Source: an uncultured Lachnospiraceae bacterium
Lineage (GTDB): Bacteria; Bacillota; Clostridia; Lachnospirales; Lachnospiraceae
DNA: 62,765 nucleotides
Direction: 5' to 3'
Assembly: GCA_947385425.1 (NCBI GenBank)
Contig: CANDKY010000006.1
Span: forward strand, 1-62,765
Shown: positions 1-62,765 of the stretch, piece after piece
How positions within the stretch are numbered: the stretch's first letter is position 1
How the letters are laid out: each line of letters begins with the position of its first letter
The notes under the pieces: generated by a model
Databases searched by the model: none
What the model saw: only the letters and a program-made list of their open reading frames with translations
What the model was told of the DNA's origin: nothing
Position numbers and translations under genes: made by a program

Positions 1-2
1 AC

Positions 3-425
3 CCTGCAAGGTCAGTAGCGGCATGGGGGCGTTATGCGCAGTATCTGACAGAAAACCATGGCCTGTCTGATATTTTTGGAGACGGCTCACCCATTGGCAG
101 ACTGTATGAACTTGACGGATGTGTTTTGCTGATTGGCGTTGGTTATGACAAGAATACTTCCCTTCATTTGGCGGATGTAAGGGCTGAATATCCAAATAAG
201 CATATGGTCATAGAAAGCAGCGCCATACAGCTTGACGGGCAGCGGATATGGAAATCTTATGAGACCTTAGCTGTAGATGGGGAAGATTTTCCGGCAATAG
301 GGGAGGCATTTGAGCAGACAGGGAAGGTGCGCCATGCAGCTTTAGGAAATGGCATTCTTTCCATGATGAGCCAAAGGGCGCTGGTGGATTTTGCTGTGGA
401 ATGGATAGGGGAAAACAGAAAATGA
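3..425 (+). CDS. AAC(3)-family aminoglycoside N-acetyltransferase, 3' part
   Basis: The reading frame is already open at the left edge (codons start at position 3), so the 5' part of the gene lies outside the window. The visible ~140 residues begin PARSVAAWG and continue through IFGDGSPIGRLYELDG and LLIGVGYDKNTSLHLAD to the TAA before 425. This matches the C-terminal half of the acetyl-CoA-dependent AAC(3) fold (Antibiotic_NAT family), whose members acetylate the 3-amino group of 2-deoxystreptamine aminoglycosides; many chromosomal members have no proven drug substrate. A major facilitator transporter follows after 40 bp, which could be co-transcribed. Family assignment is firm; actual resistance activity is not shown. 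Confidence 0.85.
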   Translation, partial: PARSVAAWGRYAQYLTENHGLSDIFGDGSPIGRLYELDGCVLLIGVGYDKNTSLHLADVRAEYPNKHMVIESSAIQLDGQRIWKSYETLAVDGEDFPAIGEAFEQTGKVRHAALGNGILSMMSQRALVDFAVEWIGENRK

Positions 426-465
426 CGGGGCGCCGGACAGCATTTAACAAACGGGGGATTCTATT

Positions 466-1644
466 ATGGATAAAAGTTATAATAAAACATTGTATGCCTG
501 TTTTATCGGATATATTGTACAGGCGATTGTAAACAATTTTGTTCCGCTCCTTTTCCTGACTTTCCATAGCAGTTATGGTATACCGATGACGAAGATTACG
601 CTGCTTATTACATTTAATTTTGGATTACAGTTGTCTGTGGATGTCCTTTCGGTTGCTTTTGTTGACAGGATAGGTTATCGTGCCTCGATGATTATTGCCC
701 ACATCTGTGCTGCGGCGGGCTTCGTATTTCTGGCTGTCTTGCCGGATATGTTTGGAAATGCTTTTACAGGATTGATGATTGCCGTTGCCGTATATGCTGT
801 GGGAGGCGGATTGTTAGAGGTATTGGTAAGCCCTGTCATGGAAGCCTGCCCTACCTCAAATAAAGAGAAAGCCATGAGCCTGCTCCATTCCTTTTACTGT
901 TGGGGGCATATGGCGGTCGTGCTGGTATCGACGGCTTTTTTTTATCTGTTCGGTATAGAAAACTGGAGGATTATGGCATGCATTTGGGCAGTCGTTCCTT
1001 TTGCAAATATGATACTATTTACAAAAGTACCTATCGCTTCTTTGCTCGAAGAAGGGGAAAAGGGACTGACCATTGGACAGCTTTTCCGTAAGAAGATATT
1101 CTGGGTGCTGATGGTAATGATGATATGCGCCGGAGCAAGCGAACAGGCAGTAAGCCAGTGGGCGTCTGTCTTTGCGGAGACGGGACTTCATGTAAGCAAA
1201 ACAGTAGGGGATTTAGCAGGGCCAATGTTGTTTGCATTTCTGATGGGCAGCGCCAGGGCCTTTTATGGAAAATACGGAGAACGGATTGACTTGGACCGGT
1301 TTATGATCGGCAGCAGTATTTTGTGTATCATTGCATATCTATGTATTTCACTTGTGCCAAGCCCGATAGTTGGTTTTATCGGCTGCGCATTATGCGGCCT
1401 GTCAGTTGGTATCATGTGGCCGGGGGTATTTAGTAAGGCGGCAGCATCGGACAGCAAAGGCGGCACTGCAATGTTTGCGTTACTTGCATTGGCAGGCGAT
1501 GTCGGATGCGCGGGAGGGCCTACGGTAATTGGAGTGGTTTCGGGCGCTTTGGACAATAATCTTAAAATGGGTTTTTTAGCAGGGGTGTTGTTTCCAATAC
1601 TGCTATTGATAGGTATATATTTGTGCCGGATATGGAACAGATAA
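466..1644 (+). CDS. MFS transporter
   Basis: A 392-residue, strongly hydrophobic protein with about twelve predicted membrane segments, the size expected for the major facilitator superfamily. The N-terminus (YNKTLYACFIGYIVQAIVNN) resembles the first helix of sugar/fucose-permease-like MFS proteins, and there is a charged loop near residues 190-205 between the two six-helix halves. It starts at the ATG at 466 behind a GGGG-rich but weak ribosome site. It follows the AAC(3) gene by 40 bp on the same strand. Substrate is unknown; efflux or sugar-type transport are both possible. The stop is followed at once by the remnant of a toxin gene on the other strand. Confidence 0.85.
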   Translation: MDKSYNKTLYACFIGYIVQAIVNNFVPLLFLTFHSSYGIPMTKITLLITFNFGLQLSVDVLSVAFVDRIGYRASMIIAHICAAAGFVFLAVLPDMFGNAFTGLMIAVAVYAVGGGLLEVLVSPVMEACPTSNKEKAMSLLHSFYCWGHMAVVLVSTAFFYLFGIENWRIMACIWAVVPFANMILFTKVPIASLLEEGEKGLTIGQLFRKKIFWVLMVMMICAGASEQAVSQWASVFAETGLHVSKTVGDLAGPMLFAFLMGSARAFYGKYGERIDLDRFMIGSSILCIIAYLCISLVPSPIVGFIGCALCGLSVGIMWPGVFSKAAASDSKGGTAMFALLALAGDVGCAGGPTVIGVVSGALDNNLKMGFLAGVLFPILLLIGIYLCRIWNR

Positions 1645-1780
1645 TGTAGCGGAATGTCATACAGCCGTTCCGCTCGATATCGTGAATGAGCTGGTTGATC
1701 CGCTTTAGTGTTTTTTTATCCTGCGTCTGCCAGTAGAGGTAGTCCTCCCAGGCATCGTCCGACCATATTTTTTCACTCAT
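1562..1780 (-). pseudogene. YoeB-like toxin remnant
   Basis: The first ~39 residues (MSEKIWSDDAWEDYLYWQTQ and on to HDIERNG) are typical of the YoeB mRNA-interferase family, which cleaves mRNA in the ribosomal A site. After about 1660 the frame leaves the family: the conserved region with the catalytic Glu, Arg and His is absent and the tail reads into the antisense of the MFS gene. Full-length YoeB is ~85 residues. The start overlaps the end of the antitoxin gene by 8 bp, the usual TA arrangement. The break lies next to a short inverted repeat (GCGGAA...TTCCGC, about 1649-1673). I infer an inactive toxin truncated by deletion or insertion. Confidence 0.8.
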
Positions 1781-2042
1781 CGTCCACCTCGATCAGTTCA
1801 TGAGCGGTGCCTTTACCGGATCTTAGTTCCTGGACAGATTTCTTCACATAGGCCATGTTTGCCTCGGAGAAGAATGGGTCGGTAGCCTGGGAGATCTCAA
1901 ACGGGATGCGGTTTTCACGTAAAACTGCTTTCACAAAAAGATTGATTGCGGTAGAAGTATTCAAGCCTACATTGGAGCAGAAGGTGTCAAAGCGGGCCTT
2001 GTCTTTTTCGTCTACTCTTGCGGTTAAGGTTGCCAATGCCAT
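1773..2042 (-). CDS. RelB/DinJ-family antitoxin
   Basis: An 89-residue protein starting MALATLTARVDEKDKARFDTF, with the ribbon-helix-helix DNA-binding region in residues 1-45 (TSTAINLFVKAVLRENRIPF) and an acidic C-terminus that would wrap the toxin. A good ribosome site (GAAAGGAGAG in mRNA sense) precedes the ATG. It belongs to the RelB/DinJ family that represses its own promoter and neutralises YafQ/RelE/YoeB-type toxins. The adjacent toxin is truncated, so this is now effectively a solitary antitoxin. It may still repress its own promoter or act on toxins encoded elsewhere. Confidence 0.88.
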   Translation of the reverse strand: MALATLTARVDEKDKARFDTFCSNVGLNTSTAINLFVKAVLRENRIPFEISQATDPFFSEANMAYVKKSVQELRSGKGTAHELIEVDDE

Positions 2043-2449
2043 AGATATCTCTCCTTTCGTATTCGGGTTGTGATTATTATAGCACTATTGTATGCTGAAA
2101 GCAAGCGTATGTATTACATATGGGATAAGATTTACATAAATTACCGGTTTTATGGGCTTATCCTTTCTTTTCTCAATGATTTTAATGGATGCCAGGTCCT
2201 TTTGCCATAGAAAATTTTAGGAAATGTGAAGAATAATGCCAAAATGATGCAGTTTTGACGCATTTCTATTATATAATAAAAAACGGGTTCCTTCCCCAAC
2301 CGGAAGATACTGTCCTGCACCGGCTGGACGGAGCATTGGGAGAGCGGAAAGATGGGAAAATAGAAAGATGGAATAAAATGAAAAATAGAATGGAAAATAA
2401 AATGGGAAAGAAGAACGGAGAAAAGGGTGGAAAGAAGGGGGCAAAAAGC
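2043..2449. other. Divergent intergenic region with purine-rich leader
   Basis: Between the antitoxin (minus strand) and the secreted protein at 2450 (plus strand). It should hold both promoters. From about 2330 to 2449 the plus strand is almost purely A/G with irregular GGAAAAT/GGAAAAGA-type units, similar in character to the leader of the sortase-adhesin gene. The frame of the next gene stays open through this part, so a start at 2378 or 2402 cannot be excluded. Confidence 0.5.
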
Positions 2450-4267
2450 ATGGGAAATAGAAGATATATAAAGGCAGGTATATTTTTATTCGGATGCCTT
2501 TTTTTCGTTTCCGGGGCTGGGGGCAGGGCGGAAGGGAAGAAGGATGCTTTGGGCAGTATTCCTGAAGAAAAATCCTGCGGACTGTCCGCAAATTATTTTG
2601 CGAAAGTTACTGATGCAGATCCGTGGGCGGGAAAAGCGGTTTCTTCCGGATACATGCGCCGGGAGCCGGAAAAAGAGGGCAGGGATAAGAAGGGGGGAGA
2701 GATTGTACTGGGGGATGCCGATCTCAGGGAAATGGTTTATGAAAAGCTGGGGAAGGCGTCAGGCAGCCCGCTGTATGAAGAGGAACTGCAAAAGCTGGAA
2801 GGGCGGCTGGAGCTGACGGGGGTTGTCAATATATCCCTTGGAGCTGATCTGGATTTTATCAGGGCTTACTGTGATACGGGCAGTGTATATGAATGGGAAG
2901 TGGTTTTTACGCCGGATTTGCATGGATGGGAAGAGGGGCAGTTGGCGGGCCTGGGAGATTTGGAACAGCGGGTTAAAATATGCGGCAGTGATGGGACGGT
3001 GCCGGCCAGTGTACTGCCTTTTTTTACCGGGACCAGTGAACTGATATTTGAGTTTGACGATACGGAAGGAAAAATACCGGAGGGGAAATCCTTCCCTGCC
3101 CAGGTGAAAACGGTAGGTTTATATCAGTTTGCAGAGGGAAAGTACAGTAACCTGCTGCAAAATATGCGGGAATCGGAAGTGGAGCAGTTGGTTTTGTACG
3201 ATGCGATTCCGGGAGAGGGGAAGAATTGTTTTTGGCTGGATCAGGCGGCGGGAATGAAGAAGCTGGAATATCTGGATGCCGGGAGCAGTTTCCTGCGGGT
3301 GCGGGAACCGGAAAGCCTGGAAGGGATGGGGCTGCGTGAGCTGTGCGGGGCAATGGATACGGCAACCGGATTAGATTTTCTTAAGAAGCTGGAGAAATTG
3401 GAGAAGGTGACGCTGGCAGTCACAGAGGAGTCGGATTTAGAACCTTTGCTTGCGGAAGAAGGGCTGGCGCTGCGTCTGACTTTCTGCCGGGAAATGGCGG
3501 AATTTGAAGAGGGTATTTATACCGGGGAAGGCTCAGTGGTTAACGGCAGCCTGGATAGAATGCTGGATTGGAAAGAGGATAAGGAGGAAGAGGGGAATTT
3601 CCTGGCGATTTATCAGAGATACGCGGATGAGGGAAGGAGGGTGGAGTGCTTTTCCGTCCGCGGATGGGGGGAAGAGGAGGAAATGTATAATGTCAGGACT
3701 TTCCTGCGGGTAACGGATGGGAAACGGGTTTATGAACTGGATCCGGAAGATGGGGAGTGGGGGTTTGGCGATTACCGTCAGGATTATGTGAGCCTGAAGG
3801 ATATAAATTTTGACGGGGTTAAGGATATCACCCTGGATATGGGCAGCTTCGGGAACCAGGGCGCCAGCTATGAGGCGGGGTGGATATGGGACAGTGGGCG
3901 CGGGGAATATATCCGCTGCGATACATATAATAAAATTGTCAATCCCCGGGTGGACGGCGAACACAAATTGGTGCGGAGCAGTTGGCGTAACTGGGCGGCT
4001 TCCCATAGCTGGGCAATATACCGGTACGAAAACGGGGAGTTTGTGATGAAAAGCGAACTGACGGAGGAACTGCTCTATGGGGAGCAGATACCGGAGGGGA
4101 TGGAGGTGCCGGAAAATGCCGAGGTGTGGCAGTGGGTGGAACGGATATATGAGGACGGGAAAGTGGCGGAGACGAGAAGTTTTGTGATTGCCCATGTGGA
4201 AGGGGAGAAAGACGAGTACCCGGAGGCTTATGAAAAATTTTATGAGGAGGACAGTTATTGGGGGTGA
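2450..4267 (+). CDS. Secreted or lipid-anchored protein of unknown function
   Basis: A 605-residue product if translation begins at ATG 2450, chosen because AGAAGGGGG lies about 8 bases upstream; starts at 2378 and 2402 are also in frame. The N-terminus MGNRRYIKAGIFLFGCLFFV is a signal sequence; LFGC could be a lipobox, but the hydrophobic stretch continues past the Cys, so ordinary secretion is equally likely. The middle (about residues 150-330) has leucine-spaced segments resembling degenerate leucine-rich repeats. The C-terminal third holds an acidic DINFDGVKDITLD motif like the Ca-binding-type repeats of XAC2610-like proteins, followed by an aromatic-rich segment. No enzyme motif was found. 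The tgt gene follows. Confidence 0.7.
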   Translation: MGNRRYIKAGIFLFGCLFFVSGAGGRAEGKKDALGSIPEEKSCGLSANYFAKVTDADPWAGKAVSSGYMRREPEKEGRDKKGGEIVLGDADLREMVYEKLGKASGSPLYEEELQKLEGRLELTGVVNISLGADLDFIRAYCDTGSVYEWEVVFTPDLHGWEEGQLAGLGDLEQRVKICGSDGTVPASVLPFFTGTSELIFEFDDTEGKIPEGKSFPAQVKTVGLYQFAEGKYSNLLQNMRESEVEQLVLYDAIPGEGKNCFWLDQAAGMKKLEYLDAGSSFLRVREPESLEGMGLRELCGAMDTATGLDFLKKLEKLEKVTLAVTEESDLEPLLAEEGLALRLTFCREMAEFEEGIYTGEGSVVNGSLDRMLDWKEDKEEEGNFLAIYQRYADEGRRVECFSVRGWGEEEEMYNVRTFLRVTDGKRVYELDPEDGEWGFGDYRQDYVSLKDINFDGVKDITLDMGSFGNQGASYEAGWIWDSGRGEYIRCDTYNKIVNPRVDGEHKLVRSSWRNWAASHSWAIYRYENGEFVMKSELTEELLYGEQIPEGMEVPENAEVWQWVERIYEDGKVAETRSFVIAHVEGEKDEYPEAYEKFYEEDSYWG

Positions 4268-4391
4268 AAAAATCTGATTGCAAAACTCCAGGTAAAATCG
4301 TAAAATAGGAAGGATATTGAATATTTTTTGAAAAACAGTTCCGCAGATTCTTGTAACTGGTATGGGACAGATTCACTTGGAGGAAAGAAAA

Positions 4392-5522
4392 ATGTATAAG
4401 TTATTAAAGCGGGAAGGAAGGGCAAAGCGCGGGGAACTCCACACAGTGCATGGGGTTATCCAGACGCCGGTATTCATGAATGTGGGGACGGCGGCGGCCA
4501 TCAAGGGCGCAGTATCTACCGAAGATTTGGAGCAGATAAAGACGCAGGTAGAGCTGTCCAACACCTATCACCTGCATGTAAGGCCCGGTGATGAGGTAGT
4601 AAGGAAAATGGGCGGACTGCACAGGTTTATGTCATGGGACAGGCCCATCCTTACGGATTCCGGAGGCTTTCAGGTGTTTTCGCTGGCTTCCCTGCGTAAG
4701 ATTAAAGAGGAAGGGGTATATTTTCATTCCCATGTGGACGGGCGGAAGATATTCATGGGGCCGGAGGAGAGTATGCGGATCCAGTCTAACCTGGCCTCTA
4801 CGATAGCTATGGCATTTGACGAATGCCCTTCCAGCAGGGCGGACAGAAAATATGTGCAGGATTCGGCGGACAGGACGGCGAGGTGGCTGGAACGGTGCAG
4901 GAAGGAACTGGAAAGGTTAAACGGCCTGGAGGATACCATCAATAAAAAGCAGCTTTTGTTCGGGATTAACCAGGGGGCTGTCTTTGATGATATACGGATT
5001 AACCATGCGAAACGGATTGCGGAGATGGAGTTGGACGGCTATGCCATCGGGGGATTGGCAGTAGGGGAAAGCCATGAAGAAATGTACCATATATTGGAAG
5101 AAACAGTCCCTTATCTTCCGGCGGATAAGCCTACCTATCTGATGGGCGTGGGAACGCCGGCCAATATTTTGGAAGGCGTGGAAAGAGGGGTGGACTTTTT
5201 TGACTGTGTATATCCTACCAGAAACGGGAGGCACGGGCATTTATATACCAATCATGGGAAAATCAATTTGTTTAACGCGAAATATGAACTGGACGGGAGG
5301 CCGATAGAAGAGGGATGTGGCTGTCCGGCATGCAGACGGTATTCCAGGGCCTATATCCGGCACCTTTTGAAAGCAAAGGAAATGCTGGGCATGCGGTTGT
5401 GCGTGCTCCATAACCTGTATTTCTATAATACCATGATGGAAGAAATCCGGGACGCGCTTGACGCGGGGGAGTTTGCGGCATATAAGGAACGGAAATTAAG
5501 CGGTTTTAGCAGTTTAGCATAA
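4392..5522 (+). CDS. tgt: tRNA-guanine transglycosylase
   Basis: A 376-residue enzyme that swaps guanine-34 of GUN-anticodon tRNAs for preQ1 in queuosine synthesis. The start at 4392 is preferred over the in-frame 4362 because GGAGGAAAG sits at 4379-4387. Visible features are the substrate-binding TDSGGFQVFSL segment, the catalytic Asp271 in DFFDCVYPTR, and the zinc ligands Cys309, Cys311, Cys314 and His340 (CGCPAC...H). Length and motifs are standard for bacterial Tgt. It stands alone here, without queA, ruvB or yajC neighbours, and is followed by the rplS promoter. Confidence 0.97.
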   Translation: MYKLLKREGRAKRGELHTVHGVIQTPVFMNVGTAAAIKGAVSTEDLEQIKTQVELSNTYHLHVRPGDEVVRKMGGLHRFMSWDRPILTDSGGFQVFSLASLRKIKEEGVYFHSHVDGRKIFMGPEESMRIQSNLASTIAMAFDECPSSRADRKYVQDSADRTARWLERCRKELERLNGLEDTINKKQLLFGINQGAVFDDIRINHAKRIAEMELDGYAIGGLAVGESHEEMYHILEETVPYLPADKPTYLMGVGTPANILEGVERGVDFFDCVYPTRNGRHGHLYTNHGKINLFNAKYELDGRPIEEGCGCPACRRYSRAYIRHLLKAKEMLGMRLCVLHNLYFYNTMMEEIRDALDAGEFAAYKERKLSGFSSLA

Positions 5523-5540
5523 AAAACATGAAGAAAAATA

Positions 5541-5569
5541 TTGCAATTTTTCGTATATTATGGTAAAGT
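5541..5569 (+). promoter_or_regulatory. Predicted sigma-A promoter of rplS
   Basis: TTGCAA (5541-5546), a 17-base spacer and TAAAGT (5564-5569) lie just after the tgt stop. Transcription from here would start near 5576 and give rplS a leader of about 155 bases. Confidence 0.6.
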
Positions 5570-5575
5570 ATCCAT

Positions 5576-5731
5576 GTTGCGAATAAGGGATGGTCCTCTG
5601 TTATCGATATTTTCAGTATGCGGAGCAGTGTGAAGAGTTTTTCATGGCTGGTTTGTGGTGTTGCGGCATATCAGCCGCCGTATATTTAAGATAGCGTATA
5701 TTAAGAACATCTGGGTATGAAGGAGGCACAT
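5576..5731 (+). promoter_or_regulatory. Long 5' leader of rplS, possible autoregulatory element
   Basis: The untranslated leader inferred from the promoter at 5541-5569 contains a short hairpin (GCGGC...GCCGC, about 5664-5680) and other pairable segments ahead of the AAGGAGG ribosome site at 5720-5726. L19 leaders that bind the protein and control its own synthesis are known in other Firmicutes. I cannot confirm the consensus structure here, so this is a suggestion only. Confidence 0.3.
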
Positions 5732-6073
5732 ATGAACGATATTATCAGAGAAATTGAATCGGCTCAATTAAAAGAGAATGTCCCGGAATTTTGCGTGGGT
5801 GATACCGTTAAGGTTTACGGTAAGATCAGGGAAGGGAATCATGAGAGGATCCAGGTATTTGAAGGGACTGTTTTGAAGAAGCAGGGCGGCGGCAACAGGG
5901 CTACTTTTACAATCAGGAAAACTTCCAACGGAATCGGTGTTGAGAAGACCTGGCCGTTACATTCCCCGAATGTGGAGAAAGTGGAAGTGGTAAGGAGAGG
6001 TAAAGTAAGAAGGGCAAAACTGTATTACTTAAGAGACCGCGTAGGTAAGAAAGCGAAAGTAAAAGAAAAGTAA
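5732..6073 (+). CDS. rplS: 50S ribosomal protein L19
   Basis: A 113-residue protein with the L19 signature: [20 protein letters not shown] at residues 25-44, [20 protein letters not shown] in the centre and [20 protein letters not shown] near the end. L19 sits at the 30S/50S interface. The start at 5732 follows AAGGAGG with 5-base spacing; the upstream in-frame ATG at 5717 would place the ribosome site inside the gene. It opens the conserved Firmicutes cluster L19 - signal peptidase - RbgA - RNase HII - FliK-like - FlhB-like - YraN seen downstream. Confidence 0.97.
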
Positions 6074-6123
6074 TAAAGCAATCGGAGGGCAGTTACCGGC
6101 GTGTAATTGCTCTTTATTGTTTT
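6071..6123 (+). terminator. Possible rho-independent terminator after rplS
   Basis: AATAAAGCAAT (6072-6082) can pair with ATTGCTCTTTATT (6106-6118) across a bulge, followed by a short TTGTTTT tract. The loop is long, so it may be weak or act as an attenuator before the lepB/rbgA genes. Confidence 0.5.
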
Positions 6124-6235
6124 AGAGCGTGTATTGTAATCCGTTCCCGCAGCCGGTTGCCGGCTTCCCGCTATGGGGATTGGGGGAAAGGCAGTTTAAG
6201 GTATGCCCTGGAGCAGAATCATAGGATGAAAACGG

Positions 6236-6814
6236 ATGAGAAGGAAGCAAAAAGGATTAAGTTTTTATGAAAAGAAGAAGCGGATCAATGCCCATGTTTT
6301 GAGGGAAATCTTCGGCATGGTATTCGGGACTTTCGCTGCGATATTCCTTGCAGTGGTACTGACTGTCAATGTGGGGATGCGGACAAATATTGTGGGGGCC
6401 TCCATGGAACCTGTCCTGTATAACGGCGACGAAGTGTTGGTCAACCGTTTTATTTATATATTATCCAGGCCGCAGAAATATGATGTGGTAATATTCCTTC
6501 CGGGAGGGAACCCTAATTCACATTATTATGTGAAGCGGGTGGTGGCCGTGCCGGGGGAAACCGTACAGATTGTGAATGGGATCCTTTATGTGGACGGCGT
6601 GCCGGAAGAGGAAAATTTTGACAAGATGGAGGACGGGGGAATTGCGGAAAGTGAGATAGTCCTTGGCGAGGACGAATATTTTGTGCTGGGCGACAACCGC
6701 AATGTCAGCGAGGACAGCCGTTCCGGCAATATCGGCCCGATCAAGAGGAGTAATATATATGGAAGAGCCTGGTTCTGCCTGAAAGGGCAGAACGGGATGG
6801 GCTTTATAGAGTGA
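6236..6814 (+). CDS. lepB: Signal peptidase I (first paralogue)
   Basis: A 192-residue type I signal peptidase of the short Gram-positive class. A basic N-terminus is followed by one membrane helix (about residues 27-46), then the extracellular catalytic domain. The catalytic Ser56 lies in GASMEP and the general-base Lys100 in HYYVKRVVAVPGE; the box GDNRNVSEDSR follows. It cleaves signal peptides of exported preproteins on the outer face of the membrane. A second, separate paralogue lies at 8223-8762, with rbgA between them. No strong ribosome site precedes ATG 6236. Confidence 0.95.
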   Translation: MRRKQKGLSFYEKKKRINAHVLREIFGMVFGTFAAIFLAVVLTVNVGMRTNIVGASMEPVLYNGDEVLVNRFIYILSRPQKYDVVIFLPGGNPNSHYYVKRVVAVPGETVQIVNGILYVDGVPEEENFDKMEDGGIAESEIVLGEDEYFVLGDNRNVSEDSRSGNIGPIKRSNIYGRAWFCLKGQNGMGFIE

Positions 6815-6893
6815 CAGGGGGATTTGCCGGGAAGCTGCGGTTTTTCGGAGTCCTGTCCCTGTTTTCGTAAGGAAAGGAGGAAATGGCAGCAGG

Positions 6894-8051
6894 ATGAATT
6901 ATCAATGGTATCCCGGTCATATGATGAAAGCGAAGCGTATGATGCAGGAAAATATAAAATTGATTGATCTGGTAATCGAACTGGTGGACGCAAGAATCCC
7001 CTTGAGCAGCCGCAATCCGGACATCGATGCGCTTGTCGAAAATAAATTCCGGATTATTCTTTTGAATAAGGCGGATTTGGCGGATCCGAGGTATAATAAG
7101 GAGTGGACGGAGTATTTTAAGGCAAAGGGTTTCCGGGTGGTGGAAATAAATTCCAGAAGCGGCGCGGGGGTGAAGTCTATACAGGGCGTGGTTCAGGAGA
7201 CGTGCAGGGAGAAGACGGAGCGGGACAGGAAGCGCGGGATTGTAAACCGTCCGGTCCGGGCGATGGTGGTGGGGATACCGAATGTAGGGAAATCTACTTT
7301 CATCAATTCTTTTGCAGGAAAGGCATGTACAAAGACCGGGAATAAACCGGGAGTGACGAAGGGGAAGCAGTGGATCCGGATGAATAAAGGGCTGGAGCTT
7401 CTGGATACGCCGGGTATTCTCTGGCCGAAATTCGAGGATCAGGAAATCGGGCTGCGCCTGGCGATGATAGGCTCCATTAATGATGATATCCTGTCCATGG
7501 AGGAGCTGTCTTTGGAGCTGATTGATTATCTGCAGGAAAATTACAGGGGATTGCTGGAAGCCCGGTATGGGGGAGCAGGCAGTGCAAAAGCAGGGGAAGA
7601 GGGGGAAAGAGAAGCGCAGGAAGGCCGGGACGGCGGGAGTATGGAAGGAGGATGCCGTGGAAGCGTGGAAAATGCAGGGCAGGAAAGCGCGGAGGGTGTA
7701 AGCCGTGAAAGCGTGGAAAATGCAGGAAATTTAAGCCGTGAAAATGCAGGCCGTGAAGGTGCGGGAAGTTTAAGCCGTGAAAATGCAGGCTGTGAAGGCG
7801 CGGAAGGTGTAGGCTGTGAAAATGCAGGCTGTGAAGGTGTGGAGAGCGGAAGCGCGGAAGCGGACGGAGTCGGGAATGCCATGGGGACCGGAAGCGGGGC
7901 TGTCGAAACGCTGTACAGGATAGGAAGGAACAGACATTGCTTTTCTAAGGGAAAGGAACTGGATCTCAGGAAAGCGGCAGGTATTGTGATAGATGATTTC
8001 AGGAGCGGGAAGCTGGGAAGGATTACCTTGGAATTTCCCGACGACAGGTAG
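6894..8051 (+). CDS. rbgA: Ribosome biogenesis GTPase RbgA with repetitive insertion
   Basis: A circularly permuted GTPase (YlqF/RbgA) that helps late 50S assembly. The N-terminus NYQWYPGHMMKAKRMMQE is diagnostic; the G4 motif LNKAD (residues ~56-60) precedes G1 GIPNVGKST (~124-132) and G3 DTPGILWP, as expected for the permuted order. The protein is 385 residues instead of the usual ~285. The excess is residues ~226-337, a run of degenerate repeats of the type SRENAGCEGAEG between the GTPase and the C-terminal RNA-binding region (ETLYRIGRNR... to the end). Both flanking conserved parts look intact, so function may be retained with a flexible loop. Confidence 0.94.
   Translation: MNYQWYPGHMMKAKRMMQENIKLIDLVIELVDARIPLSSRNPDIDALVENKFRIILLNKADLADPRYNKEWTEYFKAKGFRVVEINSRSGAGVKSIQGVVQETCREKTERDRKRGIVNRPVRAMVVGIPNVGKSTFINSFAGKACTKTGNKPGVTKGKQWIRMNKGLELLDTPGILWPKFEDQEIGLRLAMIGSINDDILSMEELSLELIDYLQENYRGLLEARYGGAGSAKAGEEGEREAQEGRDGGSMEGGCRGSVENAGQESAEGVSRESVENAGNLSRENAGREGAGSLSRENAGCEGAEGVGCENAGCEGVESGSAEADGVGNAMGTGSGAVETLYRIGRNRHCFSKGKELDLRKAAGIVIDDFRSGKLGRITLEFPDDR
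7655..7860 (+). repeat. Degenerate in-frame tandem repeats inside rbgA
   Basis: Units such as AAGCCGTGAAAATGCAGGC and GTGAAGGTGCGGAAG recur with point differences and unequal length, always keeping the frame. They encode Ser/Arg-Glu-Asn-Ala-Gly-rich sequence and account for most of the extra length of RbgA. Confidence 0.8.
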
Positions 8052-8222
8052 GTTTCCATAAGTCAGAAGATTTGATTGGTATGCGCGCCGCAGTGTGTCA
8101 GGGGTTCTTTATTGATTGTTTGTGCCGCCGGAAGCGGCATGCCGGAAAGTTTGAAAGTGCCTTTCAAACTCTTTATTGGTGCAGTACCGCAAGCGGGGCT
8201 TGCGATATGCGGGGGTATATAA

Positions 8223-8762
8223 ATGAAAAAAGTTTTAAAGGAAATATTGAATACCAGTATGTATTTATTTATTGTGCTGTGCCTTACTTATATTGTGATT
8301 CATTTCGTAGGGCAGAGGACGCAGGTGGTCGGCCAGTCCATGGAAAGTACGCTGAGCAACGACGACAATCTGATTGTAGATAAATTGTCTTACCGTTTCC
8401 GGGATCCGAAACGGTTTGATATTGTAGTTTTCCCTTTTCATTATGAGGAAAATACGTATTATATCAAACGCATTATCGGTATGCCGGGAGAGACGGTTTA
8501 TATCGATGAAGAGGGAAATATTTATATTAACGATGAAGTCCTGGAGGAGGACTATGGGAAAGAGGTAATTTTGGATGCCGGGCGGGCATATGAGCCGATT
8601 ACGCTGGGGGAGGACGAATATTTTGTAATGGGCGACAACCGCAATAACAGCTCGGACAGCAGGGATCCGACCGTAGGGAATATTTCACGGAGCGATATTA
8701 TAGGCAGGGCGTGGATACGTATCTGGCCTTTAAACAAATTCGGGATTTTAAAACATCAGTAA
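8223..8762 (+). CDS. lepB: Signal peptidase I (second paralogue)
   Basis: A 179-residue type I signal peptidase: one N-terminal membrane helix (about residues 9-29), catalytic Ser39 in GQSMES, Lys82 in YYIKRIIGMPGE, and GDNRNNSSDSRD near residue 140. It is clearly related to, but distinct from, the 6236 gene (shared GEDEYFVxGDNRN). Pairs of signal peptidases are common in spore-formers. The gene lies 12 bp before rnhB, suggesting co-transcription. Between rbgA and this start is 170 bp of hairpin-rich DNA without a convincing gene. Confidence 0.95.
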   Translation: MKKVLKEILNTSMYLFIVLCLTYIVIHFVGQRTQVVGQSMESTLSNDDNLIVDKLSYRFRDPKRFDIVVFPFHYEENTYYIKRIIGMPGETVYIDEEGNIYINDEVLEEDYGKEVILDAGRAYEPITLGEDEYFVMGDNRNNSSDSRDPTVGNISRSDIIGRAWIRIWPLNKFGILKHQ

Positions 8763-8774
8763 GGCAGGTTTCTT

Positions 8775-9551
8775 ATGGGACAGAGGATAAATGACATAAA
8801 GACAGTTTTTCAGGCAGCCGATACCGAGAAGCTGCCTGAATTAATAAAAGCGTACGGGGAGGACGGCAGGAGCGGCGTACAGGCCCTGGTAAAAAGTGCA
8901 TGCCGTAAGCTGGAAGCGCTGGAGAAGGAAAGGGCGCGGCTAAAGAGGATGAGGGAGTATGAGGAAAAATATAAGGAGTACTCCTGCATATGCGGTATTG
9001 ATGAAGCAGGCAGGGGGCCTTTGGCCGGGCCTGTGGTGGCCGGGGCGGTAATACTGCCGAAAGATTGTGATATTTTATATCTAAATGATTCCAAACAATT
9101 ATCCGAAAAAAGAAGAGAAGAGTTGTATGGGCAGATTATGGAAAAGGCAGTTGCAGTCGGGGTAGGGTATGCGGGGCCTGAGCGTATCGATGAAATCAAT
9201 ATACTGCAGGCGACTTATGAGGCGATGCGGCAGGCGGTAGCGGCGCTGGCAGCGGCGCCGGATTTGCTTCTGAACGATGCGGTGACGATTCCGCAGGTGG
9301 ATATCCGTCAGATACCGATTATTAAAGGCGATGCGAAGAGCGTTTCCATAGCGGCGGCAAGTATTGTTGCGAAGGTGACGCGTGACAGGCTGATGGTGCA
9401 GTACGATGAGCTGTTCCCGGAGTATGGTTTTGCCTCGAATAAGGGATACGGGGCGCCGAAGCATCTGGAGGCGCTGCAGAAGTATGGGCCGACGGCGATA
9501 CACAGGAGATCCTTTTTGAAAAATCTGGCCGGCCGGTATTCCGATTCCTGA
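8775..9551 (+). CDS. rnhB: Ribonuclease HII
   Basis: A 258-residue RNase HII that removes RNA from RNA/DNA hybrids and embedded ribonucleotides. Residues 1-70 form the N-terminal extension typical of Firmicutes enzymes. The catalytic segment CGIDEAGRGPLAGPVVAGAV contains Asp76 and Glu77, followed by NDSKQLSEKRREEL and the third acidic residue near LLNDAV; the C-terminus carries FASNKGYGAPKHLEAL. Starts 12 bp after the second signal peptidase, and the neighbouring rbgA/FliK-like genes match the order in Bacillus. Confidence 0.96.
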   Translation: MGQRINDIKTVFQAADTEKLPELIKAYGEDGRSGVQALVKSACRKLEALEKERARLKRMREYEEKYKEYSCICGIDEAGRGPLAGPVVAGAVILPKDCDILYLNDSKQLSEKRREELYGQIMEKAVAVGVGYAGPERIDEINILQATYEAMRQAVAALAAAPDLLLNDAVTIPQVDIRQIPIIKGDAKSVSIAAASIVAKVTRDRLMVQYDELFPEYGFASNKGYGAPKHLEALQKYGPTAIHRRSFLKNLAGRYSDS

Positions 9552-9667
9552 ATTTCTGTGCAAATTCCCGAGGATAGTTTCGGGAGTGCATGTTTTTTTG
9601 GGAGTGCGTACCAAAAAGCAGGTGCAGTGGGCGGTACAGGGAATTTGGGGAAAGCGTGGAGGTGGGT

Positions 9668-11590
9668 ATGAACTTATCAGGGTTATTTCAGTATGGCAGT
9701 AAAAATACGGACAACAGGACGGTAGTAAACGGCAAGGGGAGTGTAAGCGGGCATGTGCCTGCCGGGAATGCCAAACAGGCTGCCAGGGGGCTGTCGCAGG
9801 GGCAGAGCATCCAGGGGGAAATTGTCGGGAAGAACGGGAATGAAGTCCAGATCCGGCTGGATAAGGATGTGGTGATAACGGCAAGGCTGGATAAGGATAT
9901 CCCGGTTTCCCCGGGGCAGAGTATGACCTTTGAGGTAAAGAGCAATTCCGGGGCACAGATAGCTCTGCGCCCTCTGTTTGAAAACATGGCGATGGATCCG
10001 AATGCCCTGAAAGCGCTGGAGGCGGCGAAGCTTCCCGCGACCAATGAACTGATGCGTATGGTTGCGGCTATGATGCGCCAGGGGATGTCCATTGACAGGA
10101 ATGCGCTTATGGATATGGGAAGGGCAGTTATGGCGAATCCGGGCGCCAATCCGGAAACCGTGGTTATGATGAAGGCTCTGAATCTCCCCCTTACGCCGGA
10201 AAATATACAGCAGTTTGAAAATTACCAGAATTATAAGCATCAGCTTTTATCCAATATATCGGATATTCTGGAAGAAATACCGAAAGCCTTTCAGACTATG
10301 GCGGATAACGGGCAGGGGGGTAAGGCGCTGGATTTTTACGCGCGTATCCTGAACCTTTTGTCCGGCCGGGAGGGGGAAGGGCAGGCAGGGGCCGGAACCG
10401 GCCGGGTTTTTACGGATATTGAGAGGGAAAACGGGGAACAGGTTTTCGCATCCGGCCAGAATGGGAAAGGGCAGGGCGCGGAAGGTACAACAGGGACGGA
10501 CGGCGGGAAGGCAGGGGATGCCGCAGGCTCCGGCGGGAATCCGGGAAATGTCTGGCCGCTGCAGGCCGGGCCCGGTACGGCGGCTGTTTTCCGGGGGCAG
10601 GCGGACAGCATTTGGGACGGCTTGCCAAAGGAGGTACGGGACGGAGCGCAGGCCGGGATGGACAAAGAACTTGCAGGTATATTCAGGGATGCTGCGGAGG
10701 ACGGGAAGGATGCCGCGGTCGGGATCGGGAAGGAAAGCGCTGTGCAGAGCCAGGGCACCGGGGATTCCATGGCAGGGATACTGAATGCCGGGGGCAGGCT
10801 GCAGCTTGCTTCCATGCTGGGGAGACTTGGGATGCCGGAAGAAACGCTTGCCCGGATCAGGGATGGCAGTATGGATTTGGAACGGCTGATGAAGGAGATA
10901 CAGCATACGGTTTCCGGGGCGGGGAGCCAGACAGCGCGGGGGGAATTGATGAAGCTGTTCGGAAGCCGGGAATTCGGGCAGGTACTGGCTAAGGCCATGG
11001 AACAGCAATGGCTGATGAAGCCGGAGCAGGTGGCGGAGAAGAGGGATGTGGAATCCTTTTACAGAAAGCTGCGCGCGCAGGCCGAGCAGTTATTGGAGAA
11101 CCTGGGGCAGGCGGGGAAGGATACCCCGCTGGCGAAAAATCTTACCGCCGTACAGAATAATATTGATTTTATGAACCAGATGAACCAGATGTTCCAGTAC
11201 ATACAGCTCCCCCTGAAAATGAGCGGAGGCGAGGCGCATGGGGATCTTTATGTGTATGCGAACAGGAAAAATGCGAGGAAAGAGGACGGGAGTGTAAGCG
11301 CCCTTCTGCATTTGGATATGGAGCATTTGGGGCCTATGGATATTTATGTGCGTATGAAGGATATGGATGTAAGCACCAGATTTTATCTGGCGGATGAAGG
11401 GATTCTGGATTTTGTCGCCGCCAATATCCATCATCTGGAGGAAAGGCTCAGGAAAAGGGGATATTCTTTCCAGTCGGAAATGCTGATGTCAGAGGAGGAG
11501 AAAGGAAACCCGGATGTGATAGGGACTATGACGGGGCAGGGAAAGAAGCAGGCGCTTCTGGCACAGTATTCATTTGATGTGAGGGCATAG
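9668..11590 (+). CDS. FliK-like (YlqG-type) protein
   Basis: A 640-residue protein. Start 9668 is chosen for the GGAGGTGGGT just upstream. The C-terminal ~100 residues (YIQLPLKMSGGEAHGDLYVY through LEERLRKRGYSFQSEML) match the FliK/hook-length-control C-terminal domain, which in flagellar systems switches export specificity by touching FlhB. The N-terminus (about residues 40-105) is a small beta domain. Between about 237 and 364 is a Gly/Ala/Asp-rich low-complexity linker that differs from the rest. Downstream is an FlhB C-terminal-domain protein, as in the Bacillus ylqG-ylqH pair. No other flagellar gene lies in the window; its role outside flagella is unknown. Confidence 0.8.
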   Translation: MNLSGLFQYGSKNTDNRTVVNGKGSVSGHVPAGNAKQAARGLSQGQSIQGEIVGKNGNEVQIRLDKDVVITARLDKDIPVSPGQSMTFEVKSNSGAQIALRPLFENMAMDPNALKALEAAKLPATNELMRMVAAMMRQGMSIDRNALMDMGRAVMANPGANPETVVMMKALNLPLTPENIQQFENYQNYKHQLLSNISDILEEIPKAFQTMADNGQGGKALDFYARILNLLSGREGEGQAGAGTGRVFTDIERENGEQVFASGQNGKGQGAEGTTGTDGGKAGDAAGSGGNPGNVWPLQAGPGTAAVFRGQADSIWDGLPKEVRDGAQAGMDKELAGIFRDAAEDGKDAAVGIGKESAVQSQGTGDSMAGILNAGGRLQLASMLGRLGMPEETLARIRDGSMDLERLMKEIQHTVSGAGSQTARGELMKLFGSREFGQVLAKAMEQQWLMKPEQVAEKRDVESFYRKLRAQAEQLLENLGQAGKDTPLAKNLTAVQNNIDFMNQMNQMFQYIQLPLKMSGGEAHGDLYVYANRKNARKEDGSVSALLHLDMEHLGPMDIYVRMKDMDVSTRFYLADEGILDFVAANIHHLEERLRKRGYSFQSEMLMSEEEKGNPDVIGTMTGQGKKQALLAQYSFDVRA

Positions 11591-11593
11591 AGA

Positions 11594-11929
11594 ATGAATG
11601 AGAATGAGAAAAGGGAGTACGCGAGGCAGGCGATTTCGGGGAGGAAGGTAAAAAAAACGGAGAAACCGAAGCAGGCGATTGCACTTTCCTATGATCCGTC
11701 GGATACGGCGCCCAGGGTAATTGCCAGCGGGAAAGGCGCCCTTGCGGAGCGCATCATAGAGAAGGCCAAAGAGGCGGATGTGCCGGTGCACCGGGACGAC
11801 AAGCTGGCGGATACTTTGTCGCGGCTGGAAATCGGAGATATGATACCGCCGGAATTGTATGAAGTGGTGGCGGAAATTCTGGTATTCGTGGATGGAATGG
11901 AGAAGATACGGGCAAAATTGAATAAGTGA
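11594..11929 (+). CDS. FlhB C-terminal-domain homologue (YlqH-type)
   Basis: A 111-residue cytoplasmic protein equivalent to the C-terminal domain of FlhB/EscU export-gate proteins without the membrane part: AIALSYDPSDTAPRVIASGKGALAERI... and VPVHRDDKLADTLSRLEIGDMIPPELYEVVAEIL. The self-cleaving NPTH motif of FlhB is replaced by SYDPSD, so autocleavage is not expected. It begins 3 bp after the FliK-like gene, so the two are almost certainly co-translated, and known FliK-FlhB contact suggests the products still interact. Confidence 0.88.
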   Translation: MNENEKREYARQAISGRKVKKTEKPKQAIALSYDPSDTAPRVIASGKGALAERIIEKAKEADVPVHRDDKLADTLSRLEIGDMIPPELYEVVAEILVFVDGMEKIRAKLNK

Positions 11930-11950
11930 TTTGCATAAAAGGGGGAATGG

Positions 11951-12352
11951 ATGGTAAATAAGAGGGAAATCGGTGCAAAGTTTGAGGGCATGGCCTGTGA
12001 ATATATGGCGGAGAGGGGTTTCCGGGTTTTGGAGCGGAATTTCCGGTGCCGGCAGGGGGAAGTGGATGTGATTGGCGAGGACGGAGGGTATCTGGTATTT
12101 GTGGAAGTGAAATACCGGTCTTCCGGGGCAGGCGGCAGCCCGGCGGAGGCTGTGACGGCGGCAAAGCAGAGGAAAATATGCCGGGCCGCGGATTATTATC
12201 GTTACCGCCACGGGATCGGGGACGGCAGGGCGGTAAGGTATGATGTGGTGGCAATGGAAGGTTCGGACGGGGTTAACGGGAAGAAAGAGGGCGCCGGGAG
12301 GGGAGCACTGAAAATTTACTGGTATAAGAATGCTTTCTTCCATATACCGTAA
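11951..12352 (+). CDS. YraN-family (UPF0102) endonuclease-fold protein
   Basis: A 133-residue member of UPF0102: GAKFEGMACEYMAERGFRVL, then the nuclease-like core GEVDVIGEDGGYLVFVEVKY with the D...ExK arrangement of restriction-endonuclease folds, and a final RYDVVAMEG strand. Family members are linked to DNA processing but their substrates are not settled. It closes the rplS-rbgA-rnhB cluster, 21 bp after the FlhB-like gene, the position it usually holds in clostridia. The C-terminus (KEGAGRGALKIYWYKNAFF) includes a short extra loop. Confidence 0.9.
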   Translation: MVNKREIGAKFEGMACEYMAERGFRVLERNFRCRQGEVDVIGEDGGYLVFVEVKYRSSGAGGSPAEAVTAAKQRKICRAADYYRYRHGIGDGRAVRYDVVAMEGSDGVNGKKEGAGRGALKIYWYKNAFFHIP

Positions 12353-12470
12353 CTTTATTCCCGTGAGCAGCGGGTCAAGTGGCGGCCTGCAGGCATTTGG
12401 CGGATGCCGCGCTGCAAGTGGGATGCCCTGTTAACTTGCTGCGGGGTATTTAATTTCCGCACAATATAGG

Positions 12471-12650
12471 TTAGAGCCTGTTTAAAATCTCATTTCCACC
12501 ATCTGTACACGGTGCAGCCCTTTCACCATTTTGCGGGATCTTTGCCCCTCATTCGGGGGCGATGTCTCACTACACCTCCCTCATTCGGGGCAAACCTTTC
12601 GCAGACTGCGGCGCAGATCTGGCGAAAAGCAGATTTTAAACAGGCTCTTA
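12471..12650. mobile_element. MITE-like element, family 1 copy 1
   Basis: A 174-bp non-coding element (12474-12647) with inverted ends GAGCCTGTTTAAAATCT, flanked by a TTA direct repeat (12471-12473 and 12648-12650) that looks like a 3-bp target duplication. The interior forms further hairpins (GCCCCTCATTCGGGG-type). A near-complete copy in the opposite orientation is at 39613-39753 and a degenerate one at 26534-26705. The remaining parts of 12353-12826 show short related hairpins and no gene. Confidence 0.8.
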
Positions 12651-12826
12651 GAAAATCCCCATGGCCCCGCACGTTTGACATCATCAGTTATAAAAAGGGG
12701 CGCAGGGAAATTTTTCATAGTAAGGAAATTCCCATGCCTCGCACATGCGGCATCACCGGTAATGAAAATAGGGGCTGGGAGGCTTTTTCATAGTAAGGAA
12801 TTGTAATTGGGAACAGGAGGATCCGG

Positions 12827-13693
12827 ATGGAGATCAGGCGGAAAAGGGCCGTGGAAGCGGGAGAAGAGGTTTTGAAGAGGAATGTGTCGGGCGGGATGGA
12901 GTATCTGACTTTTCCTGTTTTAGAGAAAACGGGAATGGTGAGGCATTTCTTTTCGACCCGTCTGGGCGGTGTGAGCGAGGGGATGTTTTCTTCTTTGAAT
13001 TTCAGTTATACGAGAGGGGACAGGAAAGAGGCGGTGGATGAGAATTTCCGGCGGGCAGCCCGGGTTTTAGGGTGTGGTGTGGGGGATTTTGTCTGTGCGG
13101 ATCAGACGCATACCACAAACGTGCGTAAAGTGACGGGGGCGGATCGGGGAAAAGGGGTGACGGTCCCGAAGGATTACCAGGATGTCGACGGGCTGATTAC
13201 CAATGAAAAGGGGCTGGTTTTAGCTACTTTCTATGCAGACTGTGTCCCTCTGTTTGTGGTGGATGTGAGGAACCGGGCTATCGGATTGTCCCATTCGGGC
13301 TGGCGTGGAACCGTAGGGCGGATGGGCGCATGTACGCTGGCGGCGATGAAGGAGGCTTACGGGACAGGGCCGGAGGATGTGGCGGTGGCGGTAGGGCCTT
13401 CCATCTGCAGGGATTGTTATGAGGTGGGCAGTGATGTGGCGGATCGTTTCGCGGAGGGGTTTCCGGGGGCAGCAGATGAGATTCTGGTTCCAAAGGGCGG
13501 CGGCAAAGGCGGGAAGAAATACCTGCTGGATTTGTGGAAGGCGAATTTTTATGTTTTCAGGGAAGCAGGCGTGCCGGAGGAAAGGATACAGGTGACGGAT
13601 ATCTGTACCTGCTGCAATCCGGATTATCTGTTTTCACACAGGGCAAGCCATGGAAAAAGAGGGAATATGGGGGCGTTTCTGGCTTTAGCGTGA
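12827..13693 (+). CDS. pgeF: Laccase-domain (YfiH/PgeF) protein
   Basis: A 288-residue protein of the multicopper-polyphenol-oxidase-like family, now known as purine nucleoside phosphorylase/adenosine deaminase-type (LACC1-like) enzymes, and in E. coli linked to peptidoglycan editing. FFSTRLGGVSEGMFSSLNFS marks the N-terminal core; the metal-binding/catalytic residues are in ADQTHTTNV (His), TFYADCVPLFVVD (Cys) and LSHSGWRGTVGRMG (His). AGGAGG precedes ATG 12827 closely. A strong terminator follows. The exact in vivo substrate cannot be told from sequence. Confidence 0.93.
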   Translation: MEIRRKRAVEAGEEVLKRNVSGGMEYLTFPVLEKTGMVRHFFSTRLGGVSEGMFSSLNFSYTRGDRKEAVDENFRRAARVLGCGVGDFVCADQTHTTNVRKVTGADRGKGVTVPKDYQDVDGLITNEKGLVLATFYADCVPLFVVDVRNRAIGLSHSGWRGTVGRMGACTLAAMKEAYGTGPEDVAVAVGPSICRDCYEVGSDVADRFAEGFPGAADEILVPKGGGKGGKKYLLDLWKANFYVFREAGVPEERIQVTDICTCCNPDYLFSHRASHGKRGNMGAFLALA

Positions 13694-13754
13694 AATCAGA
13701 GATTTCACCATCCTGATTTGAGTGCCCGCAGGAGCGGGCGAATGGGAGTTAGCG

Positions 13755-13806
13755 TGAAAAGAAGCTCTAAGGCGTCAAAGGACGCCGCCTAAGAGCTTCT
13801 TTTTCC
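13755..13806 (+). terminator. Strong rho-independent terminator / repeat
   Basis: AAGAAGCTCTAAGGCGTC (13759-13776) pairs with GACGCCGCCTAAGAGCTTC (13781-13799) around an AAAG loop, followed by TTTTT. A related copy with an altered loop lies at 22249-22297, so the terminator belongs to a repeat family. Confidence 0.85.
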
Positions 13807-13889
13807 AGGTATTTCATGGCCGGGTTTGTGCTGCCGCGGTGCGGCGGCACAAAGGCAGGGCATCGCGATTTTTTTAGCGATACATATTT

Positions 13890-14099
13890 TCAGGCATACA
13901 TCAGGCGTCCTTTTGATTCCGGGACTTCAAGTCCTCTTTCAATTGTAACTTCGATCCATTCTTTAATGATGATTTCGGAGTTTTTTATTGCTTCCTCAAC
14001 CGTTTCCCCATCCGCCATGCAGCCGGGAAGTTCCGGCACTTCCACGATAAATGCGCTATCATCCTCAGACCAGTAAATGATACGTTCATACTTATACAT
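13890..14099 (-). CDS. HicB-family antitoxin-like protein, no HicA beside it
   Basis: A 69-residue protein of the HicB (UPF0150) fold: YERIIYWSEDDSAFIVEVPE, then LPGCMADGETVEEAIKNSEI. The partial RNase-H-like fold binds and blocks HicA toxins. A ribosome site (TTAGGAGGTAAC in mRNA sense) precedes the ATG. HicA is normally encoded directly next to it, but neither flank contains a HicA-like frame, and there is no C-terminal DNA-binding domain. I infer a solitary member, of unknown role, and the second toxin-less antitoxin in the window. Confidence 0.85.
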   Translation of the reverse strand: MYKYERIIYWSEDDSAFIVEVPELPGCMADGETVEEAIKNSEIIIKEWIEVTIERGLEVPESKGRLMYA

Positions 14100-14876
14100 T
14101 TTGTTACCTCCTAACCAGGATAAACCTGAATCAAAATTTTGCCATTTCGTTCAGAAAATTGTTCTTAAATGCCTAACCCGGAACCCCAATTTAGTCATTT
14201 TGCGCAAGATTTCATTCTTAAGCGCCTAAAGGCTGATTTTATAATTTTGCAGAAATAATCGAACCTGCCTTACTTGATAAGGCTTAATATAACTTTTCTA
14301 TGGTTGCCATTTTGCAGCGTCCTTTCCTTTTTATCTTAATTTTGCTCTTGTATGGGAACGGCTTTTTAAATTGCAGCGGCTGTTTTTATGTTACGGCGCC
14401 GCAATAACTGGCCCTTAAAAAGTATTCTCTATCCAGTATTATCCTACGCTTGCTATTTCCTATACGTACGCAGCAGCGTCTTTCTTTTTATGCCATTATA
14501 TGAAAATATTTTTATTGTGTCAACATGGATAAATCAAAATATGGTATTGAAAAGTTATCTAAAAGCCAAGGGAAAAATACAAATAAAAAAATATTTTCTT
14601 GCATTTGATAACTAATTATTTTATGATATAGCCAGAAATTATACTTCCGTTCTGTTTGTTCCGCACCATTGCCGCATTAAAATTTCCAGCCGATGCACCA
14701 TATCGCCGTCGAAATTTTGCCTTGCACTAGAGCGTGTTTGAAAAATGCTTTCCGGAGGATGTGCGTCACAATTTGCGGGAGATTTGCGGAAAATAAAAGT
14801 TAAGGAAATCTTAAATATTTTCCTATCTATCCCTTAAAGAAATGAAGATATAGTAAATAGTAAGAGAGGTTGGATT
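14100..14876. other. Large intergenic region with repeat remnants and RR promoter
   Basis: AT-rich DNA with no convincing gene. A 75-codon frame at 14388-14615 lacks a ribosome site and resembles no family. 14640-14728 is related to the interior of the 26707-26867 element (TTCCGCACCATTGCCG...). 14729-14746 carries the AGAGCGTGTTTGAAAAAT motif of the short-repeat family. TTAAGGAAATCTTAA (about 14801-14815) upstream of the response regulator is a candidate operator. Confidence 0.6.
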
Positions 14877-15569
14877 ATGGCGGCTGTACTTGTATGTGAT
14901 GACGATAAGGAGATTGTGGATGCGATTGAAATATATCTGATGCAGGAAGGGTATAAGGTTTATAAAGCATACGACGGGGAGCAGGCGATCCGTGTATTGA
15001 AAGAGACGGATATCCATCTGCTGATTATCGATGTGATGATGCCCAGGCTGGACGGGATCCGGGCCACTCTGAAGATCCGGGAGTACAGCAGCATCCCGAT
15101 TATTATTTTATCGGCAAAGTCGGAGGACGCGGATAAAATACTGGGGCTGAACATAGGGGCGGATGATTATGTGACGAAGCCCTTTAACCCGCTGGAGCTG
15201 ATGGCCAGGGTAAAGTCCAACCTGCGCAGGTATACGACGTTGGGGAATCTGAATACGGAGAATAATGCATTGTTCCAGGCAGGCGGACTGTGCATTAACG
15301 ATGAGACAAAGGAGGTTACGGTGGACGGGGAGAGCGTGAAACTGACACCTATTGAGTACAACATCCTCCTTCTTCTTGTGAAGAACCAGGGAAGGGTTTT
15401 TTCGATCGGGCAGATTTATGAAAGCATATGGAATGAGGAGGCCATCGGAGCCGATAACACAGTCGCGGTCCATATCAGGCATATCCGGGAAAAAATCGAG
15501 ATAGATCCCAAAGAACCCCGTTATCTGAAAGTAGTCTGGGGAGTCGGATATAAAGTGGAAAAACAGTAA
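14877..15569 (+). CDS. OmpR/PhoB-family response regulator
   Basis: A 230-residue DNA-binding response regulator. The receiver domain spans residues 3-118: acidic pair in VCDDDKE, phospho-acceptor Asp52 in LLIIDVMMPRLDG, Lys in DDYVTKPFNP. The winged-helix effector covers residues ~130-228 (VKLTPIEYNILLLLVKNQGR, DNTVAVHIRHIREKI, YLKVVWGVGYKVEK). The histidine kinase that follows is its evident partner. It resembles the VanR-like group common in clostridia. The ligand and the target genes are unknown. Confidence 0.95.
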   Translation: MAAVLVCDDDKEIVDAIEIYLMQEGYKVYKAYDGEQAIRVLKETDIHLLIIDVMMPRLDGIRATLKIREYSSIPIIILSAKSEDADKILGLNIGADDYVTKPFNPLELMARVKSNLRRYTTLGNLNTENNALFQAGGLCINDETKEVTVDGESVKLTPIEYNILLLLVKNQGRVFSIGQIYESIWNEEAIGADNTVAVHIRHIREKIEIDPKEPRYLKVVWGVGYKVEKQ

Positions 15570-15597
15570 AGAATAAGAAGGGGTGCCGGGGGGCTTT

Positions 15598-15724
15598 GCG
15601 GAACCGGAATAAAAAACAGCATATGCGCAGCCAGTGCCCCGGAAGAAAAGCTGGCCATGCATTTGGGCCGGATTTTCTTCTGCCGGTTGTGGGTGCTGGG
15701 GGCGCATATGAGGAACTGGAATAG
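15598..15724 (+). repeat. Direct-repeat-bounded hairpin element between RR and kinase
   Basis: Begins GCGGAACCGGAATA and ends GAGGAACTGGAATA in the same orientation; the interior folds back (GCATATGCGC...GCGCATATG, and CCGGAAGAAAA...TTTTCTTCTGCCGG). The same architecture occurs at 28731-28854 before feoB. The element ends directly on the AGGAGG of the kinase gene. Confidence 0.75.
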
Positions 15725-15734
15725 GAGGATCAGA

Positions 15735-18236
15735 ATGAGAAGGAAATCGTTCGGGAAGGGTGCGGGGAAGACATTACATATATTGCAGCATATTTTGATT
15801 GTGGCGGCGGCAGTCCTCATTCTGGTGGTATTGACGGGTTCCAGTGTATTGATGAATGGTGTGGACGGGAATTACAGCTACAGCATGAAAGATGAGGAGA
15901 AGGGAAAAGTATACGAGGAATCCCTTTTATTTAATTATATATACGGGAGGGGGATTGCGGACGTAGCCGGGATGGTGGCATTATGCTCCCAGATGGAAAC
16001 GAACGGCCGGTTTGACGGGGAAAAAGAAATTGATGTGGCATCGTTTTATTACCGTTTTGAAGGTCTGCCCCTGCGGTATCTGACAGCCAAGTACCGGCTG
16101 GAGGATTTGATCAAATGGGGGCAGTTCGGGGTTGAATATGAAGACCGCTGGTTTACCAGCGAGCAGGCGGATGCTTTTCTGAGCAGGACAACGAAATATA
16201 CAAGTATTGATTACAGTCCGGTAAATCTGCAGGGCAGCATCGTGACAGCCTTTAATGCCGAATTGGAGGAATATACGGAGGAGTATACCGTATCGGCAAA
16301 TGAGATGAAAAACGGGGAGTTCCACAGGGATGATACCAACGCGAAAGTTTTGATTAACCGCTGCCAGACCACAGAGGGGAAAAATGTGGAGGAGTATGTG
16401 GGGACATGGACGGATTATTATGAGCTGTGCAAATATGTGTCTACTGCCGCAACGGATCTGAATAATAACTATGAATCCTATCTGCACTATAAAGATTTTT
16501 ATGATTTGGAAAATTCCAATCTGCGTTTTTATATTCTGAAGGAGATTGGGGACAGGAAGGATGTTTATACGAATATAGATTTCCATAGCCGTTCGGAGGC
16601 AGAGATTGGGAAGGAGTTCCAGGAGTATGGGAAATATTTGTATTATAGTCCCAAGGACATGGTTTTCCAGACGAATACACTGATTGAAGAAGGGACTGTG
16701 CGCCGGATATTTAACGGGTTTGAATATGCCTATCCGGAAAGCATCAAAGTATGGATTGGCGTGGACACCTCTTATCCCGCGGAGGATGTGTATATACAGG
16801 GCTATACCGGTTATACCCGGTATGTCCCTTATTATTGGCAGTTGGTCGGCGCGGCGATTGTCTGCATTGCCCTGTATCTCGGGCTATATGTTTATCTGAC
16901 TGTCCAGGAAGGGCGTGCGGTAGACGAAGACGGGAACCGGTATATCGCACTGAAAGGAATTGACCATATACCGACAGAATGTGCCGTGGCGGGGATTATC
17001 GTACTGCTTGGCGGGATTATCGTCAGCCTGGTTTATGTGTTTGATTCCATGTCCTTTGAGTACTATTATGAAACCTGGTTCAAGGCGGCGGGCGGAGCCG
17101 TGGTACTCGTGTGCGAACTTTTGTTTACCTGCTTCTATTACAGTATGGTGCGCAGGCTGAAAGCGGATAATCTCTGGAAAGAAAGCCTGACCTGCAAAAT
17201 CCTTGTTACGGGCAGGGAGACGGTATGGAAAGTTTACGACAATGGGAATGTGATTATTAAAACCTGGGTGCCTTATCTTGTTTTCCTGATTGTAAACCTG
17301 ATATTAATCCTGCTGGGCTGGAAGGGAATGATAGCGGCGGCCTGCCTGGATGCTGTTTTCGGGATAGTGCTGTACCGCCATACGAAAGACAGGCAGCGGG
17401 TCGTGAAGGGGATAGAGAAAATTAAGGAGGGTGACTTCCATTATAAAGTGGATGAAAACAATCTCCATGGGGATAATCTGGCGCTGGCTCAGGCCGTAAA
17501 CAGCATCGGCGAGGGCATCCGGACAGCGGTGGAGACGAGCATGAAGGATGAGCGGCTCAAAGCGGATCTGATTACCAATGTATCCCATGACATTAAGACG
17601 CCCCTGACCTCCATCATCAATTATGTGGATCTGATTAAGAGGGAAAACATTGAAGATGAGAGGGTGCGCGGGTATGTGGATGTGTTGGATTCCAAGTCGC
17701 AGAGGTTGAAGCAGTTGACGGACGACCTGGTGGAGGCTTCCAAGATTTCTTCCGGGAATATTGCCCTTGAGTGGGAAAGGATCGACCTGGTGGAACTGGT
17801 GAACCAGACCTTGGGCGAGTTCTCCGAGAAATTTGAATTAAAAAGGCTGACGCCGGTGATGAACGCGGCTGACACCGGGATGTTCATTGAGGCGGACAGC
17901 AGGAGAATATGGCGGGTGATGGAGAACCTGTTCAATAATATTTTCAAGTACGCCATGGAGGGGACGAGGGTATACATGGATATGAAGGAAGGGACGGATG
18001 ATGCGGGCGCCCCGTATGTGGAGTTTGCCATCAAAAATATATCCGCCCAGCCTCTGAATATCAACGCGGAGGAACTGACGGAACGGTTTATCCGGGGCGA
18101 TGTGGCGCGCAGTACGGAAGGAAGCGGCCTGGGGCTTTCCATTGCGAAAAACCTGACGGAAGCGCAGAGGGGGAAGTTTGAGATACAGTTGGATGGGGAT
18201 TTGTTTAAAGTGATACTGACATTCCCCCTGCTGTGA
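15735..18236 (+). CDS. Sensor histidine kinase with large external sensor
   Basis: An 833-residue kinase. Start 15735 is chosen because AGGAGG lies at 15723-15728; upstream in-frame starts fall in the repeat. A membrane helix at about residues 14-40 is followed by a ~330-residue extracellular region rich in aromatic and acidic residues, then several helices (about 375-560) and a HAMP-like linker. The phospho-acceptor His618 is in VSHDIKTPLTSIINYVDL; the ATP-binding domain has NLFNNIFKYAM (N box) and GSGLGLSIAKNL near 796. It is encoded after its response regulator, separated by a hairpin repeat. Signal unknown. Confidence 0.93.
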   Translation: MRRKSFGKGAGKTLHILQHILIVAAAVLILVVLTGSSVLMNGVDGNYSYSMKDEEKGKVYEESLLFNYIYGRGIADVAGMVALCSQMETNGRFDGEKEIDVASFYYRFEGLPLRYLTAKYRLEDLIKWGQFGVEYEDRWFTSEQADAFLSRTTKYTSIDYSPVNLQGSIVTAFNAELEEYTEEYTVSANEMKNGEFHRDDTNAKVLINRCQTTEGKNVEEYVGTWTDYYELCKYVSTAATDLNNNYESYLHYKDFYDLENSNLRFYILKEIGDRKDVYTNIDFHSRSEAEIGKEFQEYGKYLYYSPKDMVFQTNTLIEEGTVRRIFNGFEYAYPESIKVWIGVDTSYPAEDVYIQGYTGYTRYVPYYWQLVGAAIVCIALYLGLYVYLTVQEGRAVDEDGNRYIALKGIDHIPTECAVAGIIVLLGGIIVSLVYVFDSMSFEYYYETWFKAAGGAVVLVCELLFTCFYYSMVRRLKADNLWKESLTCKILVTGRETVWKVYDNGNVIIKTWVPYLVFLIVNLILILLGWKGMIAAACLDAVFGIVLYRHTKDRQRVVKGIEKIKEGDFHYKVDENNLHGDNLALAQAVNSIGEGIRTAVETSMKDERLKADLITNVSHDIKTPLTSIINYVDLIKRENIEDERVRGYVDVLDSKSQRLKQLTDDLVEASKISSGNIALEWERIDLVELVNQTLGEFSEKFELKRLTPVMNAADTGMFIEADSRRIWRVMENLFNNIFKYAMEGTRVYMDMKEGTDDAGAPYVEFAIKNISAQPLNINAEELTERFIRGDVARSTEGSGLGLSIAKNLTEAQRGKFEIQLDGDLFKVILTFPLL

Positions 18237-18291
18237 GGGGAGTGTTTCCCGGGGCAAACCTGATTAGAGTATTTTTCAAACACGCTTTTTT

Positions 18292-18948
18292 CTATTGCTT
18301 TTTCTTCTTATTGCTGTAAGCGCCATACAGGGCAAAAACCCCCATGGCGGCAGAGAGGCATAATGTTATGCCCGGGCCGGCAATCAAAAGAAAAACGGTG
18401 AAAAGAAACAGAAAGATACCTGCCATTATTATTTTGGCCAAGAGCCGTTCCTTTTTATCCTTATCCATATTTATCTTATTTAATATTATGGATAGGATAG
18501 TGATAATAATAGCGGCAATACTGACAAGCAAGAAAACGGTGCCTATTTTGTATTCTATTTCCAGGCCGTACCCTTTTATGTAAAATTCGTCCGGCCTGTC
18601 CGGGTTGTAAAAGACAGTAACCTGTCCGCCTTCTTTGAGGGGCCTGGAGGATGCGGATATATTGGATGTGGCCGTCAAAGTCTCATTTCCTGCCTGGTAT
18701 TCAACAACCGGGCTGTAGGTGCGCGTGCCGCGGGAGTGATATGGCTCGTATCTGACAAGTCTGCCTTCTGCCGATGCACTGCAGTCTTTTTCCTGCATAT
18801 ATGCGGTATGGAACAGTTTTAGGCCGACTGCGCCGAAGCCGATCCCGAAAACGAGAAAGAGGAAGAGAAGGATTATTTTGGAGCCGTTCCGTGCGGGAGC
18901 GGCAAGCACCGTATCGGTTTCTTTGTTTTGGTTTGGCAGTTCTTTCAT
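18292..18948 (-). CDS. DUF3592-like membrane protein
   Basis: A 218-residue protein; ATG 18948 is chosen for the AAAGGAA upstream. Three or four membrane helices: one at about residues 25-48, and two to three between ~130 and ~210. Between them is an extracytoplasmic domain (GRLVRYEPYHSRGTRTYSPV, VEYQAGNETLTATSN, EGGQVTVFYNPDRPDEFYI) matching the DUF3592 pattern. Function unknown. It lies head to head with nothing obvious and is convergent with the sensor kinase; the region 18960-19035 beside it contains a fragment of a repeat family (GCCATTGCGCCGTTAAAATTT). Confidence 0.75.
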   Translation of the reverse strand: MKELPNQNKETDTVLAAPARNGSKIILLFLFLVFGIGFGAVGLKLFHTAYMQEKDCSASAEGRLVRYEPYHSRGTRTYSPVVEYQAGNETLTATSNISASSRPLKEGGQVTVFYNPDRPDEFYIKGYGLEIEYKIGTVFLLVSIAAIIITILSIILNKINMDKDKKERLLAKIIMAGIFLFLFTVFLLIAGPGITLCLSAAMGVFALYGAYSNKKKKQ

Positions 18949-19049
18949 ATTTATTTGATGTTCCTTTCCGTAAACGCTCCTCCGGCTTCGCGCCATTGCG
19001 CCGTTAAAATTTCCAGGCGATGTGGTGCGCTGGCCGGAAATGCAGATCC

Positions 19050-20237
19050 TTATATATGCAGTTCTTCCCTGTTATTATATTTTGCCAGAATCTCATGGAT
19101 TTTGTCCGTAGGCGTAGACACGTTTGCCATGGAGGAATCATGGTTCATAAAGTCGATAATGGAGGCAAGGAATTTGCTCATATCCGCTTCCATATAATAA
19201 GGGCGTTCTTTCAGTTCCGGAAGCTGGTAGGTCAGGTTCGTGGTTATGATTTTGTCAAAGTAACATTTTTCATAAGCTTCGTCGAAAGACTGCAGCCCGT
19301 CCGTAAACAGGCCGAATGTACAGCAGATAAAGACGCGTTTGGCATTCATCGCTTTCAGTTGCTTTGCCGTGTCAATCATGCTTCCGCCGGATGATATCAT
19401 GTCGTCGATGATGATGACATCTTTGCCGTCTATATTGTCGCCAAGGAATTCATGGGCAACAATGGGGTTTTTGCCGTTGATAATCGTGGAGTAATCCCTT
19501 CTTTTATAGAACATCCCCATATCCACGCCAAGGACGTTGGCAAAGTAGATGGCGCGGTCAAGGGCTCCTTCATCGGGGCTGATCACAATGGTGTGGTATT
19601 TATCAATTAACAGATCTTTTTCCATATGCAGGAGCGCCTGTACAAACTGGTAAGGCGGCATGAAATTGTCAAAGCCGGAAAGGGGGGCTGCATTTTGGAC
19701 ACGGGGATCATGGGCATCGAAAGTGATGAAATTAGAGACTCCCATGCGGCTCAGTTCTTCGATGGCATAGGCACAGTCCAGAGATTCCCGCCCGTTCCTT
19801 TTATGCTGCCTTCCCTCGTATAAAAAGGGCATAATGACGTTGATGCGGTGTGCCCTGCCGTTAGATGCGGTGATCAGGCGTTTCAAATCCTGGTAATGAT
19901 CGTCAGGGGATTTGTGGTTGATATATCCGTTCATTTTGTAAGTAATGCTGTGGTTGCATACGTCTACGAGAAAAAACAAATCTTTGCCCCGGACGGATTC
20001 ATTAAATACAGCCTTTCCTTCCCCGGTGCCGAAGCGGGGGAGTGAGACATCTACCAGATAGTTGTTTTCGGTATATCCCTGGAAAGCAGGGTCATTTTTG
20101 GCAATGTTTTTAACTGTCTTTCGAAAGGAAACGAGATGGCGGTTGATTTTGTCCGCCAATAAGGCTGCAGATTCCGTTGCAACGATTTTCAATGGAGCTA
20201 CCGGGATGGCAGCTTCCAGTTCATGTAAATTAGGCAT
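19050..20237 (-). CDS. prs: Ribose-phosphate pyrophosphokinase
   Basis: A 395-residue PRPP synthetase, which makes phosphoribosyl pyrophosphate from ribose-5-phosphate and ATP for nucleotide, His and Trp synthesis. The PRPP-binding loop DVIIIDDMISSGGSMIDTAK and FITFDAHDPRVQNAA (metal/ATP site) are clear. It is ~80 residues longer than classical Prs, mainly at the N-terminus (residues 1-70), a form found in several clostridia. AGGGAGG precedes the ATG on the minus strand. A TTGACG-N18-TATAAA promoter lies at 20318-20347. Confidence 0.93.
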   Translation of the reverse strand: MPNLHELEAAIPVAPLKIVATESAALLADKINRHLVSFRKTVKNIAKNDPAFQGYTENNYLVDVSLPRFGTGEGKAVFNESVRGKDLFFLVDVCNHSITYKMNGYINHKSPDDHYQDLKRLITASNGRAHRINVIMPFLYEGRQHKRNGRESLDCAYAIEELSRMGVSNFITFDAHDPRVQNAAPLSGFDNFMPPYQFVQALLHMEKDLLIDKYHTIVISPDEGALDRAIYFANVLGVDMGMFYKRRDYSTIINGKNPIVAHEFLGDNIDGKDVIIIDDMISSGGSMIDTAKQLKAMNAKRVFICCTFGLFTDGLQSFDEAYEKCYFDKIITTNLTYQLPELKERPYYMEADMSKFLASIIDFMNHDSSMANVSTPTDKIHEILAKYNNREELHI

Positions 20238-20317
20238 AATAACCTCCCTGATGTAAAAATGTCAGTGTCGATGTCATTTACTTAGGAAATTCCCATGAAA
20301 ATTAGTCTTATATATAT

Positions 20318-20347
20318 TTTATATCATTTCCGGTAGTGGCACGTCAA
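20318..20347 (-). promoter_or_regulatory. Predicted prs promoter
   Basis: On the minus strand TTGACG (20347-20342), an 18-base spacer and TATAAA (20323-20318) lie about 80 bases before the prs start. Confidence 0.6.
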
Positions 20348-20524
20348 GGAATTTCTGGGAGTACGTTATAGTTCGCGTTACAGTTTACTGTTACTATTCC
20401 CGTTGCGGCGGGTATTGTGTTGACGCGCGGAAGCGGTTTATGCTAAGATGGAAAACAAAACGGAGCCTCCGAAAAAGAGGGGGACGGCGGCGGGCCGGTC
20501 CATTGACGGGCGGGAGGTGGGGAC

Positions 20525-22229
20525 ATGGGAAGCAGAATATCGGTAAATATAGGGGAGCAGAGGTTTGACAGACTGATTGAGGGGAATAAATTTTATGTGG
20601 ATAAGACAGGGTTTATCAGGGAATGGTGGGAGAATGGCTCAACGGTGACGCTTATCACGCGTCCCCGCCGTTTTGGCAAGACGCTGAACATGAGTATGAT
20701 GGAATGTTTCTTTTCAAACAAGTATGCGGGCAGGAGTGATTTGTTTGAAGGGCTTTCCGTTTGGAGGGAGAAAAAATTCCGGGAGCTGCAGGGGGATTTC
20801 CCTGTAATTTTCATGAGTTTTGCGGGGGTAAAAACCGGGGACGCCGGGGAAATGAAGACGGCGGTTAAGCATGTGATTGCAAAGGTGTATGATGCGTACA
20901 GTGATATTATGGAAGCGGACATATTCAGTGATAGAAACAGGGCAGAATTTGCGGAGGTAAGCAAAAATATGGACGATGTCACGGCGTATACGGCGATGAA
21001 CAGTCTGTGCGGTTATCTGAAAAAATATTATGGGAAGGATGTTATCATCCTTCTGGACGAGTACGATACACCGATGCAGGAAGCATGGCTTTCCGGATAT
21101 TGGCAGGAGGCGGCTGATTTTTTCCGGGGATTTTTTGACAATACTTTCAAAACCAACCCATGCCTTTGCAGGGGTATCATTACGGGAATTACAAGGGTTT
21201 CGAAAGAAAGTATCTTTTCGGATCTGAATAATCTGGACGTTATCACAACGACTTCGGAGGAATATGCGGCGGCTTTCGGGTTTACCGAGGAGGAAGTATT
21301 CCGGGCGCTGGACGATGCAGGGCTGGGCGCGGAAAAACAGGAGGTGAAGCGGTGGTATGACGGCTTTACTTTCGGTATATGCACGGATATTTATAATCCA
21401 TGGTCGATAACCTCATTTATCGGCAAGAAAGGAAGATATGATGCTTACTGGGCAAATACGGGCGGGAACGGGCTTGTCAGTTCCCTGCTGCAGTGCGGGA
21501 GCCCGGAAGTAAAGAAAACAATGGAACTTTTGCTGCAGGGAGCAGGGAAAAAGTTTTACCGCAGAGCTGGATGAGCAGATTGTGTTTAACCAGTTGGACG
21601 GCGATGAAAACGCTGTCTGGAGCCTGCTGCTGGCAACCGGATATTTGAAGGTCCTGGGGACGGAAATGGCGGATGGCGGTGATGTCCGGTATACGCTGGC
21701 ACTCACGAATTATGAGGTGCAAAGGATGTTTTGCAAGATGGTAAAGGGGTGGTTCCAGGGAGGGAGCCGGACAGCCTGCAATGAGTTCATCAAAGCGATG
21801 CTGGACGACAATGTGCGTATGATGAATGCGTTTATGAACAAGGTGGCGTTAAACACTTTCCGTTCTTTTGACAGCGGCAATAAACCTTCGGAGGAAACGG
21901 AGCCGGAGAGGTTTTACCATGGATTTGTGTTGGAGATGGTGGTAAATCTGGCGGACAGGTACAGGATACGTTCAAACCGGGAAAGCGGTTTTGGCCGTTA
22001 TGATGTGATGCTTGAGCCGTTTGACAGGGATGGGAAAGCATTTATCTTTGAGTTTAAGGTATTGAATGCCTGTGAGGAGGAAAGGACGCTGGAAGAGGCG
22101 CTGGCAAATGCCCATGCGCAGATAGAAGGGAAGCGGTATGAGGCGGAGCTTGTCTCGGAAGGCTTTGCCCCGGACAGAGTCAGGAAGTATGGGTTTGTAT
22201 TCCAGGGGAAGAAGTGTCTGATCGGGTAG
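20525..22229 (+). pseudogene. AAA-ATPase-like / PD-(D/E)XK protein, frameshifted
   Basis: Two frames, 20525-21574 and 21543-22229, together encode one protein of the AAA-ATPase-like family (PF09820-type P-loop domain, RPRRFGKTLNMSMM near residue 42, Walker B IILLDEYDTPM) with a C-terminal PD-(D/E)XK domain (GFGRYDVMLEP, FIFEFKV). The frames meet at a tandem duplication of GCAGGGA (21535-21541 and 21542-21548). Removing one unit restores a continuous reading through LLQGKSFTAELDEQIVFNQL, exactly the family consensus. A TTGACG-N18-TAAGAT promoter lies at 20420-20449. Family members are abundant in gut anaerobes; their role, possibly genome defence or mobile-element related, is not established. 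Confidence 0.88.
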
Positions 22230-22231
22230 CA

Positions 22232-22440
22232 GCGTGAAAAGAAGCTCTAAGGCGTCAAAGTACGCCGCAACGGTGTTCTTTACCGTTTAAGAGCTTCTGG
22301 GATTTGCCATGCGTAGCATTGGCAAATCCATTTCACGCGGAAAAACGCCGGGAAAGCGGCGTTTTTCCAGGTTTTTCATGGCGGGTTTGGGTTGCCGCAG
22401 GGCGGCGGCATGTTGGTTTGTGAAAAGAAGTTTTTTGGGC
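22232..22440. repeat. Composite hairpin repeat between two decayed genes
   Basis: Contains AGAAGCTCT...AGAGCTTCT (22249-22297), a GGATTTGCCA/TGGCAAATCC hairpin, and a strong GGAAAAACGCCG/CGGCGTTTTTCC hairpin (22339-22368). Outer GCGTGAAA/TTTCACGC ends bracket 22232-22338. It shares long stretches with 13750-13860, including CAGGTTTTTCATGGCGGGTT-type sequence. Confidence 0.75.
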
Positions 22441-22455
22441 GGAATATTGTAATCA

Positions 22456-22998
22456 ATGGGATTTTTCACTATAATAATAAAAGGGCATCGCTGGACGGGA
22501 ATCTGTGAGGATGATGCATTGTGGGATGCATTTACATTGGTGTATGATGCTTATGATTCCCGGAAATTTATTTTTGTACTGGATGAATGGGATTTTATTT
22601 TTCATAGGGATTTTGTGACGGATGAGGGGAAAAGAGAGTATATCACTTTTCTTGGCAGCTTATTGAAAGACAAAGCTTATGCAGCGCTGGTATACGTGAC
22701 AGGTATTCTGCCGATTGCGAAATATTCGAGCGGTTCTGAATTGAATATGTTTGCTGAATATACAATGGTTTCCGAGAAAATGTACAGTGACGATTTTGGG
22801 TTTACCAATGCAGAGGTAGATGATCTGTATAGGCGGTATTTGAAAAGGCAGCCGGCTCCTGCCGTTATGCGTGAGGGTCTGAGGGAGTGGTATGACGGCT
22901 ATCATACGAAATCCGGGGAAAGGGTTTACAATCCACAGTCAGTGGTATTGTCGTTGACGAATAATAATCTGGGGCGCCCGGGAGTGCCCTTACGGTAG
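22456..22998 (+). pseudogene. AAA-ATPase-like protein fragment
   Basis: An internal piece, ~175 residues, of the same family as the 37885-39444 gene: FIFVLDEWDFIFHRDF (Walker B region), ALVYVTGILPIAKYSSGSEL, GFTNAEVDDLY and YDGYHTKSGERVYNPQSVVL align along their length. The N-terminal P-loop part and the C-terminal nuclease domain are absent, and the similarity stops at LSLTNNNLG just before the next gene's ribosome site. A deletion remnant rather than a working gene. Confidence 0.85.
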
Positions 22999-23011
22999 TT
23001 TGGAGGTATAT

Positions 23012-24526
23012 ATGGAAAGGAAAGGCCATGTGATCCGGGAGGTTTCGGAGGGGAGTATTGCGCAGGAGATGGGGATTGAGGCCGGCGACAGACTTTTGGA
23101 GGTGAACGGGGAGGAGATAGGGGATATTTTTGATTACCAGTATCTTGTCCAGGATGATTATATAGAGGTGTTGGTGGGAAAAGCGGACGGGGAAGAGTGG
23201 CTGTTGGAAATCGATAAGGATTATGATGAAGATCTGGGGATTACCTTTGAAAACGGGCTGATGGATGAATACCGTTCCTGCTGTAATAAATGTATTTTCT
23301 GTTTTATCGACCAGATGCCGAAGGGTATGCGGGAGACCTTGTATTTCAAAGATGATGATTCCAGGCTTTCTTTCCTGCAGGGGAATTATGTGACGCTCAC
23401 AAATATGTCGGATCATGATGTGGAGAGGATTGTGAAATACAATTTATCACCGATCAATATTTCTTTTCAGACGACAAACCCAAAGCTGCGGTGTAAGATG
23501 CTGCATAACCGTTTTGCCGGGGAAGCGCTGAAGAAGGCGGACAGGCTGTATGAGGCCGGTATCCGGATGAATGGGCAGATTGTGCTTTGCAAAGGGGTAA
23601 ATGACGGGGATGAGCTGGAAAGGACTATTTCGGATCTGGCAAAGTATCTGCCGTATCTGGAAAGTGTGTCGGTAGTCCCGGTAGGGCTGTCAAAGTATCG
23701 GGAGGGGCTTTACCCGTTGGAACCGTTTACCGGGGAGGATGCCGGGGAGGTGCTGCGGGTGATTCACGGCTGGCAGGAAAAAATTTATGCGGAGCATGGG
23801 ATTCATTTCATACATGCCAGCGACGAGTGGTATATCCTGGCAGGGCAGGAATTGCCGGAGGAGGGGCGTTATGACGGGTACCCGCAGTTGGAAAACGGCG
23901 TCGGGATGCTCCGCCTTTTGATGGATGAATTTGACGAGGCGCTGGAGGAATTGAGGGGGGCAGTACGAGGGACAGAGGAAGGGATAGCGGGAACCGGGGG
24001 AAGGATGCGGGGGGCAGAGGAAGGGATACCCGATACAGAGGAAGGGATACCTGATACAGAGGAAAGGATATATGGGAAAAAAGGGAAAGGAATACCCGGT
24101 ACCGGGCAGAGGCCGGATGCGGCGTATGGCGCGGAATGCAGGACAGTATCGCTGGCTACCGGGCGGCTGGCTTACCCGTTTATTGCGGATATGGCAAGAC
24201 GGCTGGAGGGAGTTCTTGAAGATATCCGTATCTTGGTTTATCCGATCACCAATGTTTTTTTCGGGGAGCAAATCACGGTGTCGGGGCTGCTTACCGGACA
24301 GGATATTGCAGGGCAGTTGGCAGGCAGGGAGCTGGGGGAGCGGCTTTTGCTGCCCTGGAATGTCCTGCGCAGCGGGGAGCGGGTTTTTTTGGATGATATG
24401 ACAGTCGAAGAACTGGAAAATACTTTACAAGTGAAGGTAGATATTGTAAAATCAAGCGGACATGACTTTATAGACGCTATAATAGACAGTATTGGGGCTT
24501 CACAGGGGATGGGAAAACGGCAGTAG
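23012..24526 (+). CDS. DUF512 radical-SAM protein with PDZ domain
   Basis: A 504-residue protein. Start 23012 is chosen for the TGGAGGT ribosome site; 23000 would be a TTG. Order: PDZ-like domain (residues 1-60, [20 protein letters not shown]), a radical-SAM cluster-binding motif CX3CX2C within [17 protein letters not shown], the TIM-barrel region, and a C-terminal DUF512 part ([34 protein letters not shown]). A repetitive stretch (residues ~315-374, units like EEGIPDT) interrupts the conserved region. The family is co-conserved with der, the next gene, in clostridia, but its reaction is unknown. Confidence 0.92.
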
Positions 24527-24549
24527 TTTCAGAAAGGCATGGTTATAAA

Positions 24550-25884
24550 ATGGGAAAAAAAAGGAAGCCGATAGTGGCGGTAGTAGGCAGGCCGAATGTG
24601 GGGAAATCCACGTTATTCAATGCGCTGGCCGGGGAGAGGATATCCATAGTGAAGGATACGCCGGGTATCACCAGGGACAGGATATATGCGGATATTACGT
24701 GGCTGGATACGGCTTTTACGCTGATTGACACGGGCGGCATCGAGCCGGACAGCAAAGATATTATTTTGTCGCAGATGCGGGAGCAGGCGCAGATTGCCAT
24801 CGATACGGCGGATGTGATTCTGTTTATGACGGATGTGAAGCAGGGGCTGGTGGATGCGGACGGGAAAGTGGCGGATATGCTGAGGCGTTCCGGCAAGCCG
24901 GTGGTTTTGGTGGTAAATAAGGTGGACAGTTTTGAAAAGTATATGGCTGATGTCTATGAATTTTATAATCTGGGCATCGGGGATCCCCATGCGATTTCGG
25001 CGTCAAACAAGCTTGGGCTGGGGGATATGCTGGATACGGCGATCTCTTATTTTGGGCAGGATGCAGCGGAGGAGGAAGAGGATGAGCGGACCAAGATAGC
25101 CATTATAGGGAAACCGAATGTAGGGAAATCTTCCATTATCAACCGCCTGGCGGGGGAGAACCGGGTGATTGTGTCCGATGTCGCGGGTACAACGAGGGAT
25201 GCGGTGGATACGGAGATAAAATTTAACGGGAAAGAGTATATTTTTATTGACACGGCAGGGCTGCGGCGTAAGAATAAGATAAAGGAAGAGCTGGAACGGT
25301 ATATGATAGTCCGTGCGGTCAGTGCGGTGGAACGGGCGGATATTGCGGTATTGGTTATTGACGCTACGGAAGGGGTTACGGAACAGGATGCGAAGATTGC
25401 CGGGATTGCCCATGAACGGGGGAAGGCGGTTATCATTGCGGTAAATAAATGGGATGCCATAGAAAAGGATAACCGCACGGTTAAGGAGTTTACGGGCAGG
25501 GTGCGGGAAGTATTATCTTTTATGCCCTATGCGGAACTTATTTTTATTTCGGCTGTGACCGGGCAGCGTATGACGAAGCTGTATGAGACGATTGACGCGG
25601 TCAGCGAAAATCATTCCATGCGCGTGTCGACGGGTGTGCTGAATGAAATTATGTCGGAAGCTGTGGCGCTGCAGCAGCCGCCTTCCGATAAAGGGAAGAG
25701 GCTGCGGCTTTATTATATCACGCAGGTTTCGGTGAAGCCGCCTACTTTTGTGATTTTTGTCAATGATAAGAGCCTGATGCATTTTTCTTATACGCGGTAT
25801 ATTGAAAACCAGATCAGGGAGGCTTTCGGTTTCCGGGGGACGCCCCTCAGGTTTATTATCAGGGAAAGGAAGGAAAAGAGGTAA
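24550..25884 (+). CDS. der: GTPase Der (EngA)
   Basis: A 444-residue double-GTPase needed for 50S subunit assembly. Two G domains are plain: [14 protein letters not shown] with DTGGIEPDS and NKVDS, then [14 protein letters not shown] with [11 protein letters not shown] and NKWDA. The C-terminal KH-like domain (residues ~350-440) ends [10 protein letters not shown]-like, [13 protein letters not shown]. Length is normal. It begins 23 bp after the DUF512 gene and is followed one base later by plsY. Confidence 0.98.
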
Positions 25885-25885
25885 A

Positions 25886-26533
25886 GTGGAACGGATCGTA
25901 TGTTTGGCAATCGGGTATTTATTCGGGCTGTTTCAGACGGCTTATATCTATGGCAGGATGCATGGGATTGATATCAGGCAGCACGGCAGCGGGAATGCGG
26001 GTACGACCAATACGCTGCGTGTGCTGGGGACAAAGGCGGGGCTTATCGTATTTGCGGGGGATGTGCTGAAATGCATCTGCGCGGTAGTTAACTGCACTTT
26101 AATTTTTGGGAAATCCCATCCGGATCTGGTGTATTTGTTTAAGATGTATGCGGCGGCAGGCGCTATCCTGGGGCATAATTTCCCGTTTTACCTGAATTTT
26201 AAGGGAGGGAAGGGGATTGCGGCGACGGCAGGGCTGATTTTGTCTTTCCATCCTACGTTTATCCCTGTCGGGGTGGTAATGTTTTTTGGGGCGTTCCTGC
26301 TGACCCATTACGTGTCGCTTGGGTCGCTGCTTGTTTACGCGGCTTTTATTATCCAGATTATTGTTTCGGGGCAGATGGGGCTGTTTTGCGGGATGTCCCA
26401 GGCGGCTTTGGCCGAGATGTATGTAATTGCCGGGTTCCTGACGGTTATGGCATATTATAAGCACCGGGAGAATATTAAGCGGCTGGTAAAAGGGGAGGAG
26501 CGCAAGACTTATCTTTTCAAAAAATCAAATTAA
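25886..26533 (+). CDS. plsY: Acyl-phosphate:glycerol-3-phosphate acyltransferase
   Basis: A 215-residue membrane enzyme that acylates glycerol-3-phosphate with acyl-phosphate, the first step of phospholipid synthesis in most Gram-positives. The start is GTG 25886, one base after the der stop and behind AAAAGAGG; longer frames overlap der. Conserved motifs are GSGNAGTTNTLRVLG, GHNFPFYLNFKGGKGIA and the final LVKGEERKTYLF; five to six membrane helices. The TAA stop at 26531-26533 coincides with the TAA target duplication next to a MITE-like remnant. A transposon-like element separates it from gpsA, the next enzyme of the pathway. Confidence 0.95.
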   Translation: MERIVCLAIGYLFGLFQTAYIYGRMHGIDIRQHGSGNAGTTNTLRVLGTKAGLIVFAGDVLKCICAVVNCTLIFGKSHPDLVYLFKMYAAAGAILGHNFPFYLNFKGGKGIAATAGLILSFHPTFIPVGVVMFFGAFLLTHYVSLGSLLVYAAFIIQIIVSGQMGLFCGMSQAALAEMYVIAGFLTVMAYYKHRENIKRLVKGEERKTYLFKKSN

Positions 26534-26705
26534 GAGCCTGTTTAAAATCTGCTTTTTGCCGGATGCGCGCCACAGTTTGTGAGAGGTTTGCCCATTACAC
26601 CTCCTGAATTTGGACAAAACCGGGGGTAAATTGGGACAGGGAATATTATGTTCATCATCAAACTGTGTACTGCACAGTTACAGAAAGCAATTTTAAGACA
26701 CGCTC
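26531..26705. repeat. Degenerate MITE-like element, family 1 copy 2
   Basis: Starts TAAGAGCCTGTTTAAAATCT like the copies at 12474 and 39613 and shares the GATGCGCGCCACAGTTTGTG segment with the latter. The far end is worn to a TTTTAAGACACGCTCC sequence. It abuts the family-2 element at 26707. Confidence 0.7.
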
Positions 26706-26706
26706 C

Positions 26707-26867
26707 AGTGCTCCATCCGGTCAGAAATTAGATTTCTGCTTTGCATGGTTCGTGCCGGTGCAAGGCAAAATTTCGACGGCGATGTGGGGCATCGACTAAA
26801 AATTTTAACGGGGCAATGGTGCGGAACAGGCAGAGCGGAAATCTAATTTCTGACCGGATGGAGCACT
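26707..26867. mobile_element. 161-bp element with perfect 30-bp terminal inverted repeats
   Basis: Positions 26707-26736 are the exact reverse complement of 26838-26867 (outer sequence AGTGCTCCATCCGGTCAGAA). There is no coding capacity inside. The interior (TTCCGCACCATTGCCCCGTT on the minus strand) recurs as fragments at 14640-14728, 18985-19025 and 30872-30912. The perfect ends suggest recent movement by a transposase in trans, or a conserved structured RNA/DNA element. Confidence 0.82.
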
Positions 26868-26892
26868 AATGTAGGAAATGGAGGGAAAGCAG

Positions 26893-27903
26893 ATGGCGGA
26901 TGTTGGTATTATCGGGGCCGGGAGCTGGGGGACGGCTTTGGCAGTGCTGCTTCATAAGAATGGGCACAGGGTTGTTATGTGGTCTGCCCTGGCGGACGAA
27001 ATCGAGATGCTTAAGCGGGAGCGGGAGCATAAGGATAAGCTGCCGGGGGTGAAGCTGCCGGATGATATGGTGTTTACGGCCGATCTGGAGAGTGCGGTGA
27101 AGGGGAAGGACGTTTTGGTCCTGGCGGTGCCTTCGCCTTATACGAGGGATACGGCTCACAGGATGAGGGGGTATGTGGCGGAAGGCCAGACGGTCGTGAA
27201 TGTGGCGAAGGGGATAGAAGAGAAGACATTGATGACTTTGTCTCAGGTTATAGAGGATGAGGTGCCGCAGGCAAAGGTCGCGGTGCTGTCCGGGCCGTCC
27301 CATGCGGAGGAAGTAGGCAGGGGGATCCCTACTACGATAGTGGTGGGGGCTAAGGAGAAGGGGACGGCGGAGTATCTGCAGAATCTGTTTATGAATGAGG
27401 TGTTCCGTGTCTATAGCAGCCCGGATGTATTGGGTATCGAGCTGGGGGCGGCTTTGAAAAATGTGGTTGCCCTGGCGGCGGGTATTGCGGACGGACTGGG
27501 TTATGGGGATAATACGAAGGCGGCGCTGATTACGAGAGGGATCGCGGAGATTTCCCGCCTGGGTACGGCAATGGGCGGCAGGGCGGAAACATTCAGCGGT
27601 TTGACCGGGATTGGGGATTTGATTGTCACCTGTGCCTCCATGCATTCCAGGAACCGCCGCGCCGGGATTCTGATCGGAAGGGGATATACGATGGAGGAAG
27701 CCATGGCGGAAGTGAAGATGGTGGTGGAAGGGGTATATTCGGCAAAGGCTGCGATGGCCCTGGCTAAGAAGTACGGGGTGCAGCTCCCGATTATTGAGCA
27801 GGTGAATGCGGTGCTGTTTGAAGGGAAGGCGGCGGACGAGGCAGTGAAGGATCTGATGCTGCGGGACAAAAAGCTGGAAAATTCGGATATCCCCTGGGAC
27901 TGA
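26893..27903 (+). CDS. gpsA: Glycerol-3-phosphate dehydrogenase [NAD(P)+]
   Basis: A 336-residue enzyme that reduces dihydroxyacetone phosphate to glycerol-3-phosphate, the PlsY substrate. Start 26893 is chosen for GGAGGGAAAGC upstream. The Rossmann motif GIIGAGSWGTALA (residues ~5-17), the VAKGIEEKTLMTLS region, SGPSHAEEV, and the catalytic Lys in GAALKNVVALAAGIADGLGYGDN are all present, as is FSGLTGIGDLIVTC. A terminator follows at 27935. Confidence 0.97.
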   Translation: MADVGIIGAGSWGTALAVLLHKNGHRVVMWSALADEIEMLKREREHKDKLPGVKLPDDMVFTADLESAVKGKDVLVLAVPSPYTRDTAHRMRGYVAEGQTVVNVAKGIEEKTLMTLSQVIEDEVPQAKVAVLSGPSHAEEVGRGIPTTIVVGAKEKGTAEYLQNLFMNEVFRVYSSPDVLGIELGAALKNVVALAAGIADGLGYGDNTKAALITRGIAEISRLGTAMGGRAETFSGLTGIGDLIVTCASMHSRNRRAGILIGRGYTMEEAMAEVKMVVEGVYSAKAAMALAKKYGVQLPIIEQVNAVLFEGKAADEAVKDLMLRDKKLENSDIPWD

Positions 27904-27934
27904 GGGGGCAGTGAGGCATATTGGCAGTGAATGC

Positions 27935-27978
27935 AAAAGGGCGCATGGATTATAAGTTCGGTTCCATGCGCCTTTTTT
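27935..27978 (+). terminator. Rho-independent terminator after gpsA
   Basis: AAAAGGGCGCATGGA (27935-27949) pairs with TCCATGCGCCTTTTTT (27963-27978) with one bulged G; the T tract is strong. Confidence 0.88.
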
Positions 27979-28083
27979 GGCTTATGAAAGAAACTACAGG
28001 CTTGATTGTTAACAGCGGCGGATGTGCAATCATTTTCAATAAATTCTTTGCCGTACATGAATTGTCTCCGGGAGTTTCATTGT

Positions 28084-28363
28084 GTTACAGTTCACTCTCC
28101 GCCCTATGCGCGGCCCTGGCACCCATCTGATTTTTTTGCATCGTTTTGAATGATGGTTTTACTTAACAGAAGATTCGCAAACTCAGGGGAAAATGGCCAT
28201 GGATGGCCATTTTAGGCTGTGCCGGGCATGGATGCCCTTCACAGCCGACCCGGACTCCGCCAGTAACTTGCCTCTTCTGTTTAGTAAAACCCCATTCAAA
28301 TAAGCTGCAAAAAAAACAGATGGGGTGCCAGGGCCACGCATAGGGCGGGGAGTGAGCTGTAAC
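28084..28363. repeat. 280-bp imperfect palindrome
   Basis: The outer arms start GTTACAGTTCACTC and end GAGTGAGCTGTAAC and stay complementary, with small bulges, for roughly 100 bases per side (CCGCCCTATGCG/CGCATAGGGCGG, CTGGCACCC/GGGGTGCCAG, GGTTTTACTTAACAGAAG/CTTCTGTTTAGTAAAACC). The centre holds AAATGGCCATGGATGGCCAT and a GGCTGTG...CACAGCC hairpin. No gene. It sits between the gpsA terminator and the feoA promoter. GTTACAGTTCACT also begins the elements at 37531 and 62698. Confidence 0.82.
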
Positions 28364-28389
28364 TTCATTGCTTCCCACACAGGAGCATA

Positions 28390-28446
28390 TTGACACATTG
28401 CCTTTGCTGGCTTATAATTTGTATATATTAATGAGAACCAATATCA
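28390..28446 (+). promoter_or_regulatory. feoAB promoter with Fur-like operator
   Basis: Consensus promoter TTGACA (28390-28395), 17-base spacer, TATAAT (28413-28418). Just downstream TGAGAACCAATATCA (28432-28446) matches 12 of 15 positions of the Fur half-site pair TGATAATNATTATCA, placed to block the polymerase when iron is plentiful. Confidence 0.7.
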
Positions 28447-28487
28447 AATAAATGGAATATATTCGGTAAAAGACGAGGTGGGAAAAC

Positions 28488-28709
28488 ATGACTCTGTATG
28501 ACGGCGAAAAAGGCGGCTCCTATGAAGTATGCGGTGTATACGTGGAGGAATCCATCACCAGGAGGCTGCAGGCGTTGGGAGTGAATGAAGGTACGAAGAT
28601 AAGGATATTAAACCGCAAGAAAAAAGGGGCGCTGATCATCCAGGTAAGGGGAACCAGGCTGGCATTAGGCCAGCATATCTCCTCCGGCATCGAAGTAAAA
28701 TCCGGTTAG
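28488..28709 (+). CDS. feoA: Ferrous iron transport protein A
   Basis: A 73-residue SH3-like FeoA: GGSYEVCGVYVEESITRRLQ, ALGVNEGTKIRILNRKKKGA, LIIQVRGTRLALGQHISSGI. It assists or regulates the FeoB ferrous-iron transporter at the inner face of the membrane. AGGTGGG precedes the ATG. A consensus promoter and Fur-like box lie upstream, and feoB follows after a 150-bp gap occupied by a hairpin element. Confidence 0.95.
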   Translation: MTLYDGEKGGSYEVCGVYVEESITRRLQALGVNEGTKIRILNRKKKGALIIQVRGTRLALGQHISSGIEVKSG

Positions 28710-28730
28710 GGGGGCATGTTATGGCTGAAG

Positions 28731-28854
28731 CGGAACTGGAATAAAAAACAGCATCAGCCAGGGCAATGCCCAGAGGAATGTGCGGCTGTGCATTATCAGC
28801 TGGATTTTGCTCTGCTGCCTAAGGCACTTTTTGGGCTGATGCGGAACTGGAATA
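28731..28854 (+). repeat. Direct-repeat-bounded hairpin between feoA and feoB
   Basis: GCGGAACTGGAATA occurs at 28731-28744 and again at 28841-28854 in the same orientation. Between them GCATCAGCC...GGGCTGATGC and inner segments fold back. It matches the element at 15598-15724 and ends on the feoB ribosome site (GAGGACAAG). Confidence 0.8.
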
Positions 28855-28863
28855 GAGGACAAG

Positions 28864-30867
28864 ATGATTGATAAGGAAAAGACTGTACAAGTTGCTTTTG
28901 TAGGGAACCCGAACTGCGGGAAGACTACATTGTTTAATGCGATAACCGGGGCTAAGCTGAAGGTAGCGAACTGGCCCGGTGTTACTGTGGAGAAGATGGA
29001 AGGCGAATCGGAGTATGAGGGGTTTCACCTGACCCTGGTGGATACGCCGGGGATATATTCGCTGACCAGTTACACCATTGAGGAAAAAGTTACCAGGAAG
29101 TGCGTTATGGATGATGATATAGAGGTCATTGTCAATATTGTGGATGCCTCTTCCCTGGAAAGGAACCTTTATCTGACCATGCAGTTGCTGGAGCTGGGGA
29201 AACCGGTGGTGCTGGCGCTGAATATGATGGACGTAGTGGAAGAGCGGGGGATGGAAATTGACCTGCACAGGCTGCCGGAAATGCTGGGCGGCATTCCTGT
29301 CGTCCCGGTTTCCGCCGCCAGACGGACAGGGCTGGATATTCTGCTACATGCCGTAGTGCACCATTATGAGGAAGGCCCTATGGGGGATGTGGTGCCTTAT
29401 GGGGAAGAAATAGAAGATAAGCTGGCCAGGCTGGAGACTATGATGCAGGCGCATTATCCGACCCATTCGGCAGTCCGGTGGCATGCGATCAAGCTGTTGG
29501 AGGATGATGAGGAAGTCAGGGAGGAACATCCGATTTCCGTAACGGACATAGTGGACAGGAGCTATGAGAAAGAAATCATTCAGGCAAAGTATGCCTATAT
29601 CGAGAATGTTATAAATGAAGTATTGTTTTACCGGAAAAAGAGGAAGGACAGCACGGACAGGGCGGATGCGCTTCTCACCCATCCTGTATGGGGGGTGCCT
29701 GTGTTCCTGCTTATTATGAGCCTGGTCTTCTTCCTGACTTTTACGGTGGGGGATTGGCTGAAAGGGTATTTCGAGGTGGCTTTGGAACAATTGTCAGCCG
29801 GCGCCGATGCGGTTTTTACTGTTATGGGCGTTGCGGGGTGGATGAAATCCCTGGTGGTTGACGGCATCATAGCCGGGGTTGGGGGGATACTTACGTTTAT
29901 CCCGAATATTTTTATCCTCTTCCTGGCCCTGGCTATCTTGGAGGACAGCGGTTACATGGCAAGGGTGGCCTATGTGATGGATGGCATTATGGGAAAAGTC
30001 GGGCTTTCGGGTAAGGCATTCCTGCCTATGATACTTGGCTTTGGCTGTACGGTGCCGGCCATTATGGCTACCCGCGCGCTGGAAACGGAGCGTGACCGCA
30101 GGAAGACAATGATTGTCACTCCGTTTATGTCCTGCTCTGCGAGACTTCCTGTTTATGTGCTTTTTTCAGGGATGTTTTTCCCGGAATGCCCGTGGCTGGT
30201 TGCTTTTTCCATGTATGCAATCGGCATGGTTATGGCGATTCTGGTGGCAAAAATCATCCATCAGGCGGAGAAGGGTGTGAAAAGCAATTCTTTGCTGATA
30301 GAATTGCCGGAATATAAGCGCCCTAATCCAAGGACGATCCGGATTTACGTCTGGAACAAGCTGAAAGATTATCTGTCCAAAGCGGGAACCACTATTTTCC
30401 TGGCATCCATTATCATTTGGTTTATCCTGAATTTCGGTACAGGCGGGATGGTGGAAGATCCTGCGGACAGTTTCGGCGCTGCCATCGGACGATTCCTTGT
30501 GCCGGTGCTCGTACCTGCAGGGTTAGGCATGTGGCAGATTGTAGTGGCGCTGATATCGGGCATTTCCGCAAAAGAGGTGGTGGTGTCCAGCTTCGCTGTG
30601 CTGTTTGGTGTGGCAAACGCCAATTCCCAGGCCGGAATGGAGGCGATTGTACAGAATATCCACAGCATAAATCCGGATTTCGGCCCGCTGAATGCTTTCT
30701 GTCTGATGCTGTTCTGCCTTTTGTATGTCCCGTGCATGGCAACGGTGGCTACCATCAGGAAAGAGAGCGGCTCGCGGAAATTTACGGGCGGGATGATTGC
30801 GTTCCAGTTGGGCTTTGCGTGGCTGGTTTCTACGGCAGTGTTTCAGTTAGGGCGGCTGTTTTTATAG
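28864..30867 (+). CDS. feoB: Ferrous iron transport protein B
   Basis: A 667-residue Fe(II) transporter. The N-terminal G domain has G1 GNPNCGKTTLFNAI (residues ~13-26), the VTVEK switch, G3 DTPGIYSLTSY and G4 NMMDV. A guanine-dissociation-like helical domain follows (to about 270), then the membrane part with Gate motifs (GFGCTVPAIMATRAL, MSCSARLPVYVLF) and C-terminal helices (SAKEVVVSSFAVLFG). It is shorter than E. coli FeoB, normal for clostridia. Expected to be iron-repressed through the feoA promoter. Confidence 0.97.
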   Translation: MIDKEKTVQVAFVGNPNCGKTTLFNAITGAKLKVANWPGVTVEKMEGESEYEGFHLTLVDTPGIYSLTSYTIEEKVTRKCVMDDDIEVIVNIVDASSLERNLYLTMQLLELGKPVVLALNMMDVVEERGMEIDLHRLPEMLGGIPVVPVSAARRTGLDILLHAVVHHYEEGPMGDVVPYGEEIEDKLARLETMMQAHYPTHSAVRWHAIKLLEDDEEVREEHPISVTDIVDRSYEKEIIQAKYAYIENVINEVLFYRKKRKDSTDRADALLTHPVWGVPVFLLIMSLVFFLTFTVGDWLKGYFEVALEQLSAGADAVFTVMGVAGWMKSLVVDGIIAGVGGILTFIPNIFILFLALAILEDSGYMARVAYVMDGIMGKVGLSGKAFLPMILGFGCTVPAIMATRALETERDRRKTMIVTPFMSCSARLPVYVLFSGMFFPECPWLVAFSMYAIGMVMAILVAKIIHQAEKGVKSNSLLIELPEYKRPNPRTIRIYVWNKLKDYLSKAGTTIFLASIIIWFILNFGTGGMVEDPADSFGAAIGRFLVPVLVPAGLGMWQIVVALISGISAKEVVVSSFAVLFGVANANSQAGMEAIVQNIHSINPDFGPLNAFCLMLFCLLYVPCMATVATIRKESGSRKFTGGMIAFQLGFAWLVSTAVFQLGRLFL

Positions 30868-30937
30868 AAAAGCCTGTTCCGCACCATTGCCGTGTTAAAA
30901 TTTCTGCACATTATGGTGCAGGCAGGGGGAGGGCAAG

Positions 30938-31162
30938 ATGTTCTTTGCGAAAAGGAAAGCGCAGGAGCGCGTGGAATATGACAAAACAGGGAAGATACCT
31001 GTGATCCGTGCCAGCATCTGTACCGGAGAGAAGGTGGCAGGGTTTAAGGACATGGCGACAGGGAAATTTGAGGAACTGATGCTGATTGCCAGTGAGGAGG
31101 ATAAGCGGCAGTTTATGCGCCGGTATGGCGTCAGGGAGGAGGAGATAAAAAAGGAATGGTAG
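30938..31162 (+). CDS. Small protein of unknown function after feoB
   Basis: A 74-residue, charged, soluble protein (MFFAKRKAQERVEYDKTGKI, ICTGEKVAGFKDMATGKFEE, SEEDKRQFMRRYGVREEEIK) preceded by GGGGGAGGG. No family is recognised with confidence, but it is well formed and same-strand with feoB. The 70-bp gap contains a fragment of a repeat family (TTCCGCACCATTGCCGTGTT). It could belong to the iron operon; function not inferable. Confidence 0.75.
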   Translation: MFFAKRKAQERVEYDKTGKIPVIRASICTGEKVAGFKDMATGKFEELMLIASEEDKRQFMRRYGVREEEIKKEW

Positions 31163-31205
31163 CGGAAACAGTCATAGGACATGGGGCGGCCGCATATATT
31201 GTTTC

Positions 31206-31517
31206 ATGAAAAGAAGCAGAAAACCAGCCGGCAGGCAGACCGGAAAACAAAAACTGGAGAGACAGAAGGAAATCATTGTGGAATCGCTGAAACTTCCGAA
31301 AGATTCCATGCTGGGCGCATCCATTGTGACAGTGACGGGAAGGGAGGATGCTTTTGTGGAGAATTACAGGGGAATCCTGGAATATTCGCCGGAATGTATC
31401 GTCCTGCAGGGGAAGACGTGCCAGATCAGCATAAGCGGGAAGCGGATGACTATTGATTATTATACGAATGAGGATATGAAAATCAGCGGGTGCATTGAAT
31501 GTATCCGTTACCATTAA
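31206..31517 (+). CDS. yqfC: Sporulation protein YqfC
   Basis: A 103-residue YabP/YqfC-family protein: a basic N-terminus, then ESLKLPKDSMLGASIVTVTG, VENYRGILEYSPECIVLQGK and a C-terminal GCIECIRYH-type end. In Bacillus yqfC is controlled by sigma-E in the mother cell. yqfD follows, as in other spore-formers. The ribosome site is weak, so the exact start is uncertain. Confidence 0.9.
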   Translation: MKRSRKPAGRQTGKQKLERQKEIIVESLKLPKDSMLGASIVTVTGREDAFVENYRGILEYSPECIVLQGKTCQISISGKRMTIDYYTNEDMKISGCIECIRYH

Positions 31518-31660
31518 GTGTATGCATGGCTTGGCGGGGACAGTGGCTTTTGGATCTGTTTCTGCGGCCATGCAGCGTTATAAAGGAAGGGATTGGCGGT
31601 AAGCCTATACGGATTGTGGCGGCAGGGTTAATTTACTGATTGTAAAGGAGGAAGGTGCCT

Positions 31661-32986
31661 ATGCTTCAGTTTATACAGTTTCTGAAAGGCTATGTCTGCA
31701 TCAGGGTGTGGGGGTATTCTCCGGAGCGGTTTATGAACCTGTGCAGCAACCATGATATTTTTCTGTGGGATATTAAAAATTGCGGGGAATATTACTCGAT
31801 GTGCGTTACAATATCGGGTTTTTACATGTTGAAGGGAATTGTGAAGAAGACGGGGACGAAGGTAGCCATACAAAAGCGTTGTGGACTGCCTTTTTTGGTG
31901 CCGAAAATCATGCGGAGGAAGATTTTCCTGTTCGGCCTGATTGGGAGCCTTGTTTTCTGGATGTGGATGTCTACGTTTATATGGGCCGTGGATGTTACGG
32001 GGAACTATTCGATCTCGGAAGATGTTTTTATGGATTTCCTGAAGCAATACGATGTGTATGTGGGGATGAGGCGCAGGGATGTCAATATTGAGGAATTGGA
32101 AAAAAGGATACGGCAGGATTTTAATATTGTCACATGGACTTCGGCAAAGATAGAAGGGACGCGTCTGGTGATACAGATTAAGGAAAATGAAGTAGACCTG
32201 GAGGCAGATAAGGGGAACGGAGAGAACGAGGGAAACGGGGCCGGAAAGGAGGATGCGGGAAAACGGCAGGCAGGGAAGGAGACGGGAAATGAGTTTGGTT
32301 CCGACTTGGTCGCCGGGGAAGACGGGCAGATTGTCAGCATGGTAACGCGGGCCGGCGTGCCGCAGACAGCCGTGGGGGCGGAAGTGAAAAAGGGGGATGT
32401 GCTGGTGGCGGGGAGCGTGCCGGTTTACAATGAAGATGCGACGATAAGAAAATACCAGTATTATGACGCGGACGCGGATGTTTTCATCAGCCGCAGCCTG
32501 CAGCGGACGGAAGAACTTCCGCTCTCTTATGAAAAAAAGGAATATACCGGGGAGGAAAAGAAGGAATTTTTCATAGCATTTATGGGGAAAGAGTTTTACT
32601 TGCGGATGGGAAAAGTAAAATATGAGAATTATGATAAGGTGACGGACAGGAAGCAGGTAAAACTGCTGGATAATTTTTATCTGCCTGTCTATTATGGCAG
32701 CAGCCTGAACAGGGAGTATGTATTGACGGACAATATTTATACAAAAGAGGAGGTAAAAAATATATTTTCCGAAAAATTAATAAAATTTATCTCCGATTTG
32801 GAAGAAAAAGGGGTACAAATAATGAAAAAAAATGTTACAATAGAAAAGAAAGATAAAAAATGGCAGATGAATATGGAACTGCAGATTGTGGAGCAGACCG
32901 GGAAAAATGTCCCGGTGGCGCCGGTGCCGCAGGCGGCGGAAGAGGGGCAGAGTGGGGACGGCACGGAAACCGCCCCGGTGCAGTGA
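31661..32986 (+). CDS. yqfD: Sporulation protein YqfD
   Basis: A 441-residue sporulation membrane protein. ATG 31661 is preferred over GTG 31655 because AAAGGAGG is only 2 bases from the latter. FIQFLKGYVCIRVWGYSPER opens the conserved N-terminus, a membrane helix lies at about residues 92-110 (FLFGLIGSLVFWMWMSTFIW), and the external part contains GMRRRDVNIEELEKRIRQDF. A Gly/Asn/Glu/Lys-rich insert occupies residues ~181-217, breaking the conserved domain before AGEDGQIVSM. The C-terminal end is a Gln/Glu/Pro tail. phoH follows, as in Bacillus. Confidence 0.92.
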   Translation: MLQFIQFLKGYVCIRVWGYSPERFMNLCSNHDIFLWDIKNCGEYYSMCVTISGFYMLKGIVKKTGTKVAIQKRCGLPFLVPKIMRRKIFLFGLIGSLVFWMWMSTFIWAVDVTGNYSISEDVFMDFLKQYDVYVGMRRRDVNIEELEKRIRQDFNIVTWTSAKIEGTRLVIQIKENEVDLEADKGNGENEGNGAGKEDAGKRQAGKETGNEFGSDLVAGEDGQIVSMVTRAGVPQTAVGAEVKKGDVLVAGSVPVYNEDATIRKYQYYDADADVFISRSLQRTEELPLSYEKKEYTGEEKKEFFIAFMGKEFYLRMGKVKYENYDKVTDRKQVKLLDNFYLPVYYGSSLNREYVLTDNIYTKEEVKNIFSEKLIKFISDLEEKGVQIMKKNVTIEKKDKKWQMNMELQIVEQTGKNVPVAPVPQAAEEGQSGDGTETAPVQ

Positions 32987-33158
32987 TGGAGCACAGCCCG
33001 GATGCAGCGTCCGGCAGGCGGCGGGAATTTTGCGGGTATTTGCCGGCTTCGCGGCGGGGCTTCGGTCAGATACAGCCGCTGCCCGGGGGCGGCTGGAGCG
33101 GGGGCAGTTTGTAAGGTTTGTAAAGCCGGGCGAAGCAATACGGGCAGGAGACAGACGG

Positions 33159-34205
33159 ATGGAATCTAGCGGATGGAAAGAGAGCCGGGTATGTGTTCCG
33201 GCGCAGCATATGCAGAATGTTTTCGGACAGTATGATTTTTATTTGAAGAAGATCGAAAGAAGCTTCGGCGTTACGGTTATTGACAGGGACGGCGAGGTCA
33301 GGATCACGGGGAGCGGGATTTCCGTGAAGCGTGCGGGGCATGTCTTAAAGCAGTTGGCAGAATTATCAGAGAGAGGGAATGTGATCCAGGACCAGAATGT
33401 GGATTACGCGATAGCGATGGAGATGGAAGCGGATATAAAAGCAGGGATGCAGGAAACGGAAGATGTACTGATTGAAATAGATAAGGACTGTATCTGCCAT
33501 ACGGTAAACGGGAAACCGGTGAAACCGAAAACCCTTGGGCAGAAGCAGTATGTGGATGCCATGCGGGACAACATGATTGTATTCGGGCTGGGGCCGGCGG
33601 GTACGGGGAAAACATATCTGGCAATGGCGATGGCAGTGACGGCTTTTAAAAGGGAAGAAGTGAGCCGTATTATATTGACGCGCCCTGCCATTGAAGCAGG
33701 GGAGAAGCTCGGTTTCCTGCCGGGGGATTTGCAGAGCAAGGTGGATCCTTACCTGCGCCCGTTGTATGACGCTCTGTATCAGATTATGGGCGCGGAGAGT
33801 TTTGCCAAAAATATGGAAAAAGGGCTGATCGAAGTAGCCCCGCTTGCCTATATGAGAGGGCGGACGCTGGATAACGCTTATATTATACTGGATGAGGCGC
33901 AGAACACCACGCCGGCACAGATGAAAATGTTCCTGACAAGGATAGGTTTTGGGTCGAAAGTGGTGGTTACAGGGGACGCTTCCCAGAAGGATCTGGCGCC
34001 GGGGGCAGTATCGGGGCTGGATGTGGCGGTAAAGATTTTCGGCAGGATAGAGGATATTGCTTTTTGTAAGCTGACCAGCAAGGATGTGGTGAGGCATCCT
34101 CTGGTTCAGAAGATTGTCAAGGCGTATGAGGATTATGAGAATGCGGACGCGCGCAGGAAGGCGGCGGCAGGCAGAGGCGGCAGGGAGAAGAGAAGAAGAT
34201 CATGA
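33159..34205 (+). CDS. phoH: PhoH-family ATPase
   Basis: A 348-residue PhoH-like P-loop protein. ATG 33159 is chosen for CAGGAG upstream and for the match to family starts; the frame is open further upstream. An N-terminal KH-like segment (FGVTVIDRDGEVRITG) precedes the P-loop GPAGTGKT (residues 145-152) and Walker B ILDEAQN (Asp245, Glu246). Members are linked to RNA metabolism and ribosome function, and phoH is usually paired with ybeY, which overlaps its stop by 4 bp here. Confidence 0.95.
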   Translation: MESSGWKESRVCVPAQHMQNVFGQYDFYLKKIERSFGVTVIDRDGEVRITGSGISVKRAGHVLKQLAELSERGNVIQDQNVDYAIAMEMEADIKAGMQETEDVLIEIDKDCICHTVNGKPVKPKTLGQKQYVDAMRDNMIVFGLGPAGTGKTYLAMAMAVTAFKREEVSRIILTRPAIEAGEKLGFLPGDLQSKVDPYLRPLYDALYQIMGAESFAKNMEKGLIEVAPLAYMRGRTLDNAYIILDEAQNTTPAQMKMFLTRIGFGSKVVVTGDASQKDLAPGAVSGLDVAVKIFGRIEDIAFCKLTSKDVVRHPLVQKIVKAYEDYENADARRKAAAGRGGREKRRRS

Positions 34206-34702
34206 TATGTTATGTGGAAAATGAAACAGGGGCGGATTTCCCTTTTTCAATAGAAGAGACGGCAGGAAAAGTAATGGAAGCGGTGCTGGAAAGCGAACAG
34301 TGCCCTTATGAGGCAGTGGTTAATGTATTGCTCACCGATAATGAAGGGATTCGGGAATGGAACAGGAAGTACCGGGATATCGACCGGCCGACGGATGTGC
34401 TTTCTTTCCCGAATATCAGTTATGATGCCCCGTCGGATTTCGGACGGGCCGAAGAGGCGGAGGCGGATTGTTTTGATCCTGACAGCGGGGAACTGGTTTT
34501 GGGGGATATTATCCTTTCCGCGGACAGGGTAAAGGAGCAGGCGGAAAGCTACGGGCACAGCGAGCTGCGGGAATTTGCCTTCCTGATTGCGCACAGTATG
34601 CTTCATCTGTGCGGGTATGACCATATGGAGGAGGCGGAAGCTGCCAGGATGGAGGCAAAGCAGGAAGAAATACTGGAAGGGCTTGGGATTACCAGGACAT
34701 AA
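34202..34702 (+). CDS. ybeY: Endoribonuclease YbeY
   Basis: A 166-residue metalloendoribonuclease of 16S rRNA maturation and ribosome quality control. The zinc motif HSMLHLCGYDH supplies His131, His135 and His141; NRKYRDIDRPTDVLSFP is also diagnostic. Start overlaps the phoH stop in an ATGA, implying coupled translation. A short acidic loop (residues ~80-95) distinguishes clostridial forms. Confidence 0.97.
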   Translation: MICYVENETGADFPFSIEETAGKVMEAVLESEQCPYEAVVNVLLTDNEGIREWNRKYRDIDRPTDVLSFPNISYDAPSDFGRAEEAEADCFDPDSGELVLGDIILSADRVKEQAESYGHSELREFAFLIAHSMLHLCGYDHMEEAEAARMEAKQEEILEGLGITRT

Positions 34703-34763
34703 ACATTAAGAAACACAAAAAGGCATCAGAGGACAGAGGGAAAAACAAAAGGAATGGGTAGAG

Positions 34764-36413
34764 ATGAAACAGAAAACTAAAGCAAACAGAGTCAGTAAGG
34801 GAAAGAAGCGGGAGTGGATGGTGAATGTGGGCCTTATTGCCTATATGGCTGTGCTTGTCCTCCGTATCCCTTTGGGCCGCATGATAGGGGATAACGGGAT
34901 TGGTTTCTACGCCGGTGTTATGGAAATGTATATGGTGATCCAGGTTGTATTTTCTTACGGGTTGTCAAAGGCACTGGCAGCGCTTATCAGGTACAGGGTC
35001 AGGCGGGAAATGTTCCGGAGTGCAAAAAGGGTGTACCGGGATGTGATGCTGTTTACTATTATAGCAGGTGTTTTGCTGATGGCAGGGATGGCTGTTTTTT
35101 CCGGGTTTATTTCAGGGACGCTTCTTCTGGAACCGAAGGGGTATCTGGCTGTGGCGGCTGTCGCCCCGGCTGTGTTTTTGTCTGCGGTGATGGGTATGAT
35201 GCGCGGATATTTCCAGGGCATGGGGACTATGGTCCCGGCGGTGCATTCCAGGCTGGTGGAGAAGGTGATACAGTTTGGGGCGAGTCTGTTACTTGGGTCG
35301 GCTTTTTATTCTTATGGGGAGAAAGTGGCGGCTTTGCTGAAAACACCGGAATTTGCCGCGGCTTACGGTGCCGCGGGGGCGGCTCTCGGTCTGTCGGTGG
35401 CATGTTTTTTCGGGCTTCTCCATATGATTTTCATCCGTATGGTGTATGCGAAGCCTTTCAGACGCCAGTTGGAGCGCGATAATACAAAATATGCGGAGTC
35501 TAATGTGCAGATATTCCTGATGTTTTTTCAGACCGCATTGCCTTATATGCTCTGTGCGCTGCTCTATAACATGAACTATCTGGTGGATCAGAGGATCTTT
35601 AATTATGCGATGAACGTACAGGAAAAGGGGGGCCTGAAGACAGAGCACTGGGGAGTATATTATGGGAAATATTCTGTTGTGATCGGACTGGCGGCAACTT
35701 TGTGCGCGTATGTTGCTGCAATGGGGATCCCGAGGGTTATACAGCTAAAGGAAAAGCAGGAGCATCGGGAGGCGCAGTTCCGGTTCGGTAATCTTGTGCA
35801 TTATCTGGCGATCATTACGATACCCTGTGCCGTTATGCTTGCCGTGCTGGCGGAACCTGTTGTGGGAATTTTGTTTACCGGGGACAGGGAAACGGCGGTA
35901 TCCCTTATTCAGGCAGGTTCTGTCGTGGTGATATTGTTCCCGTTCGGCTACTTGTTTATGAGTATTCTGCAGAGGACAAGGAACCAGAAGTTAGTGGTTT
36001 TCGGGGGCCTGGCGGCGTTTATGCTTCATCTCCTGCTTGTTTTTATCCTTGCCTCCGGCGCGAAAATAGGAATTTTTGCAGTGGTCTGCGGGATGATTAT
36101 GTTTTGGCTGGCAGTCTGTGTAGCCGGGTTTATCGGTATTATGCGTTATCTGTCCTATACCCCGGATTGGATCCGCTTTTTTGCTGTTCCGGCCGGCTGC
36201 GCCGGGATTGCGGGGCTGGTTGCCATGCTTCTGTGCCGGGTGCTGCTGGGGCTTTTGGGGAATGTTATGACTTTGATTTTGTGCGTTATTGTGGGAATGC
36301 TGATTTATAATGTGCTCCTGGTGCTGCTTAAGGGCGTAAAAGAGGAGGAATTGAGGGATATGCCGGGCGGCGGTATCCTGCTGCTGCTGTGGGAAAGGGT
36401 GCATTTGATTTAG
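34764..36413 (+). CDS. MOP-superfamily flippase (SpoVB/MurJ-like)
   Basis: A 549-residue polytopic protein with about fourteen membrane helices, of the polysaccharide-flippase (MATE/MOP) class. Diagnostic parts are NVGLIAYMAVLVLRIPLGRM at the N-terminus, GMMRGYFQGMGTMVPAVHSR, and MNYLVDQRIF near residue 270. SpoVB relatives move lipid-linked precursors during spore cortex synthesis and MurJ flips lipid II. Its position behind yqfC-yqfD-phoH-ybeY and before a BofC-like gene fits a cell-envelope or sporulation role. Substrate unproven. Confidence 0.88.
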   Translation: MKQKTKANRVSKGKKREWMVNVGLIAYMAVLVLRIPLGRMIGDNGIGFYAGVMEMYMVIQVVFSYGLSKALAALIRYRVRREMFRSAKRVYRDVMLFTIIAGVLLMAGMAVFSGFISGTLLLEPKGYLAVAAVAPAVFLSAVMGMMRGYFQGMGTMVPAVHSRLVEKVIQFGASLLLGSAFYSYGEKVAALLKTPEFAAAYGAAGAALGLSVACFFGLLHMIFIRMVYAKPFRRQLERDNTKYAESNVQIFLMFFQTALPYMLCALLYNMNYLVDQRIFNYAMNVQEKGGLKTEHWGVYYGKYSVVIGLAATLCAYVAAMGIPRVIQLKEKQEHREAQFRFGNLVHYLAIITIPCAVMLAVLAEPVVGILFTGDRETAVSLIQAGSVVVILFPFGYLFMSILQRTRNQKLVVFGGLAAFMLHLLLVFILASGAKIGIFAVVCGMIMFWLAVCVAGFIGIMRYLSYTPDWIRFFAVPAGCAGIAGLVAMLLCRVLLGLLGNVMTLILCVIVGMLIYNVLLVLLKGVKEEELRDMPGGGILLLLWERVHLI

Positions 36414-36485
36414 AGAAACAGATGTTGTGCGAATAAATTGAAAAAAATAGCTGATACTATTGGTAACGGAAAAGGAGTGTAATTC

Positions 36486-37517
36486 ATGAAGTTAGCCAAA
36501 CGTATCAGTATTTTTTTTATTGTCCCGGTGGGGATGTATGCTTTGGGATTTTATTCACATATGAAGCTGGAGGAAGAATTTTATCCGAACCGTTACCGTA
36601 CGATCCGGGTGGAAGAGCAGAGCCGGGCCGGAGGGCTGGAGGAACCCGGGGAAGCCGGTGCGGACGTGCGTCAGTCTGATGGCGCGGGCGGTTCTGCGGG
36701 AACCGGAAGTGATGCAGGCGTGCATCAGGCTGATGGTACAGGCGGTGCGCAGGACAGTTTCCCGGCAGCAGGCCATCAGGAGGGACAGGCAGGAGAACTG
36801 CAGAATGGTTCTGCGGATGGGCTTCAGAGCGGATTAGGGGATGGATGGCAGGACGGTTCGGCAGGCGGGCTGCAGGGCGGCTTAGCGGATGAAGGACAGG
36901 GCAGCTTGGCAGGCGGACTGCAGAGTGGCTTGGCGGATGGCGGACGGGACGGCCTGGCGGACGGGCTGCAGGACGGTTCTGCGGGCGGATGGCAGGACGG
37001 CTCCGCAGGCAGCGGACTGGGAGGAGCTGTAAACGGGCAGGAGCAGGTGATAACGGCTTCCGCTGAGGATAACCAGGTGATCAGTGCGGATACTCAGTAT
37101 ATTATTCAGGAAGTGGATTTAAGAAGGGATACTTCCGTGGAAACACAGTGGAAAGTGCCGGACAAGTACATCGGCATGGACAGAAGGGGTTTCATCAGGG
37201 AGATGGAACTATACCAGCAGTCGCCTTCGCTGAAGGATCAGGAACTGGGGTTTGTGAGTGTGGAAGTGGTGTCTTTTTCCAAAGCAAAGGTGGTAATCCG
37301 GAAGAGTTATTTGTTTAGGGAGGCATATACCAGCTTTTATCTTGTGAATGAAAAGAATTATGTGGTGGTATATTGTGATGATCTGAAGACAGTATACATG
37401 AATACCAATATTATGGTGGATTCCCTGCCGGATAAATTGAAGCAGGAGATTATCAGGAATAAATATATTGCTACGGAGGAGGAGCTTTATAATTTCCTGG
37501 AGTCTTATTCCAGTTAG
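36486..37517 (+). CDS. Membrane-anchored BofC-like protein with repeat linker
   Basis: A 343-residue protein preceded by AAAGGAG. One N-terminal helix (residues 6-24) with MKLEEEFYPNRYRTIRVEEQ following, then a linker (about 45-185) built of imperfect LQ(D/S/G)G(S/L)A(G/D)G-type repeats, then a compact C-terminal domain (TQYIIQEVDLRRDTSVETQW to NFLESYSS). That domain resembles BofC-type forespore regulators, but the match is by eye and only moderate. The repeats are in-frame and nearly all Gly/Ala/Asp/Gln, as in the inserts of RbgA and YqfD. Confidence 0.65.
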   Translation: MKLAKRISIFFIVPVGMYALGFYSHMKLEEEFYPNRYRTIRVEEQSRAGGLEEPGEAGADVRQSDGAGGSAGTGSDAGVHQADGTGGAQDSFPAAGHQEGQAGELQNGSADGLQSGLGDGWQDGSAGGLQGGLADEGQGSLAGGLQSGLADGGRDGLADGLQDGSAGGWQDGSAGSGLGGAVNGQEQVITASAEDNQVISADTQYIIQEVDLRRDTSVETQWKVPDKYIGMDRRGFIREMELYQQSPSLKDQELGFVSVEVVSFSKAKVVIRKSYLFREAYTSFYLVNEKNYVVVYCDDLKTVYMNTNIMVDSLPDKLKQEIIRNKYIATEEELYNFLESYSS

Positions 37518-37530
37518 AGGATATATTTCA

Positions 37531-37745
37531 TTACAGTTCACTCACCAATGTCATTAATTTAAGCTTTTCGGGGTGCTGCAAACCATATATCTCAATCCAG
37601 ACCATTGAAAGACGCCGGCACTTAGGCACCGTATTTTGGTGCCTTAGTACCGTTGCGTCTGCCGTGAGCGGAAGCGCGTCTGGATGAGATATATGGTTTG
37701 TGGCACCACGGGAAGCTTAAGTTAATGACATTGGTTCACTCCCGC
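37531..37745. repeat. 190-bp hairpin element, GTTACAGTTCACT family
   Basis: Starts TTACAGTTCACTCACCAATG. Arms 37545-37564 and 37715-37734 pair, and the pairing continues inward (GCAAACCATATATCTCAATC with GATGAGATATATGGTTTG) to a CTTAGGCACC/GGTGCCTTAG apical hairpin. The rest of 37518-37884 has no gene. A matching left end occurs at 62698. Confidence 0.8.
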
Positions 37746-37884
37746 CCGGACTCATTTTACAGTTCCGGGCAATAACCGTTATGCTGCCGCGCGGTGGCGG
37801 CATAGCGGTTATTTCAATGTTTTTTATGCAATTCAGACATGAGAATTGCCTTTTCATGGAAAAAGAAGACATGCAAGGTATTTT

Positions 37885-39444
37885 TTATGTTATTTCTTCA
37901 ATGATACACCGATGTTCTTTCTTTCTGGTATCATAAACAAGGCCGACAGCGAGGATAGTTCCGGCTTTCTCCTTTTTCAGTTTTTCGCAGTATTCCTTGT
38001 CCTTAATCTGTGCAATGGCGGCTTCCGGGGTATCATCAGCTTTTAGTTCGAGTATAATTACGGGCATGTTTTTGTACAGTGGGTAAAAAATAAAATCAGC
38101 AAAGCCTTTGCCGCTTTTTTCTTCTCTTTCCACAGTGTATTTATTTCTTGCAGAGAGATATGCAAGTGTTACCACGCAGGACAGGCTGTTTTCGTCATTG
38201 TATTTTAAGACAGGGAGTTCGCTGTTATGGATATTGTGGAGAAGGGATGCCACAATATCCCCTTTCCTGTTTAAAGTTGCGTCCAGCACTTTGTCGGAAT
38301 TACGGACAAGTTCAGCTACGTAGCCGAAGCCGTCGTCTTTTAGCGCTTTTTGGTATTCCAGCATTAGTTCTCTGTTTGGTATTCTGATTTCACCGTCATG
38401 GTATGATAAAAGGCCGTAAATAATCATGGCGGAGTAAATTTCAGTCCTGTTTTCAGGCGTTTTCTGCCTGGCGGTATATTCTTCTTCGATATCCATCCGG
38501 ATAATGGTATTATTTACCATTTTAACAACATCATCGCGTACATCAGCGATATTGTATTTCAGGAAGAATAGTACTTCGTCCGTTTTGCCGCTTTTGGTCC
38601 GGTAACTCTGGCAGGCAGAATCTTCAAGCGCGCACACAACGGAACGGGGGTTATACAGGCGGGCGCCGTTCCTTGTCTGGTATCCGTTATACCAGTTGTT
38701 TATTTCATCCATAGCCAATGCGGACTGTTTTCCGCAGAGGGTTTTCACTTCGTTTTCTGTAAATCCGAAATATTCATCAAAAAACGGGGCTTTGAGCATA
38801 GTATAGTCCTGGAACATATTCAGTGCGGAACCGGTGCTGTATTTTTTTATGGGCAGAACCCCTGTCATGTAAGCCAGGGCGACATAGGGCTGATCTTTCA
38901 GCAGGTTTCTCAGAAATTCCAGGAAGTCGCCATGATGTTCGGGGAACAGTTCATGGCTGAATATATAATCCCATTCATCAATAAGGAAAATGAACCGGTT
39001 ATCCGTGGCGGCCAGTATATCCGGAAGGCTGTCGAATTCCCTGTTTTGAAGTCCGGGGTATGCTTCCAATATATCACGTTTTAACGAATTCCTGATAAGG
39101 CTGATATAGTCCTCATAGGTAGAGCCATTGTCGGATAAACGGTTCAGGCATAAATGGATGACGTCATATCGGTTCAGATGGGCGGTGTAAGTTTCGCTTT
39201 TGCTGATGTTCAGCCGGCTGAATATTTCCGAAGTATTATACGCACTGCAATAATAGGCTCCAAGCATGTTGAGCACTGAAGTTTTCCCGAAACGGCGGGG
39301 TTTGGTAATGCATACGTACTTTGAACTGGTACGGATGCGTTTGCTGATTTTTTCGATTAACGCAGATTTATCGATGAAGTATTGGCTGTCTAACAATTCC
39401 TGATATAAAATAAGGGCAGATTTGGTATTTAAGCATAAAGCCAT
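37885..39444 (-). CDS. AAA-ATPase-like / PD-(D/E)XK protein, intact
   Basis: A 519-residue protein. N-terminal P-loop region CITKPRRFGKTSVLNMLGAY (residues ~46-65), Walker B FIFLIDEWDYIFSHELF, sensor-like LAYMTGVLPIKKYSTGSALN, then C-terminal nuclease-like domain (KSGKGFADFIFYP, PVIILELKADDTPEAAIAQI with the D...ExK pattern). This is the only intact copy of three in the window; 22456-22998 is a fragment of the same subfamily, and 20525-22229 is a frameshifted cousin. A ribosome site AAGGAGG precedes the ATG on the minus strand. Role unknown. Confidence 0.9.
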   Translation of the reverse strand: MALCLNTKSALILYQELLDSQYFIDKSALIEKISKRIRTSSKYVCITKPRRFGKTSVLNMLGAYYCSAYNTSEIFSRLNISKSETYTAHLNRYDVIHLCLNRLSDNGSTYEDYISLIRNSLKRDILEAYPGLQNREFDSLPDILAATDNRFIFLIDEWDYIFSHELFPEHHGDFLEFLRNLLKDQPYVALAYMTGVLPIKKYSTGSALNMFQDYTMLKAPFFDEYFGFTENEVKTLCGKQSALAMDEINNWYNGYQTRNGARLYNPRSVVCALEDSACQSYRTKSGKTDEVLFFLKYNIADVRDDVVKMVNNTIIRMDIEEEYTARQKTPENRTEIYSAMIIYGLLSYHDGEIRIPNRELMLEYQKALKDDGFGYVAELVRNSDKVLDATLNRKGDIVASLLHNIHNSELPVLKYNDENSLSCVVTLAYLSARNKYTVEREEKSGKGFADFIFYPLYKNMPVIILELKADDTPEAAIAQIKDKEYCEKLKKEKAGTILAVGLVYDTRKKEHRCIIEEIT

Positions 39445-39542
39445 AGCGATCCTCCTTAAGAGTGCACCGGCACTCTTTTTTATTATACCGTCTGGTTCTT
39501 ATAATAACAAGAGGGATTGAATTTAGAATATTCATTTATAGT

Positions 39543-39600
39543 GTCGGAGGGGTCGAGTAGACTTGTCTCGTAAGAGGCAAGTCTACTCGACCGTCGGAGG
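39543..39600. mobile_element. 42-bp palindrome with exact 8-bp flanking direct repeats
   Basis: GGTCGAGTAGACTTG (39551-39565) pairs with CAAGTCTACTCGACC (39578-39592). GTCGGAGG immediately precedes (39543-39550) and immediately follows (39593-39600). This is what a small palindromic insertion with an 8-bp target duplication would leave. Confidence 0.7.
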
Positions 39601-39609
39601 CAATGGGAT

Positions 39610-39756
39610 TAAGAGCCTGTTTAAAATCTGCTTTTCGCCAGATGTGCACCACAGTTTGTGAGAGGTTTGCCCCGAATGAGGGGCAAAGATCTCGCAAAAT
39701 GGTGAACGGTTTCACCGTGTACAGATGGTGGAAATGAGATTTTAAACAGGCTCTAA
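39610..39756. mobile_element. MITE-like element, family 1 copy 3
   Basis: 141 bp (39613-39753) with inverted GAGCCTGTTTAAAATCT ends and flanking TAA (39610-39612 and 39754-39756). It is a close relative of 12474-12647 in the opposite orientation. No coding capacity. Confidence 0.82.
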
Positions 39757-40030
39757 GTTAAAGGTATGGATTCACAGGCTTGTAACGTCATCTCCTACAA
39801 AGATATCCTTTTGCGGTTGTGATTGCCTATAAACGTGGGTGTAATTTTGTTTTGTGCTTCCTTATGATGGAAGAGGGCGGTATAAAAGTACCAATATGAG
39901 CCTTTTCAGGATGTGGAATGCGGGAAATGGTATGTCTGGTGCGGATAACTGTAAAACGGCAAAATTATTTCTTCTGTGCGGTTGGTGCAGGAAAAAGGCA
40001 GGGCGTAGAAAGGCAGGCCGCGGGAAAGAC

Positions 40031-40138
40031 AGAGCAGGGGAAAGAGAAAGGATAAGGGAAAGAGGAAGAATAAAGGAAAAAGACAGAATAAGGGAAAGAG
40101 GCAGAACAAGGGAAAGAGACAGAATATAAGAAAGGAAG
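40031..40138 (+). repeat. 18-bp purine tandem repeats before the sortase-adhesin
   Basis: About six units of consensus AGAATAAGGGAAAGAGRC (for example 40067-40084, 40085-40102, 40103-40120, 40121-40138), almost purely purine on the plus strand. The last unit merges into the GGAAGAGGAC ribosome site of the gene at 40144. The rest of 39757-40030 has no recognisable gene. Confidence 0.85.
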
Positions 40139-40143
40139 AGGAC

Positions 40144-43100
40144 ATGAGAAACGGACAGAACGCAGGAATGAGACAGGGTGTAAGAAGGGGATCCAGCAAA
40201 AAGACAGAACGGCGCAGGGGAGTGGAAAGCGGCGGCAGGTATTCAGTATGGTGTGCCGGAGCCCGGGAGAGGCGGAGGGTGCAAAAAGAAGGAGTGGAAG
40301 GAAGCTGTGTTGGCGTCTTCCGTTTTGTCCTTGGCCTTGCACTGGGGGCGGGGGTTATGGAAGGGGGGCAGATGGAGTTGAGAGCCTCTGGTTATGAGGC
40401 CAGGATAGGGGATGATTATTACGGGAGCCTGGAGGAAGCTTTTGGTGATGCGGAGGAGGGGGATACGGTTTATGTCCTGAAGGATTGCAGCGTGTCGGAA
40501 ACTTTGGCGGTTAACGCGGAGGATGTTGTACTGATGAGCGGTGATGCGGAGAGTCCGGTTACTGTGAGCAGGGAGGGGGATTTTTCAGGGAAGGATTATT
40601 TCCTGGAAGGTACAGGGAATATTTTGGTAGCGGTAGACGGCGGGAGCCTGACAACGCGGGACATTATTCTGGACGGCGGGGCGGTTCTTGATGGGGAGTT
40701 TGGCAATTCCGGACAGGTATGGGACAGCCCTTTGGTGTATGTAAAGGGGACTTACCGGATGGAAAACGGGACGGTGCTGCAGAATAATTATAATACGGAC
40801 GGAAGCGAGGGAAACAGTGCGGCAAGGTTTGCCGGGGCAGTGCAGGTGATGGAGGGCGGAAGGTTTGATATGCGGGGAGGGCTTATCCGTAATTGCTATA
40901 CAAACGGTTCCGGCGGAGGCGTCCACGCACGGAACGGTTCGAGCGTGTCAATGGTATCCGGGAATATTTGGAATTGCTGCGGAATGACAGGGGGAGCGAT
41001 GGCTTTTTTCGGCTCGGCAGAGGTGTCCAATATGACATTATCGGGGAACTGTGCCAGAATGGGCGGAGCGGTGGAGATACATCATGAGGTGAGGATTTCG
41101 GGGTGTGTGGTGGAAAATAACCGGGCTTTTTTACGGGGCGGCGCGGTCGGGATTTCCGGGGATTATCCGGTTACGCTGGAAGGGTGTCTGATTACCGGGA
41201 ACAGCGCTGCAGAGGGAAGCGCCGTAAGCATATCGGACGCAGGCGGGAACAGCCGGCCGGTTTTGAGGGATTGCACAATTACGGGGAACCGTGTGCCGGG
41301 GGGTTATAACGGTGCGATCCACTATATGGGCAGGGCAGGTATGGTGTTGGACGGGGATATTGCCATGGAGGGTAATTTGGCAGCGGACGGGGCAGGGTGT
41401 GACATTTCCTTTGTGTACGCGGAGGCGGCCCCGGTTTCGTTGGGGGAAGGTTTCCGGAGTCCGTCTGTTTTTGCCCTGGGAGGGAGCGACAGGATCGTTT
41501 CGGGGAAATGGCTGATCGATGCTTCTTCCTGGGGGAAGGAGGCGGATGCGGGGCAGTTTGTATGGAGCGGGGATAATTACTGTACGGAGGCGAGGGACGG
41601 CGATATTTATCTGTCGGATGTCCCGGGAAGGTATATTCTCTTTTATGATGCTAATAATGGGGAAATTGATTTTTGCGAGGATCCGGAAAGGTATACCAGT
41701 GGAGAGCCTGCGGTGGCTGCGGGGTGGGGGACGATTTTTCCGGATGGGCATGGGAAAGAAGGATGCATTTTTACCGGCTGGAATACAAAAGCTGACGGGA
41801 CAGGGACGGATTATCGGGAAGGAGAGGAAATATATCTGACGGATAATCTCTGGCTGTATGCGATGTGGAAGGAAGGGCAAAAGGTTACGGTTACTTTTAT
41901 TTATAACGGGGGAAGCGGGGAAAAGGAGAGGGAGCAGGTTTTGTATGGTTCCCCGGTTGTATTGCCGGATGCGTCCCGGGAGGGATATGTGTTCCGGGGA
42001 TGGTATGAGGATGAGGGGTGCTCAGTTTTGGCAGGAGCACCCGGGGAGGATTATATACCAGGAAGGGATAGGCTGCTTTACGCCGGGTGGGTGCCGTCAG
42101 GGACAGAGGGCGGTAATGGTACGGGCGGTGAAGGGAGCGAGGAGAACGGAAATGAAGGTAATGTGGGAGGTGAGGGTAACGGAGGAAGCGAGGGGGAAGA
42201 TAACGGAGGAAGTGAAGGTAAGGATGAAGATGAAGGTAAGGGTGAAGATGAAGGTAAGGAAGAGGATGAAGGTAACGGAGAAGGTGAAAGTAAGGAAGAG
42301 GATGAAGGTAAGGGAGATGAAGGTAACAAAGGAAGTGAGGGTGAAGGAGAGAATGAAGGTGACGTAGGGGATGAAGGTAAGGGAGAGGATGAAGGTAACA
42401 AAGGAAGTGAGGGTGAAGGAGAGGATGAAGGTGACGTAGGGAATGAAGGTAAGGGAGAGGATGAGGGGAAGCCGGGAAATGAAGGTAACGAGCGTGAGGA
42501 AGAAGATGAGGAACAGAAAGACGGAGATGGTGAAGAGAATATAGAAAAGGGAGAAAGCAAAGGAGATGGAAGCAGCGAAGATGGTGGAAGGAACAGGGAT
42601 AGCAAGGGAGACGGGGGAAGTAAAAGGGATGGAGGAAAGGAAGAGGATAGGGGGAACAGGGAAGAGGAAAAAAGCAGAAGGAAGAAGGAAAACAATGAGT
42701 TAGGGGAAGCGCGGGAAAAGGATACGTTTATTCGGACAGGGCGTTTTCCGTTTTTGGATTTTTTTGCCCTGGCAGGGATGGGGAGTATTGTTTTTCTTCT
42801 GTTCTTCCGTATAAAGAAGATATACGGGGAAGCGGAAAGGGGTTGTTTAAGAAAAAAACGGCAGCCAAAGGATGTATCCGGATATGCGGAGCTGCACCGT
42901 GATGTTATGGCGGTTAGGGCCAGAGCGGGGAAAAAGGAAAGGATGGCATTATGGCTGTTTTGGGTTGGGATTGTTTTGCTTTTTATTTCACTTTCAGGTA
43001 TGGTAATTTTTTATCTTTGGGAAAAGGGGGAGGCGGAGCGGTATAGGGAAATAGCAAAAGCCTGCGTATTGTGCGGGGAAGGGTGCGCAGAAGAGGAAAC

Positions 43101-43725
43101 CGGAGTACAGGGGGGAGACGGGGAGAAGGGGATGGCAGCTTATGATTGGGAGGCGCTTTGCAGTGTGAATCCGGATACGGCGGGGTGGCTGTATTTGCCG
43201 GGTGGGCGGATTGATTTGCCGGTGGCAGGGGCTAAGGATAATGAATTTTACCTTTCCCATGATTTTACCGGGGCAGCGAGCCGTATAGGTTGCCTTTTTA
43301 TGGATAGGGATACGGACAGCGGGGATTTTAACAGGGTTATTTATGGCCATAATATGGGTACAGGTTCCGAAGCTATGTTTTCAACGCTGCTAAGATATGG
43401 GGAAGAGGAATATTTCCGGGAAAACAGGTTTTTGTATTTTGCGGATGTTTATGGGAACAGTTCCAGGTATGAGGTTATGGCGGTCATAAAATATGATGTG
43501 GGGGATGTGACGGAATGGGATTTCCGGGAAAGGAATTTCGGCAGTGCAAAAGATCGGGAAGCATGGATGGGTCAGATACAGGAGCGGGCGCTCTATTTCC
43601 GGCGGCCGGAAAGGGGAGTGGAAAGGATGATTACATTGTCGACCTGTGACAGGAGGGAATATGGGAGGGATGGAAGGTTTCTGGTGTTTGCCTCGGAAAG
43701 CCAGTCCGGTAAGGGAGGAGGTTAA
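40144..43725 (+). CDS. Surface adhesin fused to a class B sortase
   Basis: A continuous 1193-residue frame. Residues ~1-80: basic stretch and hydrophobic signal core (VGVFRFVLGLALGAGVM). ~85-440: right-handed beta-helix type repeats (GGAVxI...GCxITGNSA). ~497-578 and ~581-650: two InlB/Listeria-Bacteroides repeats (FTGWNTKADGTG, FRGWYEDEG). ~652-858: Glu/Gly/Lys/Asp stalk. 860-892: DTFIRTG, then a membrane helix, then RIKK, the layout of a cell-wall sorting signal. 935-959: second helix. ~1000-1193: class B sortase with His1069 (YGHNM), Cys1168 (LSTC) and Arg1178 (GRFLVFA). Helix pair topology puts both adhesin and sortase outside. A two-gene ancestor fused in frame is the simplest origin. 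No sequence break was seen, but I cannot exclude processing into two parts. Confidence 0.88.
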   Translation: MRNGQNAGMRQGVRRGSSKKTERRRGVESGGRYSVWCAGARERRRVQKEGVEGSCVGVFRFVLGLALGAGVMEGGQMELRASGYEARIGDDYYGSLEEAFGDAEEGDTVYVLKDCSVSETLAVNAEDVVLMSGDAESPVTVSREGDFSGKDYFLEGTGNILVAVDGGSLTTRDIILDGGAVLDGEFGNSGQVWDSPLVYVKGTYRMENGTVLQNNYNTDGSEGNSAARFAGAVQVMEGGRFDMRGGLIRNCYTNGSGGGVHARNGSSVSMVSGNIWNCCGMTGGAMAFFGSAEVSNMTLSGNCARMGGAVEIHHEVRISGCVVENNRAFLRGGAVGISGDYPVTLEGCLITGNSAAEGSAVSISDAGGNSRPVLRDCTITGNRVPGGYNGAIHYMGRAGMVLDGDIAMEGNLAADGAGCDISFVYAEAAPVSLGEGFRSPSVFALGGSDRIVSGKWLIDASSWGKEADAGQFVWSGDNYCTEARDGDIYLSDVPGRYILFYDANNGEIDFCEDPERYTSGEPAVAAGWGTIFPDGHGKEGCIFTGWNTKADGTGTDYREGEEIYLTDNLWLYAMWKEGQKVTVTFIYNGGSGEKEREQVLYGSPVVLPDASREGYVFRGWYEDEGCSVLAGAPGEDYIPGRDRLLYAGWVPSGTEGGNGTGGEGSEENGNEGNVGGEGNGGSEGEDNGGSEGKDEDEGKGEDEGKEEDEGNGEGESKEEDEGKGDEGNKGSEGEGENEGDVGDEGKGEDEGNKGSEGEGEDEGDVGNEGKGEDEGKPGNEGNEREEEDEEQKDGDGEENIEKGESKGDGSSEDGGRNRDSKGDGGSKRDGGKEEDRGNREEEKSRRKKENNELGEAREKDTFIRTGRFPFLDFFALAGMGSIVFLLFFRIKKIYGEAERGCLRKKRQPKDVSGYAELHRDVMAVRARAGKKERMALWLFWVGIVLLFISLSGMVIFYLWEKGEAERYREIAKACVLCGEGCAEEETGVQGGDGEKGMAAYDWEALCSVNPDTAGWLYLPGGRIDLPVAGAKDNEFYLSHDFTGAASRIGCLFMDRDTDSGDFNRVIYGHNMGTGSEAMFSTLLRYGEEEYFRENRFLYFADVYGNSSRYEVMAVIKYDVGDVTEWDFRERNFGSAKDREAWMGQIQERALYFRRPERGVERMITLSTCDRREYGRDGRFLVFASESQSGKGGG

Positions 43726-43764
43726 TTTGAGGGAATTTGAATGAATTTGGATGCTGATATGACA

Positions 43765-43806
43765 ATACCCCGGATTCCGGAAAATTCCGGAACCCGGGGT
43801 ATCGGG
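43765..43806. terminator. Bidirectional terminator between convergent genes
   Basis: 43765-43782 pairs with 43785-43802 (ATACCCCGG.TTCCGGAA arms) with one mismatch and a 2-base loop, followed by TCGGGTTTT. It serves the sortase-adhesin on one side and the DTP-repeat protein on the other. Confidence 0.88.
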
Positions 43807-43828
43807 TTTTATGGTTTAGCGCTATATT

Positions 43829-44665
43829 TTAGTATACGATGGAGAATGCGCCAAATACTTTTGTATTGATAGTGATTGACCTCGGGTCTGTATCGATGTC
43901 ATCCATAACAACGGTCTTGCCTGTCGGATCGATAACAAGGATAGAGAAGTTACGGTTTGCATTTACAAAACGTCCCGGGATACCGAATGCAACGGTAACA
44001 GGTTCGGAAGCTGTGGTAACTTTCGTTACAACACCTCTCTTGGTAATTGTGTACAGATCCATGTTCACGAAACCAGCTACGGTCTTGCCTGCTGCTGCAG
44101 CAGCGTTCTGGAGAGATGCCCTGGAAGCCTGGTCACGGTTGTCACAGATGTAGCTGCGTACGTTGGTTCCGGCCTGTACCTCTGCACTGCTCAAACCGAT
44201 TGCGGAAGCAAGGTTTGCCATAGGAGTGGTGATAGCTGTCCCTGTAACACTTGTAGCTGTGAAGATACCGCCAACAGTAGATGTTACGCGGCTGCTGCCA
44301 ATTACTACGGAAGCGCCTGCACGGGATGTAACTACAGCCGGAGCACTCGTTGTGTCATTGGAAGAACTGGATTCTTCGCTGGAAGAGCTTCCATTGTCAG
44401 AAACGGAGTTGTCCGGTGCATCAGGAGTATCCGGTGTGTCGGGAGTATCCGGCGTATCCGGTGTGTCGGGAGTATCCGGCGTATCCGGTGTGTCGGGAGT
44501 ATCCGGCGTGTCAGGCGTATCCGGGTTATTGTCTGATGGATCCTCATTACCAGAAGCATAAGCTACTGCATTACTTGCACCAGTAGCGTCTGTCAGCAAA
44601 ATCGGCACGCAAAGAGCAGCGCTGACCGCAATTGCCAACAATTTGTTAACAGTTTGTCTTTTCAT
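43829..44665 (-). CDS. Secreted protein with DTP repeats
   Basis: A 278-residue secreted protein; ATG 44665 follows AAAGGAGG and gives a clean signal peptide (MKRQTVNKLLAIAVSAALCV, cleavage near AYASG). Residues ~45-85 are about a dozen Pro-Asp-Thr repeats, then a Ser-rich spacer (SSSSEESSSS), and a C-terminal domain (SSAEVQAGTNVRSYICDNRD, VAFGIPGRFVNANRNFSILV) ending KVFGAFSIVY. No sorting signal. The repeats look like a wall-spanning stalk. A TTGACA-N17-TAAAAT promoter precedes. Function unknown; the pairing with a surface adhesin suggests an envelope protein. Confidence 0.85.
   Translation of the reverse strand: MKRQTVNKLLAIAVSAALCVPILLTDATGASNAVAYASGNEDPSDNNPDTPDTPDTPDTPDTPDTPDTPDTPDTPDTPDTPDAPDNSVSDNGSSSSEESSSSNDTTSAPAVVTSRAGASVVIGSSRVTSTVGGIFTATSVTGTAITTPMANLASAIGLSSAEVQAGTNVRSYICDNRDQASRASLQNAAAAAGKTVAGFVNMDLYTITKRGVVTKVTTASEPVTVAFGIPGRFVNANRNFSILVIDPTGKTVVMDDIDTDPRSITINTKVFGAFSIVY
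44400..44535 (-). repeat. Short tandem repeats encoding Pro-Asp-Thr
   Basis: Nine-base units (GTATCCGGC, GTGTCGGGA and variants on the plus strand) in a higher-order 27-base pattern. Expansion or loss would keep frame and change stalk length. Confidence 0.85.
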
Positions 44666-44723
44666 TGAAAAAGTCCTCCTTTGATAGTTGAAAATATGTA
44701 GATTAGTTATCTTACACCTAATC

Positions 44724-44752
44724 ATTTTATAGTTATTGGCGTATGATGTCAA
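44724..44752 (-). promoter_or_regulatory. Promoter of the DTP-repeat protein
   Basis: On the minus strand TTGACA (44752-44747), 17-base spacer, TAAAAT (44729-44724), about 60 bases before the ATG: a near-consensus strong promoter. Confidence 0.75.
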
Positions 44753-44864
44753 GTGGGAAAACTACAATTTTTATGGTTATCGTTTACAGATAATGTAATT
44801 TACGGGAGTTTTTTCCTATTTACGGAACCGTCATGCATTCCATACCCGGACAGGCGTAGCAGAA

Positions 44865-45099
44865 CTATAGGAACTGTATGTAAATAACCTGTGACAGTTG
44901 CGCCGGATTTTTCTCTGAGAATGCAAAATTACTACGTAATTACCCAAAATCGGGCGCATAGCGGGCTTTGCCCTAAGGGGGTATCAGAATGGTGGATTCC
45001 TTAGGGCTATGTAACTGATTTTGGGCAGTTACGTAGTAACTTGCTATCGGAGAAAAAGACCAGCAAATGGCATAGGTTATTTACATACAGTTCCATAGC
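44865..45099. repeat. ~230-bp imperfect palindrome upstream of the Rpn gene
   Basis: The ends at 44870-44890 and 45074-45094 are perfect 21-bp inverted copies (outer GGAACTGTATGTAAATAACC). Pairing continues inward through TTACTACGTAA and CCCAAAAT segments to CCCTAAGG/CCTTAGGG. No gene inside. Unlike the other palindromes it shares no obvious sequence with them. Confidence 0.8.
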
Positions 45100-45191
45100 T
45101 GGCGCAAACAGAAAAAACGGAATACAGCGGAATTCTTGAATATGGGGGAAAAAGATGATATGATAAAAACACAAAAGGAAGGGAAAGAGAT

Positions 45192-46145
45192 ATGGCAAAT
45201 ATATATGACGGGGCATTCCGGACAATCCTGAATGACTGCCGGAAGCTGATTATCCCCATAATCAATGAAATTTTCGGGGAAACATATACAGGGGAGGAAG
45301 AAATCCGTTTTTTCCCAAATGAACATTTTTTAGGCCAGCAGGATGAGGCAGGAAAGGAACGTATTACAGATACAAATTTTACGGTTTTCGGGAGGATACC
45401 AAAGAAATACCATTTAGAGTGTGAAAGCAGTCTGCCGGATGGGAAAATTACGATAAGGCTTTTTGAATACGATGCCCAAATCGCGCTGGACGAGGGTGAG
45501 GCCACAGAGGAAACGCTAACCGTAACATTTCCCAATACAGCGGTTTTGTACCTCCGTACTTTCAAAAAGACACCGGACAAAATGAAATATGTGATTATTA
45601 CACCAGGCGGGATGGTTCAGTATGATGTACCAATTATGAAAGTACAAATGTATTCACTGGATGATATTTTTGAAAAAGGTTTGTTGATGCTGATTCCGTT
45701 TTATATTTTTTCACATGAGAAAAGTTTCCCGGAGTATAATAGCAATGAGAAGAAACTGGCGGAATTAAAGGCAGAGTATCAGAAAATTCTGGAAAGGCTT
45801 GACGGATTGGAACAGCAGGAAGTGATTGGGGCGTTTGATAAGCGGACAATCATAGAACTTTCCGGCGATGTGATTAAAGAGATTGCGCGAAAGTATGAGA
45901 ATGTGCAGAAAGGAATAGGTGGTATAATGAGCGGAGCATTGATTGAAACAAGTGCAAGGGCTATTCTAAATCAAGGTATTAATCAAGGTATTAATCAAGG
46001 TATTAATCAAGGTATTAGCCAGAATCAAAGGGAAACGGCGCTCCGGCTGTTGAAAAGGGGAAAACAGACAGTTGAGGAAATTGCGGAAGATACGGGACTT
46101 AACGTAAGGGATGTGGAGCAGATTGCAGGGCTTAGGACCGTGTAG
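45192..46145 (+). CDS. Rpn-family (PD-(D/E)XK) nuclease
   Basis: A 317-residue protein of the Rpn/recombination-promoting nuclease or transposase-associated PD-(D/E)XK group. FRTILNDCRKLIIPIINEIF opens the domain; YHLECESSLPDGKITIRLFE carries the E-x-E part of the active site. Residues ~190-255 are helical; four exact repeats encode NQGINQGI (45969-46016); the C-terminus has a helix-turn-helix (RLLKRGKQTVEEIAEDTGLN). Preceded by GGAAGGGAAAG and a large palindrome. Members are mobile, often linked to recombination or defence. The function here is not known. Confidence 0.85.
   Translation: MANIYDGAFRTILNDCRKLIIPIINEIFGETYTGEEEIRFFPNEHFLGQQDEAGKERITDTNFTVFGRIPKKYHLECESSLPDGKITIRLFEYDAQIALDEGEATEETLTVTFPNTAVLYLRTFKKTPDKMKYVIITPGGMVQYDVPIMKVQMYSLDDIFEKGLLMLIPFYIFSHEKSFPEYNSNEKKLAELKAEYQKILERLDGLEQQEVIGAFDKRTIIELSGDVIKEIARKYENVQKGIGGIMSGALIETSARAILNQGINQGINQGINQGISQNQRETALRLLKRGKQTVEEIAEDTGLNVRDVEQIAGLRTV
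45969..46016 (+). repeat. Four exact 12-bp repeats in the Rpn gene
   Basis: AATCAAGGTATT occurs four times without interruption. Each unit is four codons (Asn-Gln-Gly-Ile), so copy-number change would keep the frame and alter the hinge before the C-terminal helix-turn-helix. Confidence 0.92.
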
Positions 46146-46251
46146 GGCGGCAAAGCAGAGAAACATGGCAAAAGATGTGAAGAAGCGGCGCAAACAGAGC
46201 CGCTTCTTCCTTTTTCCGGAGAGGTTGTCTGGTTCCTAAATACCCGGATTT

Positions 46252-48597
46252 TCAAACACACTCTAGCACCAGATCCTGTGTGCCTTTTAAGTGCAGCAGG
46301 CTGTCCTTTCCTGTTATCTGTAGCCCTGCGGCGGAGGAGGTATTAACCTGTACGTTTACGAAGCGCAGGGTATATTCCTCTTCCGTTTCCACATGGATTT
46401 TGATTTCGGCTCCATGCTTTACGGCCTTTACAGACAGTTCTTTTTCCTGATCCATGCCGTAGATAACGGTGGAGGCTTCCCGGCCTTCCTGCAGGGCGTA
46501 AATCCTGAGTTCGGCGTGTTCCCCATAGTTATAATCCGGCCTGTCGTCCGTGGCCCCCAGGGCAATGATGGAATTTTCCTTTGCCATAAGGGGCAGGCTG
46601 AGGTAATCATGGGTTTCCGTTATCCATCTGCCGCCGGCGGTTTCTTCGCCGGTGAGGAAGTTTGTCCAGGTGCCCTGGGGCAGGTAGTATTCGGCAATGC
46701 CTTCCTCATTGAAGATTGGCGCTACCAGAAGGCTGTCGCCAAGCATGTACTGTTTGTCCAGGTAATGGCAGGTACGGTCTTTTGGGTATTCCAGGATCAT
46801 GCTGCGCATGGTCGGGATGCCGCTGCGGGAGGTGTCGATGGCCGTCTTGTATAAATAGGGCATCAGCCGGGCTTTGAATCTGGTGAAGAAACGCACAACA
46901 TCCACCGCTTCTTCGTCATATACCCATGGAACACGGTAGGAAGAACTGCCGTGGAGGCGGCTGTGGGAGGAAAGCAGGCCGAAAGCCACCCAGCGTTTGT
47001 ATACATCCGCGGTGGAAGTGTTTTCGAAACCGCCGATGTCATGTGCCCAGAAGCCGAAGCCCGACATCATCAGGGAGAGGCCGCCGCGCAGGCTCTCTTC
47101 CATGGATTCGTAATCGGACCAGCAGTCGCCGCCCCAATGCACGGGGAATTTCTGGCCGCCTACCGTAGCGGAACGGGCGAACAGTACGGCTTCCCCTTTG
47201 CCGCGTTTCCTTTCCAGCAATTCATAAACGCACTTATTATAAAGGTAAGTATAGTAATTATGCATTTTCTTCGGGTCGGAGCCGTCAAAGTAAACAACAT
47301 CTTTGTGGGGGATCCTTTCGCCGAAATCGGTTTTGAAACAATCCACGCCCATATCGAGAAGCGTTTCCAGTTTATCCTGGAACCAGCGGTATGCGCCGGG
47401 GTTGGTGAAGTCTACAATGGCTATTCCCGGCTGCCACATATCCCATTGCCATACCTGGCCGTTGGTACGTTTTATAAAGAAGCCTTTTTCACAGCCTTCG
47501 TCAAACAGGGCGGATTCCTGCGCAATGTAGGAGTTGATCCATACGCAGATGTTCAGCCCTTTGGCTTTGATGCGCCGCAGCATGCCTGCCGGGTCGGGGA
47601 ATACACGGCTGTCCCAGGTAAAATCCGACCAGTGGAAATCTTTCATCCAGAAGCAGTCAAAATGGAAGGTGCGCAGAGGTATGCCCCGGTCAAGCATGCC
47701 GTCCACGAAACTCATGACGGTTTCTTCGTCATAGCTGGTGGTAAAGGAGGTGGACAGCCACAGGCCGAAGGTCCAGGGCGCCGGCAGGGAGGGCTTGCCG
47801 GTCAGGTCTGTGTAATGGGCCAGCACTTCCTTCATGGAAGGGCCGTTGATAAAGAAATAATCCAGATATCCGCCTTCCACGGAGAACTGGGTTTTCGTGA
47901 CCATCTCGGTGCCTGTTTCGAAGGAAACCATTTCCGGATGGTTTACCAATACGCCGTAGCCTTTGTTAGTCAGGAAGAAGGGGATGTTCTTGTAGGATTG
48001 TTCCGTGCTTGTGCCGCCGTCCGCGTTCCAGATATCCACACTCTGTCCGTTTTTTACAAAAGGGGTGAAGCGTTCGCCCATGCCGTAGACCAGTTCCCCT
48101 ACGGAGAGGGAGAGCATCTGGCGGATGTAGGTTTCTTCGTTATCCCCTTTATCGTAAGCGAAGCCTTTCCAGTCTGTTTTCATGAGCGCCAGGTCGCGGA
48201 GGGAGCTGCGGGTGATGGTTTCCCCGTTTCTGGACCAGATCATGGCAAAGGGGTTCCTGGTGACGGTTAGTGTCAGGGTACCGCTGGAAATGCTGATTTC
48301 CTCTTCCGATTCCCGGACGGTGAGGGGGAGTTCCTGTGTCAGCTCCAGTTCAAATGCAGGGGAATCCTGCAGGTTTCCTTTGTGGTGGTAAGTGCGCACC
48401 CTTAAGATTTCCGGCGCGGGGGATGTGATCTCCAACGTCAGGTTAATGCCGCCAAGGGTATCGCCTCGTTGGGTGATATGGGCCGTGGGGGCGAGCAGGG
48501 TTGCTTTTGTTTTTTCAATTTTGGTAAAATAAATTTCCTGTGGCGCAAAGCAGGCGCAGCCTTCCTTTTGCAGCCAGCATCCATTGTTAAATTTCAT
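46252..48597 (-). CDS. yicI: Alpha-xylosidase, GH31
   Basis: A 781-residue GH31 enzyme of the YicI type, releasing alpha-xylose from xyloglucan oligosaccharides such as isoprimeverose. VYGMGERFTPFVKNGQSVDI, the (beta/alpha)8 barrel start PAPWTFGLWLS, the nucleophile Asp424 in CFKTDFGERIPHKD, the acid/base region HWGGDCWSDYESM and MSGFGFWAHDIGGFE are all present. No signal peptide: cytoplasmic. Its last codons and TGA stop fall in an AGAGTGTGTTTGA repeat (46249-46264). Neighbours are a broken sensor/regulator pair and an orphan sugar-binding protein. Confidence 0.94.
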   Translation of the reverse strand: MKFNNGCWLQKEGCACFAPQEIYFTKIEKTKATLLAPTAHITQRGDTLGGINLTLEITSPAPEILRVRTYHHKGNLQDSPAFELELTQELPLTVRESEEEISISSGTLTLTVTRNPFAMIWSRNGETITRSSLRDLALMKTDWKGFAYDKGDNEETYIRQMLSLSVGELVYGMGERFTPFVKNGQSVDIWNADGGTSTEQSYKNIPFFLTNKGYGVLVNHPEMVSFETGTEMVTKTQFSVEGGYLDYFFINGPSMKEVLAHYTDLTGKPSLPAPWTFGLWLSTSFTTSYDEETVMSFVDGMLDRGIPLRTFHFDCFWMKDFHWSDFTWDSRVFPDPAGMLRRIKAKGLNICVWINSYIAQESALFDEGCEKGFFIKRTNGQVWQWDMWQPGIAIVDFTNPGAYRWFQDKLETLLDMGVDCFKTDFGERIPHKDVVYFDGSDPKKMHNYYTYLYNKCVYELLERKRGKGEAVLFARSATVGGQKFPVHWGGDCWSDYESMEESLRGGLSLMMSGFGFWAHDIGGFENTSTADVYKRWVAFGLLSSHSRLHGSSSYRVPWVYDEEAVDVVRFFTRFKARLMPYLYKTAIDTSRSGIPTMRSMILEYPKDRTCHYLDKQYMLGDSLLVAPIFNEEGIAEYYLPQGTWTNFLTGEETAGGRWITETHDYLSLPLMAKENSIIALGATDDRPDYNYGEHAELRIYALQEGREASTVIYGMDQEKELSVKAVKHGAEIKIHVETEEEYTLRFVNVQVNTSSAAGLQITGKDSLLHLKGTQDLVLECV

Positions 48598-48983
48598 GGT
48601 AAATACCGGTTCCTTTCCTGAAAAGATTTATCTGGTTTATAATGTTTTTTATTATAATGGAAAAGGATGCGGATGTATACTGTCTTTTTTGTATGAATTA
48701 TACGGTAATTTTTATTTATGGAGTATTTGCGATGCCGCAAATGCAATTATATATCGGGGATCGGATTGGGTTAGTTGCTTTTACAGGGGAACAGGGATAT
48801 ACTATAAAAAAATAAGGGTACATTATTTATGGCCTATCCATGAAGGGCGGGCCGGCTTACGGAAGGGGGGAGCCGGCACCGTATACAGGCAGTCTGATAA
48901 TCGGATTTTTACAGGAAGGATATGGGCCGGAGGTGGTTAATGTGAGGAAAAAGGATTTTGCGGGATCGGAAGGGGAGGACTTT
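48598..48983. other. Divergent intergenic region, GH31 / kinase remnant
   Basis: The first ~130 bp is AT-rich and should hold the GH31 promoter. From about 48835 the DNA becomes G-rich like coding sequence and is open in the frame of the kinase remnant, but resembles no known domain. No other feature seen. Confidence 0.5.
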
Positions 48984-50013
48984 ATGGGAAAATCCGGGAG
49001 GATGGAGGAGGGATGGAAAAGTAAGCGGGAGGGGCGGGGGTTTTCTGCGTCCCTGAAGAAGGCGAGTATCCGCCGGCAGCTTTACACTATATATCCTGGC
49101 GGTTATCCTGCCGATTGCCCTGATCGGCGGTTTCCTTTTGTGGAATACGGACCGGCTGTTGACGGATTACCACAGGGATTTGTTGGAATCAGACAATTCC
49201 CGGGTGAGCAATGAGGATTATGAGATAGATGTGACGGTCAGCGGGCAGGATGAGGTTTCGGAAGCCTTTGCCGATCTGGAGGTTATGGTAAAGAGGATCG
49301 AGCAGAAGGATGCGCAGATGTATGAAGCGCGCATTAAGGAGAAGGAATTGGTAAATAAGCAGCAGGAGATGGAATTCAAGATGCTGGCAAGCCAGATCAA
49401 TCCCCATTTTCTCTATAATACGCTGGAAACCATAAGGATGAAGGCTTTTACGGCGGGGGACAGGGAGGCGGCCAGGGCAATCAAGCTGCTGGGGAAGTCG
49501 CTGCGGTATGTGCTGGACAATACAGGGACTAAGCTTACGGCCCTGGATAAGGAACTGGAACATGTGGAAAATTACCTGGTGATACAGAAACTGCGGTTCG
49601 GGGAGAAATTCGACAGTTTTATTGATATCGGGGAAGGGGTGGAAACGAAGGAACTGTTTATCCTGCCTTTGATTTTGCAGCCAATCGTGGAAAATGCGCT
49701 TCTGCACGGGCTGGAGGAAACAGAAAGCGGCGGGGAGATACGGCTTAGCCTTTATCGGAAAGAGGTTTTTTTCTTTATTGATGTGACGGACAATGGCTGC
49801 GGCATGACGGCGGAGGCTCTGGAGGAACTGCGGCGTAATATTGACGTAAAGGATATGGGGAGGAGCAAAAGCATCGGGCTTTACAATATTAACCAGCGGC
49901 TGAATCTTTATTACGGGGGCAGCCGTAACCTGAGGATCTACTCGGAATATGGGAAGGGGACGACGGTGCGGCTGACATTTTTTGCGGATAAGGGACTGCC
50001 GCAAAGGGATTAA
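48984..50013 (+). pseudogene. YesM-type sensor kinase, frameshifted and sensor-deleted
   Basis: ATG 48984 follows GGGGAGGAC. The frame leads to SLKKASIRRQLYT, then must shift near 49078-49082 to reach the membrane helix LYILAVILPIALIGGFLLWN. After WNTDRLLTDYHRDLLESDNS the usual ~250-residue external sensor and second helix are missing, and the sequence jumps (about 49195-49250) to the coiled-coil LEVMVKRIEQKDAQ. The kinase core is intact: NPHFLYNTLETIRM (phospho-His), VENALLHGL (N box), IGLYNINQRL and YGKGTTVRL. Without its sensor and with a frameshift it is unlikely to work. Confidence 0.82.
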
Positions 50014-50224
50014 AACAGTTCCGCATATTTTGAATCACGCAATTCAAATAAGAATCTTGTTTAAGTATCATAGTCATCTTGTACTGGCGGCGGACACGCC
50101 GCTGTTTTCTTGTACGGTATACCACGAATTTTTCAAATTATCAATAACACAGCAGTTTCACGAAAGGTGAAAAATGTAAGGTATTTTTAGTGAATTTTTT
50201 AAGGTATTTTTATATTTTTAATTT

Positions 50225-50827
50225 TTATATTTTCAGAAGTTCGGCAAAACTGCTGCAGATATCCGGGGAGCGGAGGCTGTATTTCTCATAAATGACAACC
50301 TGATAGATGTCGGCAGCAAGGTTTAATTCCGCTGTTTCCTCCGGATCGGGCGGGCTTGTGCGGGAGGACGGTGCGGCGGTGATGATCTCATATAATATGG
50401 AAGCCCTGGCTTTATCTTTCAGCATGGCAATCTGCTGTGAACGGTTGTGTTCATCGGTGAGGTCAGCCGCGATTTTTTCCGCCGCTGCGGAAAGTTCGTC
50501 TTCGTCAATAGGTTTTGTGAGGTAGAAGTCGGCATCATAGCGGATGGCAGTCTGTGCATAGGTAAAATCGGAGTAGCCGCTCAGGATAATGAATCTTCCG
50601 TGATAGCCCTGTTCCCGTGCCAGCCGGATGATGTCTGTCCCGTACATTTTGGGCATACGGATGTCCAGAAGCACAAGGTCCGGGCAGGACTGCCGGATCT
50701 GCTGCAGGGTATCTTCGCCGTTTGCCGCTTCCCCGCAGATTTGGAAACCGAGGCTGTCCCAGTCTATAATATATTTAAGCCCTTCCCTTATATTCTGTTC
50801 GTCGTCGGCAATCAGTACTGTGTACAT
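50225..50827 (-). pseudogene. YesN-type response regulator lacking its AraC domain
   Basis: Residues 1-125 are a normal receiver (LIADDEQNIREGLKYI, Asp55 in LVLLDIRMPKM, Lys in FYLTKPIDEDE). The next ~75 residues match the start of the YesN linker and then stop at AELLKI. The ~100-residue AraC-type helix-turn-helix that should follow is gone; 50014-50224 holds only AT-rich DNA. It is convergent with the kinase remnant. Together they look like the dead regulator pair of the neighbouring sugar genes. Confidence 0.82.
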
Positions 50828-51076
50828 TCGGTTTCTCCTTCCTATTCCGGGATTTCCTGTTCCGTTCCGGACAGTATGCCCTGCAGCCGGGCAGTCCCTG
50901 GATTCGGTGATACGGCGTTTATGGTATATATTATAGAAGGTATTGCGGGGGATGTCAATTATGGGGCAGGGCGGCGGCTGGTTTTTGGCAGCTTATCCGG
51001 ACTATTATGCTGGGGCAGAAGAATTTTCTTGATGACAGATGTAATTCGGGATATAATACAGAAAGGGGTATAGGAT

Positions 51077-52819
51077 ATGCGGAAAAGGGCAGGGAGGCTG
51101 TTTGGCCTGGTATTGGCTGCGGGGCTTTGTTTTTTTTCGGGCTGCGGGCCGGAGGAAAAGGGCGGCGGCTATAAAACAGCTATCGTGGTGGATGTTTTTG
51201 ACAGTGTGGCGAACTACCAGGGGATACAGCCGGGGTGGTTTGCGGGGATTGTGAAAGATAAGTTTAATATGGAACTGAATTTCATTGCGCCCAATGTGGC
51301 TGGCGGCGGGGACACTTTGTATGAGACGCGTTTTGCAGCGGGGAATCTGGGGGAGCTGGTTATTTGCGGCGGGGAAAGGGATACCGTCCAGAGGATGATT
51401 GATTCCGGTTTGCTGCTGAATATGGAGCCCTATATCCGGGATATAGAAATCATGAAGTACAGGGAAGCATTGGAGGCGGCCAACAGCGGCATCACGCCGG
51501 AAGGGATTTATATAATTCCCTCCGAGCTTTCACAAAATTCCCCGCTGACGCCGGAGGAAAGCCTTGAGCCGGCCTGCGGGCCGTATCTGCGGTGGGATCT
51601 GTATAAGGAACTGGGGTATCCGGAAATCCGTACACTGGAGGATTTGCTTCCGGTCTTGAAACAGATGCAGGAATTGGAGCCGGAGGCGGAAAACGGGGAG
51701 AAGACTTATGCTTTTTCCTTTTTCAGGGACTGGGACGGAAATATGATGACGGCGGCGAAGCAGCCATGCTGTTTTTACGGTTATGACGAGTTCGGTTTCG
51801 GGTTGGAGAAGGCGGATGGGAGTGATTTCCAGAGCATTATAGATTCGGATTCCTTATATGTGAGGAGTTTAAAGCTGTTCTTTGATGCGAACCGTATGGG
51901 GCTGGTGGATCCGCAGTCGCCGACGCAGAAGTATTCGGATTTTGTCCGCAAATGTGAAGAGGGGCGGATCCTGTATTCCCCATGGCCGTGGTCGGCACAG
52001 ACGGCGTACAATACGCTGGCGCGTAAGGAAGAGGGGAAAGGCTTTATGCTGGCGGATATTGGGGATATGGAGATTTATTCCGCCGGCTGCAACCGGAGAG
52101 GGAACCGGAAGATTGTGATCGGGATTGGGGCGCAGGCCAAAGATCCGGAACGGCTGGCGGCTTTTATTGACTGGCTTTATTCCCCGGACGGGATTGCGTG
52201 CAACGGGGTGCAGACTTCGGCGGGGACGGCAGGGCCCCGTGGGCTGAGCTGGGATTATGGAAAAGAGGGGGAGCCGTACCTTACGGAATTCGGCGTGGCG
52301 GCGCTTCTGGGCGGCGGCGCTAAGGTGCCGGAAGAGTGGGGCGGCGGGCTCTGGGCGGAAGGGATTTCCAGATTGAATTTTATGCCGGTGTCGCCCTGTG
52401 AACGGGATGAAAACGGGTATTCTTACTCCTGCCTGTTGTGGGACAGTGTGGCGGGGATAAACGAAACGGCCCTGGACAGGGATTGGAAGGGGCAGATGGG
52501 GGCGGAAAATACAAGGGAGTTCCTGACGGGAAACAAAAAGCTGCTGGTGGAGGCCGGCTGTGATTTTGCCACCCCGCCGGAAGGGTCGGAGATAAGCACG
52601 CTGAGGGGGCAGTGCAAAAATATTATCCAGAAATATTCCTGGGAGATGGTCTTTGCGGAGGACGAAAAGGAGTTTTACCGGCTTTTGCGGCAGATGCAGG
52701 AGGAAGCGGCGAGCCTGGGATACCATGAGGTGTTTGCGGAAGATATGAAGAATGTGGAGAGCTTCCGGGAAGCGAAAAGAAATGCCATAGCGGAATACGG
52801 GCGTGATGCAGGGCAATAA
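51077..52819 (+). CDS. Extracellular solute-binding lipoprotein
   Basis: A 580-residue lipoprotein: signal MRKRAGRLFGLVLAAGLCFF with lipobox FFSGC, then an LplA-type binding protein of CUT1 sugar ABC transporters (GWFAGIVKDKFNMELNFIAP, AGNLGELVICGG, NTLARKEEGKGFMLADIG, LAAFIDWLYSPDGIACN). A ribosome site (AAAGGGG) lies upstream. No membrane components (LplB/LplC) or ATPase are in the window, so it must use subunits from elsewhere or be left over from a larger locus with the GH31 gene and the broken YesMN pair. Confidence 0.88.
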   Translation: MRKRAGRLFGLVLAAGLCFFSGCGPEEKGGGYKTAIVVDVFDSVANYQGIQPGWFAGIVKDKFNMELNFIAPNVAGGGDTLYETRFAAGNLGELVICGGERDTVQRMIDSGLLLNMEPYIRDIEIMKYREALEAANSGITPEGIYIIPSELSQNSPLTPEESLEPACGPYLRWDLYKELGYPEIRTLEDLLPVLKQMQELEPEAENGEKTYAFSFFRDWDGNMMTAAKQPCCFYGYDEFGFGLEKADGSDFQSIIDSDSLYVRSLKLFFDANRMGLVDPQSPTQKYSDFVRKCEEGRILYSPWPWSAQTAYNTLARKEEGKGFMLADIGDMEIYSAGCNRRGNRKIVIGIGAQAKDPERLAAFIDWLYSPDGIACNGVQTSAGTAGPRGLSWDYGKEGEPYLTEFGVAALLGGGAKVPEEWGGGLWAEGISRLNFMPVSPCERDENGYSYSCLLWDSVAGINETALDRDWKGQMGAENTREFLTGNKKLLVEAGCDFATPPEGSEISTLRGQCKNIIQKYSWEMVFAEDEKEFYRLLRQMQEEAASLGYHEVFAEDMKNVESFREAKRNAIAEYGRDAGQ

Positions 52820-52856
52820 AATGAGGAAGCAAATAAAAGATAAGGCGGGGAAACGG

Positions 52857-53384
52857 ATGTTTCAGAGATTTTATCCGGATGAATATGTAGATTCCGCTTA
52901 CGGGATCGATTATGAAGGGTTATACGGGCAGGGCTACCGGGGAATTATATTTGATATAGACAATACGCTGGTCCCCCACGGGGCGCCGGCGGACGATAGG
53001 AGCATAGCTTTGTTCCGGCGTTTGGGAGAGGCGGGTTACCGGGTGATGCTTTTGTCGAATAATAAAGAACCAAGGGTAAAGATGTTTAACGATGCGGTAG
53101 GGGCGGAGTACATTTTTAAGGCCGGGAAGCCGGGCACTGCCAACTATTTGAAAGCCATGGGGCGGATGGGGACAGACCGGGGGAACACATTGTTTGTGGG
53201 CGACCAGCTTTTTACCGACATCTGGGGGGCGAAGAAGGCAGGGATACGGACTTTCCTCGTAAAGCCGATCCACCCGAAGGAGGAGATACAGATTGTTCTA
53301 AAACGCTTCCTGGAGAAAATAGTACTTTACTTTTATAAAAAATCCCGCAGGCAGGCGGAAACTGCGGGACATGGAAAACGGTGA
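52857..53384 (+). CDS. yqeG: YqeG-family HAD-IIIA phosphatase
   Basis: About 175 residues. MFQRFYPDEYVDSAYGIDYE matches family N-termini, which favours ATG 52857; ATG 52821 is the alternative. HAD motifs: IIFDIDNTLVPHG (nucleophile and acid Asp), LLSNN, FKAGKP and FVGDQLFTDIWGAKKAG. The physiological substrate is unsettled. YqeG commonly precedes aroE in Firmicutes, as here, but a 250-bp stretch of repeats intervenes. Confidence 0.93.
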   Translation: MFQRFYPDEYVDSAYGIDYEGLYGQGYRGIIFDIDNTLVPHGAPADDRSIALFRRLGEAGYRVMLLSNNKEPRVKMFNDAVGAEYIFKAGKPGTANYLKAMGRMGTDRGNTLFVGDQLFTDIWGAKKAGIRTFLVKPIHPKEEIQIVLKRFLEKIVLYFYKKSRRQAETAGHGKR

Positions 53385-53390
53385 AGGCAT

Positions 53391-53630
53391 GGCTATCGCG
53401 GAACTGGAAAACAGCAGAAGGCATGCCGGTACCTGGAGGAATCGCCGGCCATGCATTAAGGACGGGGATTCCTCCAAGGGGAGAGGCTCCGGCGTGGCTA
53501 TCGCGGAACTGGAAAACAGCAGAAGGCATGCCGGTACCTGGAGGAATCACCGGCCATGCATTAAGGACGGGGATTTCTCCAAGGGGAGTGGTGCCGGGAT
53601 GCCTTCTGCGGAACTAAAATCTTGGAGGAG
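53391..53630 (+). repeat. Tandem 105-bp repeat between yqeG and aroE
   Basis: Two nearly identical units, 53391-53495 and 53496-~53600, each containing GCGGAACTGGAAAACAGC, GGCATGCCGG and GGCCATGCATTAAGGACGGG. The unit is 35 codons long and open in one frame, but there is no family match or proper start. It shares GCGGAACTGGAA with the hairpin elements at 15598 and 28731. A third partial unit (GGATGCCTTCTGCGGAACTA) precedes aroE. Confidence 0.88.
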
Positions 53631-53632
53631 AG

Positions 53633-54526
53633 ATGGAGAGGATAGACGGGCATACCAGGCTTTGCGGCCTGATTGGGAATCCGGTGGAGCATACGATGTC
53701 GCCGGTGATACACAACACGCTGGCAGAGAAGGAAGGGCGTAATATGGTGTATGTCCCGTTCCATGTGGAACAGGGGCAGTTGGCAAGCGCGGTGGAAGGG
53801 GCATATGCCCTGAATGTACTGGGGCTGAATGTGACGGTGCCCTATAAGGGGGAGGTGATCGGCTGTTTAAAGGAAACGGACGCGATGGCCGGGCAGATCG
53901 GTGCGGTGAATACCCTGGTCCGGACAAAGGGCGGCTATAAGGGCTACAATACGGATATGATGGGGCTGTACCGTGCCATGTGCGCGGAGGGCATTTCACT
54001 GGAAGGCGAGGAAATCATTATCCTCGGCGCCGGGGGAGCGGCCCGTGCGGCAGCTTTTCTCTGTGCGTCTAAAAAGGCGGCCAAAGTATATCTGTTAAAC
54101 CGGACATCAGGGAAGGCGGAGCAGATAGCGGAAGAAGTGAACCGTGCGGCAGGGAAAGCATATCCCGGGAAGCCGTGCGTCTGTCCCATGCGCATGGATG
54201 AACATGGAAAAATCCCGTCGGACAGGAAATACCTTGCCATACAGGCGACCAGCGTGGGGCTGTATCCGAATGTGGAGGATGCGGTGCTTACGGACAGTGA
54301 TTTTTACCGGAAAATACATACCGGCTTTGACCTGATATACAGGCCGTCACAGACAAGGTTTATGGCGATGGTGCGGGAACAGGGAGGGCGGGCATTCCAT
54401 GGGCTTAAGATGCTGCTGTACCAGGGGGTGACGGCTTATGAGCTGTGGAATGATACTAAGATAGAGGAAAAGGATGCACTGGCGGTGTACGGGAAAATGA
54501 AAGAGGAAATGGGGATAGATGAGTAA
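53633..54526 (+). CDS. aroE: Shikimate dehydrogenase
   Basis: A 297-residue enzyme reducing 3-dehydroshikimate to shikimate with NADPH. LCGLIGNPVEHTMSPVIHNT (shikimate binding), LGLNVTVPYK with the catalytic Lys and GYNTDMMGLYRAM precede the cofactor loop ILGAGGAARAAAFLC and NRT. Preceded by TTGGAGGAGAG. Its end overlaps aroK by 8 bp, giving an aroE-aroK-aroQ set. Confidence 0.97.
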   Translation: MERIDGHTRLCGLIGNPVEHTMSPVIHNTLAEKEGRNMVYVPFHVEQGQLASAVEGAYALNVLGLNVTVPYKGEVIGCLKETDAMAGQIGAVNTLVRTKGGYKGYNTDMMGLYRAMCAEGISLEGEEIIILGAGGAARAAAFLCASKKAAKVYLLNRTSGKAEQIAEEVNRAAGKAYPGKPCVCPMRMDEHGKIPSDRKYLAIQATSVGLYPNVEDAVLTDSDFYRKIHTGFDLIYRPSQTRFMAMVREQGGRAFHGLKMLLYQGVTAYELWNDTKIEEKDALAVYGKMKEEMGIDE

Positions 54527-55049
54527 AGATATGAACAACAATATCATTTTGATTGGCTTTATGGGATGCGGGAAGAGCAGTTTAGGGGTACGGCTTTCCT
54601 ACCGGCTGCGCTGGCCGCTGACGGATACGGATAAAATGATAGAGCGCCGGAACCGGATGACGGTATCCGAAATATTTGGCCGGTATGGGGAGGAGGCATT
54701 CCGTCAGATGGAAACGCAGTGCCTGGAAAGGCTGCTGGGGAGAAAAGATCCGCAGGTGATAGCTGTCGGCGGCGGGCTGCCTTTGCGGGAAGCCAACAGG
54801 GAGCTTCTCGGGAAGCTGGGGACAGTGGTATATTTGCGGGTAAAAGCGGAGACGGTTTGTGTGCGACTGGCCGGCGACACTACGCGTCCGCTGCTTTCCG
54901 GGGACAGGCCGGAAGAAAAAGTGCGCAGCCTTATGCGGGAGAGGAGCGGTATATATGAAAGCATAGCGGATATCATAGTGGATACGGATGACCGGAACAT
55001 AGATGACATTGCAGATGAGGTGCTGGAGCTGCGTGCGGCCGGAAATTAG
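54519..55049 (+). CDS. aroK: Shikimate kinase
   Basis: A 176-residue kinase forming shikimate-3-phosphate. P-loop GFMGCGKSS near residue 13, DTDKMIERR (shikimate site), FRQMETQCLERL, the VIAVGGGLPLRE triad and the lid region DTTRPLLSG. It overlaps aroE by 8 bp, so coupled translation is likely. Confidence 0.97.
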   Translation: MSKDMNNNIILIGFMGCGKSSLGVRLSYRLRWPLTDTDKMIERRNRMTVSEIFGRYGEEAFRQMETQCLERLLGRKDPQVIAVGGGLPLREANRELLGKLGTVVYLRVKAETVCVRLAGDTTRPLLSGDRPEEKVRSLMRERSGIYESIADIIVDTDDRNIDDIADEVLELRAAGN

Positions 55050-55123
55050 GTGTTTGCTTTGCCTGTTCCGTATCACTGTTGTATGTTCTTTCACAGTCCC
55101 TGTGTCTGAAAAAGGAGGTTGTT

Positions 55124-55552
55124 ATGAAATTATTGGTGATTAACGGGCCGAATATTAATTTTCTCGGCATCCGTGAGAAGAGTGTATATGGTACGCAGGA
55201 TTATGATTACCTGCTGGAAATGATAAGCAAAAAGGGGGAAGAGTGCGGCTGCCGGATAGAAGTGTTCCAGAGCAACCATGAGGGGGCGATTATTGACCGG
55301 ATCCAGGAAGCCTATTTTGACGGTACGGAAGGGATTGTGATTAATCCCGGGGCTTATACCCATTACAGTTACGCGATCCGGGATGCCCTGGCAAGCATTG
55401 CGGTGCCAAAGGTGGAGATCCATATCTCGGATATCACGCAAAGGGAGGAGTTCCGTAAGGTTTCGGTGACGGCCCCGGTTTGTGACAAACAGATTTACGG
55501 GCATGGCCTGGACGGATATTTGGAGGCAATTGAATTTTGTTTAAAAAAGTAG
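55124..55552 (+). CDS. aroQ: 3-dehydroquinate dehydratase, type II
   Basis: A 142-residue dodecameric type II dehydroquinase. ATG 55124 follows AAAGGAGG. INGPNINFLGIREKSVYGTQ carries the active-site Tyr loop; EVFQSNHEGAIID, INPGAYTHYSYAIRDAL (catalytic His and Asn) and EIHISDITQREEFRKVS are all conserved. It completes three consecutive shikimate-pathway genes. Confidence 0.97.
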   Translation: MKLLVINGPNINFLGIREKSVYGTQDYDYLLEMISKKGEECGCRIEVFQSNHEGAIIDRIQEAYFDGTEGIVINPGAYTHYSYAIRDALASIAVPKVEIHISDITQREEFRKVSVTAPVCDKQIYGHGLDGYLEAIEFCLKK

Positions 55553-55622
55553 TTGAAAAATGAATGTTTTTAGTATAAACTGGATAAGAATGATGACGTG
55601 AAAACTTTAGGAGGATTATTTT

Positions 55623-56180
55623 ATGATTTCTGCAGGTGATTTCAGAAATGGTATTACTATTGAGTTAGACAATAATGTTTACCAGATTATTGAGTTCCAG
55701 CACGTAAAGCCCGGCAAGGGGGCTGCGTTCGTGAGGACGAAACTGAAAAACATCAAGAGCGGCGGCGTGGTGGAGAAAACATTCCGGCCCACGGAAAAAT
55801 GCCCACAGGCACGTATTGATAGAAAAGACATGCAGTACTTATATTCGGACGGCGATTTGTACAACTTCATGGATACCGGGAATTATGACCAGATTGCATT
55901 GAATGCGGAGGCAGTCGGCGATGCATTGAAGTTCGTGAAGGAAAATGAGATGGTCAAGGTATGTTCCCATAACGGAAGCGTATTTGCGATCGAACCGCCG
56001 TTGTTCGTGGAACTGGAGATTACGGACACAGAGCCCGGCTTTAAGGGGGATACGGCTACGGGGGCAACGAAGCCTGCTGTGGTGGAAACCGGAGCGACAG
56101 TTTATGTCCCTTTGTTTGTAAACCAGGGGGATGTTATCAAAATTGACACGAGGACGGGGGAATACCTGTCAAGAGTATAA
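55623..56180 (+). CDS. efp: Elongation factor P
   Basis: A 185-residue EF-P, which relieves ribosome stalling at polyproline. Domain I has the tip loop [20 protein letters not shown] with a Lys for modification; domains II and III include [20 protein letters not shown] and [24 protein letters not shown] precedes ATG 55623. Polyproline-type surface stalks such as the DTP protein would be natural EF-P clients. Confidence 0.97.
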
Positions 56181-56258
56181 GGCGTGGTTTGCCATTTCTG
56201 TTTTAATAAGCTTTTAAGACAATGGAGAGTGATTTCTGTTGTCTTTTTTTATGCACAC

Positions 56259-56437
56259 GGGCACCCAAAGGAAAATGTCAGCAAGAGCTGACGGGTGCCC
56301 GGCGCGCGAGTAGGGGAAGATGGCTCTTCCCTACTCGATTGCACAGGGGTGCGTAAGGAAATTAGCAGCTTTGCTGCACGCACCCCGCGCGGTGAGTAGG
56401 GGGAAAAGCCTCCCCTACTCGATTGCACAGGGGCGCA
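56259..56437. repeat. Array of four hairpins with a repeated spacer
   Basis: H1 GGGCACCC/GGGTGCCC with inner GTCAGC/GCTGAC; H2 CGAGTAGGGGAAGA/TCTTCCCTACTCG; H3 GGGGTGCGT/ACGCACCCC with inner GCAG/CTGC; H4 GAGTAGGGGG/CCCCTACTC. GATTGCACAGGGG follows both H2 and H4. H2/H4 tips resemble the palindrome at 39551. The rest of 56181-56647 is featureless. Confidence 0.75.
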
Positions 56438-56647
56438 CAGAGAAAACAGAAGGAATCTGAAGTTCTTCGGCAGGTAAGCTGTTTTGGGACGGTTAACTGC
56501 CGCATATCTTAAAGGCGCAGGACTCGTATCCGTCCGGTCTGCGGACCGGGGGCAGGCGTTCCGGGTGCCGCGCGCACGGCATCGCTGCCGGGCAGTATCA
56601 AAAATCCACTTGTAAAACTCACAAAAAATGAAGGAGAATATAATTAT

Positions 56648-57754
56648 ATGGAAATTATGGAATTTTGTAAAAAGGTGAAGAAGAGCCTTGGGATCTATAT
56701 TGGCAGCGGGGCGTCTGTCAATATTAAACAGGTTATGAAAAACAACGGTATTGTGCTGCACAGCATTATGGTGACGGAGAAGGAGAGGAATGTTTCGCCC
56801 ACTATTTATCTGGACGGCCTGCATGAGGCATATGAGGAAGGGGAGACTTTCAGCAAAGTTATGGAAGAGATCCTGCAGATTTATGAGGAAAGCAGGATGA
56901 AAAAGAACATGGATATGGACTTTTTCCTGGATTACGGAAGGATGGCGGGGCAGGTGGTTTATAAGCTGATCCGCTATGAGAGCAACAGGGAACTGCTTTC
57001 ACAGGTGCCTTATGTCCGGTTTCTGGATATGGCGGTGGTATTTTACTGCCATGTACCGGGGACAGGGATGGATAATGCTACTATATTGATTTACAACAGC
57101 CATCTGGAGTTATGGGGGATAACGAAAGAACGGCTTTGCCGGGATGCGCAGAAAAATACCAGGCGGATTCTGCCGCCGCGCCTTCTGTCGATAGAAGAGA
57201 TGATGAAAGAAATATTTGTGCAGGATTTACGGCAAAAATGCGGGGAAAGCAAAGACGATGAAGAGTGGCTGGCCCAGACAGCGGGTCGGATAATGGATTC
57301 GCTTGTCGGGGATGTGCCCCGGCCGGCTATGTATGTGCTGGGAAACAAGAGGAAACTGTTTGGGGCAGCGGTAATATTGTATGAGGGCATTTTGGGGGAG
57401 ATCGCGGAGGCTTTCGGCTGCGGCTATTTCCTTTTGCCGAGTTCTGTACATGAGGTGATACTCATTCCGGATGACAACAGGCATAATCCGGAGGAGCTTT
57501 GGAATATGGTCTGCGAAATCAATGCAACCCAGGTGGCGCCTGAAGATGTCCTGACGGATTCCGTCTATTATTTTTCACGGAGGGATTTTTCCGGAAAAGG
57601 CGGCGCGGTATGCGGTTCCGGGGAGAAAAGCCCCGGAAAGAGCGGCGCGGCGCCTGGCTCCGGGAAAAAGGATACCGGGAAAAAGAATGCGGAAGATAAG
57701 GCGGCGAAGGAAAATATATTATGGGAAAATAACGGTTTAGAAAAAATTTTTTAA
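56648..57754 (+). CDS. DUF5688 family protein
   Basis: A 368-residue cytoplasmic protein matching the DUF5688 group: KKVKKSLGIYIGSGASVNIK, then LRxD-type central region and VYYFSRRDFSGKG near the end. The last ~40 residues are a Gly/Ser/Lys-rich tail. No catalytic motif seen. Members are numerous in Lachnospiraceae and of unknown role. It begins after a hairpin array and ends just before the tRNA-Arg promoter. Confidence 0.85.
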   Translation: MEIMEFCKKVKKSLGIYIGSGASVNIKQVMKNNGIVLHSIMVTEKERNVSPTIYLDGLHEAYEEGETFSKVMEEILQIYEESRMKKNMDMDFFLDYGRMAGQVVYKLIRYESNRELLSQVPYVRFLDMAVVFYCHVPGTGMDNATILIYNSHLELWGITKERLCRDAQKNTRRILPPRLLSIEEMMKEIFVQDLRQKCGESKDDEEWLAQTAGRIMDSLVGDVPRPAMYVLGNKRKLFGAAVILYEGILGEIAEAFGCGYFLLPSSVHEVILIPDDNRHNPEELWNMVCEINATQVAPEDVLTDSVYYFSRRDFSGKGGAVCGSGEKSPGKSGAAPGSGKKDTGKKNAEDKAAKENILWENNGLEKIF

Positions 57755-57773
57755 AAGTTTAGAAAAAGTATAC

Positions 57774-57802
57774 TAGACAACCGGAAGAAAGTGTGCTATC
57801 AT
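57774..57802 (+). promoter_or_regulatory. Predicted tRNA-Arg promoter
   Basis: TAGACA (57774-57779), 17-base spacer, TATCAT (57797-57802); start would be near 57809, about 43 bases before the tRNA. The -10 box overlaps the left arm of the inverted repeat at 57801. Confidence 0.6.
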
Positions 57803-57941
57803 GTTCAGAGTGATGTAACAAATTTGTAATATTTCATATGTTGTTTAAAATGCACTCGTAGTCTAACGGATAGAACGAAGGCCTCCGACGCCTTTAATGC
57901 AGGTTCGATTCCTGTCGAGTGCATTACATCACTCTGAACAT
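57801..57941. repeat. 18-bp perfect inverted repeat clasping the tRNA gene
   Basis: ATGTTCAGAGTGATGTAA (57801-57818) is the exact reverse complement of TTACATCACTCTGAACAT (57924-57941). The right arm begins at the base after the discriminator. Confidence 0.92.
57852..57923 (+). tRNA. tRNA-Arg (anticodon CCG)
   Basis: A complete cloverleaf without encoded CCA. Acceptor GCACTCG (57852-57858) pairs with CGAGTGC (57916-57922), discriminator A. Anticodon stem AAGGC/GCCTT encloses CTCCGAC with CCG at 57885-57887, which reads CGG (Arg). The T arm contains GGTTCGATTCC. Both flanks carry an 18-bp inverted repeat. Confidence 0.95.
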
Positions 57942-58035
57942 AATTTTGTTTTGCGGCGGTTCTTATTACGCCAGCCGTATCGGTGTAAATGGTTTTGGCA
58001 GGCAGTTGGCAGGAAAGAAAGGATATTTATCACCT

Positions 58036-59415
58036 ATGGACGACAAAAGTATGAGAGACAGAATAGAGGAATGGAAAGAGTGGCTATCGGAACATGCAAA
58101 GATTGTGATGCCGGTAGTTCTTCTTATATGTGTTGTGATAACCGTATTTGTGGCGATGAACGCGAACCGGAAAGCGGCGGAAGTGGAAGCCCAGCTTGAA
58201 CTTGCAAACGAGCCGGAAGCGGCTTCCGTACCTGAGGAGCAGAGCCTGCCGGAGGCAGATCAGGAGGTTCCGCAGCTTGAATTGGAAGAGAATGCTTATC
58301 CGGCGGTCAATACGCTGATGGACAATTACTATGACGCGGTAGCGAAGGGCGATGTGGATTCTGTCGTGTCCATGAATGAATATCTGGATGAGAAGGAAAA
58401 GCTGAGAATCCGCGAGATGAGCAAGTATATTGAGGGATATCCCGAACTTACTGTATATACGAAAAAGGGGCCGGTGGAAGGGTCTTATCTTGTTTATGTT
58501 TATTCCAAGATGAAATTTACCGAGTATGACCAGTTGGTTCCGGGTATGCAGGCTTTTTATGTTTGTACGGATGAAGACGGGAATTGTTATATTAACGGCG
58601 GGGAGAGCAATCCTATCGTAGTGCAGTATATTACGGATGTTTCCCTGCAGGAAGATCTGGCGGATCTGAATAACCGGATCACGGCGGAATACAACGAGCT
58701 ACTGGATACGGACGAGGAACTGGGGGCTTTCCTGTTTGATTTGTCCAAGCGGATAGATGTTTCCGTTGGCGAAGCCCTTGCCAAGGCGGAGACGGAACAG
58801 GCACAGCAGGAAGAAGAAGCGCAGCAGGCGGAAGGACAGCCGCAAGAAAATGAAGCGGAAACGCCGGAGGGTGAAGGAGAGCCGCAGGAAAGTGAGGAAG
58901 CGCCTCAGGAAGACGGCGGGCAGGAAGAGGAAACGGCAGAGCCGGAGCCGGCGGCGCCCGCAGTGAAGAAAGTAAAGGCAACAGACGTTGTTAACATCAG
59001 AAGTTCTGACAGCGAGACGGCGGATAAGGTAGGAAAAGCGCAGGTTGGCGATGAATTTACGCTTCTGGAAGAGCGCGGGAACGGATGGAGCAAGATTTCG
59101 TTTGAGGGCCGGGATGCGTTTATTAAGAGTGAATTTTTGGCGGCGGCTTCTGAGACAACAGCAGAGGACGGTGGTACGGAAACCGCTTCTGCTCCGGCAG
59201 AAAGCACCGGACAGTCTGCTTCTGCGGGGAGCGGGGAGACAGTTACGGTTAAAACAAGCGTAAATGTCAGGAAGTCAGCCAGTGAAAACGGTGAGAAGCT
59301 TGGGCTGGCTTATGCCGGGGATAAGCTGGAGCTTGTGGTGAAGCAGGCGGATGGCTGGACCAGGGTAAAGTATAACGGGGAGACTGCTTTCATCAAGTCT
59401 GAATTTTTGGAATAA
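58036..59415 (+). CDS. Membrane-anchored protein with two SH3 domains
   Basis: A 459-residue protein from ATG 58036 (AAAGGA about 12 bases upstream). One membrane helix at about residues 26-43 (IVMPVVLLICVVITVFVA), then an extracellular NTF2-like domain (TLMDNYYDAVAKGDVDSVVS), an acidic Glu/Gln/Pro linker (about 250-315) and two bacterial SH3 domains (VNIRSSDSETADKVGKAQVG and VNVRKSASENGEKLGLAYAG). SH3b domains bind peptidoglycan peptides. Likely an envelope protein; no enzyme domain. Terminated at 59519. Confidence 0.88.
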   Translation: MDDKSMRDRIEEWKEWLSEHAKIVMPVVLLICVVITVFVAMNANRKAAEVEAQLELANEPEAASVPEEQSLPEADQEVPQLELEENAYPAVNTLMDNYYDAVAKGDVDSVVSMNEYLDEKEKLRIREMSKYIEGYPELTVYTKKGPVEGSYLVYVYSKMKFTEYDQLVPGMQAFYVCTDEDGNCYINGGESNPIVVQYITDVSLQEDLADLNNRITAEYNELLDTDEELGAFLFDLSKRIDVSVGEALAKAETEQAQQEEEAQQAEGQPQENEAETPEGEGEPQESEEAPQEDGGQEEETAEPEPAAPAVKKVKATDVVNIRSSDSETADKVGKAQVGDEFTLLEERGNGWSKISFEGRDAFIKSEFLAAASETTAEDGGTETASAPAESTGQSASAGSGETVTVKTSVNVRKSASENGEKLGLAYAGDKLELVVKQADGWTRVKYNGETAFIKSEFLE

Positions 59416-59518
59416 CAGGGCCGGGCGGTAAAGGGGCTTTATAACCCGGTTATCTGTATTAAATTCGGATGTAAAATATTGGAATGCATAATATTGGAAT
59501 AGAAGGGTAATAATAAGG

Positions 59519-59558
59519 TGCAGACACAATCCAGAAGATTTTGTGTCTGCATTTTTTT
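59519..59558 (+). terminator. Rho-independent terminator
   Basis: TGCAGACACAA pairs with TTGTGTCTGCA over 11 bp, followed by a run of seven T. Good terminator for the SH3 gene. Confidence 0.9.
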
Positions 59559-59569
59559 GTGTACTGTCC

Positions 59570-59668
59570 TTGAAGAGGAAGTATGATGCTTTCCGACAGA
59601 TGTGCGTCACAATTTGTGGGGGATTGAAAGCATATATGCTTTCCCCAATATTATTCAAACACACTCTA
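59570..59668. repeat. Remnant of the AGAGYGTGTTTGA repeat family
   Basis: Shares GATGTGCGTCACAATTTGTG with 14740-14790 and ends ATTCAAACACACTCT (59653-59667). Related ends are at 14729, 18271, 46249 and 61810. The rest of 59416-59803 has no gene. Confidence 0.7.
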
Positions 59669-59803
59669 AGGACGAAGGCGGCGCATGTGCGTAAAGATAC
59701 GGCACTCCGGTGTGTATTTGCGGGCCGTATGCAAATGACAGGAATGGAATAAAGCTATTGGAAGCAGAGGGAATAAAATAGGAAGAGGAGGCCACAGTTA
59801 TTT

Positions 59804-60235
59804 ATGAAAAGGGATGATGCGGAAATACTGCGTGAGGTGCAGAAGAATACAGAGATGGCAATGAAGGCGATTGATACGATCAGTGACAAGGTATATGATG
59901 ATGATCTGGCTATACAGTTGTCCAGGCAGTCGCTGAAATATTCGGAAATCCACAATAAGGCCCTGGACAAAATATTGGAAGGGAAGGCGGAACCGTACCG
60001 GACAAATAATGTCAGCCAGATGATGCTTGTCGGGGGGATACATTCCAACACACTCTTTAACACAAGCACCAGCCATATCGCCGAGCTGATGATCCAGGGC
60101 AGTAACCGGGGGATTACCGATATGTGCAAGGCCCTGAACCATCATGAACGGGCGGAAGGTTTTTCGCTGGAGATTGCCAGGGAGCTGATGGATTTTGAAG
60201 AGAAAAATATTGAGCGGCTGAAAAAGTATTTATAG
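59804..60235 (+). CDS. Helical protein of unknown function
   Basis: A 143-residue, almost entirely alpha-helical protein (EILREVQKNTEMAMKAIDTI, LAIQLSRQSLKYSEIHNKAL, MIQGSNRGITDMCKALNHHE). The His/Glu pattern (HNK, HHER, EEKN) suggests a four-helix bundle like the DUF305/ferritin-like class, but no metal-binding motif is complete. GGAAGAGGAGG lies upstream. Homologues seem common in Lachnospiraceae; no role is known to me. Confidence 0.8.
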   Translation: MKRDDAEILREVQKNTEMAMKAIDTISDKVYDDDLAIQLSRQSLKYSEIHNKALDKILEGKAEPYRTNNVSQMMLVGGIHSNTLFNTSTSHIAELMIQGSNRGITDMCKALNHHERAEGFSLEIARELMDFEEKNIERLKKYL

Positions 60236-60322
60236 ATTGTATACATGTATTATTGTACAATTTGTCTAAAAAAAGAGGAAAAATAAATGAAAAAGTTTTA
60301 CGCTTTCATTGCCTGAAGCGGC

Positions 60323-60351
60323 TTGTGCATTTTGTATGGGCATTATATAAT
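60323..60351 (+). promoter_or_regulatory. Predicted gdhA promoter
   Basis: TTGTGC (60323-60328), 17-base spacer, TATAAT (60346-60351), about 40 bases before gdhA. Confidence 0.7.
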
Positions 60352-60377
60352 ATTACGTGGGCAGATGAGCCTGATAA

Positions 60378-61748
<1,371 letters not shown>

Positions 61749-61809
61749 TATCTATGTTTGCGGCAGTGCAGGATAGGGCGTCTGAAAAGGGGTGCCGGAT
61801 GGAGTAATA

Positions 61810-61875
61810 GCGCGTGTTTGAGGATTATTGTCCCATGGACGGATGTCAGGGACTGCATATTTTCAAACACGCTCT
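61810..61875. repeat. Short inverted-repeat element of the GCGTGTTTGA family
   Basis: GCGCGTGTTTGA near 61811 faces TTTTCAAACACGCTCT (61860-61875), enclosing ~40 bp of unrelated DNA. Complete small member of the family whose ends recur at 14729, 18271, 46249 and 59653. Confidence 0.7.
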
Positions 61876-61969
61876 GACGTTTTTCGACGGCAGGATTCTG
61901 ACGGTGCAAATTTTCAGCAAATTGTGATGTATTTTTCAGGGAAAGCAGGTATGAGGAGGAGAGGGAGTT

Positions 61970-62575
61970 ATGTTATTGAATACATATTATGGCCTTACCG
62001 TCCCGCAGATGGTGGGTATTTCTGTTGTGGTAATTGTCCTTATTGTTATCTTTGTTGTTATCAGGGATAAGATTAACAGAAAAAAGGCTGCTACAGGTGA
62101 GGATAAGCAGTATATCATGGATATTTTGCAGAAAAAGGTGCCTGATCCGGAGAAGTATACGAAGGCATATGCTACCTGGGAGTGGCAGACTTATCAGGGG
62201 AAATCGACAAGGACCGATTTTTGGTTTTATGCGGTTGCTTTCAATAATGAATGTATCCATATCGTCCCGCTGACCAACGGGCCGGGGAAATTTGCTTATT
62301 CGGATGCATATTGTATCAGGAAAGAGGAACTGGGTATTGTCAATACGAAGAAGGGGGCAAACTGGGTAGAGCTGTATGATAAGTCACAGCAGGAAATCGT
62401 TTCCCTGACCGTGTCGGGAGAGTACCTGAAAGACGATAAATTCCATCCGGTGAACATCATCCAGCCGGATGCGGAGAAGGCATTTTTGGAATGGAAGGAC
62501 AGGTGGATGGATGAAGTCAATGCCGCCAATAATGTAACGGCAACGGGGAAGATGAAGAAGCCGGTGAAGCGGTAA
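61970..62575 (+). CDS. Membrane-anchored protein of unknown function
   Basis: A 201-residue protein behind GAGGAGAGGGAG. One membrane helix at residues 12-32 (GISVVVIVLIVIFVVIRDKI), then a soluble cytoplasmic-type domain (YATWEWQTYQGKSTRTDFWF, SDAYCIRKEELGIVNTKKGA) ending in a basic tail (KMKKPVKR). The domain reads like a PH-like or DUF fold, but I cannot name it. Stands alone between gdhA and a terminator. Confidence 0.78.
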   Translation: MLLNTYYGLTVPQMVGISVVVIVLIVIFVVIRDKINRKKAATGEDKQYIMDILQKKVPDPEKYTKAYATWEWQTYQGKSTRTDFWFYAVAFNNECIHIVPLTNGPGKFAYSDAYCIRKEELGIVNTKKGANWVELYDKSQQEIVSLTVSGEYLKDDKFHPVNIIQPDAEKAFLEWKDRWMDEVNAANNVTATGKMKKPVKR

Positions 62576-62631
62576 GGGTAATTATATGGCTGTTTCCATG
62601 ATGGTTTCTTATGGAAAGATGGGTAATGAAC

Positions 62632-62675
62632 GGGTGTGCCATGAAAAGCGTCTGGCTTTCGGGCATGCCCTTTTT
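62632..62675 (+). terminator. Probable rho-independent terminator
   Basis: GGGTGTGCC (62632-62640) pairs, with G-U pairs, with GGGCATGCCC (62661-62670), followed by TTTTT. Confidence 0.65.
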
Positions 62676-62696
62676 ATGCGCAGCCCATAGTACTCC

Positions 62697-62765
62697 GTTA
62701 CAGTTCACTGCCAATGTCATTAACTTAAGTGGGTGTGGTTCACAGGCCGGAGCCTGTTTTGCTTT
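62697..62765. repeat. Left end of a GTTACAGTTCACT-family element, cut by the window
   Basis: GTTACAGTTCACTGCCAATG and ATTAACTTAAG match the left end of the 37531-37745 element; the remainder lies beyond the window. Confidence 0.75.

What the first reader, a model, noticed from the sequence alone, without database searches (positions are those of the whole stretch)
40144..43725. Adhesin carrying its own class B sortase: a possible self-anchoring surface protein
One uninterrupted frame encodes signal peptide, beta-helix, two InlB-type repeats, acidic stalk, a sorting-signal-like FIRTG/helix/RIKK segment, a second helix, and a sortase with the complete His1069/Cys1168/Arg1178 triad. Sortases and their substrates are normally separate proteins. 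Here the sorting signal and the enzyme lie on the same face of the membrane, so the enzyme could cut its own chain at T865-G866 and link the adhesin to the wall, leaving the sortase behind in the membrane.
Basis: partly seen in the sequence, partly recalled or inferred. Interest (0 to 1): 0.92.

Follow-up and report, generated by a model that had tools for sequence, protein, structure and literature searches.

The report
Adhesin fused to its own sortase
A gut bacterium encodes, in one protein, both a surface adhesin and the kind of enzyme that normally fastens such adhesins to the cell wall, and a similar fusion seems to have arisen separately on mobile DNA of other gut bacteria, so these proteins may anchor themselves.

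Summary
In detail: window 40144-43725 is one 1193-codon frame with signal-type N-terminus, beta-helix, two InlB-type repeats, acidic stalk, FIRTG sorting-type signal, two membrane helices and a class-B-like sortase with His1069, Cys1168 and Arg1178. It is not an assembly accident: the same genome has a second, 1290-aa copy on another contig with the same order (motif VIQTG), and dN/dS between the copies is about 0.2 in adhesin and sortase. In three other genomes related adhesin and sortase are neighbouring genes; there the adhesin ends at a textbook C-terminal signal (VIQTG, helix, basic tail). So the internal signal is homologous to a true sorting signal, and the fused enzyme to its neighbouring sortase. 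A second fusion exists: thioester/SpaA adhesin, VPQTGDD, two helices and class B sortase in one chain of about 1640 aa, mostly beside mobile-element genes. All 44 loci matching through the junction keep motif and catalytic residues, and the sortase tree separates the two fusions. Best reading: the chain spans the membrane twice and its sortase transfers its own adhesin to the wall, like engineered self-cleaving sortase fusions. Cleavage, cis action and acceptor are inferred, not shown. Ten literature searches found no natural fusion reported.

The parts
40144..43725 (+). whole fusion gene, 1193 aa
40144..40383 (+). residues 1-80: long basic N-region and hydrophobic stretch 54-72, signal-peptide-like
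   Evidence: hydropathy; no signal-peptide predictor was run
40384..41643 (+). residues 81-500: beta-helix adhesin region
   Evidence: Pfam Beta_helix; 77% identical to the C43 copy, dN/dS 0.19
41644..42093 (+). residues 501-650: two Listeria-Bacteroides (InlB-type) repeats
   Evidence: Pfam Flg_new, 2 stretches
42094..42708 (+). residues 651-855: Gly/Glu/Asp/Lys/Asn-rich acidic stalk with tandem DNA repeats (42196-42492)
42727..42741 (+). FIRTG, residues 862-866: sorting motif; predicted cut T865|G866
   Evidence: aligns with VIQTG of C43; split relatives have VIQTG at the same place
42751..42807 (+). membrane helix 1, residues 870-888
42811..42948 (+). basic loop, residues 890-935, net charge +8, predicted cytoplasmic
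42955..43011 (+). membrane helix 2, residues 938-956
43012..43131 (+). linker residues 957-996 between helix 2 and sortase domain
   Evidence: much longer in the C43 copy (alignment)
43132..43701 (+). class-B-like sortase domain, residues 997-1186; His1069 43348-43350, Cys1168 43645-43647, Arg1178 43675-43677
   Evidence: dN/dS 0.22 against C43

Best explanation
This is a sortase substrate fused to its dedicated class-B-like sortase. The chain is exported by its signal peptide. The adhesin and the FIRTG motif lie outside; helix 1, the basic loop and helix 2 form a hairpin through the membrane; the sortase domain lies outside again. Cys1168 attacks T865-G866 of the same chain, or of a neighbouring identical chain, forming an acyl-enzyme. 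A wall precursor then takes over the adhesin, leaving a two-helix membrane remnant that carries the sortase. Shown here by sequence: gene structure, domains, catalytic residues, a second fused copy, split homologues with a classical signal and adjacent sortase, and a second fusion family. Inferred: topology (hydropathy and charge), cleavage, cis preference and acceptor.
For: Same architecture in a second copy in the genome. Purifying selection on both halves. Three genomes with the halves as adjacent genes, the adhesin ending VIQTG-helix-REGKRSS. The sortase domains of the two fused copies group with those split partners and L112 at 100/100. A second fusion family in which 44 of 44 loci that match through the junction keep VP[QR]T[GS], two hydrophobic helices and the catalytic His/Cys/Arg in one frame, with motif conservation 0.98 against 0.66-0.72 for the neighbouring stalk, helices and linker over 24 non-redundant loci. 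Its VPQTGDD shares the P2' Asp that B. anthracis SrtB wants in NPKTGDE (PMC11987632, passages). Engineered single-chain sortase fusions cut themselves at LPETG (PMC2901362, passages) or release their target (PMC11561820, passages). A SrtB is needed for wall localisation of superantigens in Mediterraneibacter gnavus, a Lachnospiraceae (PMC13121745, passages).
Against: No direct evidence of cleavage. The window's motif FIRTG differs from the VIQTG of its four relatives at two positions, lacks the Pro of known sorting motifs and is followed by Arg, not Asp. The P5 Asp that B. anthracis SrtB also wants is absent in 44 of 44 second-family loci (A 24, P 16, T 4). The TIGR03064 cut-off is missed by the window, by C43 and by the one split sortase scanned, G317's, and C43 also misses the Pfam Sortase gathering score. 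Motif-to-helix-1 between the two copies is only 31% identical with dN/dS 0.45 (29 codons), and in ten second-family pairs the motif-to-helix-2 stretch has dN/dS 0.10-0.54, above most adhesin and sortase values. The structural docking test was not possible.
Confidence: 0.65

Rival explanations
1. The chain is not cut. The adhesin stays tethered to the membrane by the helix hairpin, and the sortase domain serves other substrates in trans.
For: FIRTG is non-canonical; the hairpin alone would hold the adhesin; the genome holds at least five other sortase-like loci, so other substrates are likely to exist (inference).
Against: The motif reads [VF]I[QR]TG in all five fused and split members, while the aligned stalk and loop of the two fused copies are only 43% and 19% identical. 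In the second fusion family it is the best-conserved stretch of the junction.
Confidence: 0.15
2. The two halves are separated during or after synthesis: an internal start near Met934 makes a free sortase, or another protease cuts in the loop, and the enzyme then acts as an ordinary separate sortase.
For: Window Met934 follows the purine-rich stretch GCGGGGAAAAAGGAAAGG, a possible ribosome site. A weak terminator-like site (5 pairs) lies at 42767-42783, and promoter-like sites in the 4.6 kb region exceed the shuffles (9 against a mean of 4.1, sd 2.0), one of them on the + strand at 43328-43355 inside the sortase.
Against: By eye C43 has no comparable ribosome site, and the in-frame start codons of the 24 non-redundant second-family members vary in place and lack an obvious ribosome site. 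Purine-rich sequence is common in this gene. No + strand promoter-like site lies between 41061 and 43327.
Confidence: 0.1
3. The fused sortase acts as a polymerase that joins adhesins to one another, as the class B sortase Spy0129 does for pili, rather than linking them to the wall.
For: [quoted passage not shown] The second fusion family's L060 has 9 SpaA pilin-like domains.
Against: The window's own adhesin is a beta-helix without a SpaA match; no pilin-like gene was recognised among its neighbours by eye, though no dedicated pilin search was made.
Confidence: 0.08
4. Assembly artefact or a decaying read-through pseudogene.
For: The genome is a 198-contig draft.
Against: Second fused copy on another contig with a different linker; dN/dS about 0.2 in both halves. 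The other fusion family is seen in many assemblies, including two copies in a record titled complete genome, L071 and L087.
Confidence: 0.02

Closest known systems
Dedicated class B sortase encoded with its substrate (for example srtB with isdC in the isd operon)
   Same: dedicated enzyme encoded next to its substrate, sorting signal plus membrane helix, class B by sequence
   Different: here both are one polypeptide, so the sorting signal is internal and the enzyme is made one-to-one with its substrate
Engineered self-cleaving sortase fusions (SrtA-LPETG-target; STEPL, target with LPETG fused to sortase)
   Same: substrate, motif and sortase in one chain; STEPL is like the window in having the target before the motif (exact order of the sortase recalled)
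   Different: man-made, sortase A (STEPL's class recalled); the natural one has two membrane helices between motif and enzyme and a class-B-like sortase
Thioester/SpaA adhesins at the same kind of mobile-element locus
   Same: for the second fusion family found here, a similar adhesin
   Different: relatives L104-L107 stop after the sorting signal and have no sortase in the chain
InlB-repeat (Listeria-Bacteroides) surface proteins
   Same: Flg_new repeats and, in the split relatives, a C-terminal sorting signal
   Different: no sortase domain in those proteins as known to me (recalled)

Membership tests
Class B sortase | Sortase domain above the Pfam gathering score | tested here: met
   window 32.4 bits against 26.6; C43 is below, 19.9
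Class B sortase | NCBIfam TIGR03064 curated cut-off | tested here: not met
   window 119.8 (C-terminal part), C43 91.1, split G317 111.5 against 153.75; the second fusion family's L060 passes with 178.7. Hence called class-B-like for the window.
Class B sortase | His, Cys and Arg catalytic residues in register | tested here: met
   H1069, C1168, R1178; alignment to B. anthracis SrtB
Class B sortase | transpeptidase activity | not testable with these tools
   needs an assay
Sortase substrate (cell wall sorting signal) | pentapeptide xxxTG, hydrophobic helix, basic tail | tested here: met
   FIRTG, helix 870-888, RIKK and a +8 loop; homologous to the C-terminal signals of G004, G317 and G401
Sortase substrate (cell wall sorting signal) | Pro at motif position 2 | tested here: not met
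   Ile in all five beta-helix members; Pro in 44 of 44 second-family loci, although the pattern used to find the motif required it
Sortase substrate (cell wall sorting signal) | signal at the C-terminus | tested here: not met
   327 residues follow Gly866 in the window
Engineered STEPL-type single-chain sortase | self-cleavage at the motif | not testable with these tools
   structure tool off; no wet-lab data

The most novel reading that the evidence does not exclude
Nature has at least twice, independently, fused a surface adhesin to its own sortase, giving a class of self-anchoring proteins that cut themselves at an internal sorting signal and carry their anchoring enzyme with them. On conjugative elements this would make the adhesin independent of the recipient cell's sortases.
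Probability: 0.5. Interest if true: 0.82.

Novelty: new variant of a known kind. Interest (0 to 1): 0.72.

Why it matters
Sortases are textbook trans-acting enzymes with separate substrates. A natural single-chain version, seen in two different adhesin families, would be a ready-made self-anchoring module, would fix enzyme and substrate at one-to-one, and would explain how mobile elements could display an adhesin in hosts with different sortases. It also shows a blind spot: one published survey of fibrillar adhesins looked for sorting motifs only in the last 50 residues (PMC8286594, passages), so internal signals like these would be missed. Whether a sortase prefers its own chain could be tested directly in vitro.

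Tried and rejected
Assembly artefact or chance read-through: rejected by the second copy, by selection and by the recurrence in another family.

Whole-protein scan of genome contigs: 53 stretches matched a pattern, none a relative. Scan of viral contigs with the adhesin: 59 stretches, none a relative. Among the rows shown (20 of 29 plasmid records; 20 of 22 phage records) the window protein matched only in its sortase or repeat part.

Long frames that looked like further fusions: the 855-codon open frame in G037 holds no sortase ORF of 350 aa or more (L043). L055, L057 and L058 are sortases of 499, 436 and 434 aa with one predicted helix and no adhesin seen by eye; in L056 the script printed nothing.

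Structure prediction of the C-terminal part was planned and could not be run, so the FIRTG segment was not modelled against the cleft. Ten literature searches showed only engineered fusions in their listings; I opened nine papers as passages (with 102 for one of them again). Subscription papers are mostly, and bioRxiv preprints wholly, outside that library.

Internal signals at the junction: 9 promoter-like sites in 4.6 kb (mean 4.1, sd 2.0 in shuffles) and 4 terminator-like (mean 3.3, sd 1.7). One weak terminator-like stem of 5 pairs is at 42767-42783; I do not read it as real, but it is not excluded.
Full report
OBSERVATION. The frame 40144-43725 (+) is uninterrupted and encodes 1193 residues. 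Pfam finds a beta-helix, two Listeria-Bacteroides repeats and a sortase domain, each above its gathering score. NCBIfam's class B sortase model matches with E 1.4e-33 but stays under its curated cut-off, and the nearest solved chains are sortase B of Bacillus anthracis. Hydropathy gives a signal-type stretch at 54-72 and two helices at 870-888 and 938-956. The loop between these has net charge +8 and the stretch after helix 2 has -5, so by the positive-inside rule (established knowledge) motif and sortase face the same, outer, side.

THE FUSION IS REAL. The same genome (G000, 198 contigs) has a second copy, C43, L038 4376-8248 (-), 1290 residues, with the same order of parts and the motif VIQTG. 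In the aligned codons the two copies are 77% identical in the adhesin and 70% in the sortase, with dN/dS 0.19 and 0.22; the motif-to-helix-1 stretch is 31% identical with 0.45 over 29 codons, too few to weigh. Of the 16 genomes of the genus, only this one shows a long frame among the listed sortase matches.

SPLIT RELATIVES. The adhesin part was found in 4 of 397 sampled genomes of the family: G000 (two copies), G004, G317 and G401, and in 2 of 295 sampled genomes of the order, G000 and G004. In G004, G317 and G401 adhesin and sortase are neighbouring ORFs, 42, 20 and 20 bases apart. The adhesins (1283, 1273 and 1196 aa) end at VIQTG, a helix and a short basic tail; the sortases have 317, 306 and 314 aa. 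They are not identical in design: the G004 adhesin is about 50% identical to the window's, and G317's has nine Flg_new stretches where the window has two and an acidic stalk. Downstream lie a DUF3801 gene (Pfam for G317; alike by eye in G401) and, in G004, a type IV coupling protein, so these pairs sit on conjugative-type DNA. The window copy seems not to: by reading its ORFs, its upstream neighbours look like PhoH, YbeY and a MurJ-like protein (names by eye). The internal FIRTG segment is thus homologous to a normal C-terminal sorting signal, and the fused enzyme to the sortase encoded next to it. As the split form is in three genomes and the fused form in one, fusion is the likelier derived state; this is inference, because the tree puts fused and split sortases side by side without fixing the direction.

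A SECOND FUSION FAMILY. A profile of the junction (A1) showed, among the rows listed for 397 family genomes, eight more frames of about 1650 codons in seven genomes (G043, G050, G335, G028, G229 twice, G120, G315), besides the two of G000; and one more, G517, among 398 genomes of the phylum. These counts are lower bounds: at most four candidates per genome were scored and the lists are cut. The profile covered only the sortase part of the window copy (104-322 of 323), so fusions can be missed by it. I read these nine frames. In the one scanned, L060, the protein is a thioester domain, nine SpaA domains and a sortase, with TIGR03064 at 178.7 against 153.75. A scan of named genomes with patterns that lie in the SpaA tail, not in the sortase, gave 53 loci. 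In 44 the match runs from query residue 1-2 to 387-390, and in all 44 the adhesin tail, motif, two hydrophobic helices and sortase are in one frame. One (L102) is cut by its contig end. Eight (L104-L111) match only part of the adhesin; of these I opened five: L104-L107 end at VPKTGD plus helix and basic tail with no sortase ORF in the stretch, and L111 looks unrelated. L108-L110 were not opened. Six of the 44 lack a full N-terminus: L065 and L094 at contig ends, L085 by a run of N, and L063, L082 and L092, whose frame begins late with different sequence. Motifs: VPQTGDD 41, VPRTGDD 1, VPQTSDS 1, VPQTSDD 1 of 44; His in 44 of 44; the Cys-Arg block in 41 by pattern and in the other three by reading. 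Some loci are the same contigs as those of the G genomes. After removal of near-copies (95%), 24 remain; mean commonest-residue frequency is 0.98 for VPQTG and for DD, 0.68 for the stalk before it, 0.72 for helix 1, 0.66 for loop and helix 2, 0.68 for the linker and 0.85 for the sortase. In 10 chosen pairs dN/dS is 0.07-0.20 in the adhesin, 0.07-0.24 in the sortase and 0.10-0.54 from motif to helix 2. By peptide patterns a CD1107-like gene lies upstream in 38 of 44, an NlpC/M23 gene in 27 and topoisomerase III downstream in 22, contig ends and short flanks counted as misses; Pfam confirms these names for single examples. Hosts include Blautia, Catenibacillus, Longibaculum (Erysipelotrichia), Emergencia, Flintibacter, Pseudoflavonifractor, Gemmiger and Anaerotruncus. 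Relatives without the fusion exist too: L116, another SpaA-containing protein ending MPQTGDD with a sortase as the next ORF; L140, a similar ORF with no recognised signal next to a sortase; L141 and L142 (and L143, interrupted) with a signal at the end and no sortase in the stretch.

TREE. Of 55 sortase domains, the two window-type fusions group at 99/91, and with the split partners and L112 at 100/100. The 12 second-family fusions used group at 100/97. A branch at 100/95 separates the two sets, with stand-alone sortases on both sides (8 and 29). As the adhesin parts are also of different families, two origins of the fusion is the simplest reading.

HOW IT MOST LIKELY WORKS. The membrane hairpin ties enzyme and motif together on the outer face. 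The sortase cuts Thr865-Gly866, holds the adhesin as an acyl-enzyme and passes it to a wall precursor; a two-helix remnant with the enzyme stays behind. Engineered single-chain fusions show that such chemistry works: SrtA-LPETG-target cuts itself (PMC2901362, passages) and a STEPL fusion releases its target (PMC11561820, passages). A published model of IsdC joined to SrtB by a short linker places the motif in the active site, and B. anthracis SrtB wants Asp at P2' (as in VPQTGDD) and at P5 (absent in all 44) (PMC11987632, passages). SrtB3 of M. gnavus, also a Lachnospiraceae, is needed to hold superantigens in the wall (PMC13121745, passages). Cis action, cleavage in cells and the acceptor are not shown.

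NOVELTY. No natural substrate-sortase fusion was seen in the listings of ten searches of an open-access library. Such proteins probably sit in databases unremarked (not checked). All parts are known kinds; the arrangement is the new element.

Noticed in passing
L040, L041, L042, L059-L103, L126-L129: Mobile-element loci often with a CD1107-like membrane protein directly before the adhesin-sortase fusion (38 of 44 by pattern); in L040-L042 that neighbour has a [DEK]TG or KGS stretch before its helix and might be a second substrate.
   Followed up: partly
L126-L129 (IMG/VR contigs), MT836027.1 (phage collection): Contigs filed as viral carry the second-family protein (in MT836027.1 its first 880 residues); L126 has CD1107-like and topoisomerase genes and looks like a conjugative element rather than a phage.
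   Followed up: partly
L112 1-390 and following: A sortase 58% identical to the window's, cut by the contig start, is followed by three large recombinase-like genes (by eye); the window-type pair may move with such an element.
   Followed up: partly
L143 1765-8519: A thioester/SpaA-type adhesin gene of Subdoligranulum variabile is interrupted by an ORF that looks by eye like a group II intron protein.
   Followed up: no
L038 413-2740 and L138 4260-19991: Beside the C43 copy lies a row of large genes: a VWA protein (Pfam) and, by eye, KAP-like ATPases, a GTPase and a possible tubulin-like protein; perhaps a conflict system.
   Followed up: no
window 37885-39444 (-) and 45192-46145 (+); L038 2838-4352 and 8517-9383: Both fused copies are flanked by an AAA ATPase gene (AAA-ATPase_like/PDDEXK_9, or AAA_14/DUF4143) and by a second gene alike in the two places by eye, without a Pfam match.
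   Followed up: partly
window 43829-44752 (-): Secreted-looking 307-aa protein with a PDT repeat, coded by an 18/27/45-base tandem array at 44404-44524; no Pfam match.
   Followed up: no
window 40022-40133: Purine-rich 18-base tandem repeat just before the start codon of the fusion gene.
   Followed up: no
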